Assembly: GCF_000993805.1 (NCBI RefSeq)
Contig: NZ_CP009961.1
Span: 614,714-678,713 of the forward strand
From: Thermofilum uzonense
GTDB taxonomy: Archaea; Thermoproteota; Thermoprotei; Thermofilales; Thermofilaceae
DNA: 64,000 nt
Direction: 5' to 3'
The translations under genes and the position numbers were made by a program. This document shows, in pieces, positions 1 through 64,000 of this stretch. The notes beneath the pieces are model-generated. The model did not search any database. It saw only the letters and a list, made by a program, of their open reading frames with translations, and was not told the DNA's origin. Position 1 is the first letter of the stretch. The number at the start of each line of letters is the position of its first letter.

Positions 1-41
1 CATAACCCTCTCAGGTCTTCTCGTAGGGCGGGCATGTGCAT
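1..41 (-). CDS. ABC-2 type permease, N-terminus only (partial)
   Basis: Only the first codons, beginning MHMPALREDLRGL, lie in the window; the gene runs off the left edge. An ATG at 41 follows the stop of the ATPase gene (44-46) by two bases, and a strong AAGGAGGG ribosome site lies inside the last codons of that ATPase. The position directly after a DrrA-type ATPase makes the partner membrane subunit the likely product, but this is inferred from context because too little protein is visible. Confidence 0.5.
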   Translation of the reverse strand, partial: MHMPALREDLRGL

Positions 42-43
42 GT

Positions 44-988
44 TTATCCCTCCTTGAGCATGGATCCTGTAAAGTAGAAGAACACGTCGTCCAGGGTTGG
101 CTCCTGAATCATCACCTTCTTTACCTTGATATTTAGGCTCGTAAAGTTGTTGATTATCTCGACAGCCTTCTCCTCTCCCTTGTTGAGGTATATTCGAACC
201 CTGTGGTCGCTGAACTGGTACTTACCTATCTCTGAGAGTGAGTCTAGCAGTCTCTTTACCTTTTCCTCGTCGCCCTCAAACTGGATCTCAACTATATCTC
301 CCCCGGGTATCTGATCCTTTAACTCTTCTACTCTTCCAAGGGCCCTGAGCCTGCCCTTGAAGATGATCCCTATTCTCTCACATATCCTTTCCGCCTCGAA
401 CATGTCGTTCGTGGCTACTATTACGGTCGTGCCTTCCTCCCTTAAGCCGCGTATTATATCCCAGAGCGCGTGCTTCGTGATAACGTCTACCTGGGCCGTG
501 GGCTCGTCAAATATGGCTACCTTCGGCCTCTGTATAAGCACCTTTGCTATCTCGATCTTCTTCCTAGTGCCCCCACTCAACTGGTAGAACATCTTCTTCC
601 TGTGTTCCCAAAGGTTCAGTTGTTCCATCACCTCCTTTACAACCTGCTTTGCCTCGCTCCTAGAGTAGCCCACCACCCTCGCGTGCCACTCCAAGAGCTC
701 GTAAGGGGTGTCTATCCACAGTGCCTTCGGCTCCTGGAAAGCTATACCCACGTAGCGCCTGACGATGTCTCCTTCTCGGGAGACGGAGTGCCCGTAAACG
801 TAGATGTCTCCGCGGGTAGGCTTATAGACCGTGGAGAGAGTCAGCAAAGTGGTGGATTTTCCCGAGCCATTAGGGCCGAGAAGGCCAAAGATCTCGCCCT
901 CGTAAATGTCCAGGTTTAAACTGTCTACGGCTATGGTCGAACCAAAAACCTTGGTAAAGTTTTTGAATTCTATAGCTTTCGTCACCAT
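44..988 (-). CDS. ABC transporter ATP-binding protein, DrrA/multidrug type
   Basis: A 314-residue cytoplasmic ATPase that would power an ABC-2 type exporter. Walker A GPNGSGKS is at residues 38-45, the signature LSGGTRKK near 140, Walker B VAIFDEPTAQVD near 160 and the switch region IVATND follows. The C-terminal 90 residues match the extension typical of drug-resistance (DrrA-like) ATPases, ending in a motif with PTLDDVFFYFTG. The signature and Walker motifs look intact. It is the first visible gene of a minus-strand operon whose next gene, starting at 41, should be the permease. The ATG at 988 opens a short divergent intergenic region shared with the gene at 1105. The exported substrate cannot be read from the sequence. 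Confidence 0.92.
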   Translation of the reverse strand: MVTKAIEFKNFTKVFGSTIAVDSLNLDIYEGEIFGLLGPNGSGKSTTLLTLSTVYKPTRGDIYVYGHSVSREGDIVRRYVGIAFQEPKALWIDTPYELLEWHARVVGYSRSEAKQVVKEVMEQLNLWEHRKKMFYQLSGGTRKKIEIAKVLIQRPKVAIFDEPTAQVDVITKHALWDIIRGLREEGTTVIVATNDMFEAERICERIGIIFKGRLRALGRVEELKDQIPGGDIVEIQFEGDEEKVKRLLDSLSEIGKYQFSDHRVRIYLNKGEEKAVEIINNFTSLNIKVKKVMIQEPTLDDVFFYFTGSMLKEG

Positions 989-1028
989 ACGGGAGACCTG
1001 TCTGTAGACAATATTCCGATCAAATATA

Positions 1029-1040
1029 TTTGTTTTTAAA
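1029..1040 (+). promoter_or_regulatory. TATA-like box for the 1105-tatC pair
   Basis: The stretch gtttttaaataa fits an archaeal TATA box and would start transcription near 1062, about 40 nt before the ATG at 1105. A start at an upstream frame-matching codon near 1030 would lie on the box itself, so the ATG at 1105 is preferred. Confidence 0.45.
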
Positions 1041-1104
1041 TAAGCGACGCGATGAACGGGAAAAGGTTAATACAGTCCAAAGATTTCAAGTACTGTGGTT
1101 TCAA

Positions 1105-1608
1105 ATGGCTGATGCCAGATCCCCTGTATACGAGGAAGCACTACTGCAAGAGCTGGCATACGCTATAGCCCACATTGCACACGCAGAACAGCACCTACTC
1201 GAGATAGATTCTCAGATAGCGGAGCCCAGCCTTTCAACCTACATAGACAGGCTTAGGATGGGGCGTAAAACGCTAGGAGAGGTGCTCTTCGGGCTCGTAG
1301 GCGTGATGAAGGGCGGAGAAGGGGCTGAGTCGAGAACAGCGGCAGAGAGCTTCTGGTGCACGGTCAAGCATCTCTCCATGGCCGTGGTACACTGCGATGA
1401 GTGCGCAGAGAAAGTCATACGCAGGCTCTCTGAGAAGCTGAGCACGGGAGACGCGGTTTCGGCTAAAAGCCTACTCGAAGACCTGTCCAAGATTTACAGC
1501 GTTAGACGCGACGCGTTTAAAATGCTCATAGATATCCTTAAGGGAGGAGACCTTAAAGACTTACAAGTAGAGTCTGCTAGGTGCCGAGAAGATCTCTGTG
1601 TTGAGTGA
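1105..1608 (+). CDS. Small helical protein of unknown function, co-transcribed with tatC
   Basis: I do not recognise this 167-residue protein. It is predicted almost wholly alpha-helical and soluble, with a His-rich early stretch (AIAHIAHAEQHLLEI) and a CDEC pair near residue 95 that could bind a metal, reminiscent of four-helix bundle proteins. I start it at ATG 1105 because the TATA-like box lies at 1029-1040; the frame stays open upstream to 1030. Its stop overlaps the GTG start of tatC (TGA 1606-1608, GTG 1605), so the two are translationally coupled and may work together, for example in Tat substrate maturation. That role is inference only. Confidence 0.75.
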   Translation: MADARSPVYEEALLQELAYAIAHIAHAEQHLLEIDSQIAEPSLSTYIDRLRMGRKTLGEVLFGLVGVMKGGEGAESRTAAESFWCTVKHLSMAVVHCDECAEKVIRRLSEKLSTGDAVSAKSLLEDLSKIYSVRRDAFKMLIDILKGGDLKDLQVESARCREDLCVE

Positions 1609-2447
1609 GGGTGGTTCACACGGGCCAGGAAGAAGAGTTACCTGAGAAGCCATTGTTGGAGCATGTCTACGACCTGTTAGAGACCATAAGGAGAATACTC
1701 ATACTTCACGTGGCTTTTATCCTGCTGCTACTTTTAGCGCCAGCGCCGAATGAGCTTCCAAGGTCATACTATCCCATATTGTTTTACGCGATGAACATAA
1801 CGAAGACTTATATGCTCGACTTCCAGAACAACTTGTTCGCATACCCCTTCGCCAAGCTTTTCGGCGTCACAGGCTCCAGCGTTGTTCTCATAGCACACGG
1901 TTGGTTTGACAGCCTCACAGCATCCCTTTACCTTGCAGCGCTAATAACTATAGCTTTCCTAGCACCCGTGACGGTCTACTATCTTTACAAGTTCATCGAG
2001 CCGGGACTTTACTCCCATGAGAAGAGAATAGTTAAAAAGTACATCTATATTTCGCTCGGCCTTTTCCTCTCCGGCGTCATATATGGCTTCTTCGTAGTCA
2101 TGCCTATAGTCTTCGCGACAGCTGTCTGGATAGCAACTCTCGGAGGGGCCAGCCTCTTCTTCTCAATCGAGGAGTTCTATAACGACATATTTATAGGGAG
2201 CCTGGCAACAGGCGTCTTCTTCATGTTCCCCCTAGCCCTCCTGACACTCCACAAGATAGGCATCGTGAACTACGAGACACTGAACAAGAACTGGAGAATA
2301 ATAGTCTTCGCAGGCTACACCTTCCTGGCGCTTATAACCCCTGACCCGACACCCTTCAGCGACCTGGCCCTAGGAATCCCATTCGTAGGCCTCTACTTCC
2401 TCTCTATGTGGCTCATAAAGAGAGCCGAAGAGAAGGAAAAACATTAA
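1605..2447 (+). CDS. tatC: Sec-independent protein translocase subunit TatC
   Basis: TatC is the membrane receptor of the twin-arginine translocase, which exports folded, cofactor-bearing proteins. The 280-residue product has six hydrophobic segments and the family's landmarks: the N-terminal cytoplasmic helix with PLLEHVYDLLETIRR, the glycine-rich periplasmic/transmembrane segment GLFLSGVIYGFFVVMP, and the late motif ALITPDPTPFSDLALGIP. It begins with GTG inside the stop of the preceding gene. No tatA lies in the window. A likely client is encoded at 34752-37175, whose leader holds SRRSF. Length is slightly above the bacterial norm (about 250), due to a longer first external loop. Confidence 0.95.
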   Translation: MRVVHTGQEEELPEKPLLEHVYDLLETIRRILILHVAFILLLLLAPAPNELPRSYYPILFYAMNITKTYMLDFQNNLFAYPFAKLFGVTGSSVVLIAHGWFDSLTASLYLAALITIAFLAPVTVYYLYKFIEPGLYSHEKRIVKKYIYISLGLFLSGVIYGFFVVMPIVFATAVWIATLGGASLFFSIEEFYNDIFIGSLATGVFFMFPLALLTLHKIGIVNYETLNKNWRIIVFAGYTFLALITPDPTPFSDLALGIPFVGLYFLSMWLIKRAEEKEKH

Positions 2448-2495
2448 ATCGGCAAATCAAACTCTAGAATAAAAGTGTACTTATACTTGAAGATA

Positions 2496-2505
2496 AAAAA
2501 ATAAT
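2496..2505 (+). promoter_or_regulatory. TATA-like box of the 2536-5980 cassette
   Basis: aaaaaataat lies about 35 nt before the ATG at 2536 in an AT-rich stretch after the tatC stop, so a transcript would begin just ahead of the first gene of the cassette. Confidence 0.4.
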
Positions 2506-2535
2506 AGTTTTTGAGAATTTTGATAATGAATAACA

Positions 2536-2724
2536 ATGAAAAATTCCATTTCGAGCTCCGCTTTTCTAAGACATATAATATTGCTCGTATTTATTCTCGT
2601 TCTCCCTGGAGCATTGTTCTCTTCTGTTGTCAAAGCCTATATCTTCCCTGTTTCCTCAAAAGCTTCTGTGATAATTGCACCTGGAGGGTATTGCGCAGTA
2701 GAAAGACAACTTCTTGGTGGCTAA
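2536..2724 (+). CDS. Short hydrophobic secreted or membrane peptide, first gene of the cassette
   Basis: A 62-residue peptide with a charged N-terminus, a hydrophobic helix at residues 12-32 (ending near GALFSSVVKA, a plausible signal cleavage region) and a 30-residue tail that finishes RQLLGG. I do not recognise a family. It is read here rather than the overlapping longer frame from 2511, because that frame starts with low-complexity, Cys/Trp/Arg-rich sequence and has its own good hydrophobic start only at 2727. The stop (2722-2724) is two bases before the next start, a spacing seen in coupled genes. Being short, it could be an exported peptide handled by the downstream ABC proteins, or a small membrane subunit. 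Confidence 0.6.
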   Translation: MKNSISSSAFLRHIILLVFILVLPGALFSSVVKAYIFPVSSKASVIIAPGGYCAVERQLLGG

Positions 2725-2726
2725 TA

Positions 2727-4091
2727 TTGCAGAAGATTTTTCTTTTAATACTGATCCTTGGTTTACTAGCGCTGATAACTGAGGGTCAACCTACAGGAGT
2801 ATCTGAGGGGGCCATGCTACAGTACGGTCTTGTAGTCCATAATTCAAGCGATTTTACAAGTGGTAGAACACCCCTAGTACAACTCGCCCGCGAGAGATAC
2901 GAGGCTGTCGGTCTACCCTTGGGCAGGATCGTGTTTGATATAAGCATGTATAAGGTGGGGGTAGTCCCTGGACAGGAGAATATCACCTCTCATTTGACGG
3001 AAAGTTGGGAGGTCCCAATAGAGTTTTGTAGTACTGACAAGGTCGAGGTCGTTGTGCGCGTCTTGTCGTCCACGACGAGAAGTTACTTGATCAACTATAC
3101 TGTCGTTTTCTACAACTTCACCGCCGTGATAAGGGAAAATAATTCTAAGGGGTTTATAGAGTTCCTGGGTGAGCCCGACGGTAAGAGGAACGAATACCTG
3201 GTGTGGACGAAAAAGGTGTTCTCAACCTCTAGGATCCTGTTAGTAGACGGCTCGACGGGGGACACTGTAGACCCTATAGGCCGGCTCTCTCTCGGAGACT
3301 GGATCTTCTGGCTCACACCCTACGACCTGAGTATAGGCAAGTCCTTCATCCTGGCCGGGATCAATTATGGTGTGCCGGCTTATGGCCCTAATGTTACGGG
3401 CTTCGTAGGCTATCTTCTCTTATTCAACGCCTCTATTCCTGGGCCTAGGGACTATAACGTGAGCGGGGTCAGGATTGAGCGCGCAAGGACTGCTATAGCT
3501 TTCAGTTACCCTGTTTTAGACGTATATGTGAAAGAGTTGAGAGCAGGTAAGGTTAGCGATGAGGCAAGGAGGGTCTTGCAGAGGTTCGGCTGTGTTGTAA
3601 AGGAGTACCTCAACTCGACTGTAGAGACGAACTGTACTCTCTTCTATGATCTGGTTTCTAAGCTTAAAAGTCATAAGGCGTGGAGGGTGGATCTGGTGCG
3701 TGTTCAGACGGATCCAAACATGATTAGATTTGTGCCTGTGATAGGCTACGACAACGTGAAACTGATGCTATTTCCTATAGACTCCTTCCTTTTCGTATAC
3801 GACTTAAAGGCAGGTATCCTGTTGGAGGCCTCACATGACTCTTCTCTGCTCCCGGTGATGGGCTATGCTCCTTCTTACCTCTCTTCCTACCTGGCTGTAA
3901 ATGGATATATTCCGGTCTTCCGATCCCTTTCGGGAGTCTTAGACTCAAGGCTGACAGACACGAATGTTCCTTTGAAAGCAACAAGCCTTGGCTCTACTGG
4001 GAGTATCGGGTCTGACGCCGCCTATCTCTTTACGTTAACTCATACAGCTCTTATCCTGCTCTACTATTTTTCTGTTAAGGCGAGGAGGTGA
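2727..4091 (+). CDS. Membrane-anchored ectodomain protein of unknown function
   Basis: About 454 residues. I place the start at TTG 2727, which follows a GGTGG site and gives MQKIFLLILILGLLALITEG, a clean signal-anchor. The body is beta-rich and extracellular in character, with several N-x-S/T sequons (for example NYT, NNS, NST, NVT, NCT), and the C-terminus has one transmembrane helix (THTALILLYYFSV) followed by KARR, giving a protein fixed to the membrane with a large outside domain. Two Cys pairs may form disulfides. No family is recognised. It overlaps the next gene's ribosome site, so it belongs to the same operon; it may be the substrate-facing or surface-layer component of the ABC system. 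Confidence 0.75.
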   Translation: MQKIFLLILILGLLALITEGQPTGVSEGAMLQYGLVVHNSSDFTSGRTPLVQLARERYEAVGLPLGRIVFDISMYKVGVVPGQENITSHLTESWEVPIEFCSTDKVEVVVRVLSSTTRSYLINYTVVFYNFTAVIRENNSKGFIEFLGEPDGKRNEYLVWTKKVFSTSRILLVDGSTGDTVDPIGRLSLGDWIFWLTPYDLSIGKSFILAGINYGVPAYGPNVTGFVGYLLLFNASIPGPRDYNVSGVRIERARTAIAFSYPVLDVYVKELRAGKVSDEARRVLQRFGCVVKEYLNSTVETNCTLFYDLVSKLKSHKAWRVDLVRVQTDPNMIRFVPVIGYDNVKLMLFPIDSFLFVYDLKAGILLEASHDSSLLPVMGYAPSYLSSYLAVNGYIPVFRSLSGVLDSRLTDTNVPLKATSLGSTGSIGSDAAYLFTLTHTALILLYYFSVKARR

Positions 4092-4096
4092 TTGGA

Positions 4097-4621
4097 ATGA
4101 GGGGTGCCTTGCTTCTCGCGTTTGTGCTTTTACCCCTGATTATTCCACTCATATTCCTTAACAGGGTGTACAACCCATCGGTCGAGGAGACTACTCTTAG
4201 ATCGGGCGGGATATACTCAACCCATCTCGTATCCACAACGGAGGTTGATACACGGAGTTTCCTGCTCCTAAACGTCAATGATACTGTGTTGTTGCATGTC
4301 GAGCCCAGGGGATGCAACATAACGGGCTACAACCTAACCTTTGTGCACTTGTCTACTGGTGAACGATATGGCGTTGAAGTGGAGGGAGGACATGCCAGGT
4401 GCTGTCCGCTGTTCACGGCCCCCAAAGAAGGAGTTTACCTGCTCTATACCAGGTTGCGCGTCATGGGTAAGGGTGAGTGCATGATAATTACAGAGGGGCG
4501 GGTAGCGTCAGGGGATAGGAGTGGGTACGGCAAGCTGTATGGGTTTGAAGCGGTTATCGGGTTGATGGTTTTTTCCGCAGGTGGTTACCTTGCGGTTAGG
4601 GAGCTTAGGACGATGGCTTAA
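4097..4621 (+). CDS. Second membrane-anchored ectodomain protein of unknown function
   Basis: A 174-residue product with an N-terminal transmembrane helix (LLLAFVLLPLIIPLIFL), a Cys-containing external beta-like domain with N-x-S/T sequons (NDT, NLT), and a C-terminal helix near residues 150-168. The ATG at 4097 is chosen over GTG 4088 because GGAGGTG at 4084-4090 sits at the right distance. The topology copies that of the preceding protein on a smaller scale. Unknown family; the operon context suggests it is an accessory subunit of the ABC-type complex encoded downstream. Confidence 0.7.
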   Translation: MRGALLLAFVLLPLIIPLIFLNRVYNPSVEETTLRSGGIYSTHLVSTTEVDTRSFLLLNVNDTVLLHVEPRGCNITGYNLTFVHLSTGERYGVEVEGGHARCCPLFTAPKEGVYLLYTRLRVMGKGECMIITEGRVASGDRSGYGKLYGFEAVIGLMVFSAGGYLAVRELRTMA

Positions 4622-5048
4622 GAGTTTGGGATGGTATCTCTCTTTCAGCGAGGCTTACCTGAGCTCGATACTTATGCTGCTAGTGTACTTGTATGTGATC
4701 GACAGGTTTAAGCTCGCCTGGGAGGTCGCCCCGTCTTACAGTGTGGCGGACGCGATGCTCCTCGTGTTTAAGTATTCTGCGAGCCGGGTTGAACCTGTTC
4801 TTGTATCTCTGCACGCGGTCACCCTTGTTTCTATATTGTTTTGTTATGCCAGAGAGGAGGGCTATGACTACGCGGGCTTCCTCATTGGTCTTACAACTTC
4901 CCGGATATATTCCTTGAAGCTAGCCTCCTACCTAGTCCTCGCCTCGGGGCCGGTCGTGCTCGCGAAGACAATATATGCTTTGTCTCGTGACGCTGGGCTA
5001 GTTCTAGGGAATCTTGGCCTCTTCCTCCTCGTACTGGGTAAAATATAG
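4581..5048 (+). CDS. ABC-2 type permease-like protein, N-terminal part, ends at in-frame TAG
   Basis: About 155 residues from GTG 4581 (or 140 from TTG 4626, which would avoid a 41-nt overlap with the previous gene). It holds about four hydrophobic segments in the order expected for the first half of a six-helix ABC-2 permease. The reading frame stops at TAG 5046-5048 and continues in the same frame, without a missing base, into the 96-residue segment at 5049-5339. Together they make a protein of about 250 residues, the usual permease size, next to an ATPase gene. It may therefore be a split gene, a point-mutated gene, or a readthrough gene. Confidence 0.65.
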   Translation: MVTLRLGSLGRWLKSLGWYLSFSEAYLSSILMLLVYLYVIDRFKLAWEVAPSYSVADAMLLVFKYSASRVEPVLVSLHAVTLVSILFCYAREEGYDYAGFLIGLTTSRIYSLKLASYLVLASGPVVLAKTIYALSRDAGLVLGNLGLFLLVLGKI

Positions 5049-5339
5049 GTGAACCTTCTCATCTTCCAGCTATACTTGTTCTTGTTCTACTCAGCTCTCG
5101 CCTACGCTGTGCCGCGCTCTGTCTATTATCTCCTGCTAGCATCTGTGGAGCTGTACGCTCTTGAAACTCCGATGGGCGGTCCTCTACAAGTATACCCGTT
5201 GTACCATAAACTAGTGGTTTCCGCAGGTGATGCTCTAACAGTAGCTCTCGGCTACCCCAGTATCTTCATCACAGCAGTTGCGGCGGGCGTCCTGGCAGGA
5301 TATGCCTACGTAGTGAGGGGGGAGGTCAAGTGGAGGTAG
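5049..5339 (+). CDS. ABC-2 type permease-like protein, C-terminal part
   Basis: A 96-residue hydrophobic product whose GTG start directly follows the TAG that ends the upstream frame, with no convincing ribosome site of its own. It supplies the last two or three membrane helices (LLIFQLYLFLFYSALAYAV, VYYLLLASVEL, and IFITAVAAGVLAGYAYVV). It overlaps the start of the ATPase gene by 10 nt. The clean continuation of both topology and frame is why I read it as the second half of the same permease rather than an independent gene. Confidence 0.55.
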   Translation: MNLLIFQLYLFLFYSALAYAVPRSVYYLLLASVELYALETPMGGPLQVYPLYHKLVVSAGDALTVALGYPSIFITAVAAGVLAGYAYVVRGEVKWR

Positions 5340-5980
5340 TGGAGGCTGTTGGCCTGGGAAAGAGGTTCGGGCTGGATTGGGGTTTGAGAAACGTTACTCT
5401 TAGCTTGAGTGAGGGTCTCCACGTCCTCATGGGACCTAATGGCTCGGGCAAGACCACGTTCCTCAAGCTTGTAGTAGGACTACTCAGGCCTACGACGGGT
5501 TACGTTAAGGTCTTCGGACTTGATCCGCGTAAGGATTTTAGTCTGCTCTCAAAGAAGGTTTCCTTCATGTTTGAGGGCCTGCCTCTCCCCTGGTGGATGT
5601 CGGGTGAAGAATTCGCGGAACTAGTATTCAGTACTCGTGAGTCGTCACCAATGGCTGCAGAACTCGCTTCATCGCTGGCTGTGAAGGCATACTGGCGCAA
5701 ACTCCCCCTGGCATACTCTAGCGGGATGAAGAAAAGGCTTCAACTCACCATAGCGTTAGGCTGCGAGGCGGAACTCTACGTGCTGGACGAGCCCTTCACG
5801 CTACTAGACAGTGCATCCCTAAGCAAAGTGCTAAGTGCTGTCCGGGAGCTAAGCTTAAAAGGAAAAACGCTGCTGGTGGCAACACACTTTTTGCCGGAGG
5901 GCTTCATGGATATGGCTTCCAGCATCATCAAATTTCACAACGGGATGATTGTAGAGTTTCAAAGACTGGAGGCCACCTAG
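5330..5980 (+). CDS. ABC transporter ATP-binding protein of the unknown cassette
   Basis: A 216-residue single-domain ATPase, short for the family. Walker A GPNGSGKT is at residues 35-42, the signature is altered to YSSGMKKR near 127, Walker B ELYVLDEPF lies near 148 and the switch histidine is in VATHFLP. The Q-loop position reads MFEG instead of a normal glutamine-containing motif (VSFMFEG), which is unusual. It begins with GTG inside the permease gene and closes the plus-strand operon that starts at 2536. It should energise the membrane protein encoded just upstream; direction and cargo are unknown. Confidence 0.88.
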   Translation: MEVVEAVGLGKRFGLDWGLRNVTLSLSEGLHVLMGPNGSGKTTFLKLVVGLLRPTTGYVKVFGLDPRKDFSLLSKKVSFMFEGLPLPWWMSGEEFAELVFSTRESSPMAAELASSLAVKAYWRKLPLAYSSGMKKRLQLTIALGCEAELYVLDEPFTLLDSASLSKVLSAVRELSLKGKTLLVATHFLPEGFMDMASSIIKFHNGMIVEFQRLEAT

Positions 5981-5988
5981 TAGCCTCC
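5968..5988 (+). terminator. Possible stem-loop at the end of the cassette
   Basis: GGAGGC and GCCTCC form a six-pair stem around a nine-base loop that includes the ATPase stop codon. No T-run follows at once; a T7 run occurs only near 6045, so termination here is uncertain. Confidence 0.3.
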
Positions 5989-6091
5989 TATACCAGCCAA
6001 AGCATAGGAAACATTTTAGGATACCCGTCTCTGAATCTCATTATATTTTTTTAAAAAATGTAGGCGCTGCGAATCTTCCTTGTCCTGGAAT

Positions 6092-6994
6092 TCATTTCAA
6101 GATGAGGGCGAGGAAGACGACCGCCATATATATACTGGCCATTTTAAACGCCTTATAGGACCAAGTTTTATAGTCTCCCGTGGTTAAACCCCTCACTATG
6201 TAGAAAAGCGAGACCAGAAGGGGGAGGATTGAGAGAAGAAATCCAATTAATCCTATTAGGCCTACAGCCCACAACGCGTAGGTTAGAATACCCACGATGA
6301 CCCCCATGGTTAGTGCGCCAACTAACCCGGTTTTCTCCCCCTTCACTACGGGTAGCATGGGCACGTTCGCCTTTCTATAATCTTCAGCATAGTATGTTGC
6401 CAGACTCCATATGTGTAGATTGCTCCAAAACCCTGCAAGCAATAGAAGCAAAACTCCCTCTATACCTGGACTGCCGGTTACTGCCGTCCAGCCACCTAGT
6501 GCCGGCATGCCTCCCGCAAAGCCGCAGATTAGAGTACTCCAAGGAGTTTTCCTTTTCAGGAATAGCGTGTATAGAGGTACGAAGAGGATGAAGCCGAGTA
6601 GTCCCGCTATGAAAACCCACTCATTCACTAGTGCTCCTATAACTAGTCCAGCTACTAGGAGAGAGAGACTTAACAAAGCGCCCTCTAGCCTGCCGAGCTT
6701 ACCTGAGGGAATAGGCCTCCAACTGGTTCTGGGCATCAGGGAGTCGATGTCCGCATCAAGGACCATGTTAAGACCGGTGGAACCGAACACGGTGAAGGTT
6801 AAGGAAAGGATGGTCAAGAAAAGATAGTATAGATTCGGTTTTAAACCACTAGCAGCTAGGAAAGCAAGGATACCGATCCAAACGGCGAGGAGACTTTGTT
6901 TAAGCTTGAAGAAGCCGAATAAAATATCCTTGATTGTTGCTTTCACGTAGTTAATTTTTCTAGTAAAGTTATTATTAACCTTACAGTTTATCAT
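6092..6994 (-). CDS. ctaB: Protoheme IX farnesyltransferase-like UbiA family protein
   Basis: A membrane prenyltransferase of 300 residues with about eight to nine transmembrane helices. The first polyprenyl-diphosphate motif is N76-MVLD-ADID-SLMPRTSWRP, where the spacing of N, three Asp and the RT..RP pair matches heme O synthase (CtaB/CyoE) better than other UbiA enzymes. The reaction would add a farnesyl-type chain to heme b. The second Asp-rich loop reads YYAEDYRKANVPML near residue 200, also a CtaB trait (YxxDYxxAGxPMLP). The extra 20 polar N-terminal residues may be over-extended; a GTG at 6943 is an alternative start. No oxidase gene is nearby, so its final use is open. Confidence 0.85.
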   Translation of the reverse strand: MINCKVNNNFTRKINYVKATIKDILFGFFKLKQSLLAVWIGILAFLAASGLKPNLYYLFLTILSLTFTVFGSTGLNMVLDADIDSLMPRTSWRPIPSGKLGRLEGALLSLSLLVAGLVIGALVNEWVFIAGLLGFILFVPLYTLFLKRKTPWSTLICGFAGGMPALGGWTAVTGSPGIEGVLLLLLAGFWSNLHIWSLATYYAEDYRKANVPMLPVVKGEKTGLVGALTMGVIVGILTYALWAVGLIGLIGFLLSILPLLVSLFYIVRGLTTGDYKTWSYKAFKMASIYMAVVFLALILK

Positions 6995-7067
6995 TGAATA
7001 TATCCTAAACCATCTAATAATGTGCGCTTAGAAGCCATATAAGCTTCCCGATAGAAGGTGAAGCAGA

Positions 7068-7080
7068 TAAGAATATATCC
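7068..7080 (+). promoter_or_regulatory. TATA-like box of the M1 aminopeptidase gene
   Basis: aagaatatatccc is centred about 33 nt before ATG 7107, which gives a near-leaderless transcript and supports ATG 7107 over GTG 7098. Confidence 0.5.
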
Positions 7081-7106
7081 CTTGCGACACAATTTAAGTG
7101 ACCCTA

Positions 7107-9590
7107 ATGTCATTTGTAAAACCTGGTAGGAATTTTACTTACCCGGAATACGAGCCCCAATGGCCCCCTAACCCGCCTCTCGACTTTCTACACGTGACGG
7201 CCGAGGTCAGGCTTAACCTGGCTCAAAGGAGTCTGAATGGTAAGGCCATAAACATATTCAAGGCACTCACAGACATTGATAAATTGTCCCTGCACGCCAG
7301 GGACATGTCTATTATCAGCGTGAAGGTCAACGGTTCTGAGGCTAAGTATTCTTACGACGGGGAGAACCTCGAAGTTTATTTGCCGCGCCCGGCAAGCAAG
7401 GGTGAGAAGATAGAGGTCGAGGTAGAATACAGGGCTATACAGCCCAAGGCAGGGGTTTGGTTCATACCAGTTGATAGGGACGAGCCTGCAAGGTTCGTAT
7501 ACACTCAGGGGGAGCCGGAGGACACCAGGTACTGGCTTCCGACGTACGACTACCCTAACAGGAAGGCCACAGTAGAACTCTCGATTATTGCTCCCAGGGG
7601 TCTCGCTGTCGTGGCCAACGGAGTCTTGATGGGGAGTGAAGTCATCGGGGATGACGCTAAATGGACTTTCAGGCTCGACTCGAAAATTCCCGCCTACCTT
7701 ATAGCCTTCGCGGTCGGGGACTTCGCGGTCAAGGAGGAGAAGCTTGGCAACATACTCTTACAGTACATAGTGCCGAGAGGAAGAGAGGGAGATATGGAGA
7801 GGAGCTTCAGGTATACTAAAGACATGATAAGGTTCTTCGAGGAGTATACCGGTGTCAAGTACCCGTACCCGAAGTATAGTCAGGTCTGTGTCGACGAGTT
7901 TGTCGCGGGAGGCATGGAAAACGCCTCAATAACCATACTTACGAGTGCGACCCTACACGACGAGCTGGCACATGTGGATTTCAGGAGTGAGCCGCTTGTG
8001 AGCCACGAGTTGGCGCATCAGTGGTTTGGGGACCTGGTGACGTGCCGTGACTGGTCGCACATCTGGCTTAACGAGAGCTTTGCAACCCTCATGGAGGCGC
8101 TATGGAGGAGAAAAGAGCTCGGCGAGGACGAGTTTGTCTACGACCTGGTGAGTATGCTTGACTCCTACCTGGGCGAGTATGAGAGGTATTCGCGTCCGAT
8201 CGTGACAAGGGTATATAAGTATGCGGACGAGGTCTTCGACGCGCACAGCTACCCTAAGGGTGCCCTGGTTCTGTGGACTCTAGCGAATATTATAGGCGAG
8301 GATAACTTTAGGAGGGGGATAAAGGCCTACCTGGAGGCGAGGCGTGAGTCCACTGCTGACACGGATGACCTCAGGAAGGCTCTCGAGAATACAGCTGGAG
8401 TCAGCCTAGACTCCTTCTTCGAACAGTTTGTGTATAATGCGGGACACCCGTCCCTCACGGTTTCGTGGAGGTGGGAGGAGAAGGAAAAGGTATTGGAGCT
8501 AAAGGTTGTACAGGGTCAGGGCGAGGATTCCCTTCCAAAGTATACATTACCATTAGAGGTAGTGTTTAAGGGTGAAGGATGGGAGACGCGTAGAAAATTC
8601 GAGATTCGCGAAAAGACACATGTTTTCTACGTGAAGCTTGACTCCAAGCCTGACTGTGTATGCATAGACCCAGATTTCAAGGTTTTCAAGGCTCTATCGC
8701 TTGACGTGGGCCCGGACGAGCTTTTACGAGTGGTGAAGGGCTGTGGGAAGCTTTACCCAAGAGTGATTGCAATGCGAGAGCTTGGGAAGAAGGGGAGCGC
8801 ACGGCATGTCGAGGAAATCAAGCAGATACTCGTGAACGAGGACGAGTTCTGGGGTCTGCGTGTGGAGGCTGCAGGCGCTCTCAGGAGGATTGGGGGTTTC
8901 GCAGCCAGGAAGGCTTTGCTGGACTCCCTTAACGTGGTTAAGAATCCCAGGGTTAAGCGTGCAGTCATAAGGGGCTTATCCGCTTTCAGGGATGAAGAGG
9001 TAGCTAGAAAACTCTCAGAAATCTTGTCGACTACAACCGAGAGCTACTACGTGAGGGCAGAGGCCGCTATATCGCTCGCGAGGACTGGTTATAAGGGTGC
9101 CTTGGATGAGCTCAAGAAAGCCCTGGAATACCCCTCACATAACCACGTTATTGCCGCGAGCGCTCTTGAGGGCATGGGTATAATGGGAGACCCTGAGGCT
9201 CTCGATGTAATACTGAGCTATGCCTCGCCCGGGAAACCGTTACAGCTCAGGACAGCGGCTATCAGGGCCTTAGGATACTTCACGCCAAACCAGAAGATAA
9301 TCGACGCTATGGAGCAGGCTTCACGAAGCCAGCACCCCCACATACGGCTGGCCGTCACAGTTGCAGCCACAAGGTCGTTGAGCCCGAAGTACCTCTCCAT
9401 CCTTGAACAATTGAAGAACGATGTCTCCGGGAGGGTTGCCAGGTCGGCAAGAGACGCTGCTGAAGCAATCAAGAAGAGCATGGAGAGGGGAGAGGAGTAC
9501 AGGAAGCTCCGGGAGGAGTTGGACAAGCTACAGGAAGAGGAGAGGAGACTCTCGGAGAGAGTTGAAAAACTCGAGATGCGTGGAGCCTAG
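7107..9590 (+). CDS. M1 family zinc aminopeptidase with C-terminal HEAT repeats
   Basis: A cytosolic aminopeptidase of 827 residues that removes N-terminal residues from peptides. The exopeptidase motif GGMEN is at residues 268-272, the zinc site H300-ELA-H304 with third ligand E323 (in WLNESFAT) is complete, and the catalytic Tyr region (HSYPKGALVLW) is in place. After the catalytic core (to about residue 455) and a beta domain, residues 540-770 form about seven HEAT/PBS-like repeats (for example FRDEEVARKLSEIL), then a charged coiled coil (EEYRKLREELDKLQEEE...) ends the protein. The long repeat tail replaces the usual ERAP-like helical C-domain and may mediate assembly. Confidence 0.92.
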   Translation: MSFVKPGRNFTYPEYEPQWPPNPPLDFLHVTAEVRLNLAQRSLNGKAINIFKALTDIDKLSLHARDMSIISVKVNGSEAKYSYDGENLEVYLPRPASKGEKIEVEVEYRAIQPKAGVWFIPVDRDEPARFVYTQGEPEDTRYWLPTYDYPNRKATVELSIIAPRGLAVVANGVLMGSEVIGDDAKWTFRLDSKIPAYLIAFAVGDFAVKEEKLGNILLQYIVPRGREGDMERSFRYTKDMIRFFEEYTGVKYPYPKYSQVCVDEFVAGGMENASITILTSATLHDELAHVDFRSEPLVSHELAHQWFGDLVTCRDWSHIWLNESFATLMEALWRRKELGEDEFVYDLVSMLDSYLGEYERYSRPIVTRVYKYADEVFDAHSYPKGALVLWTLANIIGEDNFRRGIKAYLEARRESTADTDDLRKALENTAGVSLDSFFEQFVYNAGHPSLTVSWRWEEKEKVLELKVVQGQGEDSLPKYTLPLEVVFKGEGWETRRKFEIREKTHVFYVKLDSKPDCVCIDPDFKVFKALSLDVGPDELLRVVKGCGKLYPRVIAMRELGKKGSARHVEEIKQILVNEDEFWGLRVEAAGALRRIGGFAARKALLDSLNVVKNPRVKRAVIRGLSAFRDEEVARKLSEILSTTTESYYVRAEAAISLARTGYKGALDELKKALEYPSHNHVIAASALEGMGIMGDPEALDVILSYASPGKPLQLRTAAIRALGYFTPNQKIIDAMEQASRSQHPHIRLAVTVAATRSLSPKYLSILEQLKNDVSGRVARSARDAAEAIKKSMERGEEYRKLREELDKLQEEERRLSERVEKLEMRGA

Positions 9591-9703
9591 CTTTAGAGAT
9601 TTTCGCCTATCTTTCTAAGCTATGCCTTTTTTGACACGTCTGGATTGAATACTACATGCATTCATGCCTTGAGGGTAAACGTTAGCCATATTACCGCTTT
9701 AAT

Positions 9704-12700
9704 GTGAAAGATAATGTGTCCGTAAGCCTCACTCTGAACGAGATTGAGCGTCGCTTATTCGACCTTTTAGCCTCTACTTTTCTGGACTTCCAGGATTACC
9801 CTGAATGGTTTCATGAAGGCGTCAGGGTCCAGTTGCCGTTTTACAAGTCGCTTGACAAGTATGCTGGGCTGGTATTTGAGAACAGTGTTAATCTACCTGG
9901 TAGAGGGGGGAAGTGGCTGCTACGTTTAGACATGACTGGTAACGGGGAGCTTTATGTGGACGGATCCTTGTACCAGGCTATAGACGAGTACCACAAACTC
10001 GTGGTTATAGACCCGGGAGAGCATACGTTGAGGGTTACCGCTACTCCAAGAAGACTGTTTGGCGAGAATCCCTGGAGCCTTGGCTTTCTCGGGGCGTGTG
10101 CCGCGAACGTGATGTGGGAGGAATTCAATACCGTGCTAGCGGTAATGGACCTCTTGAGCCTCGCTAAGCAACAAGAAACTGTACGTGAAGCCTTGACCAG
10201 GGCAGCCGCGAGGATAAGCGTTACGCCCTCACTGCTCCAAGTCTACGCTCTCGCCAGGACGCTCTACGGTGTCTCCCCCCACGAGAGCAGCCCAGAGTAT
10301 AGAGGCCTGAGGTGGGACTACGGCTACGTGGCATCAGTGTACGGGCCAGGGGTTTACAAGAAGATTCTTGAGGACACGCCCAGGCCTGATCCCTCCCGGG
10401 TGCAGAAAACCGTAGGAGACGTCCTAGAGGAGTTGAGAGACTTGCTTTCAGACACGGCTAGGACTGGCCGAGTATATCTTTTCGGACACGCTCATATCGA
10501 CACGGCTTGGCTCTGGCCTTACAGTGAGACCAGGTTGAAGGTGAGGAGAACTTTCAGCACTGTTGTAAGGCTTGCAGAAATGGGCTACAGGTTTACTTTT
10601 GTCCAGAGCGGGGCTCAGAACTATGAGTGGCTTGAGTCTATTGATCCACTGCTTTTTAACAAGATAAAGAGGCTTGTCCAGCAGGGTCTGTGGCTCCCAG
10701 CCGGCGGGATGTGGGTTGAATCGGATACGCAGCTTCTACAGGGAGAGTCTCTAGCAAGACAGTTCCTCTACGGTCAGAGATACTTTCTGGAGAAGTTTGG
10801 TAGAACGTGTAGGATCGGCTGGCTACCCGACAGCTTCGGGTTCTCAGCACAGCTCCCGCAAATCTTGAGGAAGTCAGGTGTAGATGTATTCGTGACGCAT
10901 AAAGTCATGTGGAACGATACTAACGAGTTTCCCTACCACGCGTTCGTGTGGAGAGGTCTAGACGGATCTGAGGTTGCTACTCATATTCTAGTGCAGACGT
11001 ATAACGGTGTCTTGAGGGTTGAGGAGCTTCAAGCCTTGTGGGACAAATACAAGCAGAAAGACGTTTTTCCTGTCGCGGTTCACGCTTACGGCTTCGGCGA
11101 CGGCGGGGGAGGACCTACATTCACCATGCTTGAAAGGCTTAAACTACTCGAGAAGCTCAAGCTCGTCCCGGAGCTGGTCGTTGCGCCCAAAGAGGAGGAG
11201 TACATCTCAACCCTCACAAAATCTATGGGTAAGCTTCCCGTATGGGAGGGGGAAATCTACAACGAGTTTCACCGCGGAGTCTATACGACCAACCTACGCG
11301 TCAAGCAACTTGTAGCTAGGGCCGAAAACGAGGTGATGTGGAGTGATTATCTCTCAGCGTTAGCCTACCTTAGGGGCAAGAGGCTCCCGGGAAGTACACA
11401 GGCATACTGGAAGACCATACTGCGAAACCAGTTCCACGACGTTTTACCGGGCTCATCGTGTCGTGAAGCCTATGAGGAAGCCTATGGGGAGCTCGAGGAT
11501 GCGTTGCAGGGGCTCAGTGATCTCTCCTCAAGTCTCGTCGAGTTGCTTGCCTCGGAAATACAGGCTCCCGCGGGAAGCATAGTGGTCTTCAACAGGCTTC
11601 CCTGGGAAGCCGCATACGTGGTAGAATTGCCCAGCTGTAAATACGAGTCGCCAAACCTTCTAGCGTGCCAGGAACTCGGAGGCACGGCTATTGCCGTTGT
11701 AAGAATCCCCTCGCTAGGGTACACCAGTTTGAGCCCTTCTCTAAAGCCCAGTGTTAGAGGAGAGGCTAGAGCCAGCCATAAGGATGGTAAAGTGATTCTT
11801 GAAAATGAGTATCTTGAAGTGGTTATAGGGCGTGAGGGGTTAGTCGAGTCAGTGATGCGGAAAGGAGATGAGTTTGGCTTTGTTAAACGGACTGAACTTT
11901 TAGTACACGTGGATAAGCCGGGGGTGTTCGACGCGTGGGACATCGAGAAGTCAGCGCTCCGACTGCCGCCTGATAGGCTCGAGCTGGTAGAGGGGCCAAA
12001 AATAATTATGAGTGGCCCTGCTGTTGCCTCGGCGACCTCCATCTTCAAGTACAATGGTTCCACTGTCAGGATAACGGTGAGCCTCTATTCGGGCCTGGAA
12101 ATTGCTGAGTTAAAGTTTGTCTTCGACTGGGTTGAAAGGTCACGTCTCCTCAAACTATGGATTGAGGCCGGCGTGGAGACTGATACGGCTGTGTGCCACG
12201 TGCCCTTCGGAGCCGTAAAGAGGCCGACAAGGGCTGTAGAGAGGAGGACGGAGGCCATGTTCGAGGTTCCGGCACTGAACTGGGTCGACCTCAGCGACGG
12301 GTCAAGGGGCCTAGCTATTCTATCTGTTGATCGCCATGGCTACAGTTTTGACGGGAGCAGGGTTGGGGTCAGCCTGCTTAAAGCTGCCTCGATGCCGAAC
12401 CCATGGTCAGACATGGGCATGCTTGAGACTAGAGTGTATCTTTACCCACACAAGTCTAACTACCATGAGGGAAGCGTCTACAGGAGAGCCTACGAGATCC
12501 TGGCCGGAGCAAAGAAAACTGTGAAAAATTCGGGAGACGGTAGCCTACCACCAAATGGTAGTCTGTTGACGGTGAAGGATCTGTTACTTGAAACATTGAA
12601 GGTCTCCGAGGCTGGCGACGGAGTAATATTAAGGCTGTATGATTTATCCGGGAAGGGTTCAAAGGGCTCTGTGATCTTCCCTGTCGTTGGAGACGTATAT

Positions 12701-12817
12701 GAGACGGACATTGTTGAGCTACATAATAAGTTATTACGCGATAGGGTGTGTGAGTTTTTCATGGAGCTGAGGCCCTTCGAGATCAAGACGGTGAAGTTTG
12801 TACCTAGGCACGATTGA
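9704..12817 (+). CDS. Alpha-mannosidase, glycoside hydrolase family 38
   Basis: A large (1037 residues) retaining alpha-mannosidase that releases mannose from oligosaccharides or glycoproteins. The zinc/substrate motif H262-A-H264-I-D266 TAWLW opens the catalytic domain and the nucleophile is D376 in WLPDSFGFS; both are intact. The middle helical domain includes RNQFHDVLPGSSC, with the conserved histidine of the family, and the C-terminal half is the beta-rich GH38 domain. There is no signal peptide, so it is likely cytoplasmic. The GTG at 9704 is the first usable start; the overlapping ATG at 9702 is followed at once by a stop. It stands alone, between the aminopeptidase and the CARF-HEPN gene. 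Confidence 0.95.
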   Translation: MKDNVSVSLTLNEIERRLFDLLASTFLDFQDYPEWFHEGVRVQLPFYKSLDKYAGLVFENSVNLPGRGGKWLLRLDMTGNGELYVDGSLYQAIDEYHKLVVIDPGEHTLRVTATPRRLFGENPWSLGFLGACAANVMWEEFNTVLAVMDLLSLAKQQETVREALTRAAARISVTPSLLQVYALARTLYGVSPHESSPEYRGLRWDYGYVASVYGPGVYKKILEDTPRPDPSRVQKTVGDVLEELRDLLSDTARTGRVYLFGHAHIDTAWLWPYSETRLKVRRTFSTVVRLAEMGYRFTFVQSGAQNYEWLESIDPLLFNKIKRLVQQGLWLPAGGMWVESDTQLLQGESLARQFLYGQRYFLEKFGRTCRIGWLPDSFGFSAQLPQILRKSGVDVFVTHKVMWNDTNEFPYHAFVWRGLDGSEVATHILVQTYNGVLRVEELQALWDKYKQKDVFPVAVHAYGFGDGGGGPTFTMLERLKLLEKLKLVPELVVAPKEEEYISTLTKSMGKLPVWEGEIYNEFHRGVYTTNLRVKQLVARAENEVMWSDYLSALAYLRGKRLPGSTQAYWKTILRNQFHDVLPGSSCREAYEEAYGELEDALQGLSDLSSSLVELLASEIQAPAGSIVVFNRLPWEAAYVVELPSCKYESPNLLACQELGGTAIAVVRIPSLGYTSLSPSLKPSVRGEARASHKDGKVILENEYLEVVIGREGLVESVMRKGDEFGFVKRTELLVHVDKPGVFDAWDIEKSALRLPPDRLELVEGPKIIMSGPAVASATSIFKYNGSTVRITVSLYSGLEIAELKFVFDWVERSRLLKLWIEAGVETDTAVCHVPFGAVKRPTRAVERRTEAMFEVPALNWVDLSDGSRGLAILSVDRHGYSFDGSRVGVSLLKAASMPNPWSDMGMLETRVYLYPHKSNYHEGSVYRRAYEILAGAKKTVKNSGDGSLPPNGSLLTVKDLLLETLKVSEAGDGVILRLYDLSGKGSKGSVIFPVVGDVYETDIVELHNKLLRDRVCEFFMELRPFEIKTVKFVPRHD

Positions 12818-12875
12818 AGAGATGCAATGCCATTTTTAGATGGAATATTTGAAAACGATGCCTAATGCCCATAAG

Positions 12876-12890
12876 CAATTAATAAAAATA
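12876..12890 (+). promoter_or_regulatory. TATA-like box of the CARF-HEPN gene
   Basis: gcaattaataaaaat lies about 28 nt before the ATG at 12913, consistent with a leaderless transcript independent of the mannosidase gene. Confidence 0.5.
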
Positions 12891-12912
12891 AGTTGCAAAT
12901 TATACAAACAGG

Positions 12913-14370
12913 ATGTCCTCTCAAGTTATAGCTTTCGCCGTATGGGGCAACCCGGCTTATTGGAGACTGGCAAACTATAAAAGCAACAGCGAGAGCGTGA
13001 AAAGCTTCTCGACGCTTGAAATCCTTTTCCAGGTGGAAAAACCCAAGAAAGTGATCCTTATCGTTTCTGATACACTGGCCCTTGAAGCCTCCGATAAGAT
13101 CACTAGTTACGACGACGTTGTCGAAAAAGCAAGGAGTTATGCGGAGAGATATGTTTGCTTACATCTTGATGAGTTTGAGATTAAAGTCTTGCCAGGAGTG
13201 ATTAGGAAGAATAAAGGTAATGCAGTATACGTTTTCAAGGCAGACATGGACGATTTTAGAAGTCTTGCACTATACGAGATATACATGCAATCGATAAGAG
13301 AAGACCGTCCATTGGAGCTGACACTCGACATCAGCCACGGTATTAATTATATGCCGACCCTCACGTATGATTCCTTCAGAGAGGCTGCCGCACTTTATTC
13401 CGTATCGAGAATACAGAGAACAAAGATAAGGGTATACCAAGCGGATCCCTACCCTATACTCCAAAAAGAAGCGGACGAAAAACGAATGAGAGACAAATCC
13501 AACCCGTGTACTCCAAAATCACAAGACGCCCATCCTCCAGATGTAGTATACAACCTTTTACTCGAGGAGAATGTTTATCCCTGGGAGGTCACACGCTATA
13601 TAGGCTTTCAAAAGCAAAAGGTAAAGCAAACCCTTAACGACGTAAGAAACTTTCCCGAGCATGAGTCAATAAAATCCCTTATCGAAGAGCTCTCCCTTCC
13701 ACTCATTGGAGCATACAGGCTAGGAGCCATTGTCCAGCTTGCACTCCTCGCAAAGCCCGCTCTTGCAGCTGAGGGGGCTTCGGCTTCGGCCTCAGGGGGT
13801 TCTATAAACCCTGGTCAAAGCGACTCCTGTGCTCCCAAGGCCAACTGGAGTTTAAAGGATATCGAAGTCTTCCTAAAGAGATCCATAGAGGAGTGGCGTA
13901 AAGGTAGAGAGCCTTTCGAAGATGGCAATGAGATCATTGTCGAGAGCAAGAATAAGTTTGCTCCAGGATTCCGTGCACTACTCCAGACCCACGCAATCCT
14001 GTCAGGCATAAAAAGCCTGATTAGTACGTCGGAACTCGAGATGGTGACCCTCACAGAGCTTAAAAACCTGAAGAAACTATACCAGGGCTCGAAGGTTGTG
14101 ACACATTTGCTTGACAGAGAGATTGAGAAGCTTGATTTTCTTAAGGGAAAGATACTGGAGGCCTGGACGCCTTATTACAAATACCGGAAGGGAGTTCAGA
14201 GCCCTGTGAAGAAATGCGACCCCATTTTCAAGCGAGACTTCATTGCTCACGCAGGATTCCACGATGAGGTTATAGAGGTACGTAAGTTTAACAGCGAAAT
14301 TCAGATTCGAGTAAAAGGAGGCTATTGGTGTTGCATAAAGAATATCCTTAAGGAGGCCGTCACAACATAG
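12913..14370 (+). CDS. csx1: Csx1-like CARF-HEPN ribonuclease
   Basis: A 485-residue protein of the Csx1/MJ1666 type. Residues 1-190 form a CARF domain, with the family hallmark D139-ISHG-INYMP that lines the cyclic-oligoadenylate pocket. After a low-complexity Ala/Ser/Gly linker (around 285-300) the C-terminal domain carries the HEPN active motif R441-DFIA-H446 (R-x4-H). Known relatives sense cyclic oligoadenylate made by type III CRISPR complexes and cut RNA. No cas gene or repeat array occurs in the window, so this is a detached effector. The predicted leaderless promoter supports the ATG start. Its neighbours, a mannosidase and a sugar operon, give no further clue. Confidence 0.9.
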   Translation: MSSQVIAFAVWGNPAYWRLANYKSNSESVKSFSTLEILFQVEKPKKVILIVSDTLALEASDKITSYDDVVEKARSYAERYVCLHLDEFEIKVLPGVIRKNKGNAVYVFKADMDDFRSLALYEIYMQSIREDRPLELTLDISHGINYMPTLTYDSFREAAALYSVSRIQRTKIRVYQADPYPILQKEADEKRMRDKSNPCTPKSQDAHPPDVVYNLLLEENVYPWEVTRYIGFQKQKVKQTLNDVRNFPEHESIKSLIEELSLPLIGAYRLGAIVQLALLAKPALAAEGASASASGGSINPGQSDSCAPKANWSLKDIEVFLKRSIEEWRKGREPFEDGNEIIVESKNKFAPGFRALLQTHAILSGIKSLISTSELEMVTLTELKNLKKLYQGSKVVTHLLDREIEKLDFLKGKILEAWTPYYKYRKGVQSPVKKCDPIFKRDFIAHAGFHDEVIEVRKFNSEIQIRVKGGYWCCIKNILKEAVTT

Positions 14371-14422
14371 CCTCTGCAATATAATAGAATTAGTCTATAT
14401 CCAGGCGACAACCCTCTAAGGC

Positions 14423-15418
14423 TCAGCTTGTATTTCTCACGACCACCTTAAACTCCTCTGGCCTGAGAGAGGCCTCGAAAGCTTTTACCGCATTATCTAA
14501 TCCATCAAAGATCTTTGTAATGGCTGGCTTGACAACCCCCTTGCTTAAAAGCTCTATGGCTCTCCGAAACTCTCTAAAGGTACCACATCTCGTGCCAATT
14601 ATTCTAAGCTCCTTTACTACGGCAAGGGTCATGCCTACCTTGAACTGTGAGCCAGGAGTCGACTTAAGGTGTATCACGCCTCTTGGACGCGTGAGGCTTA
14701 TAGCCTTGTCTAAGGCCTCGGGGCTTCCACTGGCCTCGACTACTACGTCGAACCCTAAACCCTCGGGTGTCTTCTCCCGTATATAGCTGAAAACCTCGTC
14801 ATCCACGAGAACTCTGAAGCCCTGCTCGGCGAAATAATGTGCTTTAGAGCTCCCGCTTCTAGCAACTACTACCGGCTCGAGGCCAAGCCATCGAAGAACG
14901 TGTACTGTTAAAAGAGCGATGTTACCCGTCCCAATTACGGCGACGTTATCCGTCGGTTTAGGCGGGGCTTGCGTGAAAGCGTTTAGTACTGCTGCAAGTG
15001 GTTCAACCTCGGTCGCGGTAACCGGGTCTAAGAGCCCGTCGATCCGGTGCAATGCCTCTAGTGGGGCTACGAAGTATTCAGCGAAACCCCCGTCGAAGTC
15101 TATGCCTAGCGTCTTCTTATATGGACAATGAGTGTATAGCCCACGCCTACAGTATTCACACTTTCCACAGGAGAAGTTTATCTCGCTCACAACCCGGAAG
15201 CCTTTGAGAGGCCCGTCGCTTACCACCCTTCCCGCTACCTCATGTCCAGGTATTAAGGGCTTCTTGAAAAGGGGGTATGTCCCCTTGTAAAATGCCTTGT
15301 CAGTGCCGCAAATACCCACGGCTTCAGTCTTTACGAGGGCCCAGCCGCTTGGGAGCTCGGGCTCCTTTACGTCTTCTAATCGTAGGTCGCCGGGACCATA
15401 TAGTATGAGGGCCTTCAA
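14423..15418 (-). CDS. Zinc-dependent medium-chain alcohol/polyol dehydrogenase
   Basis: An NAD(P)-dependent oxidoreductase of the MDR family, 331 residues. Catalytic zinc ligands are C37 (GICGTD) and H59-E60 (PGHEVAG); the structural zinc lobe is C84, C87, C90, C98. The nucleotide fold starts near residue 163 with VIGTGNIALL. A sugar- or polyol-type substrate is suggested because it lies 70 nt downstream of the ribose-type ABC operon on the same strand, but threonine or sorbitol dehydrogenases share the same motifs. The shape of the pocket cannot be judged from sequence alone. Confidence 0.9.
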   Translation of the reverse strand: MKALILYGPGDLRLEDVKEPELPSGWALVKTEAVGICGTDKAFYKGTYPLFKKPLIPGHEVAGRVVSDGPLKGFRVVSEINFSCGKCEYCRRGLYTHCPYKKTLGIDFDGGFAEYFVAPLEALHRIDGLLDPVTATEVEPLAAVLNAFTQAPPKPTDNVAVIGTGNIALLTVHVLRWLGLEPVVVARSGSSKAHYFAEQGFRVLVDDEVFSYIREKTPEGLGFDVVVEASGSPEALDKAISLTRPRGVIHLKSTPGSQFKVGMTLAVVKELRIIGTRCGTFREFRRAIELLSKGVVKPAITKIFDGLDNAVKAFEASLRPEEFKVVVRNTS

Positions 15419-15488
15419 GGCTTATCAAATGTATTTAGCTCTTGGTGTAAAAAAGTTTAGGTGGTTTGGAGCTTGAACCATCACAGCT

Positions 15489-16250
15489 TTAGGATCCAGC
15501 TTTTTGTAGGGGTTCGCCCTTCCTTATTACTTCAATCACGTCCTCCGGGGTGACCTCCTCTTTTCTAACGTCAAGAATTTTCCTACCGTGGTCTAGGACG
15601 ACTATCCTGTCCGAGACCTCGTAGACGTGGTATATGTTGTGGGAGATTATTATTACACTTACACCCTGGTTCTTGACTTCTAGGACGTGATCCAACACCT
15701 TTCTTGTCTCACGTACAGAGAGAGCAGCGGTAGGCTCGTCCAATATGAGGAGCTTCGCCTTAAAGTGCATAGCCCTCCCTATGGCTACTGACTGCCTCTC
15801 CCCTCCACTAAGCTTGGCTACACGCTCGGACGGGGATCTCAGCCTTCTCAAGCCTATACTCTTTATAATCTCCCATGACTGCTCGTCCATGGCACGTCTA
15901 TCGAGGAAAGCTATAGGTCCTATTCTTTTCACAGGCTCCCTCCCAAGGAATATGTTCCTGCTTATGCTCAAGAGGTCTATAAGGGCGAGGTGCTGGTATA
16001 CTATCTCGATCCCCGCAGCTCTAGCCTCGCCGGGATCCCTGAAGATGGTCGGCTTGCCCTCCCAGTATATCTCGCCCTCATCTGGATGATATACTCCGAC
16101 GATGGTCTTGACGAGTGTGCTCTTACCAGCGCCGTTGTCCCCTACGAGCCCCACTACTTCCGCACGGTTAACATGGAAGTCCACGCCTCTAAGTGCCTCC
16201 ACCCTGCCAAACCTCTTCACGATGCCTCTCATCTCGAGGAGCTTATCCAT
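15489..16250 (-). CDS. Sugar ABC transporter ATP-binding protein, RbsA-like single domain
   Basis: A 253-residue ATPase of the ribose/xylose/galactose import class. Walker A GDNGAGKS is at residues 37-44 (the Asp in place of Pro is typical of the CUT2 class), the signature LSGGERQ lies near 148, Walker B LLILDEPTAALS near 165 and the switch His is in IIISHNIYHV. CUT2 ATPases are normally fused pairs of about 500 residues; here only one domain exists, as in several archaeal and actinobacterial systems, so it probably acts as a homodimer. It follows the permease gene by 6 nt and precedes the dehydrogenase. Confidence 0.92.
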   Translation of the reverse strand: MDKLLEMRGIVKRFGRVEALRGVDFHVNRAEVVGLVGDNGAGKSTLVKTIVGVYHPDEGEIYWEGKPTIFRDPGEARAAGIEIVYQHLALIDLLSISRNIFLGREPVKRIGPIAFLDRRAMDEQSWEIIKSIGLRRLRSPSERVAKLSGGERQSVAIGRAMHFKAKLLILDEPTAALSVRETRKVLDHVLEVKNQGVSVIIISHNIYHVYEVSDRIVVLDHGRKILDVRKEEVTPEDVIEVIRKGEPLQKAGS

Positions 16251-16256
16251 GGGAGA

Positions 16257-17249
16257 TCACCCTGAAGTAACGAACTTTCTCACGACGTACGTGTTGATGA
16301 TTGTTGCTATTATCAGGATCACACCTATGAATGCGCTGTACCAGTAGGCCGGGGCCCCTGCAAGCACAAGGCCAACTCTTGTCAAGGCTACGAGTAGGGC
16401 TCCCAGAAATGTGCCGAAGATACTCCCGTACCCACCTGTGAGCAGGCAGCCTCCTAGCACAGCGCTGGTTATGGCCTCTAGCTCCAATCCTTGACCTAGG
16501 GTTGGGTCTACTATCTTGAACCTTGAGAGAGCCATGAGCCCGGCTAGACCGGCGAGTAGCGAGGAGATCCCGAAGTTTACGAGCTTGACCCGCCAGACTT
16601 TTACGCCTAGCTCGCGGGCCGTAGCGGGGCTAGCGCCTACAGCATAGGTCCAGTTCCCGTAAGGGGTGTAGTCGAGTATTATTAGAAAGATCAGAGTAAG
16701 TGCGAGTAGCCAGGCGGCGCTGGTTCTCAGCCCTTCGACGCCTACGGCGCCGTTCAATACATCTGTGAGCCAGTGCGACCCCTCCAGCCTAACTGGGAAG
16801 CCTCCCGTGATGGCTAGGAGTATTCCTCGCAGAAACATCATCATGCCCAGGGATGTTATAAAGCTGGGTATCCCTGTCCTAACAGTTATATAGCCTGTCA
16901 GCACGCCTATCCCGAAGGCAACGCTGAGCATTATCACGCTTGCGAGAAGCATGTCCATGCCAGCGTCGACCATAAGGACGACAAACATCGGGACGAGGGC
17001 GTAGACTGATCCTACCGAGAGGTTGAACTCGCCTGTTATCATGAGGAACGCGACTCCTATCGAGGTGACTCCAAGCTCGCCTGCGAGAGTAAGTATGCTG
17101 TAAAGGGTTGAGGGTGTTGGGAACTTGTCGGGGGATATGACGAGGAAAGCCAGTGCTATTATCGAGAAGCTTGCAATTACGCCGAGTTCCGGATGCTGTG
17201 ATATTAGTAGTAGGAGAGACTTTCTACTGGAAGCTGTCTGTGTAGCCAA
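16257..17249 (-). CDS. Sugar ABC transporter permease, RbsC-like
   Basis: A 330-residue integral membrane protein with about nine or ten helices and the BPD_transp_2 pattern: GVAFLMITGEFNLSVGSVYAL near residue 62, GYITVRTGIPSFITSLGMM near 118, and the coupling region around residue 215-250 ending with EAITSAVLGG. This family imports pentoses, hexoses or related compounds together with a periplasmic-type binding protein. It is the middle gene of a three-gene import operon, 40 nt after the binding protein and 6 nt before the ATPase. Confidence 0.93.
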   Translation of the reverse strand: MATQTASSRKSLLLLISQHPELGVIASFSIIALAFLVISPDKFPTPSTLYSILTLAGELGVTSIGVAFLMITGEFNLSVGSVYALVPMFVVLMVDAGMDMLLASVIMLSVAFGIGVLTGYITVRTGIPSFITSLGMMMFLRGILLAITGGFPVRLEGSHWLTDVLNGAVGVEGLRTSAAWLLALTLIFLIILDYTPYGNWTYAVGASPATARELGVKVWRVKLVNFGISSLLAGLAGLMALSRFKIVDPTLGQGLELEAITSAVLGGCLLTGGYGSIFGTFLGALLVALTRVGLVLAGAPAYWYSAFIGVILIIATIINTYVVRKFVTSG

Positions 17250-17289
17250 TTATTATCACCTGAGAAAAAATCTAAATTTTGTTTTATTT

Positions 17290-18363
17290 TTAGGCACCAC
17301 CAGTTGTAGCTATCTGCTTCCTGACAGTGTCTAGCTTTGTCTTGTCTATAACCGTTGGGCCGGTGGGAACGTGTGCTGGCGGGATTATCCCGTACTTGAC
17401 GTAGAGGTACATGAAGACTACCGGTAGGAAGCCCTGTGCGAAAGGCTGTTGGCTTACCGCGGCTTCAAGCTCTCCGTTCTCGATGGCTTTGAGAATGACG
17501 TCGTCGATATCGATTGTAAGGAGGTGGACCTTTCCGACGAGGTTCATCTCCTTTAGGACTTGGAGCGCGGGGTGTGCCCCCAGTGGGCCTAGCGTGAAGA
17601 TGACGTCTGTGTCAGGGTACTTTGTGAGGTAGTTTTTGAACGCCTCTGCCGCCTTGGTGGGGTCAGTAGTGATGTCGAGCTTCTCGACAGGTGTACCGGG
17701 GTACGCCTGGGTTATAGCGTCAGTTATGCCTTTCGCCCTGGTCTCGAGGCCCACGTGACCCACCTCGTGTATGCCTATAACGACGCGCTTGGGCTTGTAT
17801 CCCTTGTCGATCAAGTACTTCGCTAGATAATAGCCAGCGTCATACTCGTTCTGCCCAACGTAGCTGAGGTAGGGTATCCTCTGGTTTGCAGGCCTCGGGT
17901 CAGGGACGTTTACCGCTATTATAGGTATCCCTTGACTTATAGCCCGCCTAGCCGGCTCGTCTAACGCCTTGTAGTCCGTTATGGTTAGGATTATGCCCTG
18001 GGGTTTAGCGGCTATAGCGCTGTTCAAGAGGTCGACGAGTGCTTGTATGCTAAACTTCTCGGGACCACTATACACCACCTTGACGTTCAGCATCTGTCCA
18101 GCTAGCTGGGAGCCCTTGATCACGGGTGCCCACCATGGATCAGCTGGCCCGCCATGCGAGACATAGTAGAATGTGTACTCGGGGGCTCCAGGTTTTCCAG
18201 CGCCAGCCTTGTACTGTTCCAACTCTGTTTCAAGTGCAGCGTATTTGGAATAAGGTACCATTGTCATAGAGGCTACTGCATAACCTAGAACTGCTCCAAT
18301 TATGATGCCTATAATTATGTAAACTGCGAGCGCTGTGCCTTTACTCTTTTGTTGTTGGCTCAT
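17290..18363 (-). CDS. Sugar-binding protein, RbsB-like, membrane-anchored
   Basis: A solute receptor of 357 residues. A lysine-containing N-terminus and a helix at residues 10-32 (ALAVYIIIGIIIGAVLGYAV) anchor it outside the membrane; there is no lipobox Cys. A short helical stalk precedes the type I periplasmic-binding fold, in which AAKPQGIILTITDYKALDEP, IPIIAVNVPDP and YVGQNEYDAGYYLAKYL match the sugar-contact strands and loops of the family. It is the first gene of the operon and has a strong TATA box, as is normal for the most abundant component. The ligand is not predictable here; ribose-like or ring sugars are likely. Confidence 0.92.
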   Translation of the reverse strand: MSQQQKSKGTALAVYIIIGIIIGAVLGYAVASMTMVPYSKYAALETELEQYKAGAGKPGAPEYTFYYVSHGGPADPWWAPVIKGSQLAGQMLNVKVVYSGPEKFSIQALVDLLNSAIAAKPQGIILTITDYKALDEPARRAISQGIPIIAVNVPDPRPANQRIPYLSYVGQNEYDAGYYLAKYLIDKGYKPKRVVIGIHEVGHVGLETRAKGITDAITQAYPGTPVEKLDITTDPTKAAEAFKNYLTKYPDTDVIFTLGPLGAHPALQVLKEMNLVGKVHLLTIDIDDVILKAIENGELEAAVSQQPFAQGFLPVVFMYLYVKYGIIPPAHVPTGPTVIDKTKLDTVRKQIATTGGA

Positions 18364-18385
18364 ACGATCATATTTAGCATTATCA

Positions 18386-18396
18386 CTATATATAAG
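18386..18396 (-). promoter_or_regulatory. TATA box of the ribose-type ABC operon
   Basis: On the minus strand cttatatatag is centred 28 nt before the ATG at 18363, predicting a leaderless or near-leaderless transcript for the binding-protein gene. Confidence 0.6.
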
Positions 18397-18517
18397 TTGA
18401 TTCCGTTATATTTATTATGTTAAGGTTTTAGCTATTACTGGAATTATATAAAACGAATATACATTTTCTAAGGAAAAGTGCTCGGCTCTATAGATTCAAG
18501 GATTTTAAGACTAACAA

Positions 18518-19603
18518 CTATAAGCCTAGCTCCTCCAGGAGAAGCCTCAGCGCGTGCTGGTAGAGGCTGCTACCCCGCATCCGGCTTATCAGTGATGCGT
18601 ACATGCTCTTGACGAGAAGCCTCACTGCCTCTGCTTCATTAAACCCCCTCGATTCAATATAGAATATGTGTTCAGGGTCTAAGGGACCCATAGCTACTGA
18701 GTGAGCAGCATAGCTGGGCTCATCCGACTCTATCTCCAGCACGGGGGCAGCGTAAACCCTGGATGTGGGGGAAAGAGGAATTAGCCTCGAACGCACTTCG
18801 AGCCTTGATTCCATGGCTCCGCGACGCGCCCGCGCAAATCCCTTATGAGCTATGAAGCCCTCGTTTGCGAAGCCCAGCCCTCTTATGGATATCTCTGTTC
18901 TGGGAGCCCTTGTTTCAGCGCTTGTCTCAAGCGTGATGCGTGAAAATTTACCGGCTGCGAGTAGAGCCACGGTCTCAGCTTCGGAAGCCTCTCCTTCGAG
19001 GAGCTGGTTCATCTCCATATGAGTCATTCTACCTCGTGAGCCAATCAAGAATGTCTCAAGCCTTGAATCCTTGTCAAGTCTTGTTCGCTGGAATATTGCG
19101 CTTGGAGCCCTGTAGGAGTCGCGTATAATGTAGTTTAGCCTGAGAGTTGAGGCCGTATCGACTTCCACGTCTATCGAGAGCGTGTTAAGCCCTTCGGCAT
19201 CAGCTGGTGAAAGTAGCAAGACGTTAAGGGTTGAGTTTCCCGTAGCCCTTACAGATAGGTGAGCTGCGAGGACTCCTTCACGGGGCTTGGGGACAAGTAT
19301 CGTGTATGACGTATCGCGGAGAAAAACGTTTACCTGAGAGTTAAGCGTGTTTAGATGGAAGGCTAGCACACGTTTAGAGCTTGCTTCGGGTAGCTCGGGT
19401 TTATCTTTTAAGGGCGTGGGCTTGAGTATAAGGTCAGGCTTAAGGTTGAGTAGTCTAAGCGCGTCGTCGTCCCAGCCGAGCTGAACAGGAGGAGCGGGAT
19501 TCTCTAAGTATGGTTCAAAGGCGTTCCAGTCAGTATAGTAACGGACCGCCGGGGAGTCTGCCACGGGCTGGTAGGGGATTGCTTTGAGTTCCTTCAGGCT
19601 CAA
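18518..19603 (-). CDS. sufD: Fe-S cluster assembly protein SufD
   Basis: A 361-residue member of the SufB/SufD family. The right-handed beta-helix core is followed by the conserved C-terminal stretch SYAAHSVAMGPLDPEHIFYIESRGFNEAEAVRLLVKS, which corresponds to the SufD region containing the H used at the SufB-SufD interface (the stretch reads xxxHxxxxGxxDxxxLFYxxSRG). With SufB and SufC it builds the SufBC2D scaffold on which Fe-S clusters are assembled in the cytosol. It starts by a four-base overlap with sufB and is the last gene of the operon. Confidence 0.93.
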   Translation of the reverse strand: MSLKELKAIPYQPVADSPAVRYYTDWNAFEPYLENPAPPVQLGWDDDALRLLNLKPDLILKPTPLKDKPELPEASSKRVLAFHLNTLNSQVNVFLRDTSYTILVPKPREGVLAAHLSVRATGNSTLNVLLLSPADAEGLNTLSIDVEVDTASTLRLNYIIRDSYRAPSAIFQRTRLDKDSRLETFLIGSRGRMTHMEMNQLLEGEASEAETVALLAAGKFSRITLETSAETRAPRTEISIRGLGFANEGFIAHKGFARARRGAMESRLEVRSRLIPLSPTSRVYAAPVLEIESDEPSYAAHSVAMGPLDPEHIFYIESRGFNEAEAVRLLVKSMYASLISRMRGSSLYQHALRLLLEELGL

Positions 19604-21012
19604 CCGTAGCCACCTAGCTCCTCGAACTCGAGCTCTAATACCCTCCTGAATACTACCTGGTATTCGAATGGAAGGTTTTTGAGTATGTCCCCGACGTATC
19701 CGATGACAAGGAGACGCCTAGCCTCGTCCTCTGTAAGGCCTCTCGACTGAGCATAGAAGAGCGCATCCTCGCTTAGCCTACCAGTAGTAGCCTCGTGGAC
19801 TACAAGAGCATCATCCTCCTCGATCTCGTTTTTCGGGTATGTGTAGGCCTTTGACTCTGTGTCGAGTAGGAGGCTGTCACACTTCACGGCTGCTTTAGAG
19901 TTTCGTGCACCTCTAGCCATCTTTACTAGACCCCGGTATACTGCCACTCCGCCCTGTGCGCTAATACTCTTACTTACAACCTCGCTGCTCGTCTCGGGGG
20001 CTAGATGATAAGCTTTGGCCCCACTGTCTTTCCATGTTTTACCCTTAGCGAGGGTTATGTTATAAATGCTTGCCCTCGAGCCCCGGCCCTTGAGTATCAC
20101 GGAGGGGTAGACATAACTAACCTTGCTTCCCAGGCTGCCCTCAGCCCACTCTACAACAGCTCCTTCCTCTAGGATCGCTCTCTTATTGTTGAAATTGATG
20201 AGGTTCTTGCTCCAGTTCTGCACAGTGGTAAACTTCACGTGCGAGTTTCTATGCGCGTAAATCTCAACCATGCCGTCGTGAAAGCTGTACTTTTTGAACA
20301 ACGGGGCTGCGCAGCCTTCGATGAAGTGGATGAAGCTTCCTTCATCTGCCACTATAAGCGTGTGCTCGAACTGTGCCTCTAGCTCGCTGGCTACAAAGAA
20401 GAATGCCTCTATGGGCGCCTCGACTCGCACACCAGGGGGCACATAGAGGAAAACACCACCGCTCCAGACCGCGCCATGTAGCGCCGCGAACTTGTGGTCG
20501 CTGGGCGGGAAGACCCTCATAAAGTATTTTTTCACTAGATCCGGGTATTTTATGACCGCCTCGCTCATATCCATGAGGATGACGCCTTTCTCTTCCAGGA
20601 ACTTCTTAAAGGACAAGTAGATGTTTTCGCTCTCAAACTGGGCTGCTAGCCCCGAGAGGACCCTCGCCTCAATCTCGGGTAGTCCAAGCTTCTCGTAAAC
20701 CCTCCTTATCTCGTATGGGAGCTGGTCCCAGCTTGAAACACGTTCCACGTCGGGCTGAATGTAATGGGTAAGCTCCTCGAGATCCAGCTCCTCAACCCCA
20801 ACGAGCCAGTTCGGGGTGGGCAGCTTTTCGAAGAGCTCCAGGCTACGCAGCCTCAACCTGAGCATCCACTCTGGCTCTCGCTTGGACCTTGAGAGCTCTT
20901 CGATTGTGCTCCTTGAGATCCTTCCTTTGAGCTGGATGCGGGGCTTATAAGTTATCGAGCTTATATCGTATTGGGGTAGTGCTAACTCCTCTATGGGAAC
21001 TGGGATGCTCAT
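19600..21012 (-). CDS. sufB: Fe-S cluster assembly protein SufB
   Basis: A 470-residue scaffold protein. Family landmarks include MRVFPPSDHKFAALHGAVWS near residue 190, the strand VPPGVRVEAPIEAFFFV, the HFIEGCAAP segment holding a conserved Cys, the KNLINFNNKRA stretch, and the C-terminal VVHEATTGRLSEDALFYAQSRGL, typical of SufB. It is longer and better conserved than SufD at the C-terminus. Overlaps of four bases with both neighbours show tight operon coupling in the order sufC-sufB-sufD. No sufS or sufE is nearby, so the sulfur donor must be elsewhere or be sulfide. Confidence 0.95.
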   Translation of the reverse strand: MSIPVPIEELALPQYDISSITYKPRIQLKGRISRSTIEELSRSKREPEWMLRLRLRSLELFEKLPTPNWLVGVEELDLEELTHYIQPDVERVSSWDQLPYEIRRVYEKLGLPEIEARVLSGLAAQFESENIYLSFKKFLEEKGVILMDMSEAVIKYPDLVKKYFMRVFPPSDHKFAALHGAVWSGGVFLYVPPGVRVEAPIEAFFFVASELEAQFEHTLIVADEGSFIHFIEGCAAPLFKKYSFHDGMVEIYAHRNSHVKFTTVQNWSKNLINFNNKRAILEEGAVVEWAEGSLGSKVSYVYPSVILKGRGSRASIYNITLAKGKTWKDSGAKAYHLAPETSSEVVSKSISAQGGVAVYRGLVKMARGARNSKAAVKCDSLLLDTESKAYTYPKNEIEEDDALVVHEATTGRLSEDALFYAQSRGLTEDEARRLLVIGYVGDILKNLPFEYQVVFRRVLELEFEELGGYG

Positions 21013-21728
21013 TCCGCTATCACCGGGAATCCCTCAGACTCTATCTTTCTTACCACTTCTATCCCACCCTCAAGGGCTATACGCCCAGAGACCAACACAA
21101 GTACCTTATCAGGGCTTATGTACTCAAGTGTTTTCGGGTTATGGCTAACTAATAGGACGGCTTTTCCACGAGAGGCTAGGTCTCGGACAAGCCTAGAGAG
21201 CATCCTTAAACCCTCAATGTCTAGGCCAGAGTCTGGTTCATCAAGCATCACCACGCTAGGGTCGAGCATGAAGGCTTGCGCTAGTTCTAGGCGTTTCTTC
21301 TCGCCACCCGAAAAACCTTCGTTTACGTTGCGATCCGAGTATTCTTTAGGCAATCCGACTGCTTGAAGCGAAGCATAGACTGCTCCTATATCCGAAGGAC
21401 GCCCCAACTTTGAGGCTGCCTCGGTGAGGAAGCTTAATATGTTTACACCTGGAAGCTCAGGTGGGTTCTGAAATGCTAGGAAAATTCCTTTCCTTGCTCT
21501 CTCGTGTGGTTTTAGGCTGCTGATATCCTCCCCGTTTAAGAGTATTTTGCCCTGTGTCACTGTGTATCTTGGGTGACCCATAATACTGAGTAATAGTGAG
21601 CTCTTGCCGCTCCCGTTGGGACCTACAATTACAGTGATCTTCCCCCCGCCTACGTGAAAGCTTACACCTCTGATTACCTCCCTTCCTTCAACCTTCACAT
21701 AAAGATTACTTACCTCAAGCTCCACCAT
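21009..21728 (-). CDS. sufC: Fe-S cluster assembly ATPase SufC
   Basis: A soluble ABC-type ATPase of 239 residues that drives conformational change of the SufBD scaffold. Walker A GPNGSGKS is at 36-43, the signature FSGGEKKR near 144, Walker B VVMLDEPDSGLD near 166 and the switch histidine is in LLVSHNPKTLEY. The typical SufC phrase DIGAVYASLQAVGL...VNEGFSGG is present. It is the first gene of sufCBD, starting from ATG 21728 behind a TATA-like gtttttataca on the minus strand (about 21760-21770). Confidence 0.95.
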   Translation of the reverse strand: MVELEVSNLYVKVEGREVIRGVSFHVGGGKITVIVGPNGSGKSSLLLSIMGHPRYTVTQGKILLNGEDISSLKPHERARKGIFLAFQNPPELPGVNILSFLTEAASKLGRPSDIGAVYASLQAVGLPKEYSDRNVNEGFSGGEKKRLELAQAFMLDPSVVMLDEPDSGLDIEGLRMLSRLVRDLASRGKAVLLVSHNPKTLEYISPDKVLVLVSGRIALEGGIEVVRKIESEGFPVIAE

Positions 21729-21772
21729 ACATATGCCACCGTCATAATACGCGAAGCCTGTATAAAAACTTG

Positions 21773-22948
21773 TTACTTCTCCTCAACCTTGAACTCCCTG
21801 TTCACAAATATCTTGTGTTCCTCGAGAGTTTCGAGGATATTTCTCCTTACTACTCCTGGGAGAGCCTCCAATGGGAAGACACCGTGCAAATTGCGACCCT
21901 TCAAGCTCTGAAGCAGGGCTATCACTACGAGCGCCGTGGGATAGGTTATATAAGTGGCACCGGGAAGAAGGTTGTTCACCCTCCTCTGGCTTGGAAAGAA
22001 CACACTCCTACTGGAGAGCCCCTTCTCACCAGATATCTCGCCGATAGCAACAACTCCTACCGCGAAGAAGGCGTCCTCCAACTCTCCCTCCTCGATTGCT
22101 GATAGATAGCTTCGAGGAGATGAGGGCTCCTTGAGGATCTGGTACAGCAGGCTCCTGAGTGACACCCTCTTTCCCCTTACAATAAGGGTTTTCTCCTCGA
22201 GGACTCCAAGCCTGTAAAGTGCCCGGAGAATTTCTATATCGCTCCCCCCAGCATAGTAGTCAAAGTCCTGCGTACGGAGGTAAACGGGAATTGTGTAGCT
22301 CTCATCGTTAGACACAGGGTAACAACGAACTGAGCCTTCGGGGGCTGGAAAGTTGCACTCGATGGACTCCGAGAAGGGCTCTATGAAGGCGTATCTCCTG
22401 TTCCTATACACGAGAACAGGGGTTGCGACGTTGAGCATTTCTTCTCGAGACCACGATATCAAGAAGGACGGACCTTTCTGATCCTCGAGGGACATCACTT
22501 TTATCGAGAACACCTTGTCTAGGTCCTCGTATGCCTCGCGAGCAAGGAGGTTTGTGAGGCCTGGAGACGCGCCAGCGTTGATTATTGCAAGGTTGTGTTC
22601 TCTCCTGAAAGCCGCGGAGAGTGCAAGTTGTTCTGCAGTCCTGCGTCTGCCCCCGTAGCACGCTAAGTCCATGTAGGGTACCCCTGCCTTCAAGCTGGCC
22701 TGCATGACGATGGGATTGAGGAGTTTTTCCCTCTCATTTATCCTTACAAAGGTTGGCAGCGTGTTTACAACGAAGTCATAGCCTGATAGCTTAGAGGAAA
22801 GCATCTCGCTGTTAATCGCATCAGCTTCTTCAACAGGTATATCGTGGGAGTCTTCGAAGTCTAGGAACATTCTCGCCCTCTCAAGATTCCTGTCGAAACA
22901 GGTTACCTCATCTGCAACCCGGTGTTTGAGTGCTAGCCTTGCGACCAC
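21773..22948 (-). CDS. Saccharopine dehydrogenase-like NAD(P)-binding protein, displaced start
   Basis: A 391-residue reading from GTG 22948 that lacks the start of its Rossmann fold. In the same frame, coding sequence continues upstream to 22990 and reads RIRLAILGCGAVGS, a textbook GxGxxG dinucleotide site, before TGA 22996-22994; no ATG, GTG or TTG lies between. Downstream regions (FVVNTLPTFVR, GVPYMDLACYGGRRR, NAGASPGLTNLLA) match saccharopine dehydrogenase/carboxynorspermidine-type proteins. A GTG at 22997 is one base out of frame. The true protein may therefore begin at 22997 with a frame slip or sequencing indel. The substrate is unknown. It sits between the PIG-L gene and sufC on the same strand. 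Confidence 0.75.
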   Translation of the reverse strand: MVARLALKHRVADEVTCFDRNLERARMFLDFEDSHDIPVEEADAINSEMLSSKLSGYDFVVNTLPTFVRINEREKLLNPIVMQASLKAGVPYMDLACYGGRRRTAEQLALSAAFRREHNLAIINAGASPGLTNLLAREAYEDLDKVFSIKVMSLEDQKGPSFLISWSREEMLNVATPVLVYRNRRYAFIEPFSESIECNFPAPEGSVRCYPVSNDESYTIPVYLRTQDFDYYAGGSDIEILRALYRLGVLEEKTLIVRGKRVSLRSLLYQILKEPSSPRSYLSAIEEGELEDAFFAVGVVAIGEISGEKGLSSRSVFFPSQRRVNNLLPGATYITYPTALVVIALLQSLKGRNLHGVFPLEALPGVVRRNILETLEEHKIFVNREFKVEEK

Positions 22949-23040
22949 GGAGCCGACAGCTCCGCAACCAAGGATAGCTAACCTGATACGTGTTCACCGC
23001 TTATAAGACTCCGACCTACTTAAATTGTTAAAGCAGGTTG

Positions 23041-23871
23041 CTAGACTAGCTCCGAGAGTGGCGTCGCATGACTAACAGAGAGCGGGATTACCCTGAAGGC
23101 TTCCGCGTATTTTCTCCCTGAAGCCTGGCCATAAGCTGCAGCGAGGGTCTTCACCTGCTCTTCGAGAATTGGCCATATGGGCTCGAACTGGCTCTTATGC
23201 TTCGAGAGAGCCTGGAGTTTTCTTTCAAGTGTAGCCGTGATGTCGTGAAAGTAGTTTGGTTTCGCGGTGTAGTAGTATAATATTGCGGCGACGATGTGAG
23301 GCTTATGTTCGGGCACGACGTGTGGGAGGGATGAGAACATTACTGCATCAGAGGCTAGTAGGCCGGCTATCCTGTGGTCGGGATGTATCTCATACATCAG
23401 CCACGGGTCGGGTGCCAGGACGATGTCAGGGTGCTCCATTCTTACAACGCTTATTATCCTGTTCCGCGCATCGAGCGTATAGGGGAGCTCTGTGTCCTTG
23501 TAATCAAGTGGGATTATTTTTGAGACGCCGAGCACCCCGGCCGCCTCCTCTTGTTCATGCTTCCGTACCTCTGCCAGCACCCGTGGATTCAGACCGGGAT
23601 CGGATGTACCCATCGAGCCGTCCGTCAGAGTGAGGTATACGACTTCTACGCCCTTCGAGGTCAAGTCCGCTATTGTGCCTCCAGCTCCGAGCTCACAGTC
23701 GTCGGGGTGGGGCTGAATACACAGTATTTTTTCTACGTTTTCAAAAGGTGATGAGAGCTCGGGATAGAGGTGTCTGGCTAGATTGCGCAAACCCTCGTTT
23801 AGTCCTGATTCTCGAACGAGGCGCCTTGCGATGTCTTCAGTCTCGAGAGAAAATTCCGTGTGTTTTTCCAT
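23041..23871 (-). CDS. PIG-L/LmbE family deacetylase
   Basis: A 276-residue zinc N-deacetylase acting on N-acetyl-sugars or similar amides. The hallmark H55-PDD-C motif (QPHPDDCELGAG) and the distal HPDH (EIHPDHRIAG) supply the zinc ligands and base. I choose ATG 23871 because the longer frame (to 23970) overlaps the MFS gene and its added 33 residues are basic and unlike the family. It follows the MFS gene by 31 nt, so the two probably share a transcript, which would fit uptake and deacetylation of an amino-sugar; that link is inference. Confidence 0.9.
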   Translation of the reverse strand: MEKHTEFSLETEDIARRLVRESGLNEGLRNLARHLYPELSSPFENVEKILCIQPHPDDCELGAGGTIADLTSKGVEVVYLTLTDGSMGTSDPGLNPRVLAEVRKHEQEEAAGVLGVSKIIPLDYKDTELPYTLDARNRIISVVRMEHPDIVLAPDPWLMYEIHPDHRIAGLLASDAVMFSSLPHVVPEHKPHIVAAILYYYTAKPNYFHDITATLERKLQALSKHKSQFEPIWPILEEQVKTLAAAYGQASGRKYAEAFRVIPLSVSHATPLSELV

Positions 23872-23902
23872 GTAAGTTGCATAACTCTTTACTCTAAAAA
23901 AG

Positions 23903-25096
23903 TTACCCTTGCTTGCTCTTGATAACGTAGAGTAGGAGTGATAGACACGCAGCTTGCGTTGCCAGGACATATGCGGCTGCAGCGTATATGGGTAGGTTAA
24001 GGTCTATTATTAGCCCGTAGATGATTCCTGCTCCGAGTGCTCCCAGGCCGACCGCTGTGCTAAAGACGCCGTATGCTGTGGCGCGCACCGATGGTTCTGT
24101 TAAATCTCCTACGGCCGCCCTGTACACAGATTCTTGCGAGCCTAACACGACACCGTAGATCACGGCAGAAGCCACGATGAACAGGAAGCTCTTCTGGAGT
24201 GAGAGGAAGGGAATGATTATGGAGAGCGTGAAGGGGAATAGGAGGACCCAGAGCTTGTAGCTGTCATAGAGCAGGCCAAAAGCTACGGCGAAAAAGGCGT
24301 CTACAAGCTGTATCGTGGCGTATAATACTGGTGGGAGCCATGCACCCATTGCTTGGACTTCTGGTGTCTCAGCCGCCAGGTAAAGTATGAGGGATGCTGG
24401 AAACAAGCCTAAAGCGTTAATGCCTACGGCGGTAATGTAGGCCAGGGTTCTCCTGTTTAATACTTTTCTGTTAGCGTCCTTAGTTGCGAAGCTGGATGTC
24501 ATCTCGGCCGGTAGCTTAGTCTTTGCACGCACGGTTGCGAGTGTGAGCATTAGTAGGACGTATGGGATTATAGAGTATAGGAAAGCGTCGCGGTAACTCC
24601 TTGTAACCGCTAAAAGTAAAGCGAATAGGAGGGGGCCCGAGGTGGCGCCTATCTGATCCATTAGTTCGTGGAGGCCGAAGCCTTTGCCGCTCCCGATGCT
24701 CTTGGAGGCGAACGAGATGATTGTATCACGGGATGGCGTCCTGACCCCCTTCCCGAATCGTTCAAGAACTACGAGGACTGCAGCTAAGGTCCATCCTAGG
24801 CCTAGGATCTCGCTTAGGGGAATCAAGGGTATAGCGATTATGAGGCCGTAGCCGAGGAATACTAGGATCCAATAGCTCTTAGTCTTGTCTGCCAGATAGC
24901 CCCCGACCAGCCTTGAGAAATACGAGATAAGCTCCCCTAAACCCATGACTGTGCCTACAACGGCTGCAGAGGCCCCCAGAAACTTCATGTACTCGGGTAT
25001 TGTCCCCCTGGAGCCCTCGTAGACTATGTCTCCGAGGAGGCTTACAAGCCCGAAGGACAGAATAACCCTATATGCTTTACTCCTCTCATCCGCCAT
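23903..25096 (-). CDS. MFS transporter
   Basis: A 397-residue, twelve-helix carrier. The early motif GLVSLLGDIVYEGSRGTIPEYM is characteristic of a subgroup of prokaryotic MFS proteins seen with efflux or sugar carriers, and the loop 2-3 motif is GGYLADKTKSYW, close to the MFS motif A. The loop RFGKGVRTPSRDTIISFAS lies near residue 115 and resembles the RGxxTPxRxALxAD pattern of the subgroup. The substrate is not predictable. The downstream PIG-L gene on the same strand is the only functional hint. Confidence 0.9.
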   Translation of the reverse strand: MADERSKAYRVILSFGLVSLLGDIVYEGSRGTIPEYMKFLGASAAVVGTVMGLGELISYFSRLVGGYLADKTKSYWILVFLGYGLIIAIPLIPLSEILGLGWTLAAVLVVLERFGKGVRTPSRDTIISFASKSIGSGKGFGLHELMDQIGATSGPLLFALLLAVTRSYRDAFLYSIIPYVLLMLTLATVRAKTKLPAEMTSSFATKDANRKVLNRRTLAYITAVGINALGLFPASLILYLAAETPEVQAMGAWLPPVLYATIQLVDAFFAVAFGLLYDSYKLWVLLFPFTLSIIIPFLSLQKSFLFIVASAVIYGVVLGSQESVYRAAVGDLTEPSVRATAYGVFSTAVGLGALGAGIIYGLIIDLNLPIYAAAAYVLATQAACLSLLLYVIKSKQG

Positions 25097-25186
25097 TAAG
25101 GTCAGAAGTTTTTACGAGAATAAAATGTATAAGCCTTGCGTTTAGCTCCTAGACTTGTCGCGTGGAGGGAGTTTGGGGGCCTCATT

Positions 25187-26344
25187 CTAGGTGGGCCTCT
25201 TTTCTTCCGGGGGAGGGTTCCAGTTCCGGGTTAAAATGGCAATCTGTTTTAGAACCCTCTTCGTGTAGATTTTCCGGTCTAAAAGAGCGTTTAGAATCGA
25301 GACTAATTCGTCATAAGTCTTCTTATCAACTGGGAAGGGAACCCCGTCTTTACCTCCAACAGCGTAGGCGAACTTGAAGGGATCAACGGGATGAGTCAGG
25401 GGGTCTCGCCACGAGGGAGGAGTCTCGTAGACGAGCTCCGCTACGAGGGCCAAAGCCCTTATAGTAGATGGGCCAACACCTCTAACCGCTAGTAAATCCG
25501 AATAACTGTCTACTCCTGCCTGCCTGGCAGCCTCGAGCCCTAGTCTCTCAGCCCTAGGGAATCCTAGTTTAGCGTAGCGTTTAAGAGTGTTCCTGAGGGT
25601 AACAGGCTCGTACGGTCTATATAGCAAGATTGGCTGGTACCCCCTGAGGATAGCCTCAGCTTGCCTCAAATAGCTTTCAATCCTTGAAGGCGGCTCTTGT
25701 ACTAGGTCGACAGCAAGCCTCCTGAAACCTGATGCTTCTAATGCTACCGTGTTCAAGACAAATTCCTCTTTGACGCCCGCTACACCGGAGTATGGCTCGG
25801 AGACAGGGTCTGTTACCTTCCCAGAGTACCAGTGCATCCGCCTAGCTACTCTTTCAGAAGGCTTCATTGCTTGTTGAACAACAGCCCAGGACCCGTCTTC
25901 GACCAGGAAAAACGCATGATGATAAAGCTGGTATCCTGCCTGAACCGCGGCACTGTCGACCTTGGCTACTAGGTAAGAGGTGCGAGTATATTTCTCGGGG
26001 TCTAACCCGAAGTGGACGGCTATCTTCTCGAGTTCTTGAGGAGTTTCTCGGCTCTTTTCACCTTTCCCTCCGGCAACCTTTACGCCTAGGTCAGCTTCGT
26101 CGAGAACGCTTTTTAGGATCGCGGTTGTAACAGTCGTGGACCCCGAGGAGTCCCAGTCCATGCCTATCAAGTTGTTGATAGCCTGAAAATATACCGGGTC
26201 GGATATCCTCTCAAGGAGCCCTTTTGGCCCGTACTCGTCTATTATTAGTTCGACTACTATGCGGGCCAGTTTATGCATCCTGGAAAGGAGCCAGGGAGGA
26301 ACCTTCCCCGTGTGAAGTGGGAGTTCTGCGATTCCTGTCCTCAT
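25187..26344 (-). CDS. DUF763 family protein
   Basis: A 385-residue cytosolic protein whose first residues MRTGIAELPLHTGKVPPWL are the DUF763 signature. The family is widespread in thermophilic archaea and some bacteria but has no established activity. Features seen: conserved GKGEKSRETPQEL near residue 100, and a helix-hairpin-helix-like stretch LLAVRGVGPSTIRALAL near 285 that suggests nucleic-acid binding. I take ATG 26344; a GTG at 26362 adds six residues. Divergent from the MarC gene, with a predicted near-leaderless promoter. Confidence 0.9.
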   Translation of the reverse strand: MRTGIAELPLHTGKVPPWLLSRMHKLARIVVELIIDEYGPKGLLERISDPVYFQAINNLIGMDWDSSGSTTVTTAILKSVLDEADLGVKVAGGKGEKSRETPQELEKIAVHFGLDPEKYTRTSYLVAKVDSAAVQAGYQLYHHAFFLVEDGSWAVVQQAMKPSERVARRMHWYSGKVTDPVSEPYSGVAGVKEEFVLNTVALEASGFRRLAVDLVQEPPSRIESYLRQAEAILRGYQPILLYRPYEPVTLRNTLKRYAKLGFPRAERLGLEAARQAGVDSYSDLLAVRGVGPSTIRALALVAELVYETPPSWRDPLTHPVDPFKFAYAVGGKDGVPFPVDKKTYDELVSILNALLDRKIYTKRVLKQIAILTRNWNPPPEEKRPT

Positions 26345-26484
26345 TCCTAAACTAAAACTCACGATCCTAGTTAAAAAGGATTAGTTTAGTAGGCTGAAAG
26401 TAAGAGATGTTTAGTCGCCTCCTCGGGTATCGCTCGTAGCTATGTTAAACATATTTTAATAAAGCAGGACACGTATCATAGCTT

Positions 26485-27078
26485 ATGCGGTCGTTTTGGG
26501 ACTCTTTCATCATGCTGTTTATTGTCCTCGACTCAATTGGGAACATTCCCATATTCTACTCCCTCACCTCCAACATGGAAGAGAGTAGTAGGAAAAAGGT
26601 ATTTGCGGAATCCATAATTGTGGCCTCCGCGCTGCTAATCTTCTTCGCCCTCTTCGGATACTCTTTCTTCCAATACTACAACGTGACGTTTATGGACTTC
26701 AAGATAGCAGGGGGGCTTTTATTACTCTTAATTTCTCTCGAGGGGCTGATCGGCCGTGTAGAGGCTGAGACACTTAGGAGCGAGGACGTGGCGATAGTCC
26801 CTATGGCTACTCCACTACTAGCCGGGCCGGGTAGCATATATGTAGTCATGTACCTTAGCACGGTGTACGGTGTGCTTCCCACGCTGCTTTCAATTGCATT
26901 AAACACTATCATTGCATACTTTATACTCGTCGGCAGCAACCACATCATCCAGAAGATTGGGAAGAACACCATCCTCGTTCTTGCAAGAATATTCTCGCTG
27001 CTATTAGCTGTTCTAGCAGTCTCAATGATAAGGTCAGGCCTCGAGGACGCTCTCCGCCAAGTCCTTAAGGGGAGCTGA
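26485..27078 (+). CDS. MarC family membrane protein (UPF0056)
   Basis: A 197-residue integral membrane protein with six helices. The family pattern is clear: DSIGNIPIFYSLT near residue 16, KIAGGLLLLLISLEGL near 76 and the re-entrant-like motif ATPLLAGPGSIYVVMYL near 110. MarC proteins were once linked to antibiotic resistance, but their real function is not established. A TATA-like catattttaataaa lies 28 nt before ATG 26485. It is followed after 4 nt by the HTH-like gene at 27083. Confidence 0.92.
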   Translation: MRSFWDSFIMLFIVLDSIGNIPIFYSLTSNMEESSRKKVFAESIIVASALLIFFALFGYSFFQYYNVTFMDFKIAGGLLLLLISLEGLIGRVEAETLRSEDVAIVPMATPLLAGPGSIYVVMYLSTVYGVLPTLLSIALNTIIAYFILVGSNHIIQKIGKNTILVLARIFSLLLAVLAVSMIRSGLEDALRQVLKGS

Positions 27079-27082
27079 ATAC

Positions 27083-28042
27083 ATGCCCTTTGAACTAAGC
27101 GAGGAATACCTGTCTTTCCTAGCATCCTTCCCGACAGCTGAAAGCATAGCTCAACTTTCAAGGGGCTCGGGGCTCCCACCACATATTGCACGGAGAGCCT
27201 ACAGGGAGCTAAGCTCGATACTCCAAATGCGTTTTCTCATAGACTTTCCAAAGCTCAGGATCCTCCCCGTAGCTCTGCTTATAGATGGTCATTGCCCCTC
27301 CTGGCTGGGCGCCACCCTCATTGCCAGCCTGGAGGGTCCCGTCCGAAACACTCTTTGCGTTGGATTTGCGTCCCTAAAAAGGGCGCTCGAGCTACAAGAC
27401 GAACACCTTATAAAGGGTTTAGAGCTCAACTACTGGGATTTTACCTCCTATCCCTCCTCGTCTCCAAGAGAGCCAAGGGAAGAGGACTACGCCCTTCCTA
27501 CACCTCCCAAGGGGTTCTACACAAGACCGGACGCCGTTGACCTGGCGGTCCTCTCCTTTAAGCTGGACTCACCCTTTGAAAAGATAACTGAATGTTATAA
27601 AAAGGCGTTAAGGTTAGACGAAACTCTCCGCGAATTGAGTAGCTCCACCCTCGCATATCATTTCAGAAAACACTTAAAACCCTTCTGGAAGGGAAATAGG
27701 GCTTACCTGGTTCAACCCATCGTTGAGAATCCCGTCCAAGTCTACATTATCGAGGGGTGGCGTAGCCCCGTTGTGGCTAGGACCGTGACCACGCTTCTCG
27801 GCTACTGGTTTTCAATCGTAGACGAGAAGAAGGCCTTGATAGTTAGCCAATTCACTACACGGGAGAAAGTTGCTTTCTACAGGTTTTTAAGATCCATGGG
27901 CGTAAGAGTTGTGTTTGGGGAGCTAATCATGGTCCCGGAGGAGACCAAGTATCTTAGACCCCTTCTCTGGAGGAACGTTAAGCATGCAAGATGGGCTTCT
28001 TCTTTTGAATCTGTTGAAAGCGAGAAGCCTGTATTTCCTTAA
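27083..28042 (+). CDS. Helix-turn-helix protein of unknown family, paralogue of the protein at 39056
   Basis: A 319-residue soluble protein. The N-terminal 60 residues read as a helix-turn-helix (TAESIAQLSRGSGLPPHIARRAYREL). The middle (RPDAVDLAVLSFKLDSPFEKI, then SSSTLAYHFRKHLKP) and the late LRPLLWR segment match, in order and spacing, the protein at 39056-40060 (MPDQIDLELLTGK, TISYHYRLHLAP, LEQPLLWR). The second region looks like another DNA-binding helix pair. I know no named family; a transcription regulator is the best guess. It is coupled to marC, 4 nt downstream. Confidence 0.75.
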   Translation: MPFELSEEYLSFLASFPTAESIAQLSRGSGLPPHIARRAYRELSSILQMRFLIDFPKLRILPVALLIDGHCPSWLGATLIASLEGPVRNTLCVGFASLKRALELQDEHLIKGLELNYWDFTSYPSSSPREPREEDYALPTPPKGFYTRPDAVDLAVLSFKLDSPFEKITECYKKALRLDETLRELSSSTLAYHFRKHLKPFWKGNRAYLVQPIVENPVQVYIIEGWRSPVVARTVTTLLGYWFSIVDEKKALIVSQFTTREKVAFYRFLRSMGVRVVFGELIMVPEETKYLRPLLWRNVKHARWASSFESVESEKPVFP

Positions 28043-28098
28043 GTGTTTACCTCGTCAAGCGTCGATAAACGGCTTGTTTAAGGCGCTAGGCTTCCAGT

Positions 28099-29280
28099 TT
28101 ATACCTGCGTCTTTCTGTGCAGGATGAGGTATAGGAGGATAGTCTGAGTCAAGTATATCAGGGATGTGAAGAAGAGAGGATAGTCCAAGTTGATGCTCAT
28201 GAGCCATCCGCCTATAGCCGCTCCTACACCTCCAGCAAGCTGCCATCCAAGCATGTTAAGCATCGTATACCTGGAGCGCTCCTCCTCTCCTATGATCCTC
28301 ATAGTGAGCGACCACATGAGGGGGTTCGCCGCGTTCATTAAAACGCTCCTAAGGGTAAACACTGTAGCCGCTACGAGATAATCCGGGGAAAATGCAGTCG
28401 CTATTATGAAAGGTATAGAGGCAGACTGTAGCAAGACTACAGCCCTGAGCGTCCCTAGCTTCTCGGATACGAGTGGTGCCAGTGACGTTGAAGGTATCAT
28501 CAGAAGAGTCTCTGCCATCATCCTCGTCCCGAGCTCCCCTGCCTCCACCAGGAACTTAGACATAAAGTAGTAGTTAATCATCCAGATTGAAGCCCCTGCA
28601 CCCAGCGCCGTAAGTGCGGAGAGTGACGTTAAGAGAAGCGTTTCCCTTGAGAAGCCAAGCTTAAACCCTCTTGGGGCACCATATGGGTCGCGAACAAGTA
28701 ATAGGAAGGTAAAACCAGATACCGATACTGCTCCCCCCAAGGCCATGAGCATCCTGTAAGCCACGGCTATCTCACCGAGAGAAATGTTGGCCAATTGGGG
28801 AAGCCATGTGAGAGCCATGCCGAGCAGAGAGCCTACGAGTCCTATAATCTGTGATGCGGATGCCACTAGATCCAGCTTCTCGCGAGGAGTGACATCAGCC
28901 AGTAGCGGGTTAAGCGTGACCGCCGTCATGGCATTTCCTACTCCCAAGAGGGCGAAACCAACGTAAAGCACAACGCGTTCCGCCGGGAGGAGTATCAAGA
29001 TGAATCCTGGTATGGAGAAGATTAGAGAGCCTATGGCTATCTTTTTCCTTCCATACCTGTCGGAGGTGTACGCTGCAGGAACGAGGGAGAGAGAAGTCGC
29101 TACAGATGATATGAATTGGAGGAGGCCAACCTCGCGGGGGTCGAAGCCTATGTGCTTTAAGTAGGGTTGTATTAGAACGTTTATTATACCGTTCCCGATC
29201 GAGCTGAGCAACACTAAGGCCAGTAAGGCTAGGATGCTCTTCTCCAAGGTCTTCAGCTTGTCTAACATTTCTAGATCCAA
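28099..29280 (-). CDS. MFS transporter
   Basis: A carrier of about 390 residues with twelve helices. The motif A equivalent is AAYTSDRYGRKKIAIG near residue 70, and GVGNAMTAVTLNPLLADVTPREKLD lies near 115. It is unlike the MFS protein at 23903 in sequence. The start is TTG 29280 or ATG 29268; a TATA-like aatttatatg on the minus strand near 29305 suits a TTG leaderless start but does not exclude the ATG. It shares a short divergent promoter region with the methyltransferase gene. The substrate is unknown. Confidence 0.88.
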   Translation of the reverse strand: MDLEMLDKLKTLEKSILALLALVLLSSIGNGIINVLIQPYLKHIGFDPREVGLLQFISSVATSLSLVPAAYTSDRYGRKKIAIGSLIFSIPGFILILLPAERVVLYVGFALLGVGNAMTAVTLNPLLADVTPREKLDLVASASQIIGLVGSLLGMALTWLPQLANISLGEIAVAYRMLMALGGAVSVSGFTFLLLVRDPYGAPRGFKLGFSRETLLLTSLSALTALGAGASIWMINYYFMSKFLVEAGELGTRMMAETLLMIPSTSLAPLVSEKLGTLRAVVLLQSASIPFIIATAFSPDYLVAATVFTLRSVLMNAANPLMWSLTMRIIGEEERSRYTMLNMLGWQLAGGVGAAIGGWLMSINLDYPLFFTSLIYLTQTILLYLILHRKTQV

Positions 29281-29297
29281 ATATGTTCATTGTATAT

Positions 29298-29312
29298 GAC
29301 ATATAAATTTTA
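29298..29312. promoter_or_regulatory. Near-symmetric TATA element between divergent genes
   Basis: The stretch around acatataaatttta reads as a TATA box on both strands and lies 20-30 nt before the MFS start on the minus strand and about 60 nt before ATG 29363 on the plus strand. Confidence 0.35.
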
Positions 29313-29362
29313 TCTTTCATATCATCGCAAACCATAAGACTCAAGGGAAATAATAGTACAAT

Positions 29363-29929
29363 ATGCGACTCGGTGACATATTTCTCATACTACTTTACCG
29401 CCTGGTCCCCAGCCGGTACTACTCCTGGGCATCGGGGAAAATAAAGCCCGCGAGAACACTGGTTGACGTTGGCGGGGCTAGAGGCAGGCTCTCAGAACAC
29501 CTTAAGGATAAATTCGAGATCCAACTGATATTAGATGTCCTCCCACAACACTTCCCTAAGAAAAAGACAATCCCCAGCCTTGAATACGTAGCCGCAAGCG
29601 CCTGCTTCCTACCGGTTCGAGCTGATTCAGTTGACGCAGTGGTTTTCCACGACTCTCTACACCACCTGGATAGTCCAAGCGAGGGTTTGAGGGAAGCGCT
29701 AAGAGTCTTGAAAGAGGGAGGCAACCTCTATGTCTTTGACTTTGACAGGGAGAGCCCGGTAGGCAGATTAGTGAGAGCATTCGAAAGGATGCTTGGCTTT
29801 CCGGCTAGGCTCCTTACTGTAAGCGAGCTGACAAGCCTACTAGGAGAACATGGTAAAATAGAGGCGCTGAGCTCCACGTACGGGGTATTCTATGCAGTAT
29901 TTATGAAAGAGCACCTAACAAACGCTTAA
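29363..29929 (+). CDS. SAM-dependent methyltransferase, class I
   Basis: A 188-residue methyltransferase of the UbiE/Methyltransf_11 type. Motif I, LVDVGGARG, is at residues 33-41 and binds S-adenosylmethionine; the post-I region LILDVLPQHF and motif IV-like VVFHDSLHHLDSP follow, with a conserved ALRVLKEGGNLYVFD. The substrate is unknown. Its last 29 bases overlap the end of the ferredoxin gene on the other strand. Confidence 0.88.
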   Translation: MRLGDIFLILLYRLVPSRYYSWASGKIKPARTLVDVGGARGRLSEHLKDKFEIQLILDVLPQHFPKKKTIPSLEYVAASACFLPVRADSVDAVVFHDSLHHLDSPSEGLREALRVLKEGGNLYVFDFDRESPVGRLVRAFERMLGFPARLLTVSELTSLLGEHGKIEALSSTYGVFYAVFMKEHLTNA

Positions 29930-31253
29930 ACTCTTCCTCTGATGCTTTCGCTTTGCACTCAGGGCAAAGCCAAATAGACTCGAGTACAGAGCGTGGAGCA
30001 CCAGACCGAGCCAACTTCTCTTCTAAACGCTTTATCATCCTCTCTGGGCCAAGCTCTTTGCCGCAGGATCTGCACCGTGCAATCGGACTCTGGGCGGCGA
30101 TAAAACTTTCCTTGCTGGTGAGAAGACGGGGGTTCGTAGCCCTTGCAAGCCTTAAAGCAGCTTCGGGACATACTCTCACGCAGGTGTTACAGCCGATACA
30201 GGAAGAGTGGTTAAACGATAGACTGTACTGGTCACCGCGGGTGAGGATTAGAGCGTGTGTAGGGCAAGAGTTCGCGCAGGCCCCGCACAAGGTACACTTG
30301 TCCTTGTCTACGTCAACGCGGAAGAGGGGTAGTCTTTCCAAGTCTGCCCACGTGTCTTCTTCGCGTGCGAGTGGTTCTAAGAGAGCGCCCAGAGTGGAGG
30401 CGTCAACGATTGTTTGAGCTACTGGTTTAATGATGGAGTCTAGCTCCCTCATCATCGCTATGTAATCTTCTGCAGCCTTGCGTCTGGGGCAGTCTGATCT
30501 TATATCGTCGGGACAATAGTAGTCTATGGTTAATCCGAGTTGCCTGGCGTAGAGGAACTCGTGGACGCGAAGCGATGCAATGCATTGGAGCTCAACTGGA
30601 AGAGAACCTTCATGCCGCTCACTGTAAAACCGTGTCCTCGCAAGTGGGCACGTTATCGTTATCCTTGTAGCCCCTATCTGGGCAAGCGCTCGGAACAGCC
30701 TCTTGACGGCCTCCGGGGCATAAACAGGGGTGAATAACTGGCCTGTGGGGCAAGCTGAGGTGCACAGACCGCACTCCAGGCATGACCGCTCTGAGACCTT
30801 AGGAGGCTTGCCACTGATCGCGTCGAAGGGGCAGGAGGAGAGGCAGAGTCGACAGTCACGAAGCGAGGAGCACTCCTGCAGCTTTACGTCGGGTAGAGCC
30901 GTGTATACAAAGAATACTCCCAGCCCTGATTTGAGCAGGTCACGCCTCGATACGGTTTTCCCCGTGTCTGAGACGACGACTGGTATGAATTCTGATAGAG
31001 CATCGAAATAGGCCTTATAGGCTTCGATTACGTCTTCGAGGCTTAGACCATTTGCATAAAGGTCTCTTTCAGAGTTTATGAATACTATCCTGTGCCAACG
31101 TGAGCCAGCCCTGCGCACAGCCTGTATTATTGTGTGCCAGGAAGAAGGATACCCTTTCCCGACAACTATAACGCCGTCAAAGGTGTCCGCTAGCCTCGAC
31201 AGGTCTTCAGGGGACGGAGGTTCCCCGACGCTGAGAACCTTTACCTCAACCAT
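29901..31253 (-). CDS. Multi-cluster ferredoxin-type protein with an internal twin-arginine motif
   Basis: A 450-residue iron-sulfur protein. Residues 1-98 are a small alpha/beta domain. At 102-108 it reads SRRDLLK followed by a hydrophobic run (GLGVFFVYTALPDV) that mimics a Tat leader but inside the protein. The rest holds two ferredoxin pairs: CxxCxxC near 134-141 with CxxCxxCxxxCP near 158-169, and CTLCGACANSCP near 325 with CIGCNTCVRVCP near 355. A Cys pair (CRSCG) and CPECK near the C-terminus may bind zinc. It resembles electron-transfer subunits of membrane oxidoreductases and may feed the psr-type complex at 33-37 kb; this is inferred from proximity. Confidence 0.82.
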   Translation of the reverse strand: MVEVKVLSVGEPPSPEDLSRLADTFDGVIVVGKGYPSSWHTIIQAVRRAGSRWHRIVFINSERDLYANGLSLEDVIEAYKAYFDALSEFIPVVVSDTGKTVSRRDLLKSGLGVFFVYTALPDVKLQECSSLRDCRLCLSSCPFDAISGKPPKVSERSCLECGLCTSACPTGQLFTPVYAPEAVKRLFRALAQIGATRITITCPLARTRFYSERHEGSLPVELQCIASLRVHEFLYARQLGLTIDYYCPDDIRSDCPRRKAAEDYIAMMRELDSIIKPVAQTIVDASTLGALLEPLAREEDTWADLERLPLFRVDVDKDKCTLCGACANSCPTHALILTRGDQYSLSFNHSSCIGCNTCVRVCPEAALRLARATNPRLLTSKESFIAAQSPIARCRSCGKELGPERMIKRLEEKLARSGAPRSVLESIWLCPECKAKASEEEFKRLLGALS

Positions 31254-31267
31254 TTCTCAAACCGTAT

Positions 31268-31281
31268 TTTTTAAAGGAAGC
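31268..31281 (-). promoter_or_regulatory. TATA-like box of the ferredoxin gene
   Basis: On the minus strand ctttaaaaaatac lies about 23 nt before ATG 31253, giving an essentially leaderless mRNA. Confidence 0.5.
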
Positions 31282-31332
31282 CATCTATAAAGGATTTATG
31301 CCGTAACCACGGACCTTTTCCCGTAGATTTTT

Positions 31333-32241
31333 CTAGACGCCTATTAGGTGTGTATAACGGAAGAAGCTGTCAGCGGCGAGCGTTACTATCGCGTCATCAC
31401 AACCGTCGAGAACTTTAAGTATCGCAGCTATGTTGGCACCGGTTGAGAGACCAGCTAGAATTCCCTCTTCACGAACCAGTTTCAGCATATTCTCTAGGGC
31501 TTCGCTGAAGCCGACCTCTACAACCTCATCCACCAGCCCTCTATATCTCATGAAGATTTCAGGAACCCCTGAGACCGCGAGGCCCTCTATCTCTTCACCT
31601 CTACCGGGATGACCCAATACTGGAGACCCGCGAGGTACAACAGCGATTGCCTTAAGGCCTCTCCTGCACTTTGTTTTAAGGTACTTTGAGATACCTGCCA
31701 TGCTTCCACCGGTTCCAACACCCATAACGAAGCAGCCTATTCTGTCGCCTAGCTCGCGATATATCTCAGGGCCCGTGGTTTCGAAGTGCGCTGTAACGTT
31801 TGCCTCATTAGCGTACTGTGCGAGGAAAACTCCGCCCCTCTCGCGGGCAATCCTCTCGGCAACATTGAACATATGGTCGGGGTGGCTGCGTGGAACCTTA
31901 GGTGCGAAGTGGACTTCCGCGCCTAGGGCCTTTATCATGGACACCTTTGAAGGCGATGTGTCCTCCTCTACGACTATTATCGCCTTGTAGCCTAAGAGCC
32001 TAGAGGCCCACGCTACGCTGATCGCGGTGTTTCCGCTCGAGGCCTCTACGATTGTTCCTCCAGGCTTTAGAAAGCCTCGTTCCACGGCATCCTTTATCAT
32101 GTATACGGCTATCCTGTCCTTATGGCTCCCGGTTGGATTCATGTATTCAAGTTTAACGTAAACCTGGCGCTCACGCAAAACCGGTATGTTTCTCAGCCTC
32201 ACCATTGGAGTATTTCCTATCAAGTCGAGGATTTCTCTCAC
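31333..32241 (-). CDS. Cysteine synthase family PLP enzyme
   Basis: A 302-residue beta-replacement enzyme that makes cysteine from an activated serine (O-acetylserine or, in several archaea, O-phosphoserine) and sulfide. It opens with LDLIGNTPMVRL. The PLP lysine is K41 in PTGSHKDRIA; the substrate loop EASSGNTAIS is at about 65-74, and the phosphate-binding loop GVGTGGSMAG is near 175. The usual final Ser/PLP-N1 region appears as AADSFFRYTHL. The start is a GTG with a TATA-like box 29 nt upstream. A cystathionine beta-synthase role is also possible; no CBS domain is attached. Confidence 0.92.
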   Translation of the reverse strand: MREILDLIGNTPMVRLRNIPVLRERQVYVKLEYMNPTGSHKDRIAVYMIKDAVERGFLKPGGTIVEASSGNTAISVAWASRLLGYKAIIVVEEDTSPSKVSMIKALGAEVHFAPKVPRSHPDHMFNVAERIARERGGVFLAQYANEANVTAHFETTGPEIYRELGDRIGCFVMGVGTGGSMAGISKYLKTKCRRGLKAIAVVPRGSPVLGHPGRGEEIEGLAVSGVPEIFMRYRGLVDEVVEVGFSEALENMLKLVREEGILAGLSTGANIAAILKVLDGCDDAIVTLAADSFFRYTHLIGV

Positions 32242-32354
32242 ACTCGAATATCTCCAGGTGAATATAAAACATTTGGGGTGAACTTTTCCCGTCTCGAGCC
32301 TGCCCCTTAGAAGTAAAGCTTTTTATAAGGAAAATATATTCAGGAAAACGTTGG

Positions 32355-32415
32355 ATCGGATGACGACGCCTTCAGCGGGCTGAACATCGTGATGAGGTCT
32401 CGGGGTTGTCTCATC
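32355..32415 (+). ncRNA. Candidate C/D box sRNA (weak final D box)
   Basis: Box C-like ATGACGA (32360-32366), D' CTGA (32380-32383), C' GTGATGA (32389-32395) and a degenerate D CTCA (32410-32413) are spaced 13, 5 and 14 nt, the spacing of archaeal C/D box guides. A TATA-like ctttttataag near 32321-32331 lies 25-30 nt upstream. The D'/C' half is good; box C has one mismatch and box D lacks GA, which lowers confidence. The 3' end overlaps the stop of the V4R gene on the other strand. Confidence 0.4.
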
Positions 32416-33208
32416 GGCCTATCGTTTTAAGATACACTTCTATCCTGCAGGCTTGGTCTCCTCTAGATATGCAGGCGGTTTCCCGGGCCTCGACTCTGCT
32501 TTTGTCGACTTGCCATACTGTCCCAGCGATGCCGGCCACTATGCCCCTGAGTATAGAGGACTCGTAGCCCGGCACGCCCGACGCGGATTTACACTCGAGG
32601 CTGTCATGGACGACGATAATGGCCTTAGAGTCCGTGAATTCCTCCCAGTATACACGCCCGTATCCAAGGTGTCGTAAAACCTCGGATGCTAAGATCAAGA
32701 GGTCTTTGCCCTCGAGTCCCAGAGCCCTCAGCCTAGAGGCGATCTCTTGTCCATAGGAGAAAGCCGAATGGTATAAGGCTAAGCCAAGGGAGCGGCCAAG
32801 GAGTCTCCACCCCTCTCTGAGAAAGCCTTCGAGGAACCCTTTCTCTAGAACTAGTACTCTGCCTGTGTGGGGTAGTGCCGGGAATCCCCAGCTCTCGACC
32901 GCAAGGCCAATCCACTTGCTGCTGGAGAAACTGGTTGCTTTTACTGCCTCGTTTTTTGAGAGACAATCTGTGAAGGATTTCAGAGTTTCTGGGGACTGTA
33001 CTGTTAGAGCGATGAGGACGGTTGTGAGGAATTCTCCTCGCGTCGTCCAAAGGTCTAGAAGAGTTAATCCTTTGTCTTCACTACAGCTTGCCGCATGTTT
33101 GAGGAAATCACATAAAGGCTTCTGCTTATCCAGTACGGCTAGGACTAGCGAGATGTTCTTACCCGGTTCAACTATAAGTCCCGAGACACCAGTAAAGGGC
33201 TCCGACAT
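32411..33208 (-). CDS. V4R domain protein
   Basis: A 265-residue soluble protein. The last 130 residues match the V4R (4-vinyl reductase) domain, a small-molecule or hydrocarbon-binding fold, with RVYWEEFTDSKAIIVV and the Cys cluster ECKS ... ACISRGDQACRIEV that binds zinc. The N-terminal 110 residues, from TGVSGLIVEPGKNISLVLAVL, look ACT/regulatory-like. ATG 33208 is preferred to 33217. Such proteins often act as ligand sensors beside HTH regulators; here it stands alone next to the cysteine synthase gene. Confidence 0.85.
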   Translation of the reverse strand: MSEPFTGVSGLIVEPGKNISLVLAVLDKQKPLCDFLKHAASCSEDKGLTLLDLWTTRGEFLTTVLIALTVQSPETLKSFTDCLSKNEAVKATSFSSSKWIGLAVESWGFPALPHTGRVLVLEKGFLEGFLREGWRLLGRSLGLALYHSAFSYGQEIASRLRALGLEGKDLLILASEVLRHLGYGRVYWEEFTDSKAIIVVHDSLECKSASGVPGYESSILRGIVAGIAGTVWQVDKSRVEARETACISRGDQACRIEVYLKTIGR

Positions 33209-33316
33209 AGAAATCATGTATCTTAGCCACGTACTATTATATTTTTAACACATTGCCCGGATAAAGGCTAGTACTCCTATAAGGCAAAAATGCGTTAGGT
33301 AAAAAAATACACTTTT

Positions 33317-34195
33317 TTAAAGTCCTATAGTGGAGAAGACCCCGGCTTGAACTACAAGGGCTCTGAGAATAAGTGCCCCGAGGAGCGCGCAAAGCGCAGC
33401 TGCTAAGCCTAAACGCCTATCCTCTCTTCTCAGTAGCTGGAGGCCGAGGGCGAGTGGAACGATGATTCCAACGATAACTACGCCGAGCCAGAAATAGATT
33501 GCTAGCTCTCCACTGACGAGCGCTTGGGCACTTTCACGTGCAGCTTCAGGACCAGCGTACAACGGGGTGGCAACAAGTGCGAAAACCGCTACTAACTCGG
33601 CCACGTCTAGGCTTAGTCCAGCCCTAGTTAATAGGTGAGCTATCTCCTCACCCCTCGTCATGATCTTTAGAACCGCTATAGCGCATATTGACGCGCTGAT
33701 TATCCATAGCAACGGGATTAAGCCTGTATTCCAGAAAGGCACGCCAGAAGCGCTTGATATTAGGAAACCGCTATAGATTGTTACTAGGAAACCTATAATG
33801 GCTAGGAGGGTTAGGTACCAGGGTCGATCAGTTATTCTTGAAAAGCCCTCGGCGACTGTATGTCTTAGAACGAGGGCAAACGTCATTAGAAGTAACAGTG
33901 AGAGAAGTGTTATTCCGATAGTCATCCAGGATTGCGCAAGCTTGGCTATAAAGACGCCTTGAGACAGCGAAGAAATAATAGCGAAGGGCACGTTTAAAGG
34001 TCTTGAGAGGTCTGCGACAACGAAGAATAGCCCGAGCACGACAGATGCGAAGATGACGAACGAGAGCTCCCTAAGCTTCTCCTCCACCTTGCTGAACTTC
34101 ATTAAGGCATAGGCTACGCTTCCCATCCCGGCGATGCCCGCTAGCCAGAGGAAGGGACCTATTAGCCAGGGGGACCAAATCTCCTGGAATGTCAT
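33317..34195 (-). CDS. psrC: Polysulfide reductase-type membrane anchor, NrfD/PsrC family
   Basis: A 292-residue membrane protein with about eight to nine helices. The first helix region PWLIGPFLWLAGIAGMGSVAY and the loop VADLSRPLNVPFAI are typical of NrfD-like quinol-interacting subunits. It would pass electrons from the quinone pool to the Fe-S subunit. It is the last gene of a three-gene operon and overlaps the Fe-S subunit gene by 4 nt. Confidence 0.9.
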   Translation of the reverse strand: MTFQEIWSPWLIGPFLWLAGIAGMGSVAYALMKFSKVEEKLRELSFVIFASVVLGLFFVVADLSRPLNVPFAIISSLSQGVFIAKLAQSWMTIGITLLSLLLLMTFALVLRHTVAEGFSRITDRPWYLTLLAIIGFLVTIYSGFLISSASGVPFWNTGLIPLLWIISASICAIAVLKIMTRGEEIAHLLTRAGLSLDVAELVAVFALVATPLYAGPEAARESAQALVSGELAIYFWLGVVIVGIIVPLALGLQLLRREDRRLGLAAALCALLGALILRALVVQAGVFSTIGL

Positions 34196-34755
34196 CTTCC
34201 CACCACCACGAAGAACTTAGGCTTGGTACCTTTATACTCAAGCAGGCGAACCACACGCGACTTCGCCAGCCTTTTGTTGATTTCACTGCTCGGGTCGTCT
34301 AGGTCTCCGAAAGCCCTAGCTCCCGCTGGGCACACGGTGACGCACACGGGCATTAGACCATGGGCGAGGCGATCCTGGCATTCCTCTCCCATGCATTTGG
34401 CAGGGAGACCCGTTGAGGGGTGGAGCCATCGTGCGCCGTAAGGGCATGCCGTCATGCAGTACTTGCAACCTATGCAAAGGTTCGGGTTTATCTTGACGAG
34501 TCCATCCTTGTCAACATAGCTCGCTCCGGTTGGACACACGTGTACGCAGGGAGCATCCTCACAGTGCTGGCACTGTAGGAGCAAGATGTAGGGCTTAAGA
34601 TTAAGGTCAAATGTTATCCTCCTTATGTTTGTCTGGGCTCCGCCCCAGGTGGGGTTCGGGGCGTCCGTAGAGGCGTAATTAGCTGCATTGCAGGCGGCGA
34701 TGCATGCCCCGCAGCTTATGCATCTGCTTTGATCCCAGAGGTGTGCAAGCCTCAT
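34192..34755 (-). CDS. psrB: Molybdoenzyme Fe-S subunit, PsrB/DmsB type
   Basis: A 187-residue electron-transfer subunit with four Cys motifs: CISCGACIAAC near residue 12, CQHCEDAPCVHVCP near 62, CIGCKYCMTACP near 94 and a C-terminal CMGEECQ...PVCVTVCP set. This order is that of the four-cluster subunits of polysulfide, thiosulfate and DMSO reductases. It links the catalytic subunit to the membrane anchor; overlaps of 4 nt on both sides indicate coordinated translation. No leader is present, so it would be exported with the Tat-bearing catalytic partner. Confidence 0.93.
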   Translation of the reverse strand: MRLAHLWDQSRCISCGACIAACNAANYASTDAPNPTWGGAQTNIRRITFDLNLKPYILLLQCQHCEDAPCVHVCPTGASYVDKDGLVKINPNLCIGCKYCMTACPYGARWLHPSTGLPAKCMGEECQDRLAHGLMPVCVTVCPAGARAFGDLDDPSSEINKRLAKSRVVRLLEYKGTKPKFFVVVGR

Positions 34756-37175
34756 GCTCCCACCCTTCTAACTCTTACTGTAGAGTTTAGACCTGTGGAG
34801 CCGTTGAGGGGCTCGAGCCAGCTCAGCGTGAACATGTTCGGGTTTATGCCTTCTCTTAGCACCTGGTATTGGCCGCTGATGAGTTTCGAAAACCTGCCAC
34901 CGACCCTGTTGTATACGAAAAGTACACCCTCTCGAACCCTGTTCGTCACTTTCACCCTTGCACGCGCCTTGAAGCCGTTGTCGAGACCTTCAAGCTCTAC
35001 AATGTCGCCATCCTTTATGCCGAGACGCCCGGCGTCTTTGGGGTTCATCCAAACCCTCCTATCGACTAGGCTTGAGACAGACCACGTCCATGCCGCGTGT
35101 GCAGATACATACTGGTCTCTCCCGTTAACGAGGTAGAACTCGTCTGGCTTGGATGGTAGCGTATACTTGGGGGTCTTCCATTTTGGAAGAGGATCATCAC
35201 CGTAGTCGAGAGCCTTTAAACTGTAAATCTCAATCAAACCGCTCTTTGTTGATAGCGTCCCAGGACCAGGCTTGGGAACCCATAACTTAAATATGTAGAA
35301 GCCTTTATTGTTTAGAGCTTTTTCGATATCGCCAGAGGGAACATTCCATGCCTTGGAGAGACTTTCAAGTATCTTCTTCTTAACGTAGTCCTCGAACTCC
35401 TCAAACCTATGATAATCTGCGTACTCCTCTGTATAGCCTATAGCCTTGGCTCTCTCTGGAACAGTTCTCCTGACAATCTCCATCATGGCCCAGAAACCGT
35501 TCCTAGCGTCAACGCCTTGTGGCGGGTCTAGCGCTTTATGGGAGAGTTGTATGGCTGCGTGAGGGGTCCACTTTACCTCGGCCAACTCTTCCCTCTCTAG
35601 GAAGATGTTATCGGGTAGAACGTAATCCGCCCAATCTACACTGTCGTTGGGAACAACATCTATAACAACAACGAGGTCAAGTGCCTTTAGGGCCTTCTTT
35701 AGCTTCTCAGTGTTGACGTCCCTGGTGAAAGGCTCTGTGCCGACGATGAATAATGCCTTTACAGGGTAGGGTTTACCCTCGAGGATAGCGTCTAGCACGG
35801 CGTCAAACACGTGGGGTACGGCAGGATACTTCTGTGTGTCGATTCGTTTAGCCGTTATTGGTGGTAAGGTACCACCAGTGATCGTGGTGACCTTGTCTGT
35901 AGCAGCAGTAGCAGAGGCGGGGAACTTGCTTCCTAGCTTCACGTAGAGACCTCCTGGTGTCTCGACGCTTCCCACCAGAGCGTTGAGGGTTAAAGCTGCG
36001 CGGAAAGCGTCTGAGTCATTTGCATTCTTAGAGGACCACCATCCGTCCTCTATAACTCCTTTAGCATTTGCGAACTCTCTCGCAATCCTCTTTATAGTCT
36101 CAGCTGGCACTCCGCAGATTTTCTCCGCGTCCTCGGGCTTGTAAAGGGCAGCCCTATCCTTGAGGAGGAGGAACGCTGTCTTCACCCTTATACCCGAGGC
36201 ATCACCCTCCCATTCAAGCGCGGGATTTTTCGCTTTCCTATAGCTCACGAAATCCTTGGCGTCAATATCGTAGACCAGATAATCCGTGCCCTCACGCCCA
36301 AGATCCTTCTCCGTTAGCGGTGTCCCGTCAGGCTTAATCAAAAATGTCGCGTTCGTGTACTTCTTAATAAAGGACTCGTCGTATAGCTTCTCGGAAAGGA
36401 TGACGTTAATCATGGCTAGAAGGAAGGCGGCGTCCGTACCGGGTATTATTGGAACCCATTCACCATCAGCCATCGCGGCATTACCCATCCTAGGGTCGAC
36501 ATAGACTAGTTTTACGCCAGCCTCTCGAGCCTTGTTTAGCCTTTGAACCATGCCCATGGCAGCGTTTAGAACTCTCCCCACAAAGATTACGTATCGGGCC
36601 CTCTCGTAGTCTGGGTCGACCGTGGGAGGCCCACCCGCCCCTAGAACCAAGGTTCTAGCATACGTGCTAGCGTTGTGGCAGCAAGAGGCGTGCTGTACAT
36701 GGTTGGGCGTACCAAGAGTGAAAGCTATCAACGGCATATGCCAGGCATAGAAGTCGTGGTATGTGAAGACTACAGATTCAGGCCCATATTTTGATATTAT
36801 CTCCTTGAGCTTTGAGGATATCTCGTTTAGGGCTGTTTCCCAGTCTATCTCTTGAAGCTTCCCCTCCCCTCTCTCACCCATTCTTTTCAGGGGCTTCTTA
36901 AGACGAAGTGGGTGGTTCCAGAGTTGCAGGGCAGCCGCGGAGCGTGCGCATAGTCCCGGCTGAGGATGCTCCAGGTTGGGCTCAACGTACATCTTGCCGT
37001 TGCGGTTGACGAGATACACACCGCAACCAGCCCCGCACATATTACACATTATTGGAATCTTGCCTTCAGTCCTACTCGAAGCCTGTTTCTCGCTTGGTTT
37101 CCATGGTATTTTTATGAGGGACGCTGCGCCCAGCGTAGTGGCCAGAGCTATGAAGCTCCGTCTTGATATTTTCAT
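34752..37175 (-). CDS. psrA: Molybdopterin oxidoreductase catalytic subunit, PsrA/PhsA type, Tat-exported
   Basis: An 807-residue Mo/W-bisPGD enzyme. The leader has SRRSF at residues 4-8 and a hydrophobic stretch, a Tat signal. The N-terminal cluster motif is C44, C47, C51, C76. The Mo-ligand region reads NHVQHASCCHNAST with C165/C166; a Cys ligand fits the polysulfide/thiosulfate (and nitrate periplasmic) branch. The C-terminal domain (PRVW-like DRRVWMNPKDAGRLGIKDGDIVELEG) is complete. Likely roles are sulfur, polysulfide or thiosulfate respiration at the outer face of the membrane; arsenate or tetrathionate are alternatives. A TATA-like gatttaaatt lies 27 nt before the start. Confidence 0.92.
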   Translation of the reverse strand: MKISRRSFIALATTLGAASLIKIPWKPSEKQASSRTEGKIPIMCNMCGAGCGVYLVNRNGKMYVEPNLEHPQPGLCARSAAALQLWNHPLRLKKPLKRMGERGEGKLQEIDWETALNEISSKLKEIISKYGPESVVFTYHDFYAWHMPLIAFTLGTPNHVQHASCCHNASTYARTLVLGAGGPPTVDPDYERARYVIFVGRVLNAAMGMVQRLNKAREAGVKLVYVDPRMGNAAMADGEWVPIIPGTDAAFLLAMINVILSEKLYDESFIKKYTNATFLIKPDGTPLTEKDLGREGTDYLVYDIDAKDFVSYRKAKNPALEWEGDASGIRVKTAFLLLKDRAALYKPEDAEKICGVPAETIKRIAREFANAKGVIEDGWWSSKNANDSDAFRAALTLNALVGSVETPGGLYVKLGSKFPASATAATDKVTTITGGTLPPITAKRIDTQKYPAVPHVFDAVLDAILEGKPYPVKALFIVGTEPFTRDVNTEKLKKALKALDLVVVIDVVPNDSVDWADYVLPDNIFLEREELAEVKWTPHAAIQLSHKALDPPQGVDARNGFWAMMEIVRRTVPERAKAIGYTEEYADYHRFEEFEDYVKKKILESLSKAWNVPSGDIEKALNNKGFYIFKLWVPKPGPGTLSTKSGLIEIYSLKALDYGDDPLPKWKTPKYTLPSKPDEFYLVNGRDQYVSAHAAWTWSVSSLVDRRVWMNPKDAGRLGIKDGDIVELEGLDNGFKARARVKVTNRVREGVLFVYNRVGGRFSKLISGQYQVLREGINPNMFTLSWLEPLNGSTGLNSTVRVRRVGA

Positions 37176-37332
37176 AACATTATATATATAGATTTGTTAA
37201 TTTAAATCTTGCTTATATCAGAATTCTAATATATCATTCTAAGCTGTAAAGCGAACTTCCCTCGAAGGCGTTCTACTCAGAGAACTAAACAAAGTATATC
37301 CTCACATATTCATCTCCTTATAGAGGTTGTGT

Positions 37333-38547
37333 TTAAGCGCGTTGGGCACGATGCTTTCTTTTACGCCTGACCATTACGACTCCAAGTACGAGTACTAGAA
37401 TCATGAGGAGGGGTGTTATGTAGTCTAGTATGGGCGTGGGCTGGATTGAGACTGTGGGATTTGTAGTTGAGGTATAGTTCTGTGCGGGTTTCGTCTGTGT
37501 GTTCGACTGAGTACTATTCGTGATGCGAGAAGGTACCAATATGCTCAGAGCGTATATGGACCACGTGGAGCTGTTTCCGATCTTCTCGGCGCTGGCAAGG
37601 AATACTTTATCACTTGAGGTTGCGGCGCTCCCGAATGAGGGCACAACGGGATTCTTCGACAGCTCTATGCTTAAGATAATGGTAAGATCAGAGGCATTCA
37701 AGACTAATGCCTTCGTTGTGTCTTTGCCGATGAGTATAACGAGTACGCCGCTTAGTTCCGCTACCCTGAAACCACCTAGCGTGGACTTTGAAACGATTAT
37801 ACCTTGGGGGTCAAGGCTTATGGTTCCGTTCGGCCCCGTGACGTATATTAAGCCTTCCCTTGACGCAGTTATTGAATACGAGATGCCCTGAACCTGTGGT
37901 CTAAGCGTTAGGATTGAGGTGAGGTTTGGTGCTAAGGCTTGGATCCTCCAGATAAAGCCTGTTGGCGTGTAGGCTGTACCCGTCAACCATACCGCGTCGT
38001 TTACTATTGTAGAGGCGAAAGTGTAGGTGTTAGGGGCTAGCGCCTCATAAGCACCTATGAGAGAGAAGCTCTCTATACTCCTTTTCTCTACGCGTACAGA
38101 AGCCTTGTTATAGTCGACGCCGGTAACGTAGAGAAAACCGTCTGAGACGACTATGGAGGATGCAAAACCTTTAACACTCTTAACTATCCGCGGCTGCGCG
38201 AGGTTTTCGTTGAGCGTGGCTATGAGCCATTCCTCGCTCTCGGTCTTGCCTGCCACGTAAAGCGTCCCCCTTGAGAAGGCGCAGGAGTAGAGTGCTCCAG
38301 GGCCAAGGGTCGTATTGATGACTAGGGCTCCATCGTTAAGCCTTCTCGCCTCGATCCTAGTGACTTGCTGGGATCCTTTCTCCTCGAACCCGACAATGTA
38401 TAGGTAGTTTTGCCCTATGCATGTCGAGTATGCAACGCCTCTAACAGAGTAGGTCTTCCAAGCCAGCCTAACAGTGGGCTCTGCTAGAGAGAAAACGGAT
38501 ACTGTTATTATTACTAGCAGTGTAAGGGTTAGCTTCCTTGCAAACAC
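37333..38547 (-). CDS. Membrane-anchored beta-propeller-like surface protein
   Basis: A 404-residue protein with an N-terminal signal helix (LTLTLLVIITVSVFSLA), about 300 residues of repeating short beta motifs in which phrases like LYIVGFEEKGS, LYVAGKTESEEW, LYVTGVDYNKAS and VWLTGTAYTPTG recur every 45 residues, a Thr/Asn/Gln-rich linker with N-x-S/T sequons, and a C-terminal helix (ITPLLMILVLVLGVVMV) followed by RRKRKHR. This is an outward-facing, C-terminally anchored propeller. Family unknown; a surface sensor or adhesion role is a guess. It lies 158 nt upstream of the psr operon start. Confidence 0.8.
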   Translation of the reverse strand: MFARKLTLTLLVIITVSVFSLAEPTVRLAWKTYSVRGVAYSTCIGQNYLYIVGFEEKGSQQVTRIEARRLNDGALVINTTLGPGALYSCAFSRGTLYVAGKTESEEWLIATLNENLAQPRIVKSVKGFASSIVVSDGFLYVTGVDYNKASVRVEKRSIESFSLIGAYEALAPNTYTFASTIVNDAVWLTGTAYTPTGFIWRIQALAPNLTSILTLRPQVQGISYSITASREGLIYVTGPNGTISLDPQGIIVSKSTLGGFRVAELSGVLVILIGKDTTKALVLNASDLTIILSIELSKNPVVPSFGSAATSSDKVFLASAEKIGNSSTWSIYALSILVPSRITNSTQSNTQTKPAQNYTSTTNPTVSIQPTPILDYITPLLMILVLVLGVVMVRRKRKHRAQRA

Positions 38548-38767
38548 AACAAGACTTAGAGGTTCTCTTATTTAAACTGCTCTAAAAGGTCGCGGCAAAA
38601 TTCCTCTTCGAGTAGACACCTATCAACTCTGCTTCTCAAAACAATTATCTCTATTTAAGGGGGAATCGTGGAGAGTTATTTTCCTTAAGACTATTTGAGT
38701 TAAAGAGTATTCGACCCTAATTGATCTGGGGTGTTAAAAAGATGAAGGAATCTAGGGTGAGAAAAAA
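38548..38767. other. Intergenic, nothing recognised
   Basis: About 220 bases of mixed-composition sequence between the anchored propeller gene start and the anchored-protein remnant. TATA-like tttaaa occurs at 38569-38575, which may serve the propeller gene. No other open frame or stem-loop stood out. Confidence 0.4.
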
Positions 38768-38950
38768 CTATTTTTTCGGTTTGCGTAGGCGTGTGAAAGC
38801 TAGAACTGCCACGACTAGGACTATTAGAATCAAAGCTAAGGCAATGTATAGCGTGTTATCAGCTTGAGGTGGAGCTGCGGGTTGCGCCTGTTGGGGTTGC
38901 TGGGGCTGAGCGGCCTGAGGGGGATAAAGGTGCTCCCAGAAAAATTTGAT
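38768..38950 (-). pseudogene. Remnant of a C-terminally anchored surface or binding protein
   Basis: A 60-codon open frame between stops carries no usable start codon and reads a Gln/Pro/Ala-rich linker (QPQQPQQAQPAAPP) followed by a transmembrane helix (LYIALALILIVLVVAVLAF) and the basic stop tail TRLRKPKK. That is the C-terminal end of an anchored extracellular protein, the sort seen in archaeal substrate-binding proteins. An in-frame TAG lies at 38953-38951 and only scrambled frames precede it, so the rest of the gene is lost. Confidence 0.55.
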
Positions 38951-39021
38951 CTACTTGATCGGGAAAAGGCGGCAGGTCTTCCTGGGCACTGCGTCGAGTG
39001 TTTTCCCAAGCCGTTCAAGTC

Positions 39022-39032
39022 AGAATTTAAAT
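39022..39032 (+). promoter_or_regulatory. TATA-like box of the second HTH gene
   Basis: gaatttaaatg is centred about 28 nt before ATG 39056, pointing to a leaderless mRNA and to ATG 39056 rather than TTG 39047. Confidence 0.5.
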
Positions 39033-39055
39033 GAGTGTAAGGCGTCTTGCATCTA

Positions 39056-40060
39056 ATGCCTTTAAGGGTAGACGAGGATAGAGTGCTTTATTCTATCCTT
39101 AAGGCTAGGAGCCTGCGGGAACTGGGGAGGCTTTCAGGGGTCTCGCATTCAACCGCTAAGAGAATTATAGAGGGGTTTACGAGGAAGGGGGGTCTGCTTC
39201 CGGTTTTCGATGACGAGTACTTCGGGCTTGCAAGGGTGGTTTACGTGTCTCAGGCTAAGCGCTTACCGAGCTACCTTCCCTATGGGTCAATGCTTGTTGA
39301 GAGACTCGAATCGCATCGTGGAGGATACGTGGTGGTTGTAGGTTATATTCCTAGGGATCTTGTGTCAAAGTACCTTGAGGATTTAAAGGGTAAGCTTGGA
39401 GAGGGAGAGGTTTATTACGGAAGGGAAGTGGCATATTGGGTTCCCGTTGAGGCTCTAAGGCATCTGCTTCCAAGCCGTTTGATACAGCTCCCGGAATTGG
39501 TTGAGGAGATTCTTCCAAGGTTTGAAAAGCCAAAGCCCCTCAGGATGCCGGATCAGATAGACTTGGAGCTGTTAACTGGGAAGCTAATCTACGGTCCTTT
39601 CGTAAGGGCTTGGGAGATAATGAAGAGGCTTGAGTCCATGCTTGGTCACCCGATACCATCCTATCAGACTATAAGTTACCACTACAGGCTCCACCTCGCT
39701 CCCGGCTGGCTATACACTACGTTCTATGAAGTTAAGGACGCCTCGAAGGCTCCAAGGGTAACCCTCATGTTTAAGGGTCGTGAGGCTTCTAAGGTGGCTA
39801 AAGCACTCGCACTTCTTCCCGTGAGTGGAACATCGTATATAGATGGGAGAAGAGCTATCTATATGGGACAGCTTGATCCCGCATACCTGCCCGAGATCTA
39901 TAGTTTGTTTCACGCCTACCGTGTCGAGTTATTAGAAGGCCTCTTTTTTGTAAAGGAGCATTTTAAGCTTGAACAACCCCTTCTCTGGCGCTTCCTCAAT
40001 GAGAATAACAGCGGGTGGGTTTGGGTTGAGGAGCGGGTTAGAATCCCCTCTCACGGCTAG
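39056..40060 (+). CDS. Helix-turn-helix protein of unknown family, paralogue of the protein at 27083
   Basis: A 334-residue soluble protein. The N-terminus (RSLRELGRLSGVSHSTAKRIIEGF) is a helix-turn-helix of Lrp/MarR appearance. A second conserved block (MPDQIDLELLTGK, then PSYQTISYHYRLHLAP) and LEQPLLWRFL near the end recur, in the same order, in the protein at 27083-28042. Between them is an alpha/beta region (GGYVVVVGYIPRDLV). I do not know the family; two DNA-binding-like segments and the shared plan suggest lineage-specific regulators. Its stop shares a CTAG tetranucleotide with the converging carrier gene. Confidence 0.75.
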   Translation: MPLRVDEDRVLYSILKARSLRELGRLSGVSHSTAKRIIEGFTRKGGLLPVFDDEYFGLARVVYVSQAKRLPSYLPYGSMLVERLESHRGGYVVVVGYIPRDLVSKYLEDLKGKLGEGEVYYGREVAYWVPVEALRHLLPSRLIQLPELVEEILPRFEKPKPLRMPDQIDLELLTGKLIYGPFVRAWEIMKRLESMLGHPIPSYQTISYHYRLHLAPGWLYTTFYEVKDASKAPRVTLMFKGREASKVAKALALLPVSGTSYIDGRRAIYMGQLDPAYLPEIYSLFHAYRVELLEGLFFVKEHFKLEQPLLWRFLNENNSGWVWVEERVRIPSHG

Positions 40061-40899
40061 CCCCACACAGAGGCTATTGCTGTAGCTATGGCGACAAGGG
40101 TCGCGCCGAGAAGAGTACTCTTCTCAATTCTTTCACCAAGGATGGGTGCCGCTAACAGAACAGCAAGCACTGGGGCTGAGGAGGAGATGACCGAAGGGCC
40201 CACCGGATCGGAGAGTTTTATAGCTGAGAAAAGTGCTAGTGGACCGAAGCCTATTCCAAGAGTGCCCCCCAGCAACAGCCACTTCACGTTGATCCTTCTA
40301 ATACCGTCAAGGTTTCTCATTACCAGTGGAGAGGTTGTGCTTAGCAGGATGCCCGTCCTTATAAGGTTCAGCTCTATAGGCGTTGCATATCTAAGCGCTA
40401 TAGATGCCAGCGATATGCCGAGGCCCCAGCTCAGGCTCGCCATTAGCCCCGAGAATAGACCCGAGAAGGAGAAGCCGTTATTCATGCTATATGCTAGTTT
40501 AATCCCTAAAGCCATGAGTACTGCTGCGGCCAGGACGATAATCGAGGGTTTTCTACCTGTGAAGAGGAAGTTGAAAACAGCCACGAATAATGGGAATGTG
40601 TAAGCCACGGGGTAGACAAGGCCTACAGGTGCGCTCGAAAGCCCTTTAATGAAGAAGGAGTCCCCAGCAAAGAAGGCGAAGAAAGATGAAGCCAGTGCAA
40701 CGATATAAAACTCGGGGGGCTTTTTAAGGCTGCCTCCCATGATAAGGAACGCTAAGAGCATGACTAGGAATGCTGGTCCCGACCTGAGACCGCTTGCAAT
40801 TAAAGGATGCAGGCTCGTGCCGGCCACTGCCTTCCTATATAGGACACCCGCCACTGCGAAGAAGAGTGCAGCCGTCAACGCTAAGATACTCCAGAGCAC
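40057..40899 (-). CDS. EamA/DMT superfamily transporter
   Basis: A 280-residue membrane protein with ten predicted helices arranged as two EamA halves; the second half ends with SDPVGPSVISSSAPVLAVLLAAPILGERI, the usual EamA pattern. The early helix sequence ALFFAVAGVLYRKAV is also typical. Members export amino acids, nucleosides or metabolites; the substrate is not predictable. It converges with the HTH gene, its stop being part of a shared CTAG. Confidence 0.88.
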   Translation of the reverse strand: MLWSILALTAALFFAVAGVLYRKAVAGTSLHPLIASGLRSGPAFLVMLLAFLIMGGSLKKPPEFYIVALASSFFAFFAGDSFFIKGLSSAPVGLVYPVAYTFPLFVAVFNFLFTGRKPSIIVLAAAVLMALGIKLAYSMNNGFSFSGLFSGLMASLSWGLGISLASIALRYATPIELNLIRTGILLSTTSPLVMRNLDGIRRINVKWLLLGGTLGIGFGPLALFSAIKLSDPVGPSVISSSAPVLAVLLAAPILGERIEKSTLLGATLVAIATAIASVWG

Positions 40900-40976
40900 G
40901 GAGAGCCTAATATCACCTGAGAATTTAATGTTTTCTGAACCGACACCCCTTTAAGCCAACCAGTCGTAAGCTTTGT

Positions 40977-41333
40977 GTGTGCAGCCTTAAGAATCTCGAG
41001 GCACAGATAGTCAGGTTTAGGGATGAAAGAGAATGGAAAATTTATCATACGCCAAAGAACCTGGCAATCTCGCTCATTATAGAGCTTGGCGAACTACTCG
41101 AGCATTTTCAGTGGAAGACCGACGAAGAGATACTGTCCGCTGTTAGAGATGAGGCTAAGAGGAAGGAGATTGCCTATGAGATTGCAGATGTAGCGATATA
41201 CCTTATATTGCTCTCGCATGAACTTGGCGTAGACTTAGAAAAAGCCATTGTCGAGAAACTACAGGTCAACGGGGAGAAATACCCGGTGGAGAAAGTAAAG
41301 GGCGAGCTGTTCAAGGAATTCTCAAGGGTTTAA
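40977..41333 (+). CDS. MazG-like nucleotide pyrophosphohydrolase
   Basis: A 118-residue all-alpha NTP pyrophosphatase of the single-domain MazG/RS21-C6 (dCTP-ase) type. The metal-binding pattern E36-xx-E39 and E68-xx-D71 is intact within IIELGELLEHFQW and AYEIADVAIYL, and the family's trailing KYPVEKVKG occurs near the end. It probably clears non-canonical or excess (d)NTPs. The start is GTG 40977, about 25 nt behind ccctttaagcc, consistent with a leaderless mRNA. Confidence 0.92.
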   Translation: MCSLKNLEAQIVRFRDEREWKIYHTPKNLAISLIIELGELLEHFQWKTDEEILSAVRDEAKRKEIAYEIADVAIYLILLSHELGVDLEKAIVEKLQVNGEKYPVEKVKGELFKEFSRV

Positions 41334-41394
41334 GACAACACTGTACCTATGCATGCTCGCTTGTCCAAGAAAGGAAAAAGCAAAAGGCAATTGT

Positions 41395-41604
41395 TCAACC
41401 CTCCAGGAGCAGCCCCTTTCTCCTCAATAGCTTTGCAAATGCCACGATGCGGGACCTGCTCTTGGATCGGACCATGAGATAATCACCGGTAGGGATAACC
41501 TCTAGATCCTTTGGGATCAGCTCAAGAGCATCTTTCCTCGCTAGTATGACGTAGTAGCCTTCAGGGTCTCGCCGTCCAGGAAAGGAGGCTCCATGTCTAC
41601 TCAA
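41395..41604 (-). CDS. Small basic protein of unknown function
   Basis: A 69-residue protein from TTG 41604 with an Arg-rich C-terminus (RSKSRSRIVAFAKLLRRKG). Codon choice and the compact mixed structure look like a real protein. The frame stays open upstream for 14 codons (YYPWAGSVTRA precedes the TTG) without an ATG, GTG or TTG, so the start might be non-standard. No family is recognised. It lies between the MazG-like and LigD-PE genes on the opposite strand. Confidence 0.5.
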   Translation of the reverse strand: MSRHGASFPGRRDPEGYYVILARKDALELIPKDLEVIPTGDYLMVRSKSRSRIVAFAKLLRRKGLLLEG

Positions 41605-41705
41605 GGCTCTCGTAACTGAACCTGCCCAGGGATAATAAACCTTCTCTTATTTGCGTGATCCGTCCCGTGTTAGGCTTTAAATAGAGCTTTTATGAGGTAA
41701 TTCCC

Positions 41706-42074
41706 GTGGCTAGGGCGCGGTTTGTAGTCCACGAGCACGCGGCTCGTAGGGCCGGCCTCCACTATGATCTTCGAATCGAGATGGACGGTGTCCTCAAGGA
41801 TTGGGCTTTTAGAAAACCGCCTCCAATAGAGCCGGGTGTTAAGAGGTACGGGGTTCAACAGGAGGACCATGATCTCTCATGGCTTGATTTCGAGGGGGAG
41901 ATCAAGGAGGGCTATGGCGCGGGGACGATGAAGATCTGGGACAAGGGGGAATACGAGCTCCTCGAAATGGATAAAGAAAAAATGGTGTTAAGGCTCTACG
42001 GCTCGAAGCTGCGTGGAAGATACATACTTCTAAGATTCAAAGATGGATGGCTTTTCTTTAAGACGGGAGTCTAG
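41706..42074 (+). CDS. Stand-alone LigD-type 3'-phosphoesterase
   Basis: A 122-residue DNA/RNA 3'-end-healing domain, without polymerase or ligase modules. The active-site pattern FVVHEHAARRAGLHYDLR supplies H9, H11, H19, D21 and R23; the later EDHDLSWLDFEGEI and GYGAGTM motifs complete the fold. The enzyme trims 3'-terminal ribonucleotides and removes 3' phosphates at breaks. The start is GTG 41706. It shares its stop tetranucleotide CTAG with the converging phosphorylase gene. It stands alone rather than with Ku or a ligase. Confidence 0.92.
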   Translation: MARARFVVHEHAARRAGLHYDLRIEMDGVLKDWAFRKPPPIEPGVKRYGVQQEDHDLSWLDFEGEIKEGYGAGTMKIWDKGEYELLEMDKEKMVLRLYGSKLRGRYILLRFKDGWLFFKTGV

Positions 42075-42910
42075 GTTTTCCCGAAAAGTAGAGATGGGTA
42101 GATGTTTCTCTTATTTTTGGCAGCCTTTCGGCTATCCCACTCATAGAGTATTTTCACAGCTTCGTTGGCTACCTGGACAGCCTCCTTTACGCCTGCCTCC
42201 AACCCGAACTCGTCTGTTACACGGTTTGCGAGAACCGCTAGTACGGCTCCGGCCCTGGCACCATATATACTGGCCAAAGTGAAAATCGAGGCTGCCTCCA
42301 TCTCAAAGCTCAAAACCCCTGCCTCTTGTAGATCGCTCATGATCTCCTTGGACCAGCTTGGCATGTACCCCTTGAAGCCCGGCCTAGCCTGACCCGTATA
42401 GAACGTGTCTGTCGAAGCCACGATGCCGACATGGTAGCGAAAGCCTAGCTGCTCTGCGGCCTCCACTAGGGCCAAGACCACCTCGTAGTGTGCCAATGCA
42501 GGATACTCAATCCTAACGTACTCCTCGCTCGCCCCGTCGAGTCTCACGGCCCCCGTTGCTATTATGAGATCACCGACCCTGATTTCTCTCTGAAGTGCCC
42601 CCGTGGTGCCTACACGTATAAACGTGTTAGCGCCCACGCGTAGTAGCTCTTCAAGAGCTATAGAGGCCGCAGGGCCCCCGATACCTGTCGACGTTGAGGA
42701 GATCGGGGCACCCTTGTAGACCCCGGTATGCGTTACATATTCTCTGTGCCTAGCAATCTCCCTTTTATCATCCCAAAAGCTGGAAATCAATGGAACTCTG
42801 TCGGGGTCACCTGGAAGCAGAACATAAGGCGCTACGTCTCCTGGCTTGCACCTTATATGATACTGTAAGCCCTCCCCGAGTTCAGGGGAAGATGCGGAAA
42901 CCTTGCTCAT
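42071..42910 (-). CDS. udp: Nucleoside phosphorylase, uridine-phosphorylase type
   Basis: A 279-residue family-1 nucleoside phosphorylase that splits a nucleoside with phosphate into base and ribose-1-phosphate. The phosphate loop VLLPGDPDRV is near residue 31, the ribose-phosphate stretch FIRVGTTGALQREIRVGDLII near 96 and the nucleoside-site motif LSFEMEAASIFTLA near 205. The substitution pattern suits uridine phosphorylase more than purine nucleoside phosphorylase. The N-terminal 15 residues are variable. The gene is convergent with the LigD-PE gene. Confidence 0.9.
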   Translation of the reverse strand: MSKVSASSPELGEGLQYHIRCKPGDVAPYVLLPGDPDRVPLISSFWDDKREIARHREYVTHTGVYKGAPISSTSTGIGGPAASIALEELLRVGANTFIRVGTTGALQREIRVGDLIIATGAVRLDGASEEYVRIEYPALAHYEVVLALVEAAEQLGFRYHVGIVASTDTFYTGQARPGFKGYMPSWSKEIMSDLQEAGVLSFEMEAASIFTLASIYGARAGAVLAVLANRVTDEFGLEAGVKEAVQVANEAVKILYEWDSRKAAKNKRNIYPSLLFGKT

Positions 42911-43070
42911 AGCAAGATAATGTGGGAGAAGACGACATAAAAAAATTTCTTGGCTTTACCCGACATCAACGAGTGTTCTGCACCTATAGTCTCCTTATCT
43001 TAACAAACTTTAAAAACAGTAGTGTATCGCTTGATCCATCTTAATCCGAGTCATTTAGATCCGAAAAATA

Positions 43071-43838
43071 CTAATCCTCTATGGTTGCCTTTTCGAAAGA
43101 CCTAACGCCTAGGAAGAGTAAGACGGCTGTTAGTACGAGAAGCAGCGCCACATCCTCCATCGGGTTGAACGCCGACACTCCTGTAAGCCAGTACCTCATC
43201 CCGTCGACGGCATATGTTGCAGGGTTTAAGTAGGCTATTATCCTCATCCAGTCAGGCATCGTTGATAGGGGGAAGAAGATCCCACTCATGAAGAGGAGCG
43301 GTTGCGTGATGAGGTTTACTATCATCTGGAAGCCCTCCATGCTTGAAAGCCTCACTGACAAGGCTATACCTAGAGAGGCGAAGCCAAGGGATAGCACTAT
43401 CCCATATAGTACAACAGGGACTACCCCCTCAATCCTGAGGCCAGGCGCTATCAGGTAGACGAGTGCTAGGATAATCATGGCTTGAAGGTTTATGACAAGC
43501 GCATCTCCGAGCGCTCTGCCGATTATAATCTGTGCTCTGGGGGCAGGAGCCACTAGAGTCTCCTTGAGAAAGCCGAACTGTTTATCCCATATTACCGAGA
43601 CGCCGCTCATGAAAGAGCCCACGATTATGGTCATCGCGACCATGCCTGAAGCAAGGAATGATAGGTAGCTTAACCCCCCGAACATTACAGACGCGCCGGG
43701 AAAGCTGAATGCCCGGCTCATCCCTAGCCCGAAGAAGACGAGCCAGAGAATCGGCTGCACTATTGTCATGACAAGCCTTGAGCGAGCGTTTACAAACCTC
43801 TTGATCTGCCTGTATACCATAGGGATTATCCCGTTCAT
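43071..43838 (-). CDS. ABC-2 type permease, daunorubicin-exporter type
   Basis: A 255-residue membrane protein with six helices. The opening RQIKRFVNARSRLVMTIVQPILWLVFFGLGM and the conserved block LITQPLLFMSGIFFPLSTMPDWMRIIAYLNPATYAVDGMRYWLTG near residue 175 are hallmarks of DrrB-like permeases. ATG 43838 lies behind AGGAGGTGG and 3 nt after the ATPase stop. With the ATPase and PadR genes upstream it makes a self-regulated drug or toxic-compound exporter. Confidence 0.93.
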   Translation of the reverse strand: MNGIIPMVYRQIKRFVNARSRLVMTIVQPILWLVFFGLGMSRAFSFPGASVMFGGLSYLSFLASGMVAMTIIVGSFMSGVSVIWDKQFGFLKETLVAPAPRAQIIIGRALGDALVINLQAMIILALVYLIAPGLRIEGVVPVVLYGIVLSLGFASLGIALSVRLSSMEGFQMIVNLITQPLLFMSGIFFPLSTMPDWMRIIAYLNPATYAVDGMRYWLTGVSAFNPMEDVALLLVLTAVLLFLGVRSFEKATIED

Positions 43839-43841
43839 GTG

Positions 43842-44819
43842 TCACCACCTCCTATGAGGAGGCCTAAAGCCGCCTTCCTCGAGGGAGTCCCGCAGCTCGC
43901 GGCCTGTCAGGTAGATAAACACCTCGTTTAGCGTGGGGCGCCTATAAGACACCTCTATTATTTTTAGCCCCTTACTTGAAGCGGCCTCGAATATCCTTGG
44001 CATTGCTGTGGCTGCGTTCTTGACGACTAGCTGCAGGGTGTCCCTTGAGACCTGTTTACAGCTCTCCACGTAGTCGGACTCGATGCACGGGGGAGAAGTT
44101 GTGTTTCCGTCAAGCTTCACGTAGACGATCTCGTTTCCAAGCAATGACTTTAGCTGTTCAGGTGTGCCTTGAGCCTTTATCTGCCCGTGATCCATTATAG
44201 CTATACGCTCGCAGAGCTGGTCAGCCTCGTCCATGTAGTGCGTTGTAAGGAATATGGTCATTCCGTGTTCCTTCTTAATCGCCATTATATAGTCCCATAT
44301 CTTGACGCGTGTCTGGGGATCCAAGCCTATGGTGGGCTCATCCAGGAATAATATATCGGGCTCGTGGAGTAGTGAACGGGCAATTTCAAGCCTTCTCCGC
44401 ATGCCCCCTGAGAAGTACCTTACAAGTTTGTTAGCGTAGGGTTTAAGGTCTACAAAGTCCAGTAGCTGATATATCTTCCTCTTGAGCTCCTCTCCCGAGA
44501 GACCATATAGTCTGCCGTGAATATACATGTTGTCGTAGGCTGTCAGTTGATTGTCTATGCTGGGATCCTGGAAGACTATCCCTATCCTCTTCCTGACCTC
44601 TCCTGGGGACGTGACCACATCATAGCCGGCAACGAAGACCTTTCCGCTAGTGGGTCTTAGGAGCGTTGTAAGAATGTGGATAGTCGTGGTTTTACCGGCG
44701 CCGTTAGGGCCTAGCAGACCGTATATCTCTCCTTGTTTCACCTGGAAGCTTACCTGGTCTACAGCAGTTATATCCTTGAACTTCTTCACGAGATTTTCAA
44801 CCACTATAGCTTCAGACAT
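43842..44819 (-). CDS. ABC transporter ATPase, DrrA type
   Basis: About 325 residues. Walker A GPNGAGKT is at 37-44 (from ATG 44819), the signature FSGGMRRR near 139, Walker B ILFLDEPTIGLD near 160 and the H-loop LTTHYMDEA near 193; a DrrA-like extension follows. Upstream codons up to GTG 44828 are possible starts, but ATG 44819 lies best from GGGTG. The gene overlaps the end of padR by a few bases and is followed after 3 nt by the permease. Confidence 0.93.
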   Translation of the reverse strand: MSEAIVVENLVKKFKDITAVDQVSFQVKQGEIYGLLGPNGAGKTTTIHILTTLLRPTSGKVFVAGYDVVTSPGEVRKRIGIVFQDPSIDNQLTAYDNMYIHGRLYGLSGEELKRKIYQLLDFVDLKPYANKLVRYFSGGMRRRLEIARSLLHEPDILFLDEPTIGLDPQTRVKIWDYIMAIKKEHGMTIFLTTHYMDEADQLCERIAIMDHGQIKAQGTPEQLKSLLGNEIVYVKLDGNTTSPPCIESDYVESCKQVSRDTLQLVVKNAATAMPRIFEAASSKGLKIIEVSYRRPTLNEVFIYLTGRELRDSLEEGGFRPPHRRW

Positions 44820-45288
44820 TTGCATCACCCTTAAGTATGCCTAAAACCCTATACTCAAAATCAAGAACAACCCTCCGCAACTCCTCGAGCTGACTCTCGT
44901 TCAGCCTATCAATATTCTCGACTAGCTCGCCTATAACCCGGAATATGCGAGAGCATCCCATCTCGTTGAACTTCTTGAAGGATTTGGCCAGCCTGAGCGA
45001 CTCTTGTACCTGGGGCTGGTGAGCCTCTAAAAACTCCAGGCCTCTTCGGCTTAACTTATATACCTTGATCCTCCTGCCATCTTTATCAACTTCTTCAGAC
45101 TCGATCAAGCCGTGACGCTCGAGGTGCCTGAGTAGAGGAAAGAAAGCCCCGCTGCTCGGCTTGAAGCCTGTTAAATCCTCAATTTTCCTCATGAGTGCGT
45201 ATGCATACGAGGGGCTCTCTTTGAGCGAGTACAGTATAAGTAGCTTGAGAGCACCGCCATACCTGCCCTTTATTCCGAACTTCCTCAT
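44812..45288 (-). CDS. PadR family transcriptional regulator
   Basis: A 158-residue winged-helix repressor. The DNA-binding part ALKLLILYSLKESPSYAYALMRKIEDLTGFKPSSGAFFPLLRHLERHGLIESE matches PadR. A frame open to GTG 45315 would start inside the promoter, because minus-strand aacatttataaagtt (45316-45330) places transcription near 45298; ATG 45288 is therefore preferred. The palindrome GTCTATAGAC (45304-45313) lies between TATA and the start and is a candidate autoregulatory site. Co-transcribed with the ABC exporter genes. Confidence 0.9.
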   Translation of the reverse strand: MRKFGIKGRYGGALKLLILYSLKESPSYAYALMRKIEDLTGFKPSSGAFFPLLRHLERHGLIESEEVDKDGRRIKVYKLSRRGLEFLEAHQPQVQESLRLAKSFKKFNEMGCSRIFRVIGELVENIDRLNESQLEELRRVVLDFEYRVLGILKGDANV

Positions 45289-45303
45289 ATATGTCTGTAG
45301 ACA

Positions 45304-45330
45304 GTCTATAGACACAACTTTATAAATGTT
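45304..45330 (-). promoter_or_regulatory. PadR operon promoter with palindrome
   Basis: A TATA box (minus strand aacatttataaagtt, 45316-45330) is directly followed by the perfect ten-base palindrome GTCTATAGAC at 45304-45313, where a bound regulator would block initiation. A looser inverted repeat GTCA-n6-TGAC lies at 45345-45358. Confidence 0.5.
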
Positions 45331-45364
45331 TTGTCGACGGTAGAGTCACGTATATGACACATCC

Positions 45365-45378
45365 ATATATTTATAATG
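45365..45378 (+). promoter_or_regulatory. TATA-like box of the sRNA candidate
   Basis: atatatttataatg is about 25 nt before the sRNA box C region, which predicts initiation near 45397. Confidence 0.5.
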
Positions 45379-45397
45379 AGAGCAGTCTAATAATCAC

Positions 45398-45458
45398 CTG
45401 GATGATGGGGGTCTGGAGCACTGAAAATCGATGATGAATTCTCCTTAACACCTGACCC
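45398..45458 (+). ncRNA. Candidate C/D box sRNA
   Basis: Box C ATGATGG (45402-45408, one mismatch at the last base), D' CTGA (45421-45424), C' ATGATGA (45431-45437, perfect) and D CTGA (45452-45455) appear in order. The C-D' spacer is 12 nt, the D'-C' gap 6 nt and the C'-D spacer 14 nt, as in archaeal 2'-O-methylation guides. A TATA-like box lies 25 nt upstream and the region has no protein frame. Guide regions would be gtctggagca (before D') and ccttaacac (before D). Target not determined. Confidence 0.6.
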
Positions 45459-45500
45459 TATTACTTTTATAAGTATTGACCGCACATAGCCGACAAGGTC

Positions 45501-46145
45501 TTAAGCCTGCTTCCTCCTCTTAAAGATCTCAAGCTCTATCTCGTAAGCCTCCCTTGGGAGTGGCGTAGGCTCGCCAAGGAGGCTCGCGAGTATGTAAGTT
45601 CTCGCAGCCCTCTCCAGGTAAACAAGTGAGTCTATGGCTTCCTCTAGGTTCTTACCCACCGCGAGAGCGCCATGATTCGAGAGTATCACAGCGTTTCTCT
45701 CGCCTAGTGCTTCTACAACGTTCCTTGCAAGCTCATCCGTGCCTGTAACAGCGTAGCGTGCTACTAGAATCTCACCACCAAGGTAGATCACGGTCTCCTC
45801 TAAAATCGGCGGGAGGTTCCTCCTAAGCACTGCGAGAATCGATGCGTTTGGCGAGTGAGCATGTACAACAGCGTTAACGTCTGGTCTAGCCTTGTAGACT
45901 GCGAGGTGTGTTACAGCCTCTACGGAAGGCCTCCCTTGTCCATCCAGGACGTTGAGGTTCCAATCAACAACGAGGACGTCTTCGGGCCTCATCTTCGACT
46001 TTTTGGCCCCGCTAGGAGAAATCAGGAAGACCCCTCTTTTATCAACCCTCATGCTTATGTTTCCACTGTAACCATAGTTTAGGTCCCTCTCTTCGAGAAA
46101 CCTGAAAGCTTCTACAATCTGCTTCCTCTCCGACTCGTAAAGCAT
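45501..46145 (-). CDS. fucA: Class II aldolase, fuculose-phosphate aldolase type
   Basis: A 214-residue zinc aldolase. Conserved SGNISMR (residues 24-30), SPSGAKKSKM near 40, the catalytic Glu region QGRPSVEAVTHLAVYKARPDVNAVVHAHSPNAS with the His ligands, and ILSNHGALAVG near 158 all match the L-fuculose/L-ribulose phosphate group. It would cleave a ketose-1-phosphate to DHAP and an aldehyde. ATG 46145 is chosen; GTG 46154 adds three residues. It is divergent from the micro-ORF and the sugar MFS gene, which hints at linked sugar use. Confidence 0.9.
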   Translation of the reverse strand: MLYESERKQIVEAFRFLEERDLNYGYSGNISMRVDKRGVFLISPSGAKKSKMRPEDVLVVDWNLNVLDGQGRPSVEAVTHLAVYKARPDVNAVVHAHSPNASILAVLRRNLPPILEETVIYLGGEILVARYAVTGTDELARNVVEALGERNAVILSNHGALAVGKNLEEAIDSLVYLERAARTYILASLLGEPTPLPREAYEIELEIFKRRKQA

Positions 46146-46255
46146 TTGCAACACCGTTGTTTCCTACCCGCAAGGAGGTTTTATTGATTGCGACTATAAG
46201 GAGGTAAGGATTCTCATGTTCACTCTAGGAAAAGATTGTTGATCATGCGAGAAGA

Positions 46256-46305
46256 CTTGTCAGTGAAATGACAAGATATTTATAAAGCTTTGTCAGTTTA
46301 CTGAC
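46256..46305 (+). promoter_or_regulatory. TATA box flanked by two matched palindromes
   Basis: CTTGTCA-n6-TGACAAG (46256-46275, seven-base arms) and GTCAG-n4-CTGAC (46292-46305) share TTGTCAGTnnAnTGAC and start 33 bp apart, three helical turns. Between them is gatatttataaag (46275-46287), a TATA box. The layout is that of an operator pair controlling the promoter of the micro-ORF. Confidence 0.6.
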
Positions 46306-46321
46306 CGACGAAGGAGCCGGT

Positions 46322-46438
46322 ATGCCGGCAGAACCCCTGGTGGGAGTGGGAAAACAGGGACAGGACTTGAAAAATCTTCGACTTGAAGACGGGAATGTTA
46401 TACTTGTACAGGTTGCAATAAAAGATCAAGACCCTTAG
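46322..46438 (+). CDS. 38-residue micro-ORF of unknown function
   Basis: An ATG at 46322 follows aaggagccgg at a suitable distance and opens 38 codons, MPAEPLVGVGKQGQDL near the start and VIKDQ-like acidic/hydrophobic residues toward the stop (IKDQDP). The sequence has no low-complexity bias and no transmembrane helix. It lies 20 nt after the predicted transcription start of the palindrome-flanked promoter. The next gene at 46506 has its own TATA-like box. It might be a micro-protein, a leader peptide or part of a non-coding transcript; nothing in it is recognised. Confidence 0.4.
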   Translation: MPAEPLVGVGKQGQDLKNLRLEDGNVILVQVAIKDQDP

Positions 46439-46505
46439 CGGTAAGTGGGGATCATACGAGTCGAAGAATGGAAATTTATTTATTATCAAAAAAGAATATG
46501 AATTT

Positions 46506-47783
46506 GTGAGCCAAGAAGAAAAATTCAGCTACTTTAAAGTGTTCCTCCTTGGCTTCGGCTTCTTTGGCATAAGCGTCATTTGGTCGATCTACAACTCTTA
46601 CCTACCGATCTTTCTGAAAGAGCTGGGTCTAGCCTCCTGGATAGTAGGCTTCATAATGACGATTGACAACATATTCGCGGTGATTCTTCTACCCTACCTG
46701 GGAGTTCTCAGCGATGTGACCAGGACGAGGATAGGCAGAAGGAAACCCTATATACTCCTCGGTGCACCCCCGGCAGCGTTGACCTTTGCGCTTATACCCT
46801 TCTTTAAAGGAGAACTCATACCGCTTATGATAGTAGTAGTCACCATGAACCTCTCGATGGCCCTTTTCAGGTCACCTGTGATAGCGTTCATGCCCGACAT
46901 TACTCCCAGCGAGAAGAGAAGTCAAGCCAACGGCATCATAAACTTTATGGGTGGTATAGGGTCGCTACTAGCGTATTTCGCTGGCTCCATCCTGTACAAG
47001 GTGAACCCCTCATACCCTTTTATCGCCTCCGGCGTTGTACTTCTGTTATCAAGCCTCCTCGTAATACTACTCGTAGATGAACCCGAGGAGTTTAAGACCC
47101 GGGAGAAAGGCGGGCCAGGCTTCGCAGAGCTCCTCAAAAAGACGTTCAGGCAGAGCATGCGAGAGCTCTACGAGAACCTCAGGATGGCTGTAACTGATCC
47201 TGACAGAAGCCTGCTCTTCATGCTATCCTCCATCTTTCTCTGGTTCATAGGCTTCAACGCGATCGAAACATTCTTTACTAGCTACGCGAAGTGGTACATC
47301 GGTATAGACGAAGCTACAGGCTCGTTCATACTCGGCTTCGTAGCACTGGGCTTCTTGATTTTCGCATTACCGGCAGGGTTTATTGGGGCGCGTCTAGGCA
47401 GAAAGAAGACCATGACGCTAGGCCTGGCTTTGCTAATACTGCTACTCTTTGGAGTACACCTGGCGGCCACCTCCTCTAGAGGAGCGTCCACGGAGTTAAT
47501 AATAGAGGGGCTATTCTTCCTCGGTGGCTTCGCGTGGGCTTTGATAAACGTTAACAGCCTGCCCACTGTGGTAGATATGACTACTCGGGAAAAGCTAGGG
47601 GCGTATACGGGGCTTTACTACTTCGCCTCTCAGAGCGCGTCCATCCTGGCACCGCCCCTCGCAGGGCTCCTCATAGATATATCAGGCTACGTGAGCCTCA
47701 TGCCGTATTCAATAGCGTTCCTGGCCTTCTCCGCCGTCACCTTGCAATTTGTCAGAAAGGGCGAGGCAAGGAAAGGGTTCTAG
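46506..47783 (+). CDS. MFS sugar transporter (GPH/SLC45-like)
   Basis: A 425-residue carrier with twelve helices. The start is GTG 46506, behind TATA-like aaatttattta (46470-46482). The early signature GVLSDVTRTRIGRRKPYILLGAPPAAL is characteristic of sucrose/maltose-type carriers (the RxGRRxPxI motif), and FRSPVIAFMPDITPSEKRSQANGI continues it; both are seen. It probably co-transports a disaccharide. The aldolase gene upstream is transcribed the other way. Confidence 0.88.
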   Translation: MSQEEKFSYFKVFLLGFGFFGISVIWSIYNSYLPIFLKELGLASWIVGFIMTIDNIFAVILLPYLGVLSDVTRTRIGRRKPYILLGAPPAALTFALIPFFKGELIPLMIVVVTMNLSMALFRSPVIAFMPDITPSEKRSQANGIINFMGGIGSLLAYFAGSILYKVNPSYPFIASGVVLLLSSLLVILLVDEPEEFKTREKGGPGFAELLKKTFRQSMRELYENLRMAVTDPDRSLLFMLSSIFLWFIGFNAIETFFTSYAKWYIGIDEATGSFILGFVALGFLIFALPAGFIGARLGRKKTMTLGLALLILLLFGVHLAATSSRGASTELIIEGLFFLGGFAWALINVNSLPTVVDMTTREKLGAYTGLYYFASQSASILAPPLAGLLIDISGYVSLMPYSIAFLAFSAVTLQFVRKGEARKGF

Positions 47784-47860
47784 AAAGGCCATCTGTTTTT
47801 CCACTCAAAGCATAACTTATATAGAAAATGGAACTATATCTATAGACGGTGCTATAGAGA

Positions 47861-49552
47861 GTGCGTTTAGCAGACCTCCTCTCATATGTGCCTAGACATA
47901 AACGGGAGGCAGTCCTAGCCACGACTTCAGCCCTCCTTGCAGCCTTAACCGGGACCTATGGCCCCCTCGTAGCAAAACGAGCAGTGGATCTAGCAGTCTC
48001 TTTAAGATGGGAGGCTCTCCCACCACTCCTAGCCCTGTTCGTAGCCCTAACAGTTTCTCAGGGCTTCTTCAGCTATGTACAGGGTGTAAACGCGCGTAGG
48101 CTCTCGGAGGGGATAGCCTATGATCTGCGAGTCGAGCTCTACAAGAAGCTCCACGAGCTCTCGATATCCTTCATACACAAGCATGGCGCTGGTGGGCTCG
48201 TCGCACGCGTCACGGGAGACGTGGAGCAGGTAAAGAGTTTCTTCGAGGTGCTCACGATGTTCCTCGGGGGCCTCGTCCTTGTAGTCTTCTCAGTAGTAGC
48301 GATGCTGACATTGAACGTTAAACTGACACTGTTCACGCTGTCCGTCTTGATCGTGCTCCCTCTTCTTTCGAGATCACTATCTCCAAGGATACGCCACCAG
48401 TTTGACATCTCGAGACAAGAATACGCTAGGATGTCAACCATACTCCAAGAGACCATAGTGTCCATTATACCCATCAAGGCCGTCAACGCTGCCGAGTACA
48501 TGCTTAGGCGCTTCAACGCGCACAACGAGAGGTACACTGAGGCACTTATAAAGGCCGGCTGGCTACGTGCGATACTCTGGCCGAGCCTTAACCTCCTGAA
48601 CAACGTGGCCCTCGTAATAATCCTTCTGTACGGTGGTCTCGAGTTAGCCGCGGGGAGACTCACAGTGGGCGATGTGACAGCCTTCACGATGTACGCGGGT
48701 ATGGTCTCATGGCCCCTTACTAATCTCGGCTTCTTGATAGTCAACATGGAGAGAGCCCGCGTAGCGCTCGCAAGGGTTCAGGACGTTCTAGGCATGAAGC
48801 CTGACGTAGAGGATAAACCTGATGCTGTTGAGTTGAGGGTTATCCATGGGAGGGTCGAGTTCAAAGACGTCTGGTTTGCATACGATGGTGAAAGGTATGT
48901 TTTGAGAGGCTTAAGCTTCGAGGTCAAGCCTGGTGAGATAGTAGCCATAACAGGCCCTCCGGGAAGCGGTAAAAGCACCCTTGCATCGCTGCTGATAAGG
49001 CTTATGGACCCCCAGAAGGGCCAGATACTCATTGACGGACAGGACATAAGAAACGTTAGACTCGAGTCGCTGAGAAGAAACGTAACTATAGTGCACCAGG
49101 ACATTTATCTATTCCCGGACACCATCAGGAACAATATCGCCTTCGCCAGACCTGAGGCCACGGACGATGAGGTAATGCATGCAGCCAAGCTCGCGAACAT
49201 CCATGAATTCATCTCTAGTCTCCCCGAGGGCTACAACACACTTGTGGGCGAAAGGGGGGTCACCCTCAGCGGTGGACAAAGACAGCGTGTAGCACTTGCA
49301 AGGGCTCTTCTGGCTAAGCCGAAGGTTATAGTTCTCGACGACACGACTTCGGAGGTAGACGCTGAGACTGAGAAGGCGATTTATGACGCTTTAACGAGGA
49401 ACCTTAAGGGGCACACGATTATCGTCATAACCCAGCGTCCAAGCACGATGGCGTTGGCCGACAGGGTCCTTGTTCTGGATGAGGGCCGTATCGTCGCCGA
49501 GTTAAAGGCAAGAGCTGAGGTGGGCCAGGTATGGCATGGTGGCATGACTTAG
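47861..49552 (+). CDS. ABC exporter half-transporter with degenerate ATP site
   Basis: A 563-residue half of an ABC (MsbA/TM287-type) exporter: six membrane helices in residues 1-310, then a nucleotide-binding domain. Walker A GPPGSGKS is near 365 and the signature LSGGQRQR near 469, both good. Walker B ends LDDTTSEVD, with Asp replacing the catalytic Glu, and the H-loop reads ITQRPST with Gln replacing His. These two changes mark the degenerate subunit of heterodimeric exporters. The GTG start lies after a TATA-like stretch; the gene overlaps its partner by 22 nt. Confidence 0.93.
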   Translation: MRLADLLSYVPRHKREAVLATTSALLAALTGTYGPLVAKRAVDLAVSLRWEALPPLLALFVALTVSQGFFSYVQGVNARRLSEGIAYDLRVELYKKLHELSISFIHKHGAGGLVARVTGDVEQVKSFFEVLTMFLGGLVLVVFSVVAMLTLNVKLTLFTLSVLIVLPLLSRSLSPRIRHQFDISRQEYARMSTILQETIVSIIPIKAVNAAEYMLRRFNAHNERYTEALIKAGWLRAILWPSLNLLNNVALVIILLYGGLELAAGRLTVGDVTAFTMYAGMVSWPLTNLGFLIVNMERARVALARVQDVLGMKPDVEDKPDAVELRVIHGRVEFKDVWFAYDGERYVLRGLSFEVKPGEIVAITGPPGSGKSTLASLLIRLMDPQKGQILIDGQDIRNVRLESLRRNVTIVHQDIYLFPDTIRNNIAFARPEATDDEVMHAAKLANIHEFISSLPEGYNTLVGERGVTLSGGQRQRVALARALLAKPKVIVLDDTTSEVDAETEKAIYDALTRNLKGHTIIVITQRPSTMALADRVLVLDEGRIVAELKARAEVGQVWHGGMT

Positions 49553-51351
49553 GCAGGCTTGACGAGCAGGAGGCCAAGATACCCTTAAGGGAGGTTGCGT
49601 CGAGGGTTCTCCCCCTACTCAAGCCGTATACAAAGTATTTTGCAATAATAGTATTGGCAGCAGTAGTCAGGCTGGGGGCTAACCTGCTATTCCCTCTACT
49701 AACCGGGAGAATAATAGACTCTGCCTTGTCCAAGAACTTTAACGGGATACTCGTATTTTCGGCCGCTTATCTTGCCGCAGCCCTAGTCTTCTGGGCCTCG
49801 GGCGTGGAAAGGGTTTACGCCACAGCTATAGCCGGGCAGAGATTCGTCCGGGACCTGCGCGAGAGGCTTATGCGGTCAATCCTCGGCTCGAAGGTTGTAA
49901 AGCTCAGGGGTGAACTTACAGGAAAGATAGTCTCCAGGGTAATGAACGACGTCGACGTCATCTCCGACATGTTCACCCAGGGGCTCGTAGAGTTCATCGT
50001 AGACCTCCTGACAATGATAGGGGCATTCTTCATAATGTTCACACTCAGCACCGAGCTCTCCCTAGTCATCCTACCCCTAGTTGTCTCAGTGTTCCTTGTG
50101 AGCTTCTACTTCGCCCGCAGGGCTAGAGCTGCGTTCACGAGGGCTAGGAGGATGATAGCAGAGGTCTCTGCGCGTGTGGAGCAGGACGCCTCGGGGGCAG
50201 CCGTCGTCAAGACGTTCATCCACAGGAGAGGCTCGCGAGAATCGGAGTTTGAGCAGGTGAGCAGGGCCTACATGGAGTCGAACGTCGAGGCCACCCGAGT
50301 CGTATCAGCAGTCAACCCCACGCTTTCAGCGATAAGGGTTGCTGGAGTCGCACTAATACTCTACTATGGAGGCATGCTCATCGCATCCGGCAGGCTCACT
50401 CCTGGAATCCTTGTAGCCTTCTTCGGCTACCTCAACATGTTCTTCATGCCCCTCCAGCTACTAGCGATGTACATAAACTCCTTCCAGTCCGTGCTTGTCT
50501 CCACAGAGAGGGTTACAAGCCTGCTAAACATGGAGCAGGAGGTGAGCGGTAGCCTGGTAAAACCAGTCGAGGGACATGTAGAGGTGAAAGAGGTAACTTT
50601 CTCGTACGAGGAAGGGCTACCAGTCTTGAAGGGGGTGAGCATCGAGGCGCATCCAGGCGAGATGGTCGCCGTCGTAGGTCCCACTGGCAGCGGCAAGACG
50701 ACCCTGGCCAAGCTCCTACTCCGCTTCTACGAGCCCGAGTCAGGCTCGATACTCCTGGACGGGACGCCTGTCGAGGAGTACGACCTTAAGTATCTCAGGA
50801 GCGTGGTAGCCTATGTGCCCCAGGAGCCCTCAGCCATATCCGGCAAGGTTATAGACAACATCACTGCTAGCAGAAAAGCCCCACGCGCGGAGGTCGAGGA
50901 GCTTATCGGGAGACTGGGTGTGAAAAGCATAATAGAAAGCATTCCAGGCGGGCTTGACGGCGAGATAGTCGAGGAGGGCAAGAACCTCTCAAAAGGGCAG
51001 AGACAACTCTTATCCCTACTAAGGGCGATAGTATCGAAGCCCAGAGTCCTCGTCCTAGACGAGGCTACGAGCAACCTAGACGTAGTCACAGAGCTGAACA
51101 TACTCCAGGAGCTCCAGAGGATGATACGCGAGGAAAAAGCCACCCTCATAGTCATAGCCCACAGGCTAGCGGCGATACGCAACGCTGACAGGATATACGT
51201 CCTGAGAGACGGCAAGGTAGTCGAACAGGGGAGGCACGAGGAACTCCTCCGCCTGAGGGGCACGTACTACAGGCTATGGATAGCCCAGGTATCAGACCTC
51301 GCCGAGACCCTTGTAAAGGTAGTGCAAACAGCAACAAAGACTAGAAAATAA
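49531..51351 (+). CDS. ABC exporter half-transporter, catalytic partner
   Basis: A 606-residue exporter half with six membrane helices and a canonical ATPase: Walker A GPTGSGKT near residue 385, signature LSKGQRQ near 486, Walker B VLVLDEATSNLD near 507 and H-loop IAHRLA near 542. Its conserved Glu and His should be the active hydrolytic residues of the pair. The overlap with the preceding half-transporter supports an obligate heterodimer that exports lipids, peptides or drugs. A hairpin with a T-run follows its stop. Confidence 0.94.
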   Translation: MAWWHDLGRLDEQEAKIPLREVASRVLPLLKPYTKYFAIIVLAAVVRLGANLLFPLLTGRIIDSALSKNFNGILVFSAAYLAAALVFWASGVERVYATAIAGQRFVRDLRERLMRSILGSKVVKLRGELTGKIVSRVMNDVDVISDMFTQGLVEFIVDLLTMIGAFFIMFTLSTELSLVILPLVVSVFLVSFYFARRARAAFTRARRMIAEVSARVEQDASGAAVVKTFIHRRGSRESEFEQVSRAYMESNVEATRVVSAVNPTLSAIRVAGVALILYYGGMLIASGRLTPGILVAFFGYLNMFFMPLQLLAMYINSFQSVLVSTERVTSLLNMEQEVSGSLVKPVEGHVEVKEVTFSYEEGLPVLKGVSIEAHPGEMVAVVGPTGSGKTTLAKLLLRFYEPESGSILLDGTPVEEYDLKYLRSVVAYVPQEPSAISGKVIDNITASRKAPRAEVEELIGRLGVKSIIESIPGGLDGEIVEEGKNLSKGQRQLLSLLRAIVSKPRVLVLDEATSNLDVVTELNILQELQRMIREEKATLIVIAHRLAAIRNADRIYVLRDGKVVEQGRHEELLRLRGTYYRLWIAQVSDLAETLVKVVQTATKTRK

Positions 51352-51377
51352 GAGGATCACAGATCCTCTATTTTTTT
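51351..51377 (+). terminator. Hairpin with T-run after the ABC exporter operon
   Basis: AGAGGATC (51351-51358) and GATCCTCT (51362-51369) form an eight-pair perfect stem around a three-base loop, followed by a T-rich run (51371-51377). It is the clearest terminator-like structure in the window, directly after the stop of the second exporter gene. Confidence 0.7.
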
Positions 51378-51471
51378 GGTTCATTGGACTCTCACGCCAG
51401 GGTCTAGACGTAACCTGGCTACGTAGCCCCGCTACGTTAGTTTTACATAGCCTCCGATAGCCTTCCTGAGC

Positions 51472-51999
51472 GTGACTGGAAAAATAATAGGAGCAGTTTT
51501 GGCGGCGGCAGCCATCCTAATAGCCTTCACACTACACGAGGTAGGGATTCTCAAACTACCTTTACCCACGCAGGCGAATCAAGCCAATACGACAACCCCC
51601 TCTGACGATCAAGAAATAGTTATAAAAATCAGCAAGGGGAGGGGAAACACCACCTTCCAGCTGGGCACACTGATCTTCGACAAACCCATGAAGGTGAGGT
51701 TTAAACCAGTGATAGTCAAGGCCGATGGAAAAGCTGTTTTCAGCCTTAGCGGTATAGTCGAGCTGCAGGGACCTAGACACTACAGCATCCCAATGCCCTG
51801 CTTCTACCAGATGGGCGATGCCCAGTGCGTCAGAATAATGATGATTATACCTGGATACGACGGCCCTATACTCATCCAGCCTGGCGACTACCAGGCAAAG
51901 CTCAGCATTGGCTGGGAGTCCACGGGAGAAGCCACGGTGACACTAAAGCTCGTAGTCGTGCCTGAGGAAGAACCAGAGCCGGTTCCAGAAACCCCTTGA
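51472..51999 (+). CDS. Membrane-anchored secreted protein of unknown function
   Basis: A 175-residue product: an N-terminal helix (IIGAVLAAAAILIAFTL) then a Thr/Asn/Gln stretch with one NTTT sequon, and an extracellular beta-sandwich-like domain (residues 45-165) with one pair of Cys (CFYQMGDAQC) that may form a disulfide, ending in a Glu/Pro tail. No family is recognised. GTG 51472 is the start. A perfect 12-base palindrome (51417-51428) lies in front of it. It is convergent with the malG-type gene. Confidence 0.75.
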   Translation: MTGKIIGAVLAAAAILIAFTLHEVGILKLPLPTQANQANTTTPSDDQEIVIKISKGRGNTTFQLGTLIFDKPMKVRFKPVIVKADGKAVFSLSGIVELQGPRHYSIPMPCFYQMGDAQCVRIMMIIPGYDGPILIQPGDYQAKLSIGWESTGEATVTLKLVVVPEEEPEPVPETP

Positions 52000-52048
52000 G
52001 ATAAGAGTTATTATAGTAAAAGTTCACGAAAAAATGATTTTTCCGGGC

Positions 52049-52864
52049 TCAAGCCTTTATTGCTCCAGCAAGATAGCCTCTCACCAGGTATTTCCCGAGG
52101 AGGAAGTATACCAGAACTACCGGAAAGGCGTAGAGGAAGGTCCCGGCCATCTGAGTATTCCACTCGGCAGCCGTTGTGCCAAGAAGGTTGGCGAGCACGA
52201 CGCTTGCAGGCTGGTTTACGCCCTGGGTTAGTATTAGGCCGAAGAGAAAGTCGTTCCATATACTGGTGAACTGGAAGACAGCTGTAACAACAAAGGCCGG
52301 CCACGATACCGGGAGAACAACTCTCGTGTAAATCGTCGTCTCGTCGGCGCCGTCGACGCGTGCCGCGTCTATGAGGCTCTGGGGCAGCTCGCTCAGGAAG
52401 CTCGTAAAGAAGAGGGTGCAGATGGGTATCCCGTAGGCCGTGTGGACGAGGGTTAGCCCAAGGAGCGAGTTGTAGAGTCCGAGTCGGCTGGTAACGATTA
52501 GCAGGGGTATAGCGACTGCATGGTAGGGGATGAATATGCCGAAGCTTAGGAGCAGGATGAGGATGTCAGAGTACCTTATTTTAGCCAGGAAGTACCCGTT
52601 AAGGCTCCCGATAACGGTTGAAAAGATAGTGGCTAGCACCGTGAATACAAGGCTGTTGAAAAGCCCCTGCTTCATTAAATCAAAAGCCCTGAAGAAGGGG
52701 TACAGAGTCGGCCTGGTTGGAGGAGCAACCGGGAGAGTAAGCCTCGCCTCAGTGTCGTCCTTGAGCGACGTCATTAGGACGGCCCAGAAAGGCAGTAGCC
52801 ACAAGGCTACAAACAAGGCCAGAATAGCTGCGGCTAATAGCTCGGCTCGCCTCACGACTCTCAC
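52049..52864 (-). CDS. Sugar ABC transporter permease, MalG-like
   Basis: A 271-residue permease with six helices and the MalG landmarks: an EAA-like loop (DAARVDGADETTIYTRVVLPVSWPAF) near residue 190 and the start VALWLLPFWAVLMTSLKD. It overlaps the MalF-like gene by 4 nt and is the last gene of the operon. With MalF and the binding protein it forms a CUT1-type sugar importer. No ATPase gene is near; a shared MsmK-like ATPase elsewhere would be needed. Confidence 0.93.
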   Translation of the reverse strand: MRVVRRAELLAAAILALFVALWLLPFWAVLMTSLKDDTEARLTLPVAPPTRPTLYPFFRAFDLMKQGLFNSLVFTVLATIFSTVIGSLNGYFLAKIRYSDILILLLSFGIFIPYHAVAIPLLIVTSRLGLYNSLLGLTLVHTAYGIPICTLFFTSFLSELPQSLIDAARVDGADETTIYTRVVLPVSWPAFVVTAVFQFTSIWNDFLFGLILTQGVNQPASVVLANLLGTTAAEWNTQMAGTFLYAFPVVLVYFLLGKYLVRGYLAGAIKA

Positions 52865-53739
52865 CTCTTCCTAAGCGAAAAAGCCAGATAAGGAGCGACC
52901 ACTGCTACTACCACTAATAGTAGGATGGTTGCCAGAGCCGCGCCATAAGGAAAGTCCGTCTCGAAAAACGCGCGCCGGTACATCAGTAATGCTAGCACGT
53001 AGGTTGACACTCCTGGCCCCCCGTTCGTGAGGACAAATATGAAGTCGAAGGCTTTCAAGGCAAAGACCATGAGCACTACGAATGAGGAGAGAAACCATGG
53101 CTTAAGCTGTGGGAGAATGATCGAGCCGTAGACTTGAAGGCTAGAAGCCCCGTCAACCATCGCCGCTTCAAGCTGGGATACCGGTATCGACTTTATACCC
53201 GCTAAGAATATCAGAGCCGTGTAGCCTGAGAACTGCCAGACGAGCGCTAGTATCACGCTGTATAGAGCTAGACCGGGGTCGCCTAGCCAGTTTACGCGCA
53301 GCCCAAGGAGTGTTGACAGGATAGAGTTGAGGACGCCAAAAGAGTAGTTGAACATCCATGCCCACATCGCCGCTGTTACGACGAATGAGAGGGAGAACGG
53401 CATCAGGAAAACCGTCCTGAAGAATCCCTCGAGCCTTGATGACACAGTGTTCATCAGTACGGCTAGCATGAGGCCTATACCCATTGTGCCGGGAATAAAG
53501 AGAATTATTAGCAGGGCATTGTTCTTCAGAGAAGTGTAAAAGACTGGGTCATTGACAGCCTTGTAGTACTGCTCGAGCCCCGCGAACTGATAGGTTATAG
53601 AGAGGCCCCGGCTCTCTGTAAAGGACAGGAGAACGTTCCAACCGATTAGAGCATAAACGAAGAAGAATGCTAGGGATATGAACAAGAGGAAAAGTAGCGT
53701 AATCAACGTCTTCCCACTAAAAGACATCATGCTCACCAT
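52861..53739 (-). CDS. Sugar ABC transporter permease, MalF-like
   Basis: A 292-residue permease with six helices. The EAA loop reads LEAAMVDGASSLQVYGSIILPQLKPW, as in MalF/UgpA families, and the final segment ALLMYRRAFFETDFPYGAALATILLLVV is also typical. It starts with ATG 53739, 34 nt after the binding-protein stop, and overlaps the MalG-like gene. The cargo is a mono- or oligosaccharide, as judged by the binding protein. Confidence 0.93.
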   Translation of the reverse strand: MVSMMSFSGKTLITLLFLLFISLAFFFVYALIGWNVLLSFTESRGLSITYQFAGLEQYYKAVNDPVFYTSLKNNALLIILFIPGTMGIGLMLAVLMNTVSSRLEGFFRTVFLMPFSLSFVVTAAMWAWMFNYSFGVLNSILSTLLGLRVNWLGDPGLALYSVILALVWQFSGYTALIFLAGIKSIPVSQLEAAMVDGASSLQVYGSIILPQLKPWFLSSFVVLMVFALKAFDFIFVLTNGGPGVSTYVLALLMYRRAFFETDFPYGAALATILLLVVVAVVAPYLAFSLRKR

Positions 53740-53773
53740 TATTTTTAGAGAAAAAATTATTTAATGATTGACT

Positions 53774-55114
53774 TTAACCCGTCAAGTGCCACGTCTTCGT
53801 ATAGTCTGACTTAGCCGCATTGATAGCGTCTATGATGGCCTTGCACGCAGCCGCCACATCCCTGTCAGCGGCGAACTTTGAGGCAATATCGTTGAAGGCA
53901 CTGGCAAACTTCTCCGGAGCCCCGCTACCATGGACAATGCTAGGCACCATGTACTTCGCAGTCTTGAAGTCCTGTATGGCAGCTCTCTGGTAGGGCCCAT
54001 ACTTTGTTACGTCTGCGTCCAGTCGAGCTGAAATAGAGCCCTTAATCGGGTTGAAGGCGTCCTGTCCCTCCCTCGAGCCGACGACCCTTAACCACTTTAT
54101 AGAGTTTTCAGGGTGCTTCGCTCCCTTAGGCTTCTCGAAACAGTCAACCACGAGCACATAGATGCCCTTCGTCCCCGGAGAAGGCATCGCCCCGTAGTCG
54201 ACCCCGAACTGCTTCCCAGCCACATAGAACTCGCCGTTAGCCCAGTCCCCCATTATCGTGAAGGCGGCCTCGCCCCTGATAACCTTGGCTACAGCTTGAT
54301 CCCAGGTCAGGGACGCGTAGTCAGGGTTGACGTAGTTCATATACTTCTTCATGATGTTAAACGCGTTGACCAGCCTCGGGTCGTTAGGGTCGTTCAGCTT
54401 CCCGTTCACAAGATCCTGGTAAAAGTCGACGCCCTGGCTCACAAATATCTGCTCAATAACGTGTGCTATCTCCCACTTGCCAATACCCCCCATCGCTATA
54501 GGATACTGTATTCCCGCGGCTCGCAGCTTCTCGCACGCGGCGAAGAAGCCGTCCCACGTCTCCAGCGTCGACGGGTCAATACCGTACTGATCCAGTATCT
54601 TCTTATTGTACCAGAGAACGTTAGCCCTGTGAATGTTCACGGGCACAGCATAGTAGTGCCCGCCCCAGCTCACCATGTCCCTGACAACGGGCGGGAAGAC
54701 GCTCTCCCATCCCTCCTGCCTCCACAGGTCGTCTATCGGTTCAAGAAAACCTGCGTCAACGTAAGGCTTCATCTCGTAGCCCGCGTGCACCTGGAAGGCG
54801 TCCGGAGCCTCCCCCGCCGCAACCATGGACTTCATCACAGACTTGAAGACATAGCCCGCGCCACCCGCCACGGGGCTCTGAATAACCCCCACGTCAGGGT
54901 ACTTCTTCTGGAACACCGCTACGAGAGCGTCGATGGCTGCCTTCTCACCGCCAGACGTCCACCAATGGTATATCTCGAGTAGATTCGCCTGAGGCTTCGG
55001 TGCCTGGCCGAATATGTAGTATGCTGCAACGCCGACAATAACCGCGGTAACAACCACAGCAAGAGCGAGCAAGATGCTAGTCGGTAAACCCTTTTTCTGC
55101 TTTCCCTCCGCCAC
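53774..55114 (-). CDS. Sugar-binding protein, CUT1 class, membrane-anchored
   Basis: A 446-residue solute-binding protein. The N-terminus has KQKK then a helix (SILLALAVVVTAVIVGVAAYYIFG), an uncleaved anchor. The mature fold matches glucose/mannose-type receptors: EIYHWWTSGGEKAAIDALVAVFQKKYPDV, APDAFQVHAGYEMKPYVDAG and FTIMGDWANGEFY. Aromatic residues that line sugar pockets are frequent. The GTG start at 55114 has a TATA-like aaatatatatg 27 nt upstream, so the mRNA is nearly leaderless. It is the first gene of the operon. Confidence 0.92.
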   Translation of the reverse strand: MAEGKQKKGLPTSILLALAVVVTAVIVGVAAYYIFGQAPKPQANLLEIYHWWTSGGEKAAIDALVAVFQKKYPDVGVIQSPVAGGAGYVFKSVMKSMVAAGEAPDAFQVHAGYEMKPYVDAGFLEPIDDLWRQEGWESVFPPVVRDMVSWGGHYYAVPVNIHRANVLWYNKKILDQYGIDPSTLETWDGFFAACEKLRAAGIQYPIAMGGIGKWEIAHVIEQIFVSQGVDFYQDLVNGKLNDPNDPRLVNAFNIMKKYMNYVNPDYASLTWDQAVAKVIRGEAAFTIMGDWANGEFYVAGKQFGVDYGAMPSPGTKGIYVLVVDCFEKPKGAKHPENSIKWLRVVGSREGQDAFNPIKGSISARLDADVTKYGPYQRAAIQDFKTAKYMVPSIVHGSGAPEKFASAFNDIASKFAADRDVAAACKAIIDAINAAKSDYTKTWHLTG

Positions 55115-55414
55115 AAATATTGCATCATAAAACCGTCATATATATTTTTTCCTAGTTAAGTAATTATAGTAATATAGTAATATAGTCAATGAAAAACTCT
55201 ATCAAAACGAATGTAAACCCTTTCATCTAAACTTTACAAAAACAACCCTCACCCCAAACGACGCATCAACAACGAATAAAGGAAAGCATGCTCCCCCTTT
55301 GGCAGCTAAATCTCGGCTGGAAAATGCCTGCTAAAGATTCCATAATAACTTTTTCTAGGTGAAAATGAAATAAAAAGCCAGTCTTTGTTAAAAGAGATAA
55401 AAATCTAAAATAAT
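55115..55414. other. AT-rich intergenic region with an 8-bp tandem repeat
   Basis: About 300 bases without a gene. It holds the TATA box of the sugar operon near 55141 and, just upstream, TATAGTAA repeated almost three times (55165-55188). The remaining part is featureless apart from poly-A tracts. Confidence 0.6.
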
Positions 55415-55879
55415 TTATGGTAGTACTACGAGCTTGGGGTATTCTTTCCCAGCAGCAGTATGAATCTTTATCTCGACCGAGACGCCGTGGGTCAACGTGC
55501 CCCCAGCCCAGCCAGTGCGATCATTAAAACTGATTATGATAGTGGCCTGTGCGCCTGGAGGAAGGGGCTTAGCTTCGCCGGGGTTCCATTGGGTATTGTT
55601 ATAAGTAACGGCTATCGGAGGATTAGTAAAGGGTACTCCGTTTATGAATACGTTGTCTGGGGAGGCTGGGGCGGTACCTGTGTTTTTCACTGTAATTGTA
55701 ATAGTGAACTGACCATTATTGAAATTGGGTACAGCGCTCACTACTTGTACCTGCTCGAAGCCTGTGAAGAGGCCTACGATGCCTGTCATCCAGAAGGCTA
55801 CTGCTATGGCTACTGCGATTGTCACGGCTACTATTATTACTGTCGCTATTACTGGGGAAATGCCTTTTCTTGTGGTCAT
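55415..55879 (-). CDS. Archaeal type IV pilin-like protein (class III signal)
   Basis: A 154-residue secreted protein. The leader RKGISPVIATVIIVAVTIAVAIAVAFW is a class III signal: a short basic stretch with KG cut site followed by the SPVIA-type hydrophobic helix shared by archaeal pilins and archaellins. After processing by the FlaK/PibD-type peptidase the rest forms a beta domain containing short NTG/NNTQ-like polar loops. A single pilin gene without assembly genes nearby; it may be an adhesion pilus subunit or a pseudopilin. Confidence 0.9.
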   Translation of the reverse strand: MTTRKGISPVIATVIIVAVTIAVAIAVAFWMTGIVGLFTGFEQVQVVSAVPNFNNGQFTITITVKNTGTAPASPDNVFINGVPFTNPPIAVTYNNTQWNPGEAKPLPPGAQATIIISFNDRTGWAGGTLTHGVSVEIKIHTAAGKEYPKLVVLP

Positions 55880-55992
55880 ACAAATGTATTAAGGATGGGT
55901 TGCTTAAATATTTTTCCTATGCTGTATTTTGGAACTTTAAAAATGTAAGGTTGGGGTTTCAATTTATAATTTTGAAATTTAGGGACGTGGGG

Positions 55993-56988
55993 CTAGTCTA
56001 GGTAGTGGTTTTCGCGGTACCATTCTATTGTCTCCTTGAGTCCTTGTTTCAGGTTGTAGCGTGGCTTGTAGCCTAGCTCTTTTCTGGCTTTCTCGACGCT
56101 GTAGGCCCTGTTCGTGGTGACGGAGTCTGCGAGTGCTGTGCGGTGCATTAGGTTGCCTTGGCGTGTTACGCGGTCGTAGATCTCGAGTGGGGCTATTAGT
56201 ATCTTTGCGAGTCCTGGGGGTAGGGTGATGCTGGGCGGCCCCATGCCTGTTAGCTCGTGGAGGATCTGGTAGACCTGGTTGTAGGTGTACCACTTGTCCT
56301 CGCTGATGACGTATGTCTGGTTTACCGCGTTTTCTTTTTCGAGGGCGAGGATGAAGCCTTGGACGACATCCTTCACGTGTGCGAACTGTACCAGGTTTTC
56401 TCCTGATCCTATCTTGACCTTGCTGGCTAGGCCTCCCTTCGCATAGCTCGTGATGAACCAGTATGAGACGTCGTCGACGTTTCTCGGACCATAGATGCCG
56501 GAGGGCCTTATAATCGTATATTTCAGGCCTTTCTCTGAGAGTTTTCTCACGACTTGCTCTGCCCTGGCCTTGGACTTGCCGTATTCGAACTGGGGTCTAA
56601 GGGGGGTGTTCTCGTCTCCCGGCGGGTTTAAGACTGGACCAATGGCCTCGGTGCTGCTGCAGTATATGAATCGATAGACCCCGCTTTCAATAGCGGCTGT
56701 GGCGAGCCACTCCGTCCCCCTCACGTTTACCAGCTCGTATAGCTCCTTTTTTCCGAAGAAGGTGTAGTAGGCTGCAAGGTGGATTACGGAGTCGACCCCC
56801 TTGACCGCTCCGGGGAGTGTCCAGGGTTTCGTTATGTCTCCCTTGTAGAGCTCGACTCCAAGGGCTTCTAGGAGCCTGGTGTCGCTGGTGGGGCGTACAA
56901 GTGCTCTAACAGTGTAGCCCTTGCTTACAAGCTCTTCCACGAGGTGACCGCCTAGGAAACCCGAGGCCCCCGTGACTAGGATCTTCAT
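55993..56988 (-). CDS. NAD-dependent epimerase/reductase, extended SDR
   Basis: A 331-residue oxidoreductase. The dinucleotide motif GASGFLGG is at residues 7-14 and the catalytic Ser-Tyr-Lys is S112, Y136-GKS-K140 (CSSTEAIG, FEYGKSKA). The pattern matches hydroxysteroid dehydrogenase/dihydroflavonol reductase-like members more than sugar epimerases, though both are possible. ATG 56988 is preferred because GAGGTG lies five bases upstream; the frame's GTG 56994 overlaps luxC-like coding. It ends a three-gene operon with LuxE- and LuxC-like genes, so it may act on the aldehyde they produce. Confidence 0.9.
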   Translation of the reverse strand: MKILVTGASGFLGGHLVEELVSKGYTVRALVRPTSDTRLLEALGVELYKGDITKPWTLPGAVKGVDSVIHLAAYYTFFGKKELYELVNVRGTEWLATAAIESGVYRFIYCSSTEAIGPVLNPPGDENTPLRPQFEYGKSKARAEQVVRKLSEKGLKYTIIRPSGIYGPRNVDDVSYWFITSYAKGGLASKVKIGSGENLVQFAHVKDVVQGFILALEKENAVNQTYVISEDKWYTYNQVYQILHELTGMGPPSITLPPGLAKILIAPLEIYDRVTRQGNLMHRTALADSVTTNRAYSVEKARKELGYKPRYNLKQGLKETIEWYRENHYLD

Positions 56989-56990
56989 CG

Positions 56991-58424
56991 TCACCTCACC
57001 CTTAAGTAGACAGTATATGTGAAGGCCTGGGGAAGATAAAGACCGTCATAGGGTTCAAGGGGTGTTCTGAGGTAGCTCTCGCCGAGGGGGACAACCCTGT
57101 AGACTCCTAGTCTGTGAAGGTTTTTCTCTATCTCGGCGATCTTGTCGGGGGTTAAGGCTATCGCGATTGTCTGAACCTTGTCCACGCCTTGGTATGCAGG
57201 GTTCTTTGGCAGTGTCTCGATTAAAGCTAGGGCCTCCTTAGTATTCTGGACGGCGACAATCTCTATGAACCTTCTTCTATAGTGAAGGGGGAGCAGGGCA
57301 TCTTTTGGAAGCTTTGCGAGAGCGCTGTCGTTCTCCGACACAACTATTGTCCAGGGGTTTCTAGGGTCGGTGCTGGCTAATACCTTCGCGCCCGCCAGCT
57401 CAAGGCTTCTGATAAGGACGAAGAGGGCGTAGGGAAGAGTCTCGCTCTGCAAGTAGTACTCCTGTCCTATTTTCTCGAGTGCTGACGCAAGCATCTCGGC
57501 GAACTGGATTGCCTCGTGTCGAGGCCCTATTAGGGCTGCCTGGGTCGGCGAGTTGCAGAGTTGTTGCTCGTAGAGTATCATTTCTAGGGCTAGTCTCTCT
57601 GCAGTCTGTTGGTCCACGTGCTCCGAGTCTATTATCGCGAAGCCCGTCATGGGCCCATTAACTATAAACCTAGGCCTGTAGGGGTTGACCGCTAACATGT
57701 GCGCTACAAGCGTTCTGCCCGGCTCCCCACCCCAGTAGTTAACGACGCCCAGGGGGGCTTTTTCGAGGAGTGTCTTGAGGTTGCGGCTCTCGTGGGCGTA
57801 GTATCCCACCATTAGGGCTCTCCTGAGTGGGTCGTCGTTTGGTAGGTTTTGGAGTGGCGAGTAGACTTCTTGTACTGCTTTTATGTTTGTTATGGAGGGC
57901 CGGAGTATCGTGAAGTTTCCCGTGACGATAGAAAGAGTTGTTGGGATGAGTGGAGGGATTATCGAGTTCCCTGAGCCTATTATTAAAACGGGCCCCGCGG
58001 GCATTGTCCTAACACGCTCGCCTGGCGCCAGCTCTACTAGTCTCTCCAGGCTTTCAGCCCCTCCTGTGAGGGACACGTCTAGGATCCTCACCAGGTTCTC
58101 TTGGTTAAGTACCTCGGCCACGAAGTCGAACTCGAGGTCTATGAGTTTTAGCGGGTATCCTGTCGCCCTTGCTAGCTCCTCCTTGAGCCGGGATAGCTTT
58201 CCGCTTTCAAGCTTTTCAAGCCATTCTTCTCCCAGCATGCTTATAGCCTTTAATCTCTGTTTTAGCGGTGTGTTTGCTAGTTCTTGCTGTGTCGAGGGCG
58301 CCGCCTTCAGCAGTGGTATTAGCCAGTCGGCTTTTACCTCGTGTAGGACTAAGTCCTCATGCTTTACATGCTCTATGCCTTTGGAGTCTATGCCGGGGTA
58401 GAATACGGGGACTTCGATGCTCAT
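56991..58424 (-). CDS. LuxC-like acyl-CoA/acyl-protein reductase
   Basis: A 477-residue reductase of the LuxC family, which reduces a thioester-bound acyl group to an aldehyde with NADPH. The segment ILYEQQLCNSPTQAALI places the nucleophile at C290, in the same context as LuxC's active Cys, preceded by NWGGEPGRTLVAHML-like cofactor-site sequence. ATG 58424 is chosen: it overlaps the LuxE-like stop (ATGA) and has GGGGAG upstream; the frame extends to 58490 but that part would overlap LuxE. LuxC is rare in archaea; no luciferase genes are present. Acid substrate unknown. Confidence 0.85.
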   Translation of the reverse strand: MSIEVPVFYPGIDSKGIEHVKHEDLVLHEVKADWLIPLLKAAPSTQQELANTPLKQRLKAISMLGEEWLEKLESGKLSRLKEELARATGYPLKLIDLEFDFVAEVLNQENLVRILDVSLTGGAESLERLVELAPGERVRTMPAGPVLIIGSGNSIIPPLIPTTLSIVTGNFTILRPSITNIKAVQEVYSPLQNLPNDDPLRRALMVGYYAHESRNLKTLLEKAPLGVVNYWGGEPGRTLVAHMLAVNPYRPRFIVNGPMTGFAIIDSEHVDQQTAERLALEMILYEQQLCNSPTQAALIGPRHEAIQFAEMLASALEKIGQEYYLQSETLPYALFVLIRSLELAGAKVLASTDPRNPWTIVVSENDSALAKLPKDALLPLHYRRRFIEIVAVQNTKEALALIETLPKNPAYQGVDKVQTIAIALTPDKIAEIEKNLHRLGVYRVVPLGESYLRTPLEPYDGLYLPQAFTYTVYLRVR

Positions 58425-59707
58425 TGGATCTCCCCGCCCCTTATCATGAGCTCCTCGAGGGTCCCACCGCATGCTCTCTGTAGGCTCCAACCCTCTTCCT
58501 CTGTTAGCCTCCTGACATAGATGAATTCGCGTCCATAATACCTGTCTGAGGGGACCTGCCTCACAATGTCGCCCGGTATGAAGACTTCAAGCCAGGATAC
58601 GGCGAGTGGGTCGTATATCGCTAGTAGCCCGTCCTTGTTGTATTGCTCCATGGGCTTGTATGTTTTGGGGTCTAGAAGGAAGACCTCCTGTAGGGGATGC
58701 GGTATCTTGTGCATGACTCCGTAGTTGTCTAGGAGCGCGGTGAGGGTTTCAGTCATGCCTAGCACGTCCATGAATGGGACGGGGACTTCTCCTCCAGTAT
58801 CCTTATCCTCAGCCTTGAAGACTCTCCTTGCCTCTTCGACAATTACATAGTACTCTGGGACTTGAAGCCCCTTTGAGCCTCCCCCGGTTACTATGACGCC
58901 TCCTCTACCCAGGTCAATTGGAGGCGCGCCAAGGGCTAGCTTGTAAAGAGCCTTCTTTAGCAGTCCTAGGCCTGCAAACTGCTGCGATACAAGATGGACA
59001 CCAGCTGGAGCTGAAAAGAAGAGCTTTGGCTCTTCCCTGCTCTTGATAAACTCGGCTATCCTCTTCGTGTTGGGGACGAGTCTCTTCCATAAAGGGGTGT
59101 CGCCGCTCTCGGGAACCAAGTCCATCCCGTATAGAAGCCTTATCTTCTTGTATTGAAGTGCGAGATCAACGAAGGCGACGAAGTTCAAGTGGTTCTTAAG
59201 CTCCTCAGCCGCTAGGAAAAGGGCGAGCCCCTCCCCTTGCTTAAGCTCGCCGCCGTAGACGTACTCGAATAGGTTAGCGTTGGCCACAGTCATTAACAAG
59301 AGCTCGAGAGGGCTACGGTATATTCTGACAGGTTTTTTACCGCTTGTCCCGCTTGATCTAAATGTGAAGCCTCCCTCATCGCGGCTGGGTATGAGGAATC
59401 TCTTTATCCCATCCCCCCTTAACAGATCCGAGGGCACGGCAAGCTTAGCGAGGTCTTCCAGCTCTGCTGCATCGGGATCAATTCCGAGATTGGCTAAGAG
59501 CTTCTCATAGAACTCACTATTTCTCGCAAAGAATTTCAGAGAGCTTCTCAGTAGGTCTCTCCTAAGGTTTGAAAGGTAGCTGGGTGATTTTTCGAAAAGG
59601 CTCTTGTCCCTTGCAAGCTCTACTAGTCTCGTAACGTGTGGGTCGTTGAGAAAACGGCTTTCCCGGGCCTTTCCCTCTAACCATTCGTAGCTTGGTAGAC
59701 TAGACAT
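58421..59707 (-). CDS. LuxE-like acyl-protein synthetase
   Basis: A 428-residue adenylate-forming enzyme of the LuxE type. The nucleotide motif FRSSGTSG lies near residue 115, VTGGGSKG near 283 and VLGMTETLT near 323. A Cys near the C-terminus, C413 (QRACGGTLEEL), is placed like the acyl-accepting Cys of LuxE. The enzyme would activate a carboxylic acid with ATP and hand it to the LuxC-like protein. It is the first gene of the cassette, starting from ATG 59707 behind a palindromic promoter. Because archaea generally lack fatty-acid synthase, an isoprenoid, aromatic or imported acid is likely. Confidence 0.85.
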   Translation of the reverse strand: MSSLPSYEWLEGKARESRFLNDPHVTRLVELARDKSLFEKSPSYLSNLRRDLLRSSLKFFARNSEFYEKLLANLGIDPDAAELEDLAKLAVPSDLLRGDGIKRFLIPSRDEGGFTFRSSGTSGKKPVRIYRSPLELLLMTVANANLFEYVYGGELKQGEGLALFLAAEELKNHLNFVAFVDLALQYKKIRLLYGMDLVPESGDTPLWKRLVPNTKRIAEFIKSREEPKLFFSAPAGVHLVSQQFAGLGLLKKALYKLALGAPPIDLGRGGVIVTGGGSKGLQVPEYYVIVEEARRVFKAEDKDTGGEVPVPFMDVLGMTETLTALLDNYGVMHKIPHPLQEVFLLDPKTYKPMEQYNKDGLLAIYDPLAVSWLEVFIPGDIVRQVPSDRYYGREFIYVRRLTEEEGWSLQRACGGTLEELMIRGGEIQ

Positions 59708-59728
59708 ACATGGGTTTCTTCGTTAATT

Positions 59729-59746
59729 GACAAAATAAACTTTGTC
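59729..59746 (-). promoter_or_regulatory. Palindrome over the TATA-like region of the lux-like operon
   Basis: GACAAA-ataaac-TTTGTC is an 18-bp inverted repeat with six-base perfect arms. It overlaps the TATA-like gtttattttg that lies about 25 nt before the LuxE-like start, so a bound dimer should block transcription. Confidence 0.55.
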
Positions 59747-59786
59747 TAATGCTTGAAAAGGAGAACAGAAGTAATTGATAAACCCG

Positions 59787-62471
59787 TTAGAGTCCCGCCT
59801 TTGCTAGAAGATGGCTGAGAGTCATTCCTACGATGAATGCGGGTGTTACTCGAAGCCACTCCTGTATGGTGAGGGGGTGTGTCTGGAATATCGGTTGTAG
59901 GGCTGGATGATATATCAGCGCGAGGAGGATGAGGAGCTGGGAGGCAAGGCTTAGAAGTATCCACTTGTCGCGTATTAGAGATGAGTCGATGAGGGGGCCT
60001 CTCTTTTTACGCGAGGCTATAAGGTTGCCCATCTGCGCGAACACTATCGTAGCGAAGGTCATTGTGACCCCTGCAATATAAACGTCCGAGGAATAATCGA
60101 GTGGAGTGCCGGGATGCCAGCCTGCACTAGTCCAGAGGGATATACAATTGTAGAGGGCGAGCATGGATGCAGTGAAGCCTAATAGGAAGGACCTTATTAT
60201 CGCCTTCCTGTCAAACAACCTTTCGCTTTTGCTTAGGGGTGGCTCTTCCATGACCCCTGGCTCGGGTGGCTCCCTGCTGAGCCCGATGGACGGTATGACG
60301 TCTATAACGAGGTCTATCGCTAGGACCTGTGTGACTGTGAGGGGAAGCGGTATTCCTCCTAGAATAAAGGCGAGAAATGGAAATAGCTCGGCCCAGTTGT
60401 GCGCAAAGACGTATGTTACGAACTTCTTGATGTTTTCGAATATAGCCCTCCCGAGTTCTATACCTTTCACTATAGACGCGAAGCTGTCGTCGAGTAGAAC
60501 GACGTCTGCTACTTCTCTAGCAACGTCTGTGCCTGTTACGCCCATGGCGACGCCGATGTCAGCCTCTTTTAAGGAGGGGGCATCGTTGACGCCATCGCCG
60601 ACCATGGCTACTACTTCACCGTTACGCTTTAAGACGCGTAGGACCCTGAGCTTTTGTTCAGGGGTGACTCTTGAGAAAATTACTTCCTCTCTTCTAAGTA
60701 TCTCGGCAAGCTCCTCATCGCTCATCTTCTCAAGCTCTGCCCCCTTTATGATCCTTGCGTTTTCCCCTACGATTCCTACGCTCCTAGCTATTGCCTTAGC
60801 CGTGGGTCCGTAGTCGCCCGTCAGTATTATAATCTTGATCCCACCCTTCTTCGCCTTCGCTACGAACTCTGGGACTTCTGGCCTGGGAGGGTCTATTATG
60901 CCTATCAAACCGAGGAACACTAACCCTGAGTCGGTCTCAGTGTCTTCACCGTAGGCTACACCGATTACTCTTAGCCCAGCTTCCCCCATCTCTCTTATCT
61001 TCTCCTCGACCCGCTTCCTTAAATCCGGAGAGAAGTCTTTAATCTCGCCGTCAACCATGATCTTATTCGAGGAGCTTATCACTCCCCTGGGAGCCCCCTT
61101 TAAGAAGAGGACTCTACTCCCGTTCCTCTCGAATATAACGTATATGGTCTTTTTTGAGGGGTCTAGAGAGGAGCGCTTGACCAGCTCGTACTGCCTCAGG
61201 AGAGCCTCCCTGTCGAGACCATACTTGAGAGCCGCTATTAGCAAAGCCGCATCGGTAGGATCACCGATAACCCTCCATATTCCCTTGCCACCCTCGGGAG
61301 GTTGGAGTTGAGAGTTTGATGAGAGCACAGCAGCGGTTAAGAGTTTTTCTAGGACTGGATCCCTCTGAATACTCGGGGACCGATTTAAGATGAACTCGCC
61401 CTTAGGCTCGTAGCCGGAGCCCGTGACCTGGTATTCTCGGTCGTAGACCCAGACACGTGCGACCATCATCTCCCCTTTCGTTATAGTCCCAGTTTTGTCT
61501 GTTCCAATCACAGTCACGCTTCCTAGTGTCTGGACAGAGGACAGCCGCTTGACTAGGACGTTGCGCCTAGCCATGTCAACAACCGCAAGGGCTAGGGCCA
61601 TGGAGACCGTTATCTGGAGGCCTTCAGGGACCAAGGCCGTCATCACACCTATCATAAAGAGCATGCTGTCGTAGAGGGTTTGGTGCAGGAAGACGAAGCT
61701 TACTACGAAGAAGATGAAGCCGACCAGCATCGCGATGGAAAATGTGGTTCTCGCGAGCGAGGCTATCTCTTTCTCGAGAGGGCTTTCCTCTTCCTTAACC
61801 TCTTGAGTAAGCCTGACAACGTCTCCAAAAGCTGTGCGCTGCCCAGTAGCGAACACGAGCGCCTTCCCGTACCCACGTACAACCGTGGTGCCGGCAAGTA
61901 TCACGTTAGGCATTTCAAGGTACGAGGAATACTCCTCTTCCAGGTCATCCACAGTCTTCTGGATTGGGACAGACTCGCCTGTAAGGGGAATATTGCTAAC
62001 CCAGAGGTCGTGCGCCTCTATGAGGACGGCGTCCGCGGGAACCTTGTCGCCTTCCTCTACAATTATGATGTCTCCTGGTACGACTTCGCTTACTGGTATT
62101 ATAGCTGTCTTGCCTTCGCGTACCACCTTGGCGTATGATGGCATCCATGCTTTAAGCTTCTCGACGGCTTTCTCGGCACGCCACTCTTGCAGCGTGTTAA
62201 GGGTAGCGTTAAGAATTGTCAGGACAAGTATTGCTATTCCTAGGTTATTGGACCCTATTGCGAAGGATAGAGTACTCGCTATGAGTAGTAGTAAAGAGAG
62301 AGGATCTACTAGGTGCTTTAGAAACTTCTTAAGGTTTCTAAAACGTTCTTTCCTTATCGAGAAGACGTTAAACCCATATTTAGAGAGTCTACGCTTGGCT
62401 TCCTCCCAGGTAAGTCCTTCGGGGGATGTGCCTAAAGTAGTGTAGAGCTGCTCTGGGAGCAATGGCCTCAT
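59787..62471 (-). CDS. P2-type cation-transporting ATPase
   Basis: An 894-residue P-type ATPase. The phosphorylated Asp is D325 in DKTGTITKG; the actuator TGES motif reads PLTGESVPI, and the hinge motifs TGDYGPTAKAIA and MVGDGVNDAPSLKEADIG are present. The M4 sequence MTALVPEGLQI and the M6 sequence LAIDLVIDVIPSIGLSREPPEPGVM resemble Ca2+/Na+,K+-type pumps. Ten membrane segments and the cation-ATPase N-terminal domain (GLTWEEAKRRLSKYGFN) are seen. The exact ion is uncertain. Confidence 0.93.
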   Translation of the reverse strand: MRPLLPEQLYTTLGTSPEGLTWEEAKRRLSKYGFNVFSIRKERFRNLKKFLKHLVDPLSLLLLIASTLSFAIGSNNLGIAILVLTILNATLNTLQEWRAEKAVEKLKAWMPSYAKVVREGKTAIIPVSEVVPGDIIIVEEGDKVPADAVLIEAHDLWVSNIPLTGESVPIQKTVDDLEEEYSSYLEMPNVILAGTTVVRGYGKALVFATGQRTAFGDVVRLTQEVKEEESPLEKEIASLARTTFSIAMLVGFIFFVVSFVFLHQTLYDSMLFMIGVMTALVPEGLQITVSMALALAVVDMARRNVLVKRLSSVQTLGSVTVIGTDKTGTITKGEMMVARVWVYDREYQVTGSGYEPKGEFILNRSPSIQRDPVLEKLLTAAVLSSNSQLQPPEGGKGIWRVIGDPTDAALLIAALKYGLDREALLRQYELVKRSSLDPSKKTIYVIFERNGSRVLFLKGAPRGVISSSNKIMVDGEIKDFSPDLRKRVEEKIREMGEAGLRVIGVAYGEDTETDSGLVFLGLIGIIDPPRPEVPEFVAKAKKGGIKIIILTGDYGPTAKAIARSVGIVGENARIIKGAELEKMSDEELAEILRREEVIFSRVTPEQKLRVLRVLKRNGEVVAMVGDGVNDAPSLKEADIGVAMGVTGTDVAREVADVVLLDDSFASIVKGIELGRAIFENIKKFVTYVFAHNWAELFPFLAFILGGIPLPLTVTQVLAIDLVIDVIPSIGLSREPPEPGVMEEPPLSKSERLFDRKAIIRSFLLGFTASMLALYNCISLWTSAGWHPGTPLDYSSDVYIAGVTMTFATIVFAQMGNLIASRKKRGPLIDSSLIRDKWILLSLASQLLILLALIYHPALQPIFQTHPLTIQEWLRVTPAFIVGMTLSHLLAKAGL

Positions 62472-62752
62472 ATCTTGCCACCATCACCGGATCACTTGCT
62501 CCACGTTATTGACCTGGCTTAATTACCTTTGCTCTAAAGCGTGCATTGTTTGGTTGAACTTGATAAATAAATAAAGGTCAATACCGCAACATCTTTAAAA
62601 AATATTGAGAATTATGACCTCCTCCTCGGATGGGTCTATGGCTAGTCGAAATTCTCACTAAGCCAAGCATTTGAATGGGAGAGATATAAGTGGTAATATC
62701 CTATCTTAAACCGTCAGCGTAACCCGTACCCAAAATCATTTTTTCACGTGTA
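62472..62752. other. Intergenic upstream of the P-type ATPase
   Basis: About 280 bases. A TATA-like ggtaattaagc on the minus strand (near 62515-62525) may serve the ATPase, which would then have a leader of some 25 bases. Several AT-rich stretches occur but no further frame, hairpin or box motif was convincing. Confidence 0.4.
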
Positions 62753-62990
62753 CTATTTAATTCTCGCCCTTAATAGCCTGAAAGCAGAATCATCACCTTC
62801 TACCTTGAAACCGTAAGGGATGATCTTCGCCGCGGTTAAAACCCACTTCTAGGGGACTCGCGTACATCATCGGTTGTAATGGTCGATGAAGAGCCCCACA
62901 GGTATTCAACTAGTCTTAAATAGAGCCCTCTGAATCCCTCAGACAAGCGATCCGTCCTAAACCCGGGCTCTTGTTTAGTATCAGCTGAAC
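62753..62990 (-). pseudogene. Frame-broken protein end of unknown family
   Basis: One frame reads GFRTDRLSEGFRGLYLRLVEYLWG... up to DDVRESPRSGF (stop 62836-62838), and the overlapping frame continues with VLTAAKIIPYGFKVEGDD and ends FRLLRARIK at the TAG 62753-62755. The join of both looks like one protein C-terminus with a one-base shift near 62848. No start codon suits the upstream part, which stops at TAA near 63000. The family is not recognised. Confidence 0.45.
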
Positions 62991-63059
62991 GTGGTCGGTT
63001 TTAGAGGTCTAGGCGTTTTGTTTGTCTTATAAGGTCTAGGTAGTGGTAGAGTGGGGGAA

Positions 63060-63547
63060 ATGACCGCTACTCCAACGGTTATCGTTAAGAACATCGACCT
63101 TCGTGTTTTGGCGCCAAGCCTTATCGGCGGTACATTGTGGCTGAGCCTCGATGCTTCTAGGCTTCTAGTCTCGTCTATTGATGCTGGGCTGAGGGTCATG
63201 GGTGTTGCTGAGCAGCGGTTGATAGTATTGAGGGTGCTCTGCAGCCTCTAAGTCTGGGCCTCGACAGCCTGCCCCTAGCCTCAATACTCGAGTCTTTGAA
63301 GAGTATTGCTCGGCGAGTAGATCTAGAACTCGGTGACTCAGGGCTCTCAATGACAGTTTATTATTGGCGTGAAAAATTCATACGTCTCAGGCTGCCTGCT
63401 GATAGGGGTATCCCGCCAAGCGTTAAGCCCCGCTTTGAGGCATCCATACCTTGCCTTGAAATTTTAAAGGAAACATTAAAGCTTGTAAGGCTCAGGGGAA
63501 GCGGGACGCTACAGGTCAAGGTAAAGGCGATACGCACGTCTTTTTAA
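63060..63547 (+). pseudogene. Frame-shifted protein of unknown family
   Basis: The frame from ATG 63060 (MTATPTVIVKNIDLRVLA) stops at 63251, while the adjacent frame continues with VDSIEGALQPLSLGLDSLPLA (from about 63218) to a stop at 63547 and holds a coherent alpha/beta sequence (SMTVYYWREKFIRLRLPAD). No start codon opens the second part until TTG 63296. A single -1 shift near 63216-63218 joins them into about 160 residues. It may be a mutation, a sequencing error or a programmed shift; the pseudogene nearby supports decay. Confidence 0.5.
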
Positions 63548-63776
63548 AGGATCTATCTCGGGGCTTCCGAGTATTTAATTTCTCAGGTATCATTCCCATG
63601 AAGATGCACGTGGGCAGGGAAGTACTAGGCCTCGAGACCGAGTAAGGAAAAAGACGCATATTAGCTTGTATTGCTGGGAGTCTACCCCTAGCAAACTGTG
63701 AATGGTTAAATCCTAAACTCATAGGGGATAGAATAAAGAATAGACTTTTTGGTGGGACTACAGGCGTAGTACTGAT
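63548..63776. other. Intergenic, nothing recognised
   Basis: About 230 bases between the frame-shifted gene and the end of the regulator gene on the opposite strand. No open frame of note, no box motifs and no strong stem-loop were seen. Confidence 0.4.
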
Positions 63777-64000
63777 CTATAAGGAATAATCAGTTAATAT
63801 GGGAGAATCTTTAAAAAATATTTTTTCCAGGAGTCCTTTGAGCTTCTCTCCTAGTTCCTCGTATTTTTTGCGCCCGAGCTCGGATAGATAGACTTTGACT
63901 TCGAGGCCCTTGTGTTTACCGGGCTCCCTCCAGAGCTCAATGTAGCCATTCTCGGCCAGGCGGCGGAGGTGCGTGTCCAGGTCGCCCCAATTTATTCCGA
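63777..64000 (-). CDS. Winged-helix transcriptional regulator, C-terminal part
   Basis: The last 73 residues of a gene that runs off the right edge. They read LDTHLRRLAENGYIEL, then an EVKVYLSELGRKKYEEL wing and helix, and a short Phe/Lys-rich tail. This is the recognition helix and wing of a MarR/ArsR-like HTH protein, with the wording typical of the HTH_34 group (strand-turn-strand followed by a helix with GRxxxEEL). The sensing part and the start lie outside the window. Confidence 0.75.
   Translation of the reverse strand, partial: GINWGDLDTHLRRLAENGYIELWREPGKHKGLEVKVYLSELGRKKYEELGEKLKGLLEKIFFKDSPILTDYSL

Follow-up and report, generated by a model that had tools for sequence, protein, structure and literature searches.

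A predicted stand-alone C/D box sRNA gene of Thermofilum uzonense with a guide for the wobble base of tRNA-Trp

The locus and its box architecture

The window, by which we mean the whole 64-kb stretch of Thermofilum uzonense DNA analysed, contains a compact element on the plus strand in the gap between a PadR-family regulator gene and a class II aldolase-family gene. In window coordinates the locus is organised as follows.

44812-45288, minus strand: PadR-family regulator gene (Pfam PF03551, E 5.7e-15), with the start taken at the ATG at 45288
45370-45376, plus strand: TATA-like box TTTATAA, the putative sRNA promoter, centred about 25 nt before 45398
45398-45458, plus strand: the C/D box sRNA gene as a whole, with approximate ends, in which GG at 45400-45401 can pair with CC at 45456-45457
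45402-45408, plus strand: C box ATGATGG (four-box scan), with one mismatch, at its last base
45409-45420, plus strand: D' guide GGGTCTGGAGCA, of which 45409-45419 pair with tRNA-Trp and 45416 (G) lies opposite C34
45421-45424, plus strand: D' box CTGA (four-box scan)
45431-45437, plus strand: C' box ATGATGA (four-box scan)
45438-45451, plus strand: D guide ATTCTCCTTAACAC, an orphan for which no target was found
45452-45455, plus strand: D box CTGA (four-box scan)
45501-46154, minus strand: class II aldolase-family gene (Pfam PF00596, E 9.2e-56), with its stop at 45501

The initial annotation placed the element between divergent genes, a description that has to be amended: both protein genes lie on the minus strand, and only the sRNA and the PadR gene diverge. 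The sRNA is thus head-to-head with the PadR gene and tail-to-tail with the aldolase gene, their 3' ends facing. A TATA-like box had also been proposed about 25 nt upstream of the claimed 5' end, and TTTATAA is present there, at 45370-45376; locus alignment places an AT-rich stretch at the corresponding position upstream in three relatives. The same intergenic region carries two tandem palindromes, GTCTGTAGAC and GTCTATAGAC, at window positions 45293-45313, just 5' of the PadR start and almost unchanged in an alignment of four Thermofilum genomes; they are likely an autoregulatory operator of PadR, preceding a PadR-ABC transporter operon.

Archaeal C/D box sRNAs carry the C (RUGAUGA), D' (CUGA), C' and D (CUGA) boxes in that order with short spacers between them. 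The element at 45402-45455 (genome positions 660115-660168) reads ATGATGG-GGGTCTGGAGCA-CTGA-AAATCG-ATGATGA-ATTCTCCTTAACAC-CTGA on the plus strand, so that the four boxes stand in order with spacers of 12, 6 and 14 nt, exactly as had been claimed, and the C box has one mismatch; the GATGAT core of the C box is invariant in an alignment of four syntenic loci. When both strands of the window were scanned for the four boxes, with one mismatch tolerated in C and in C', this element was the sole match; 60 order-3 Markov randomisations scanned in the same way gave none (expected number per window, 0.0). No open reading frame of at least 50 amino acids covering the element was found. Its single-strand folding was uninformative (z 0.75), as is expected for C/D box sRNAs.

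At the gathering score no Rfam 15 family matches the window; the best weak match is to the C/D family sR23 (RF01138), at 15.4 bits against a cut-off of 45. Such a lack of any match above threshold would suit an accidental run of C/D-like boxes in the AT-rich gap upstream of the PadR gene, with no gene there at all. We consider this extremely unlikely, since no four-box element is expected by chance, one guide matches a specific tRNA with the correct geometry, and the boxes and D' guide are conserved beyond their flanks, at the four syntenic loci as well as more widely in the order.

The D' guide and its predicted target in tRNA-Trp

Both guides were slid along the 16S, 23S and 5S rRNAs, the tRNA hits, the SRP RNA and the RNase P RNA of the T. 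uzonense genome, a target set of 10,064 nt in which a Watson-Crick pair was required at the +5 base; the tRNA part of this set was incomplete, consisting of 40 tRNA hits, two of them weak. The D' guide, GGGTCTGGAGC, forms 11 uninterrupted Watson-Crick pairs with GCTCCAGACCC of tRNA-Trp(CCA). The pairing region is the anticodon loop and stem, and by the sequence rule the D'+5 base falls on the wobble C34, the first base of the anticodon. This guide thus pairs with a stable RNA across the +5 base, as the C/D class demands. Its runner-up among the stable RNAs searched is a match of 9 bp that includes 2 G-U pairs. In a target set of this size about 0.007 such 11-bp matches would be expected, though for this G-rich guide an 11-bp match somewhere was also reached by 2 of 100 shuffles of the same composition. 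Targets in rRNA were rejected for either guide, as the matches are no better than those of shuffles. A further exact match to the D' guide in the genome, at 114730, has no C/D boxes and appears to be coding.

The target tRNA is encoded at genome positions 1611712-1611804 on the minus strand, and its gene is interrupted by a 19-nt intron at the non-canonical position 30/31. Unspliced, it is labelled Pyl(CTA) by ARAGORN because of this unusual intron, an identity that we reject: once the 19 nt at 30/31 are removed the anticodon stem is perfect, and ARAGORN then calls tRNA-Trp(CCA). In the Thermofilum genomes seen, pre-tRNA-Trp introns measure 14-19 nt, and therefore the guide cannot sit within the intron as it does in euryarchaea; the sRNA, at 660115-660168, is encoded apart from the tRNA-Trp gene at 1611712-1611804.

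The genome also encodes the protein partners of such an RNA, with adjacent genes for fibrillarin (E 4.1e-100) and Nop5 (Nop, E 8.3e-76) near 1530.6 kb. The assignment of the element to the C/D box sRNA class is thus strongly supported by its architecture, the absence of comparable elements by chance, a tRNA target at the +5 base, its conservation, and the presence of fibrillarin and Nop5 genes. From these sequence comparisons we hypothesize, with a probability of about 0.92, that this is a stand-alone C/D sRNA gene whose D' guide directs formation of Cm34 in tRNA-Trp(CCA) and whose D guide is an orphan. The most likely role of the T. uzonense sRNA is to direct methylation at the first base of the tRNA-Trp anticodon. 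The RNA would be transcribed from the TATA-like box; then, following what is established for archaeal C/D RNPs, L7Ae would most likely bind the C/D and C'/D' kink-turns, and Nop5-fibrillarin would be recruited to the L7Ae-bound sRNA. The D' guide would then pair with the anticodon stem-loop of tRNA-Trp(CCA), placing the +5 base at C34, and fibrillarin would methylate the 2'-OH of this wobble base to give Cm34, a modification believed to limit the anticodon to reading UGG. Cm34 of tRNA-Trp has been reported in S. acidocaldarius, H. volcanii and T. kodakarensis (PMC7668247).

The D guide

The initial annotation held that the sRNA has two functional guides and proposed pairing both of them to the rRNAs and tRNAs of the organism. 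Half of this expectation is borne out, in the 11-bp match of the D' guide that targets C34 of tRNA-Trp; the D guide, by comparison, pairs no better than its shuffles and is not conserved. Its best matches are 7 bp of Watson-Crick pairing in 16S and 23S rRNA, or 10 bp with three G-U pairs, and no target above chance was found in the stable RNAs searched, 53 of 100 shuffled guides being equally good. Nor does it match tRNA-Trp. The D guides of two other genomes (G004 and G022) do match position 13 of tRNAs, but no better than shuffles do.

A true dual guide, with D' acting on tRNA-Trp C34 and D methylating 16S U1051 or 23S U1154 through a short duplex, would draw on the 7-bp matches, which run through the +5 base at both of these sites. 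Published practice asks for some nine consecutive pairs (PMC4644070), however, the 16S and 23S matches are no better than those of shuffled guides, and the D guide is not conserved in the syntenic orthologues; this arrangement is accordingly improbable in our view. We give even less credence to a second function for the D guide, the regulation of an mRNA or other RNA through base pairing. One exact 12-base complement of the D guide does occur elsewhere in the genome, at 389735-389746, but in 3.2 Mb of strand chance alone should yield about 0.2 exact 12-mer matches, and conservation of the guide, again, is lacking.

We therefore call the D guide of T. uzonense an orphan on sequence grounds, because shuffles match as well and because orphan guides have precedents: a survey found one-third of archaeal C/D sRNAs to be without rRNA targets (PMC4644070), and among tRNA-directed sRNAs of Pyrobaculum one guide acts on a tRNA and the other lacks a target (PMC7994747). 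The combination of one tRNA guide with one orphan guide is shared by those Pyrobaculum sRNAs and the T. uzonense sRNA. Membership of the C/D class does not require a target for the second guide.

Conservation and relation to known guides

The sRNA lies head-to-head with a PadR gene in four Thermofilum genomes (G000, G001, G005 and G006), and the PadR neighbours of the syntenic loci are 52.9-55.3% identical to the PadR of the window. Alignment of the four loci shows GATGAT, GGTCTGGAGC, CTGA and most of C' to be invariant, and the D guide to be almost without invariant columns: the D' guides are identical at 10-11 of 11 positions, the D guides at 2-8 of 10-11. This pattern of a conserved D' guide beside a divergent D guide fits selection on the putative tRNA-Trp guide alone, and the four loci provide a clean case of a C/D sRNA in which one guide is kept as the other diverges.

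Among Thermofilales, the D' guide plus D' box was found with at most one mismatch in 26 of 27 genomes, some of these matches being clearly coding or due to chance; by eye, the C, D' and usually C' boxes are in place in about 20 of the 27. A stricter pattern (D' guide, D' box and C' box, with the reversed pattern as control) was present in 13 of 21 Thermofilales genomes and in 11 of 16 genomes of another family of the same class (f13), and in none of the 16 genomes of a further family (f9). Elsewhere in the phylum it occurred in 8 genomes, which is at background level given that the reversed control occurred in 8 of 397. A loose-pattern scan of named genomes was set aside, as the matches listed were mostly bacterial chance matches. 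Several relatives have a degenerate D box or C box. These data lead us to suggest, tentatively, that throughout Thermofilales and a sister family a stand-alone sRNA acting in trans might guide methylation of tRNA-Trp C34, with only the D' half under selection; the D half would drift freely and, in some lineages, lack a recognisable D box or overlap the start of a protein gene, so that the family may work as half-guides.

The sRNA is an addition to the well-known C/D box class, not a new kind of RNA. Stand-alone C/D sRNAs with tRNA targets in Pyrobaculum, Sulfolobus and Pyrococcus have the same box order and spacing. The sR23 family (RF01138) is likewise a C/D box sRNA, and its D' guide also contains UCUGGAGC in an alignment, but its +5 position would move to C32, owing to two additional bases in front of D'. 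In euryarchaea (Haloferax volcanii; sR50 of Pyrococcus), a C/D guide in the pre-tRNA-Trp intron methylates C34 and also U39 (PMC7994747). The T. uzonense sRNA resembles it in the predicted use of a C/D RNP for 2'-O-methylation of tRNA-Trp C34; however, the euryarchaeal guide is the intron of its own target and acts on U39 too, whereas in T. uzonense the guide has a gene of its own, the tRNA-Trp intron has 19 nt, and the second guide does not match tRNA-Trp. Methylation of the tRNA-Trp wobble base, intron-guided in euryarchaea, may thus have a separate guide gene here, and an unannotated RNA gene of a crenarchaeal order is given a precise predicted target. The Thermofilales family was found neither in Rfam 15 at threshold nor in the literature searched, a partial search that leaves room for an earlier listing.

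Further observations concern individual relatives. In some Thermofilaceae (L286 and L289) the homologous sRNA apparently has a C' box overlapping the start of a small open reading frame, whose peptide resembles MMRAETVRVSIRLTAEQY; a D box was not found at the normal distance. In several f13 genomes (L299-L302) the stretch directly following the C' box shows strong conservation (ACTCATTAA..CTTATTCTT), and is perhaps the end of an opposing gene. One relative in f13 (L298, G269) carries a complete C/D sRNA with a D' guide, CCCTCTGGAGAG, that is changed on both flanks of TCTGGAG; this guide predicts CTCTCCAGAGGG in the tRNA-Trp of G269, with a covarying anticodon stem.
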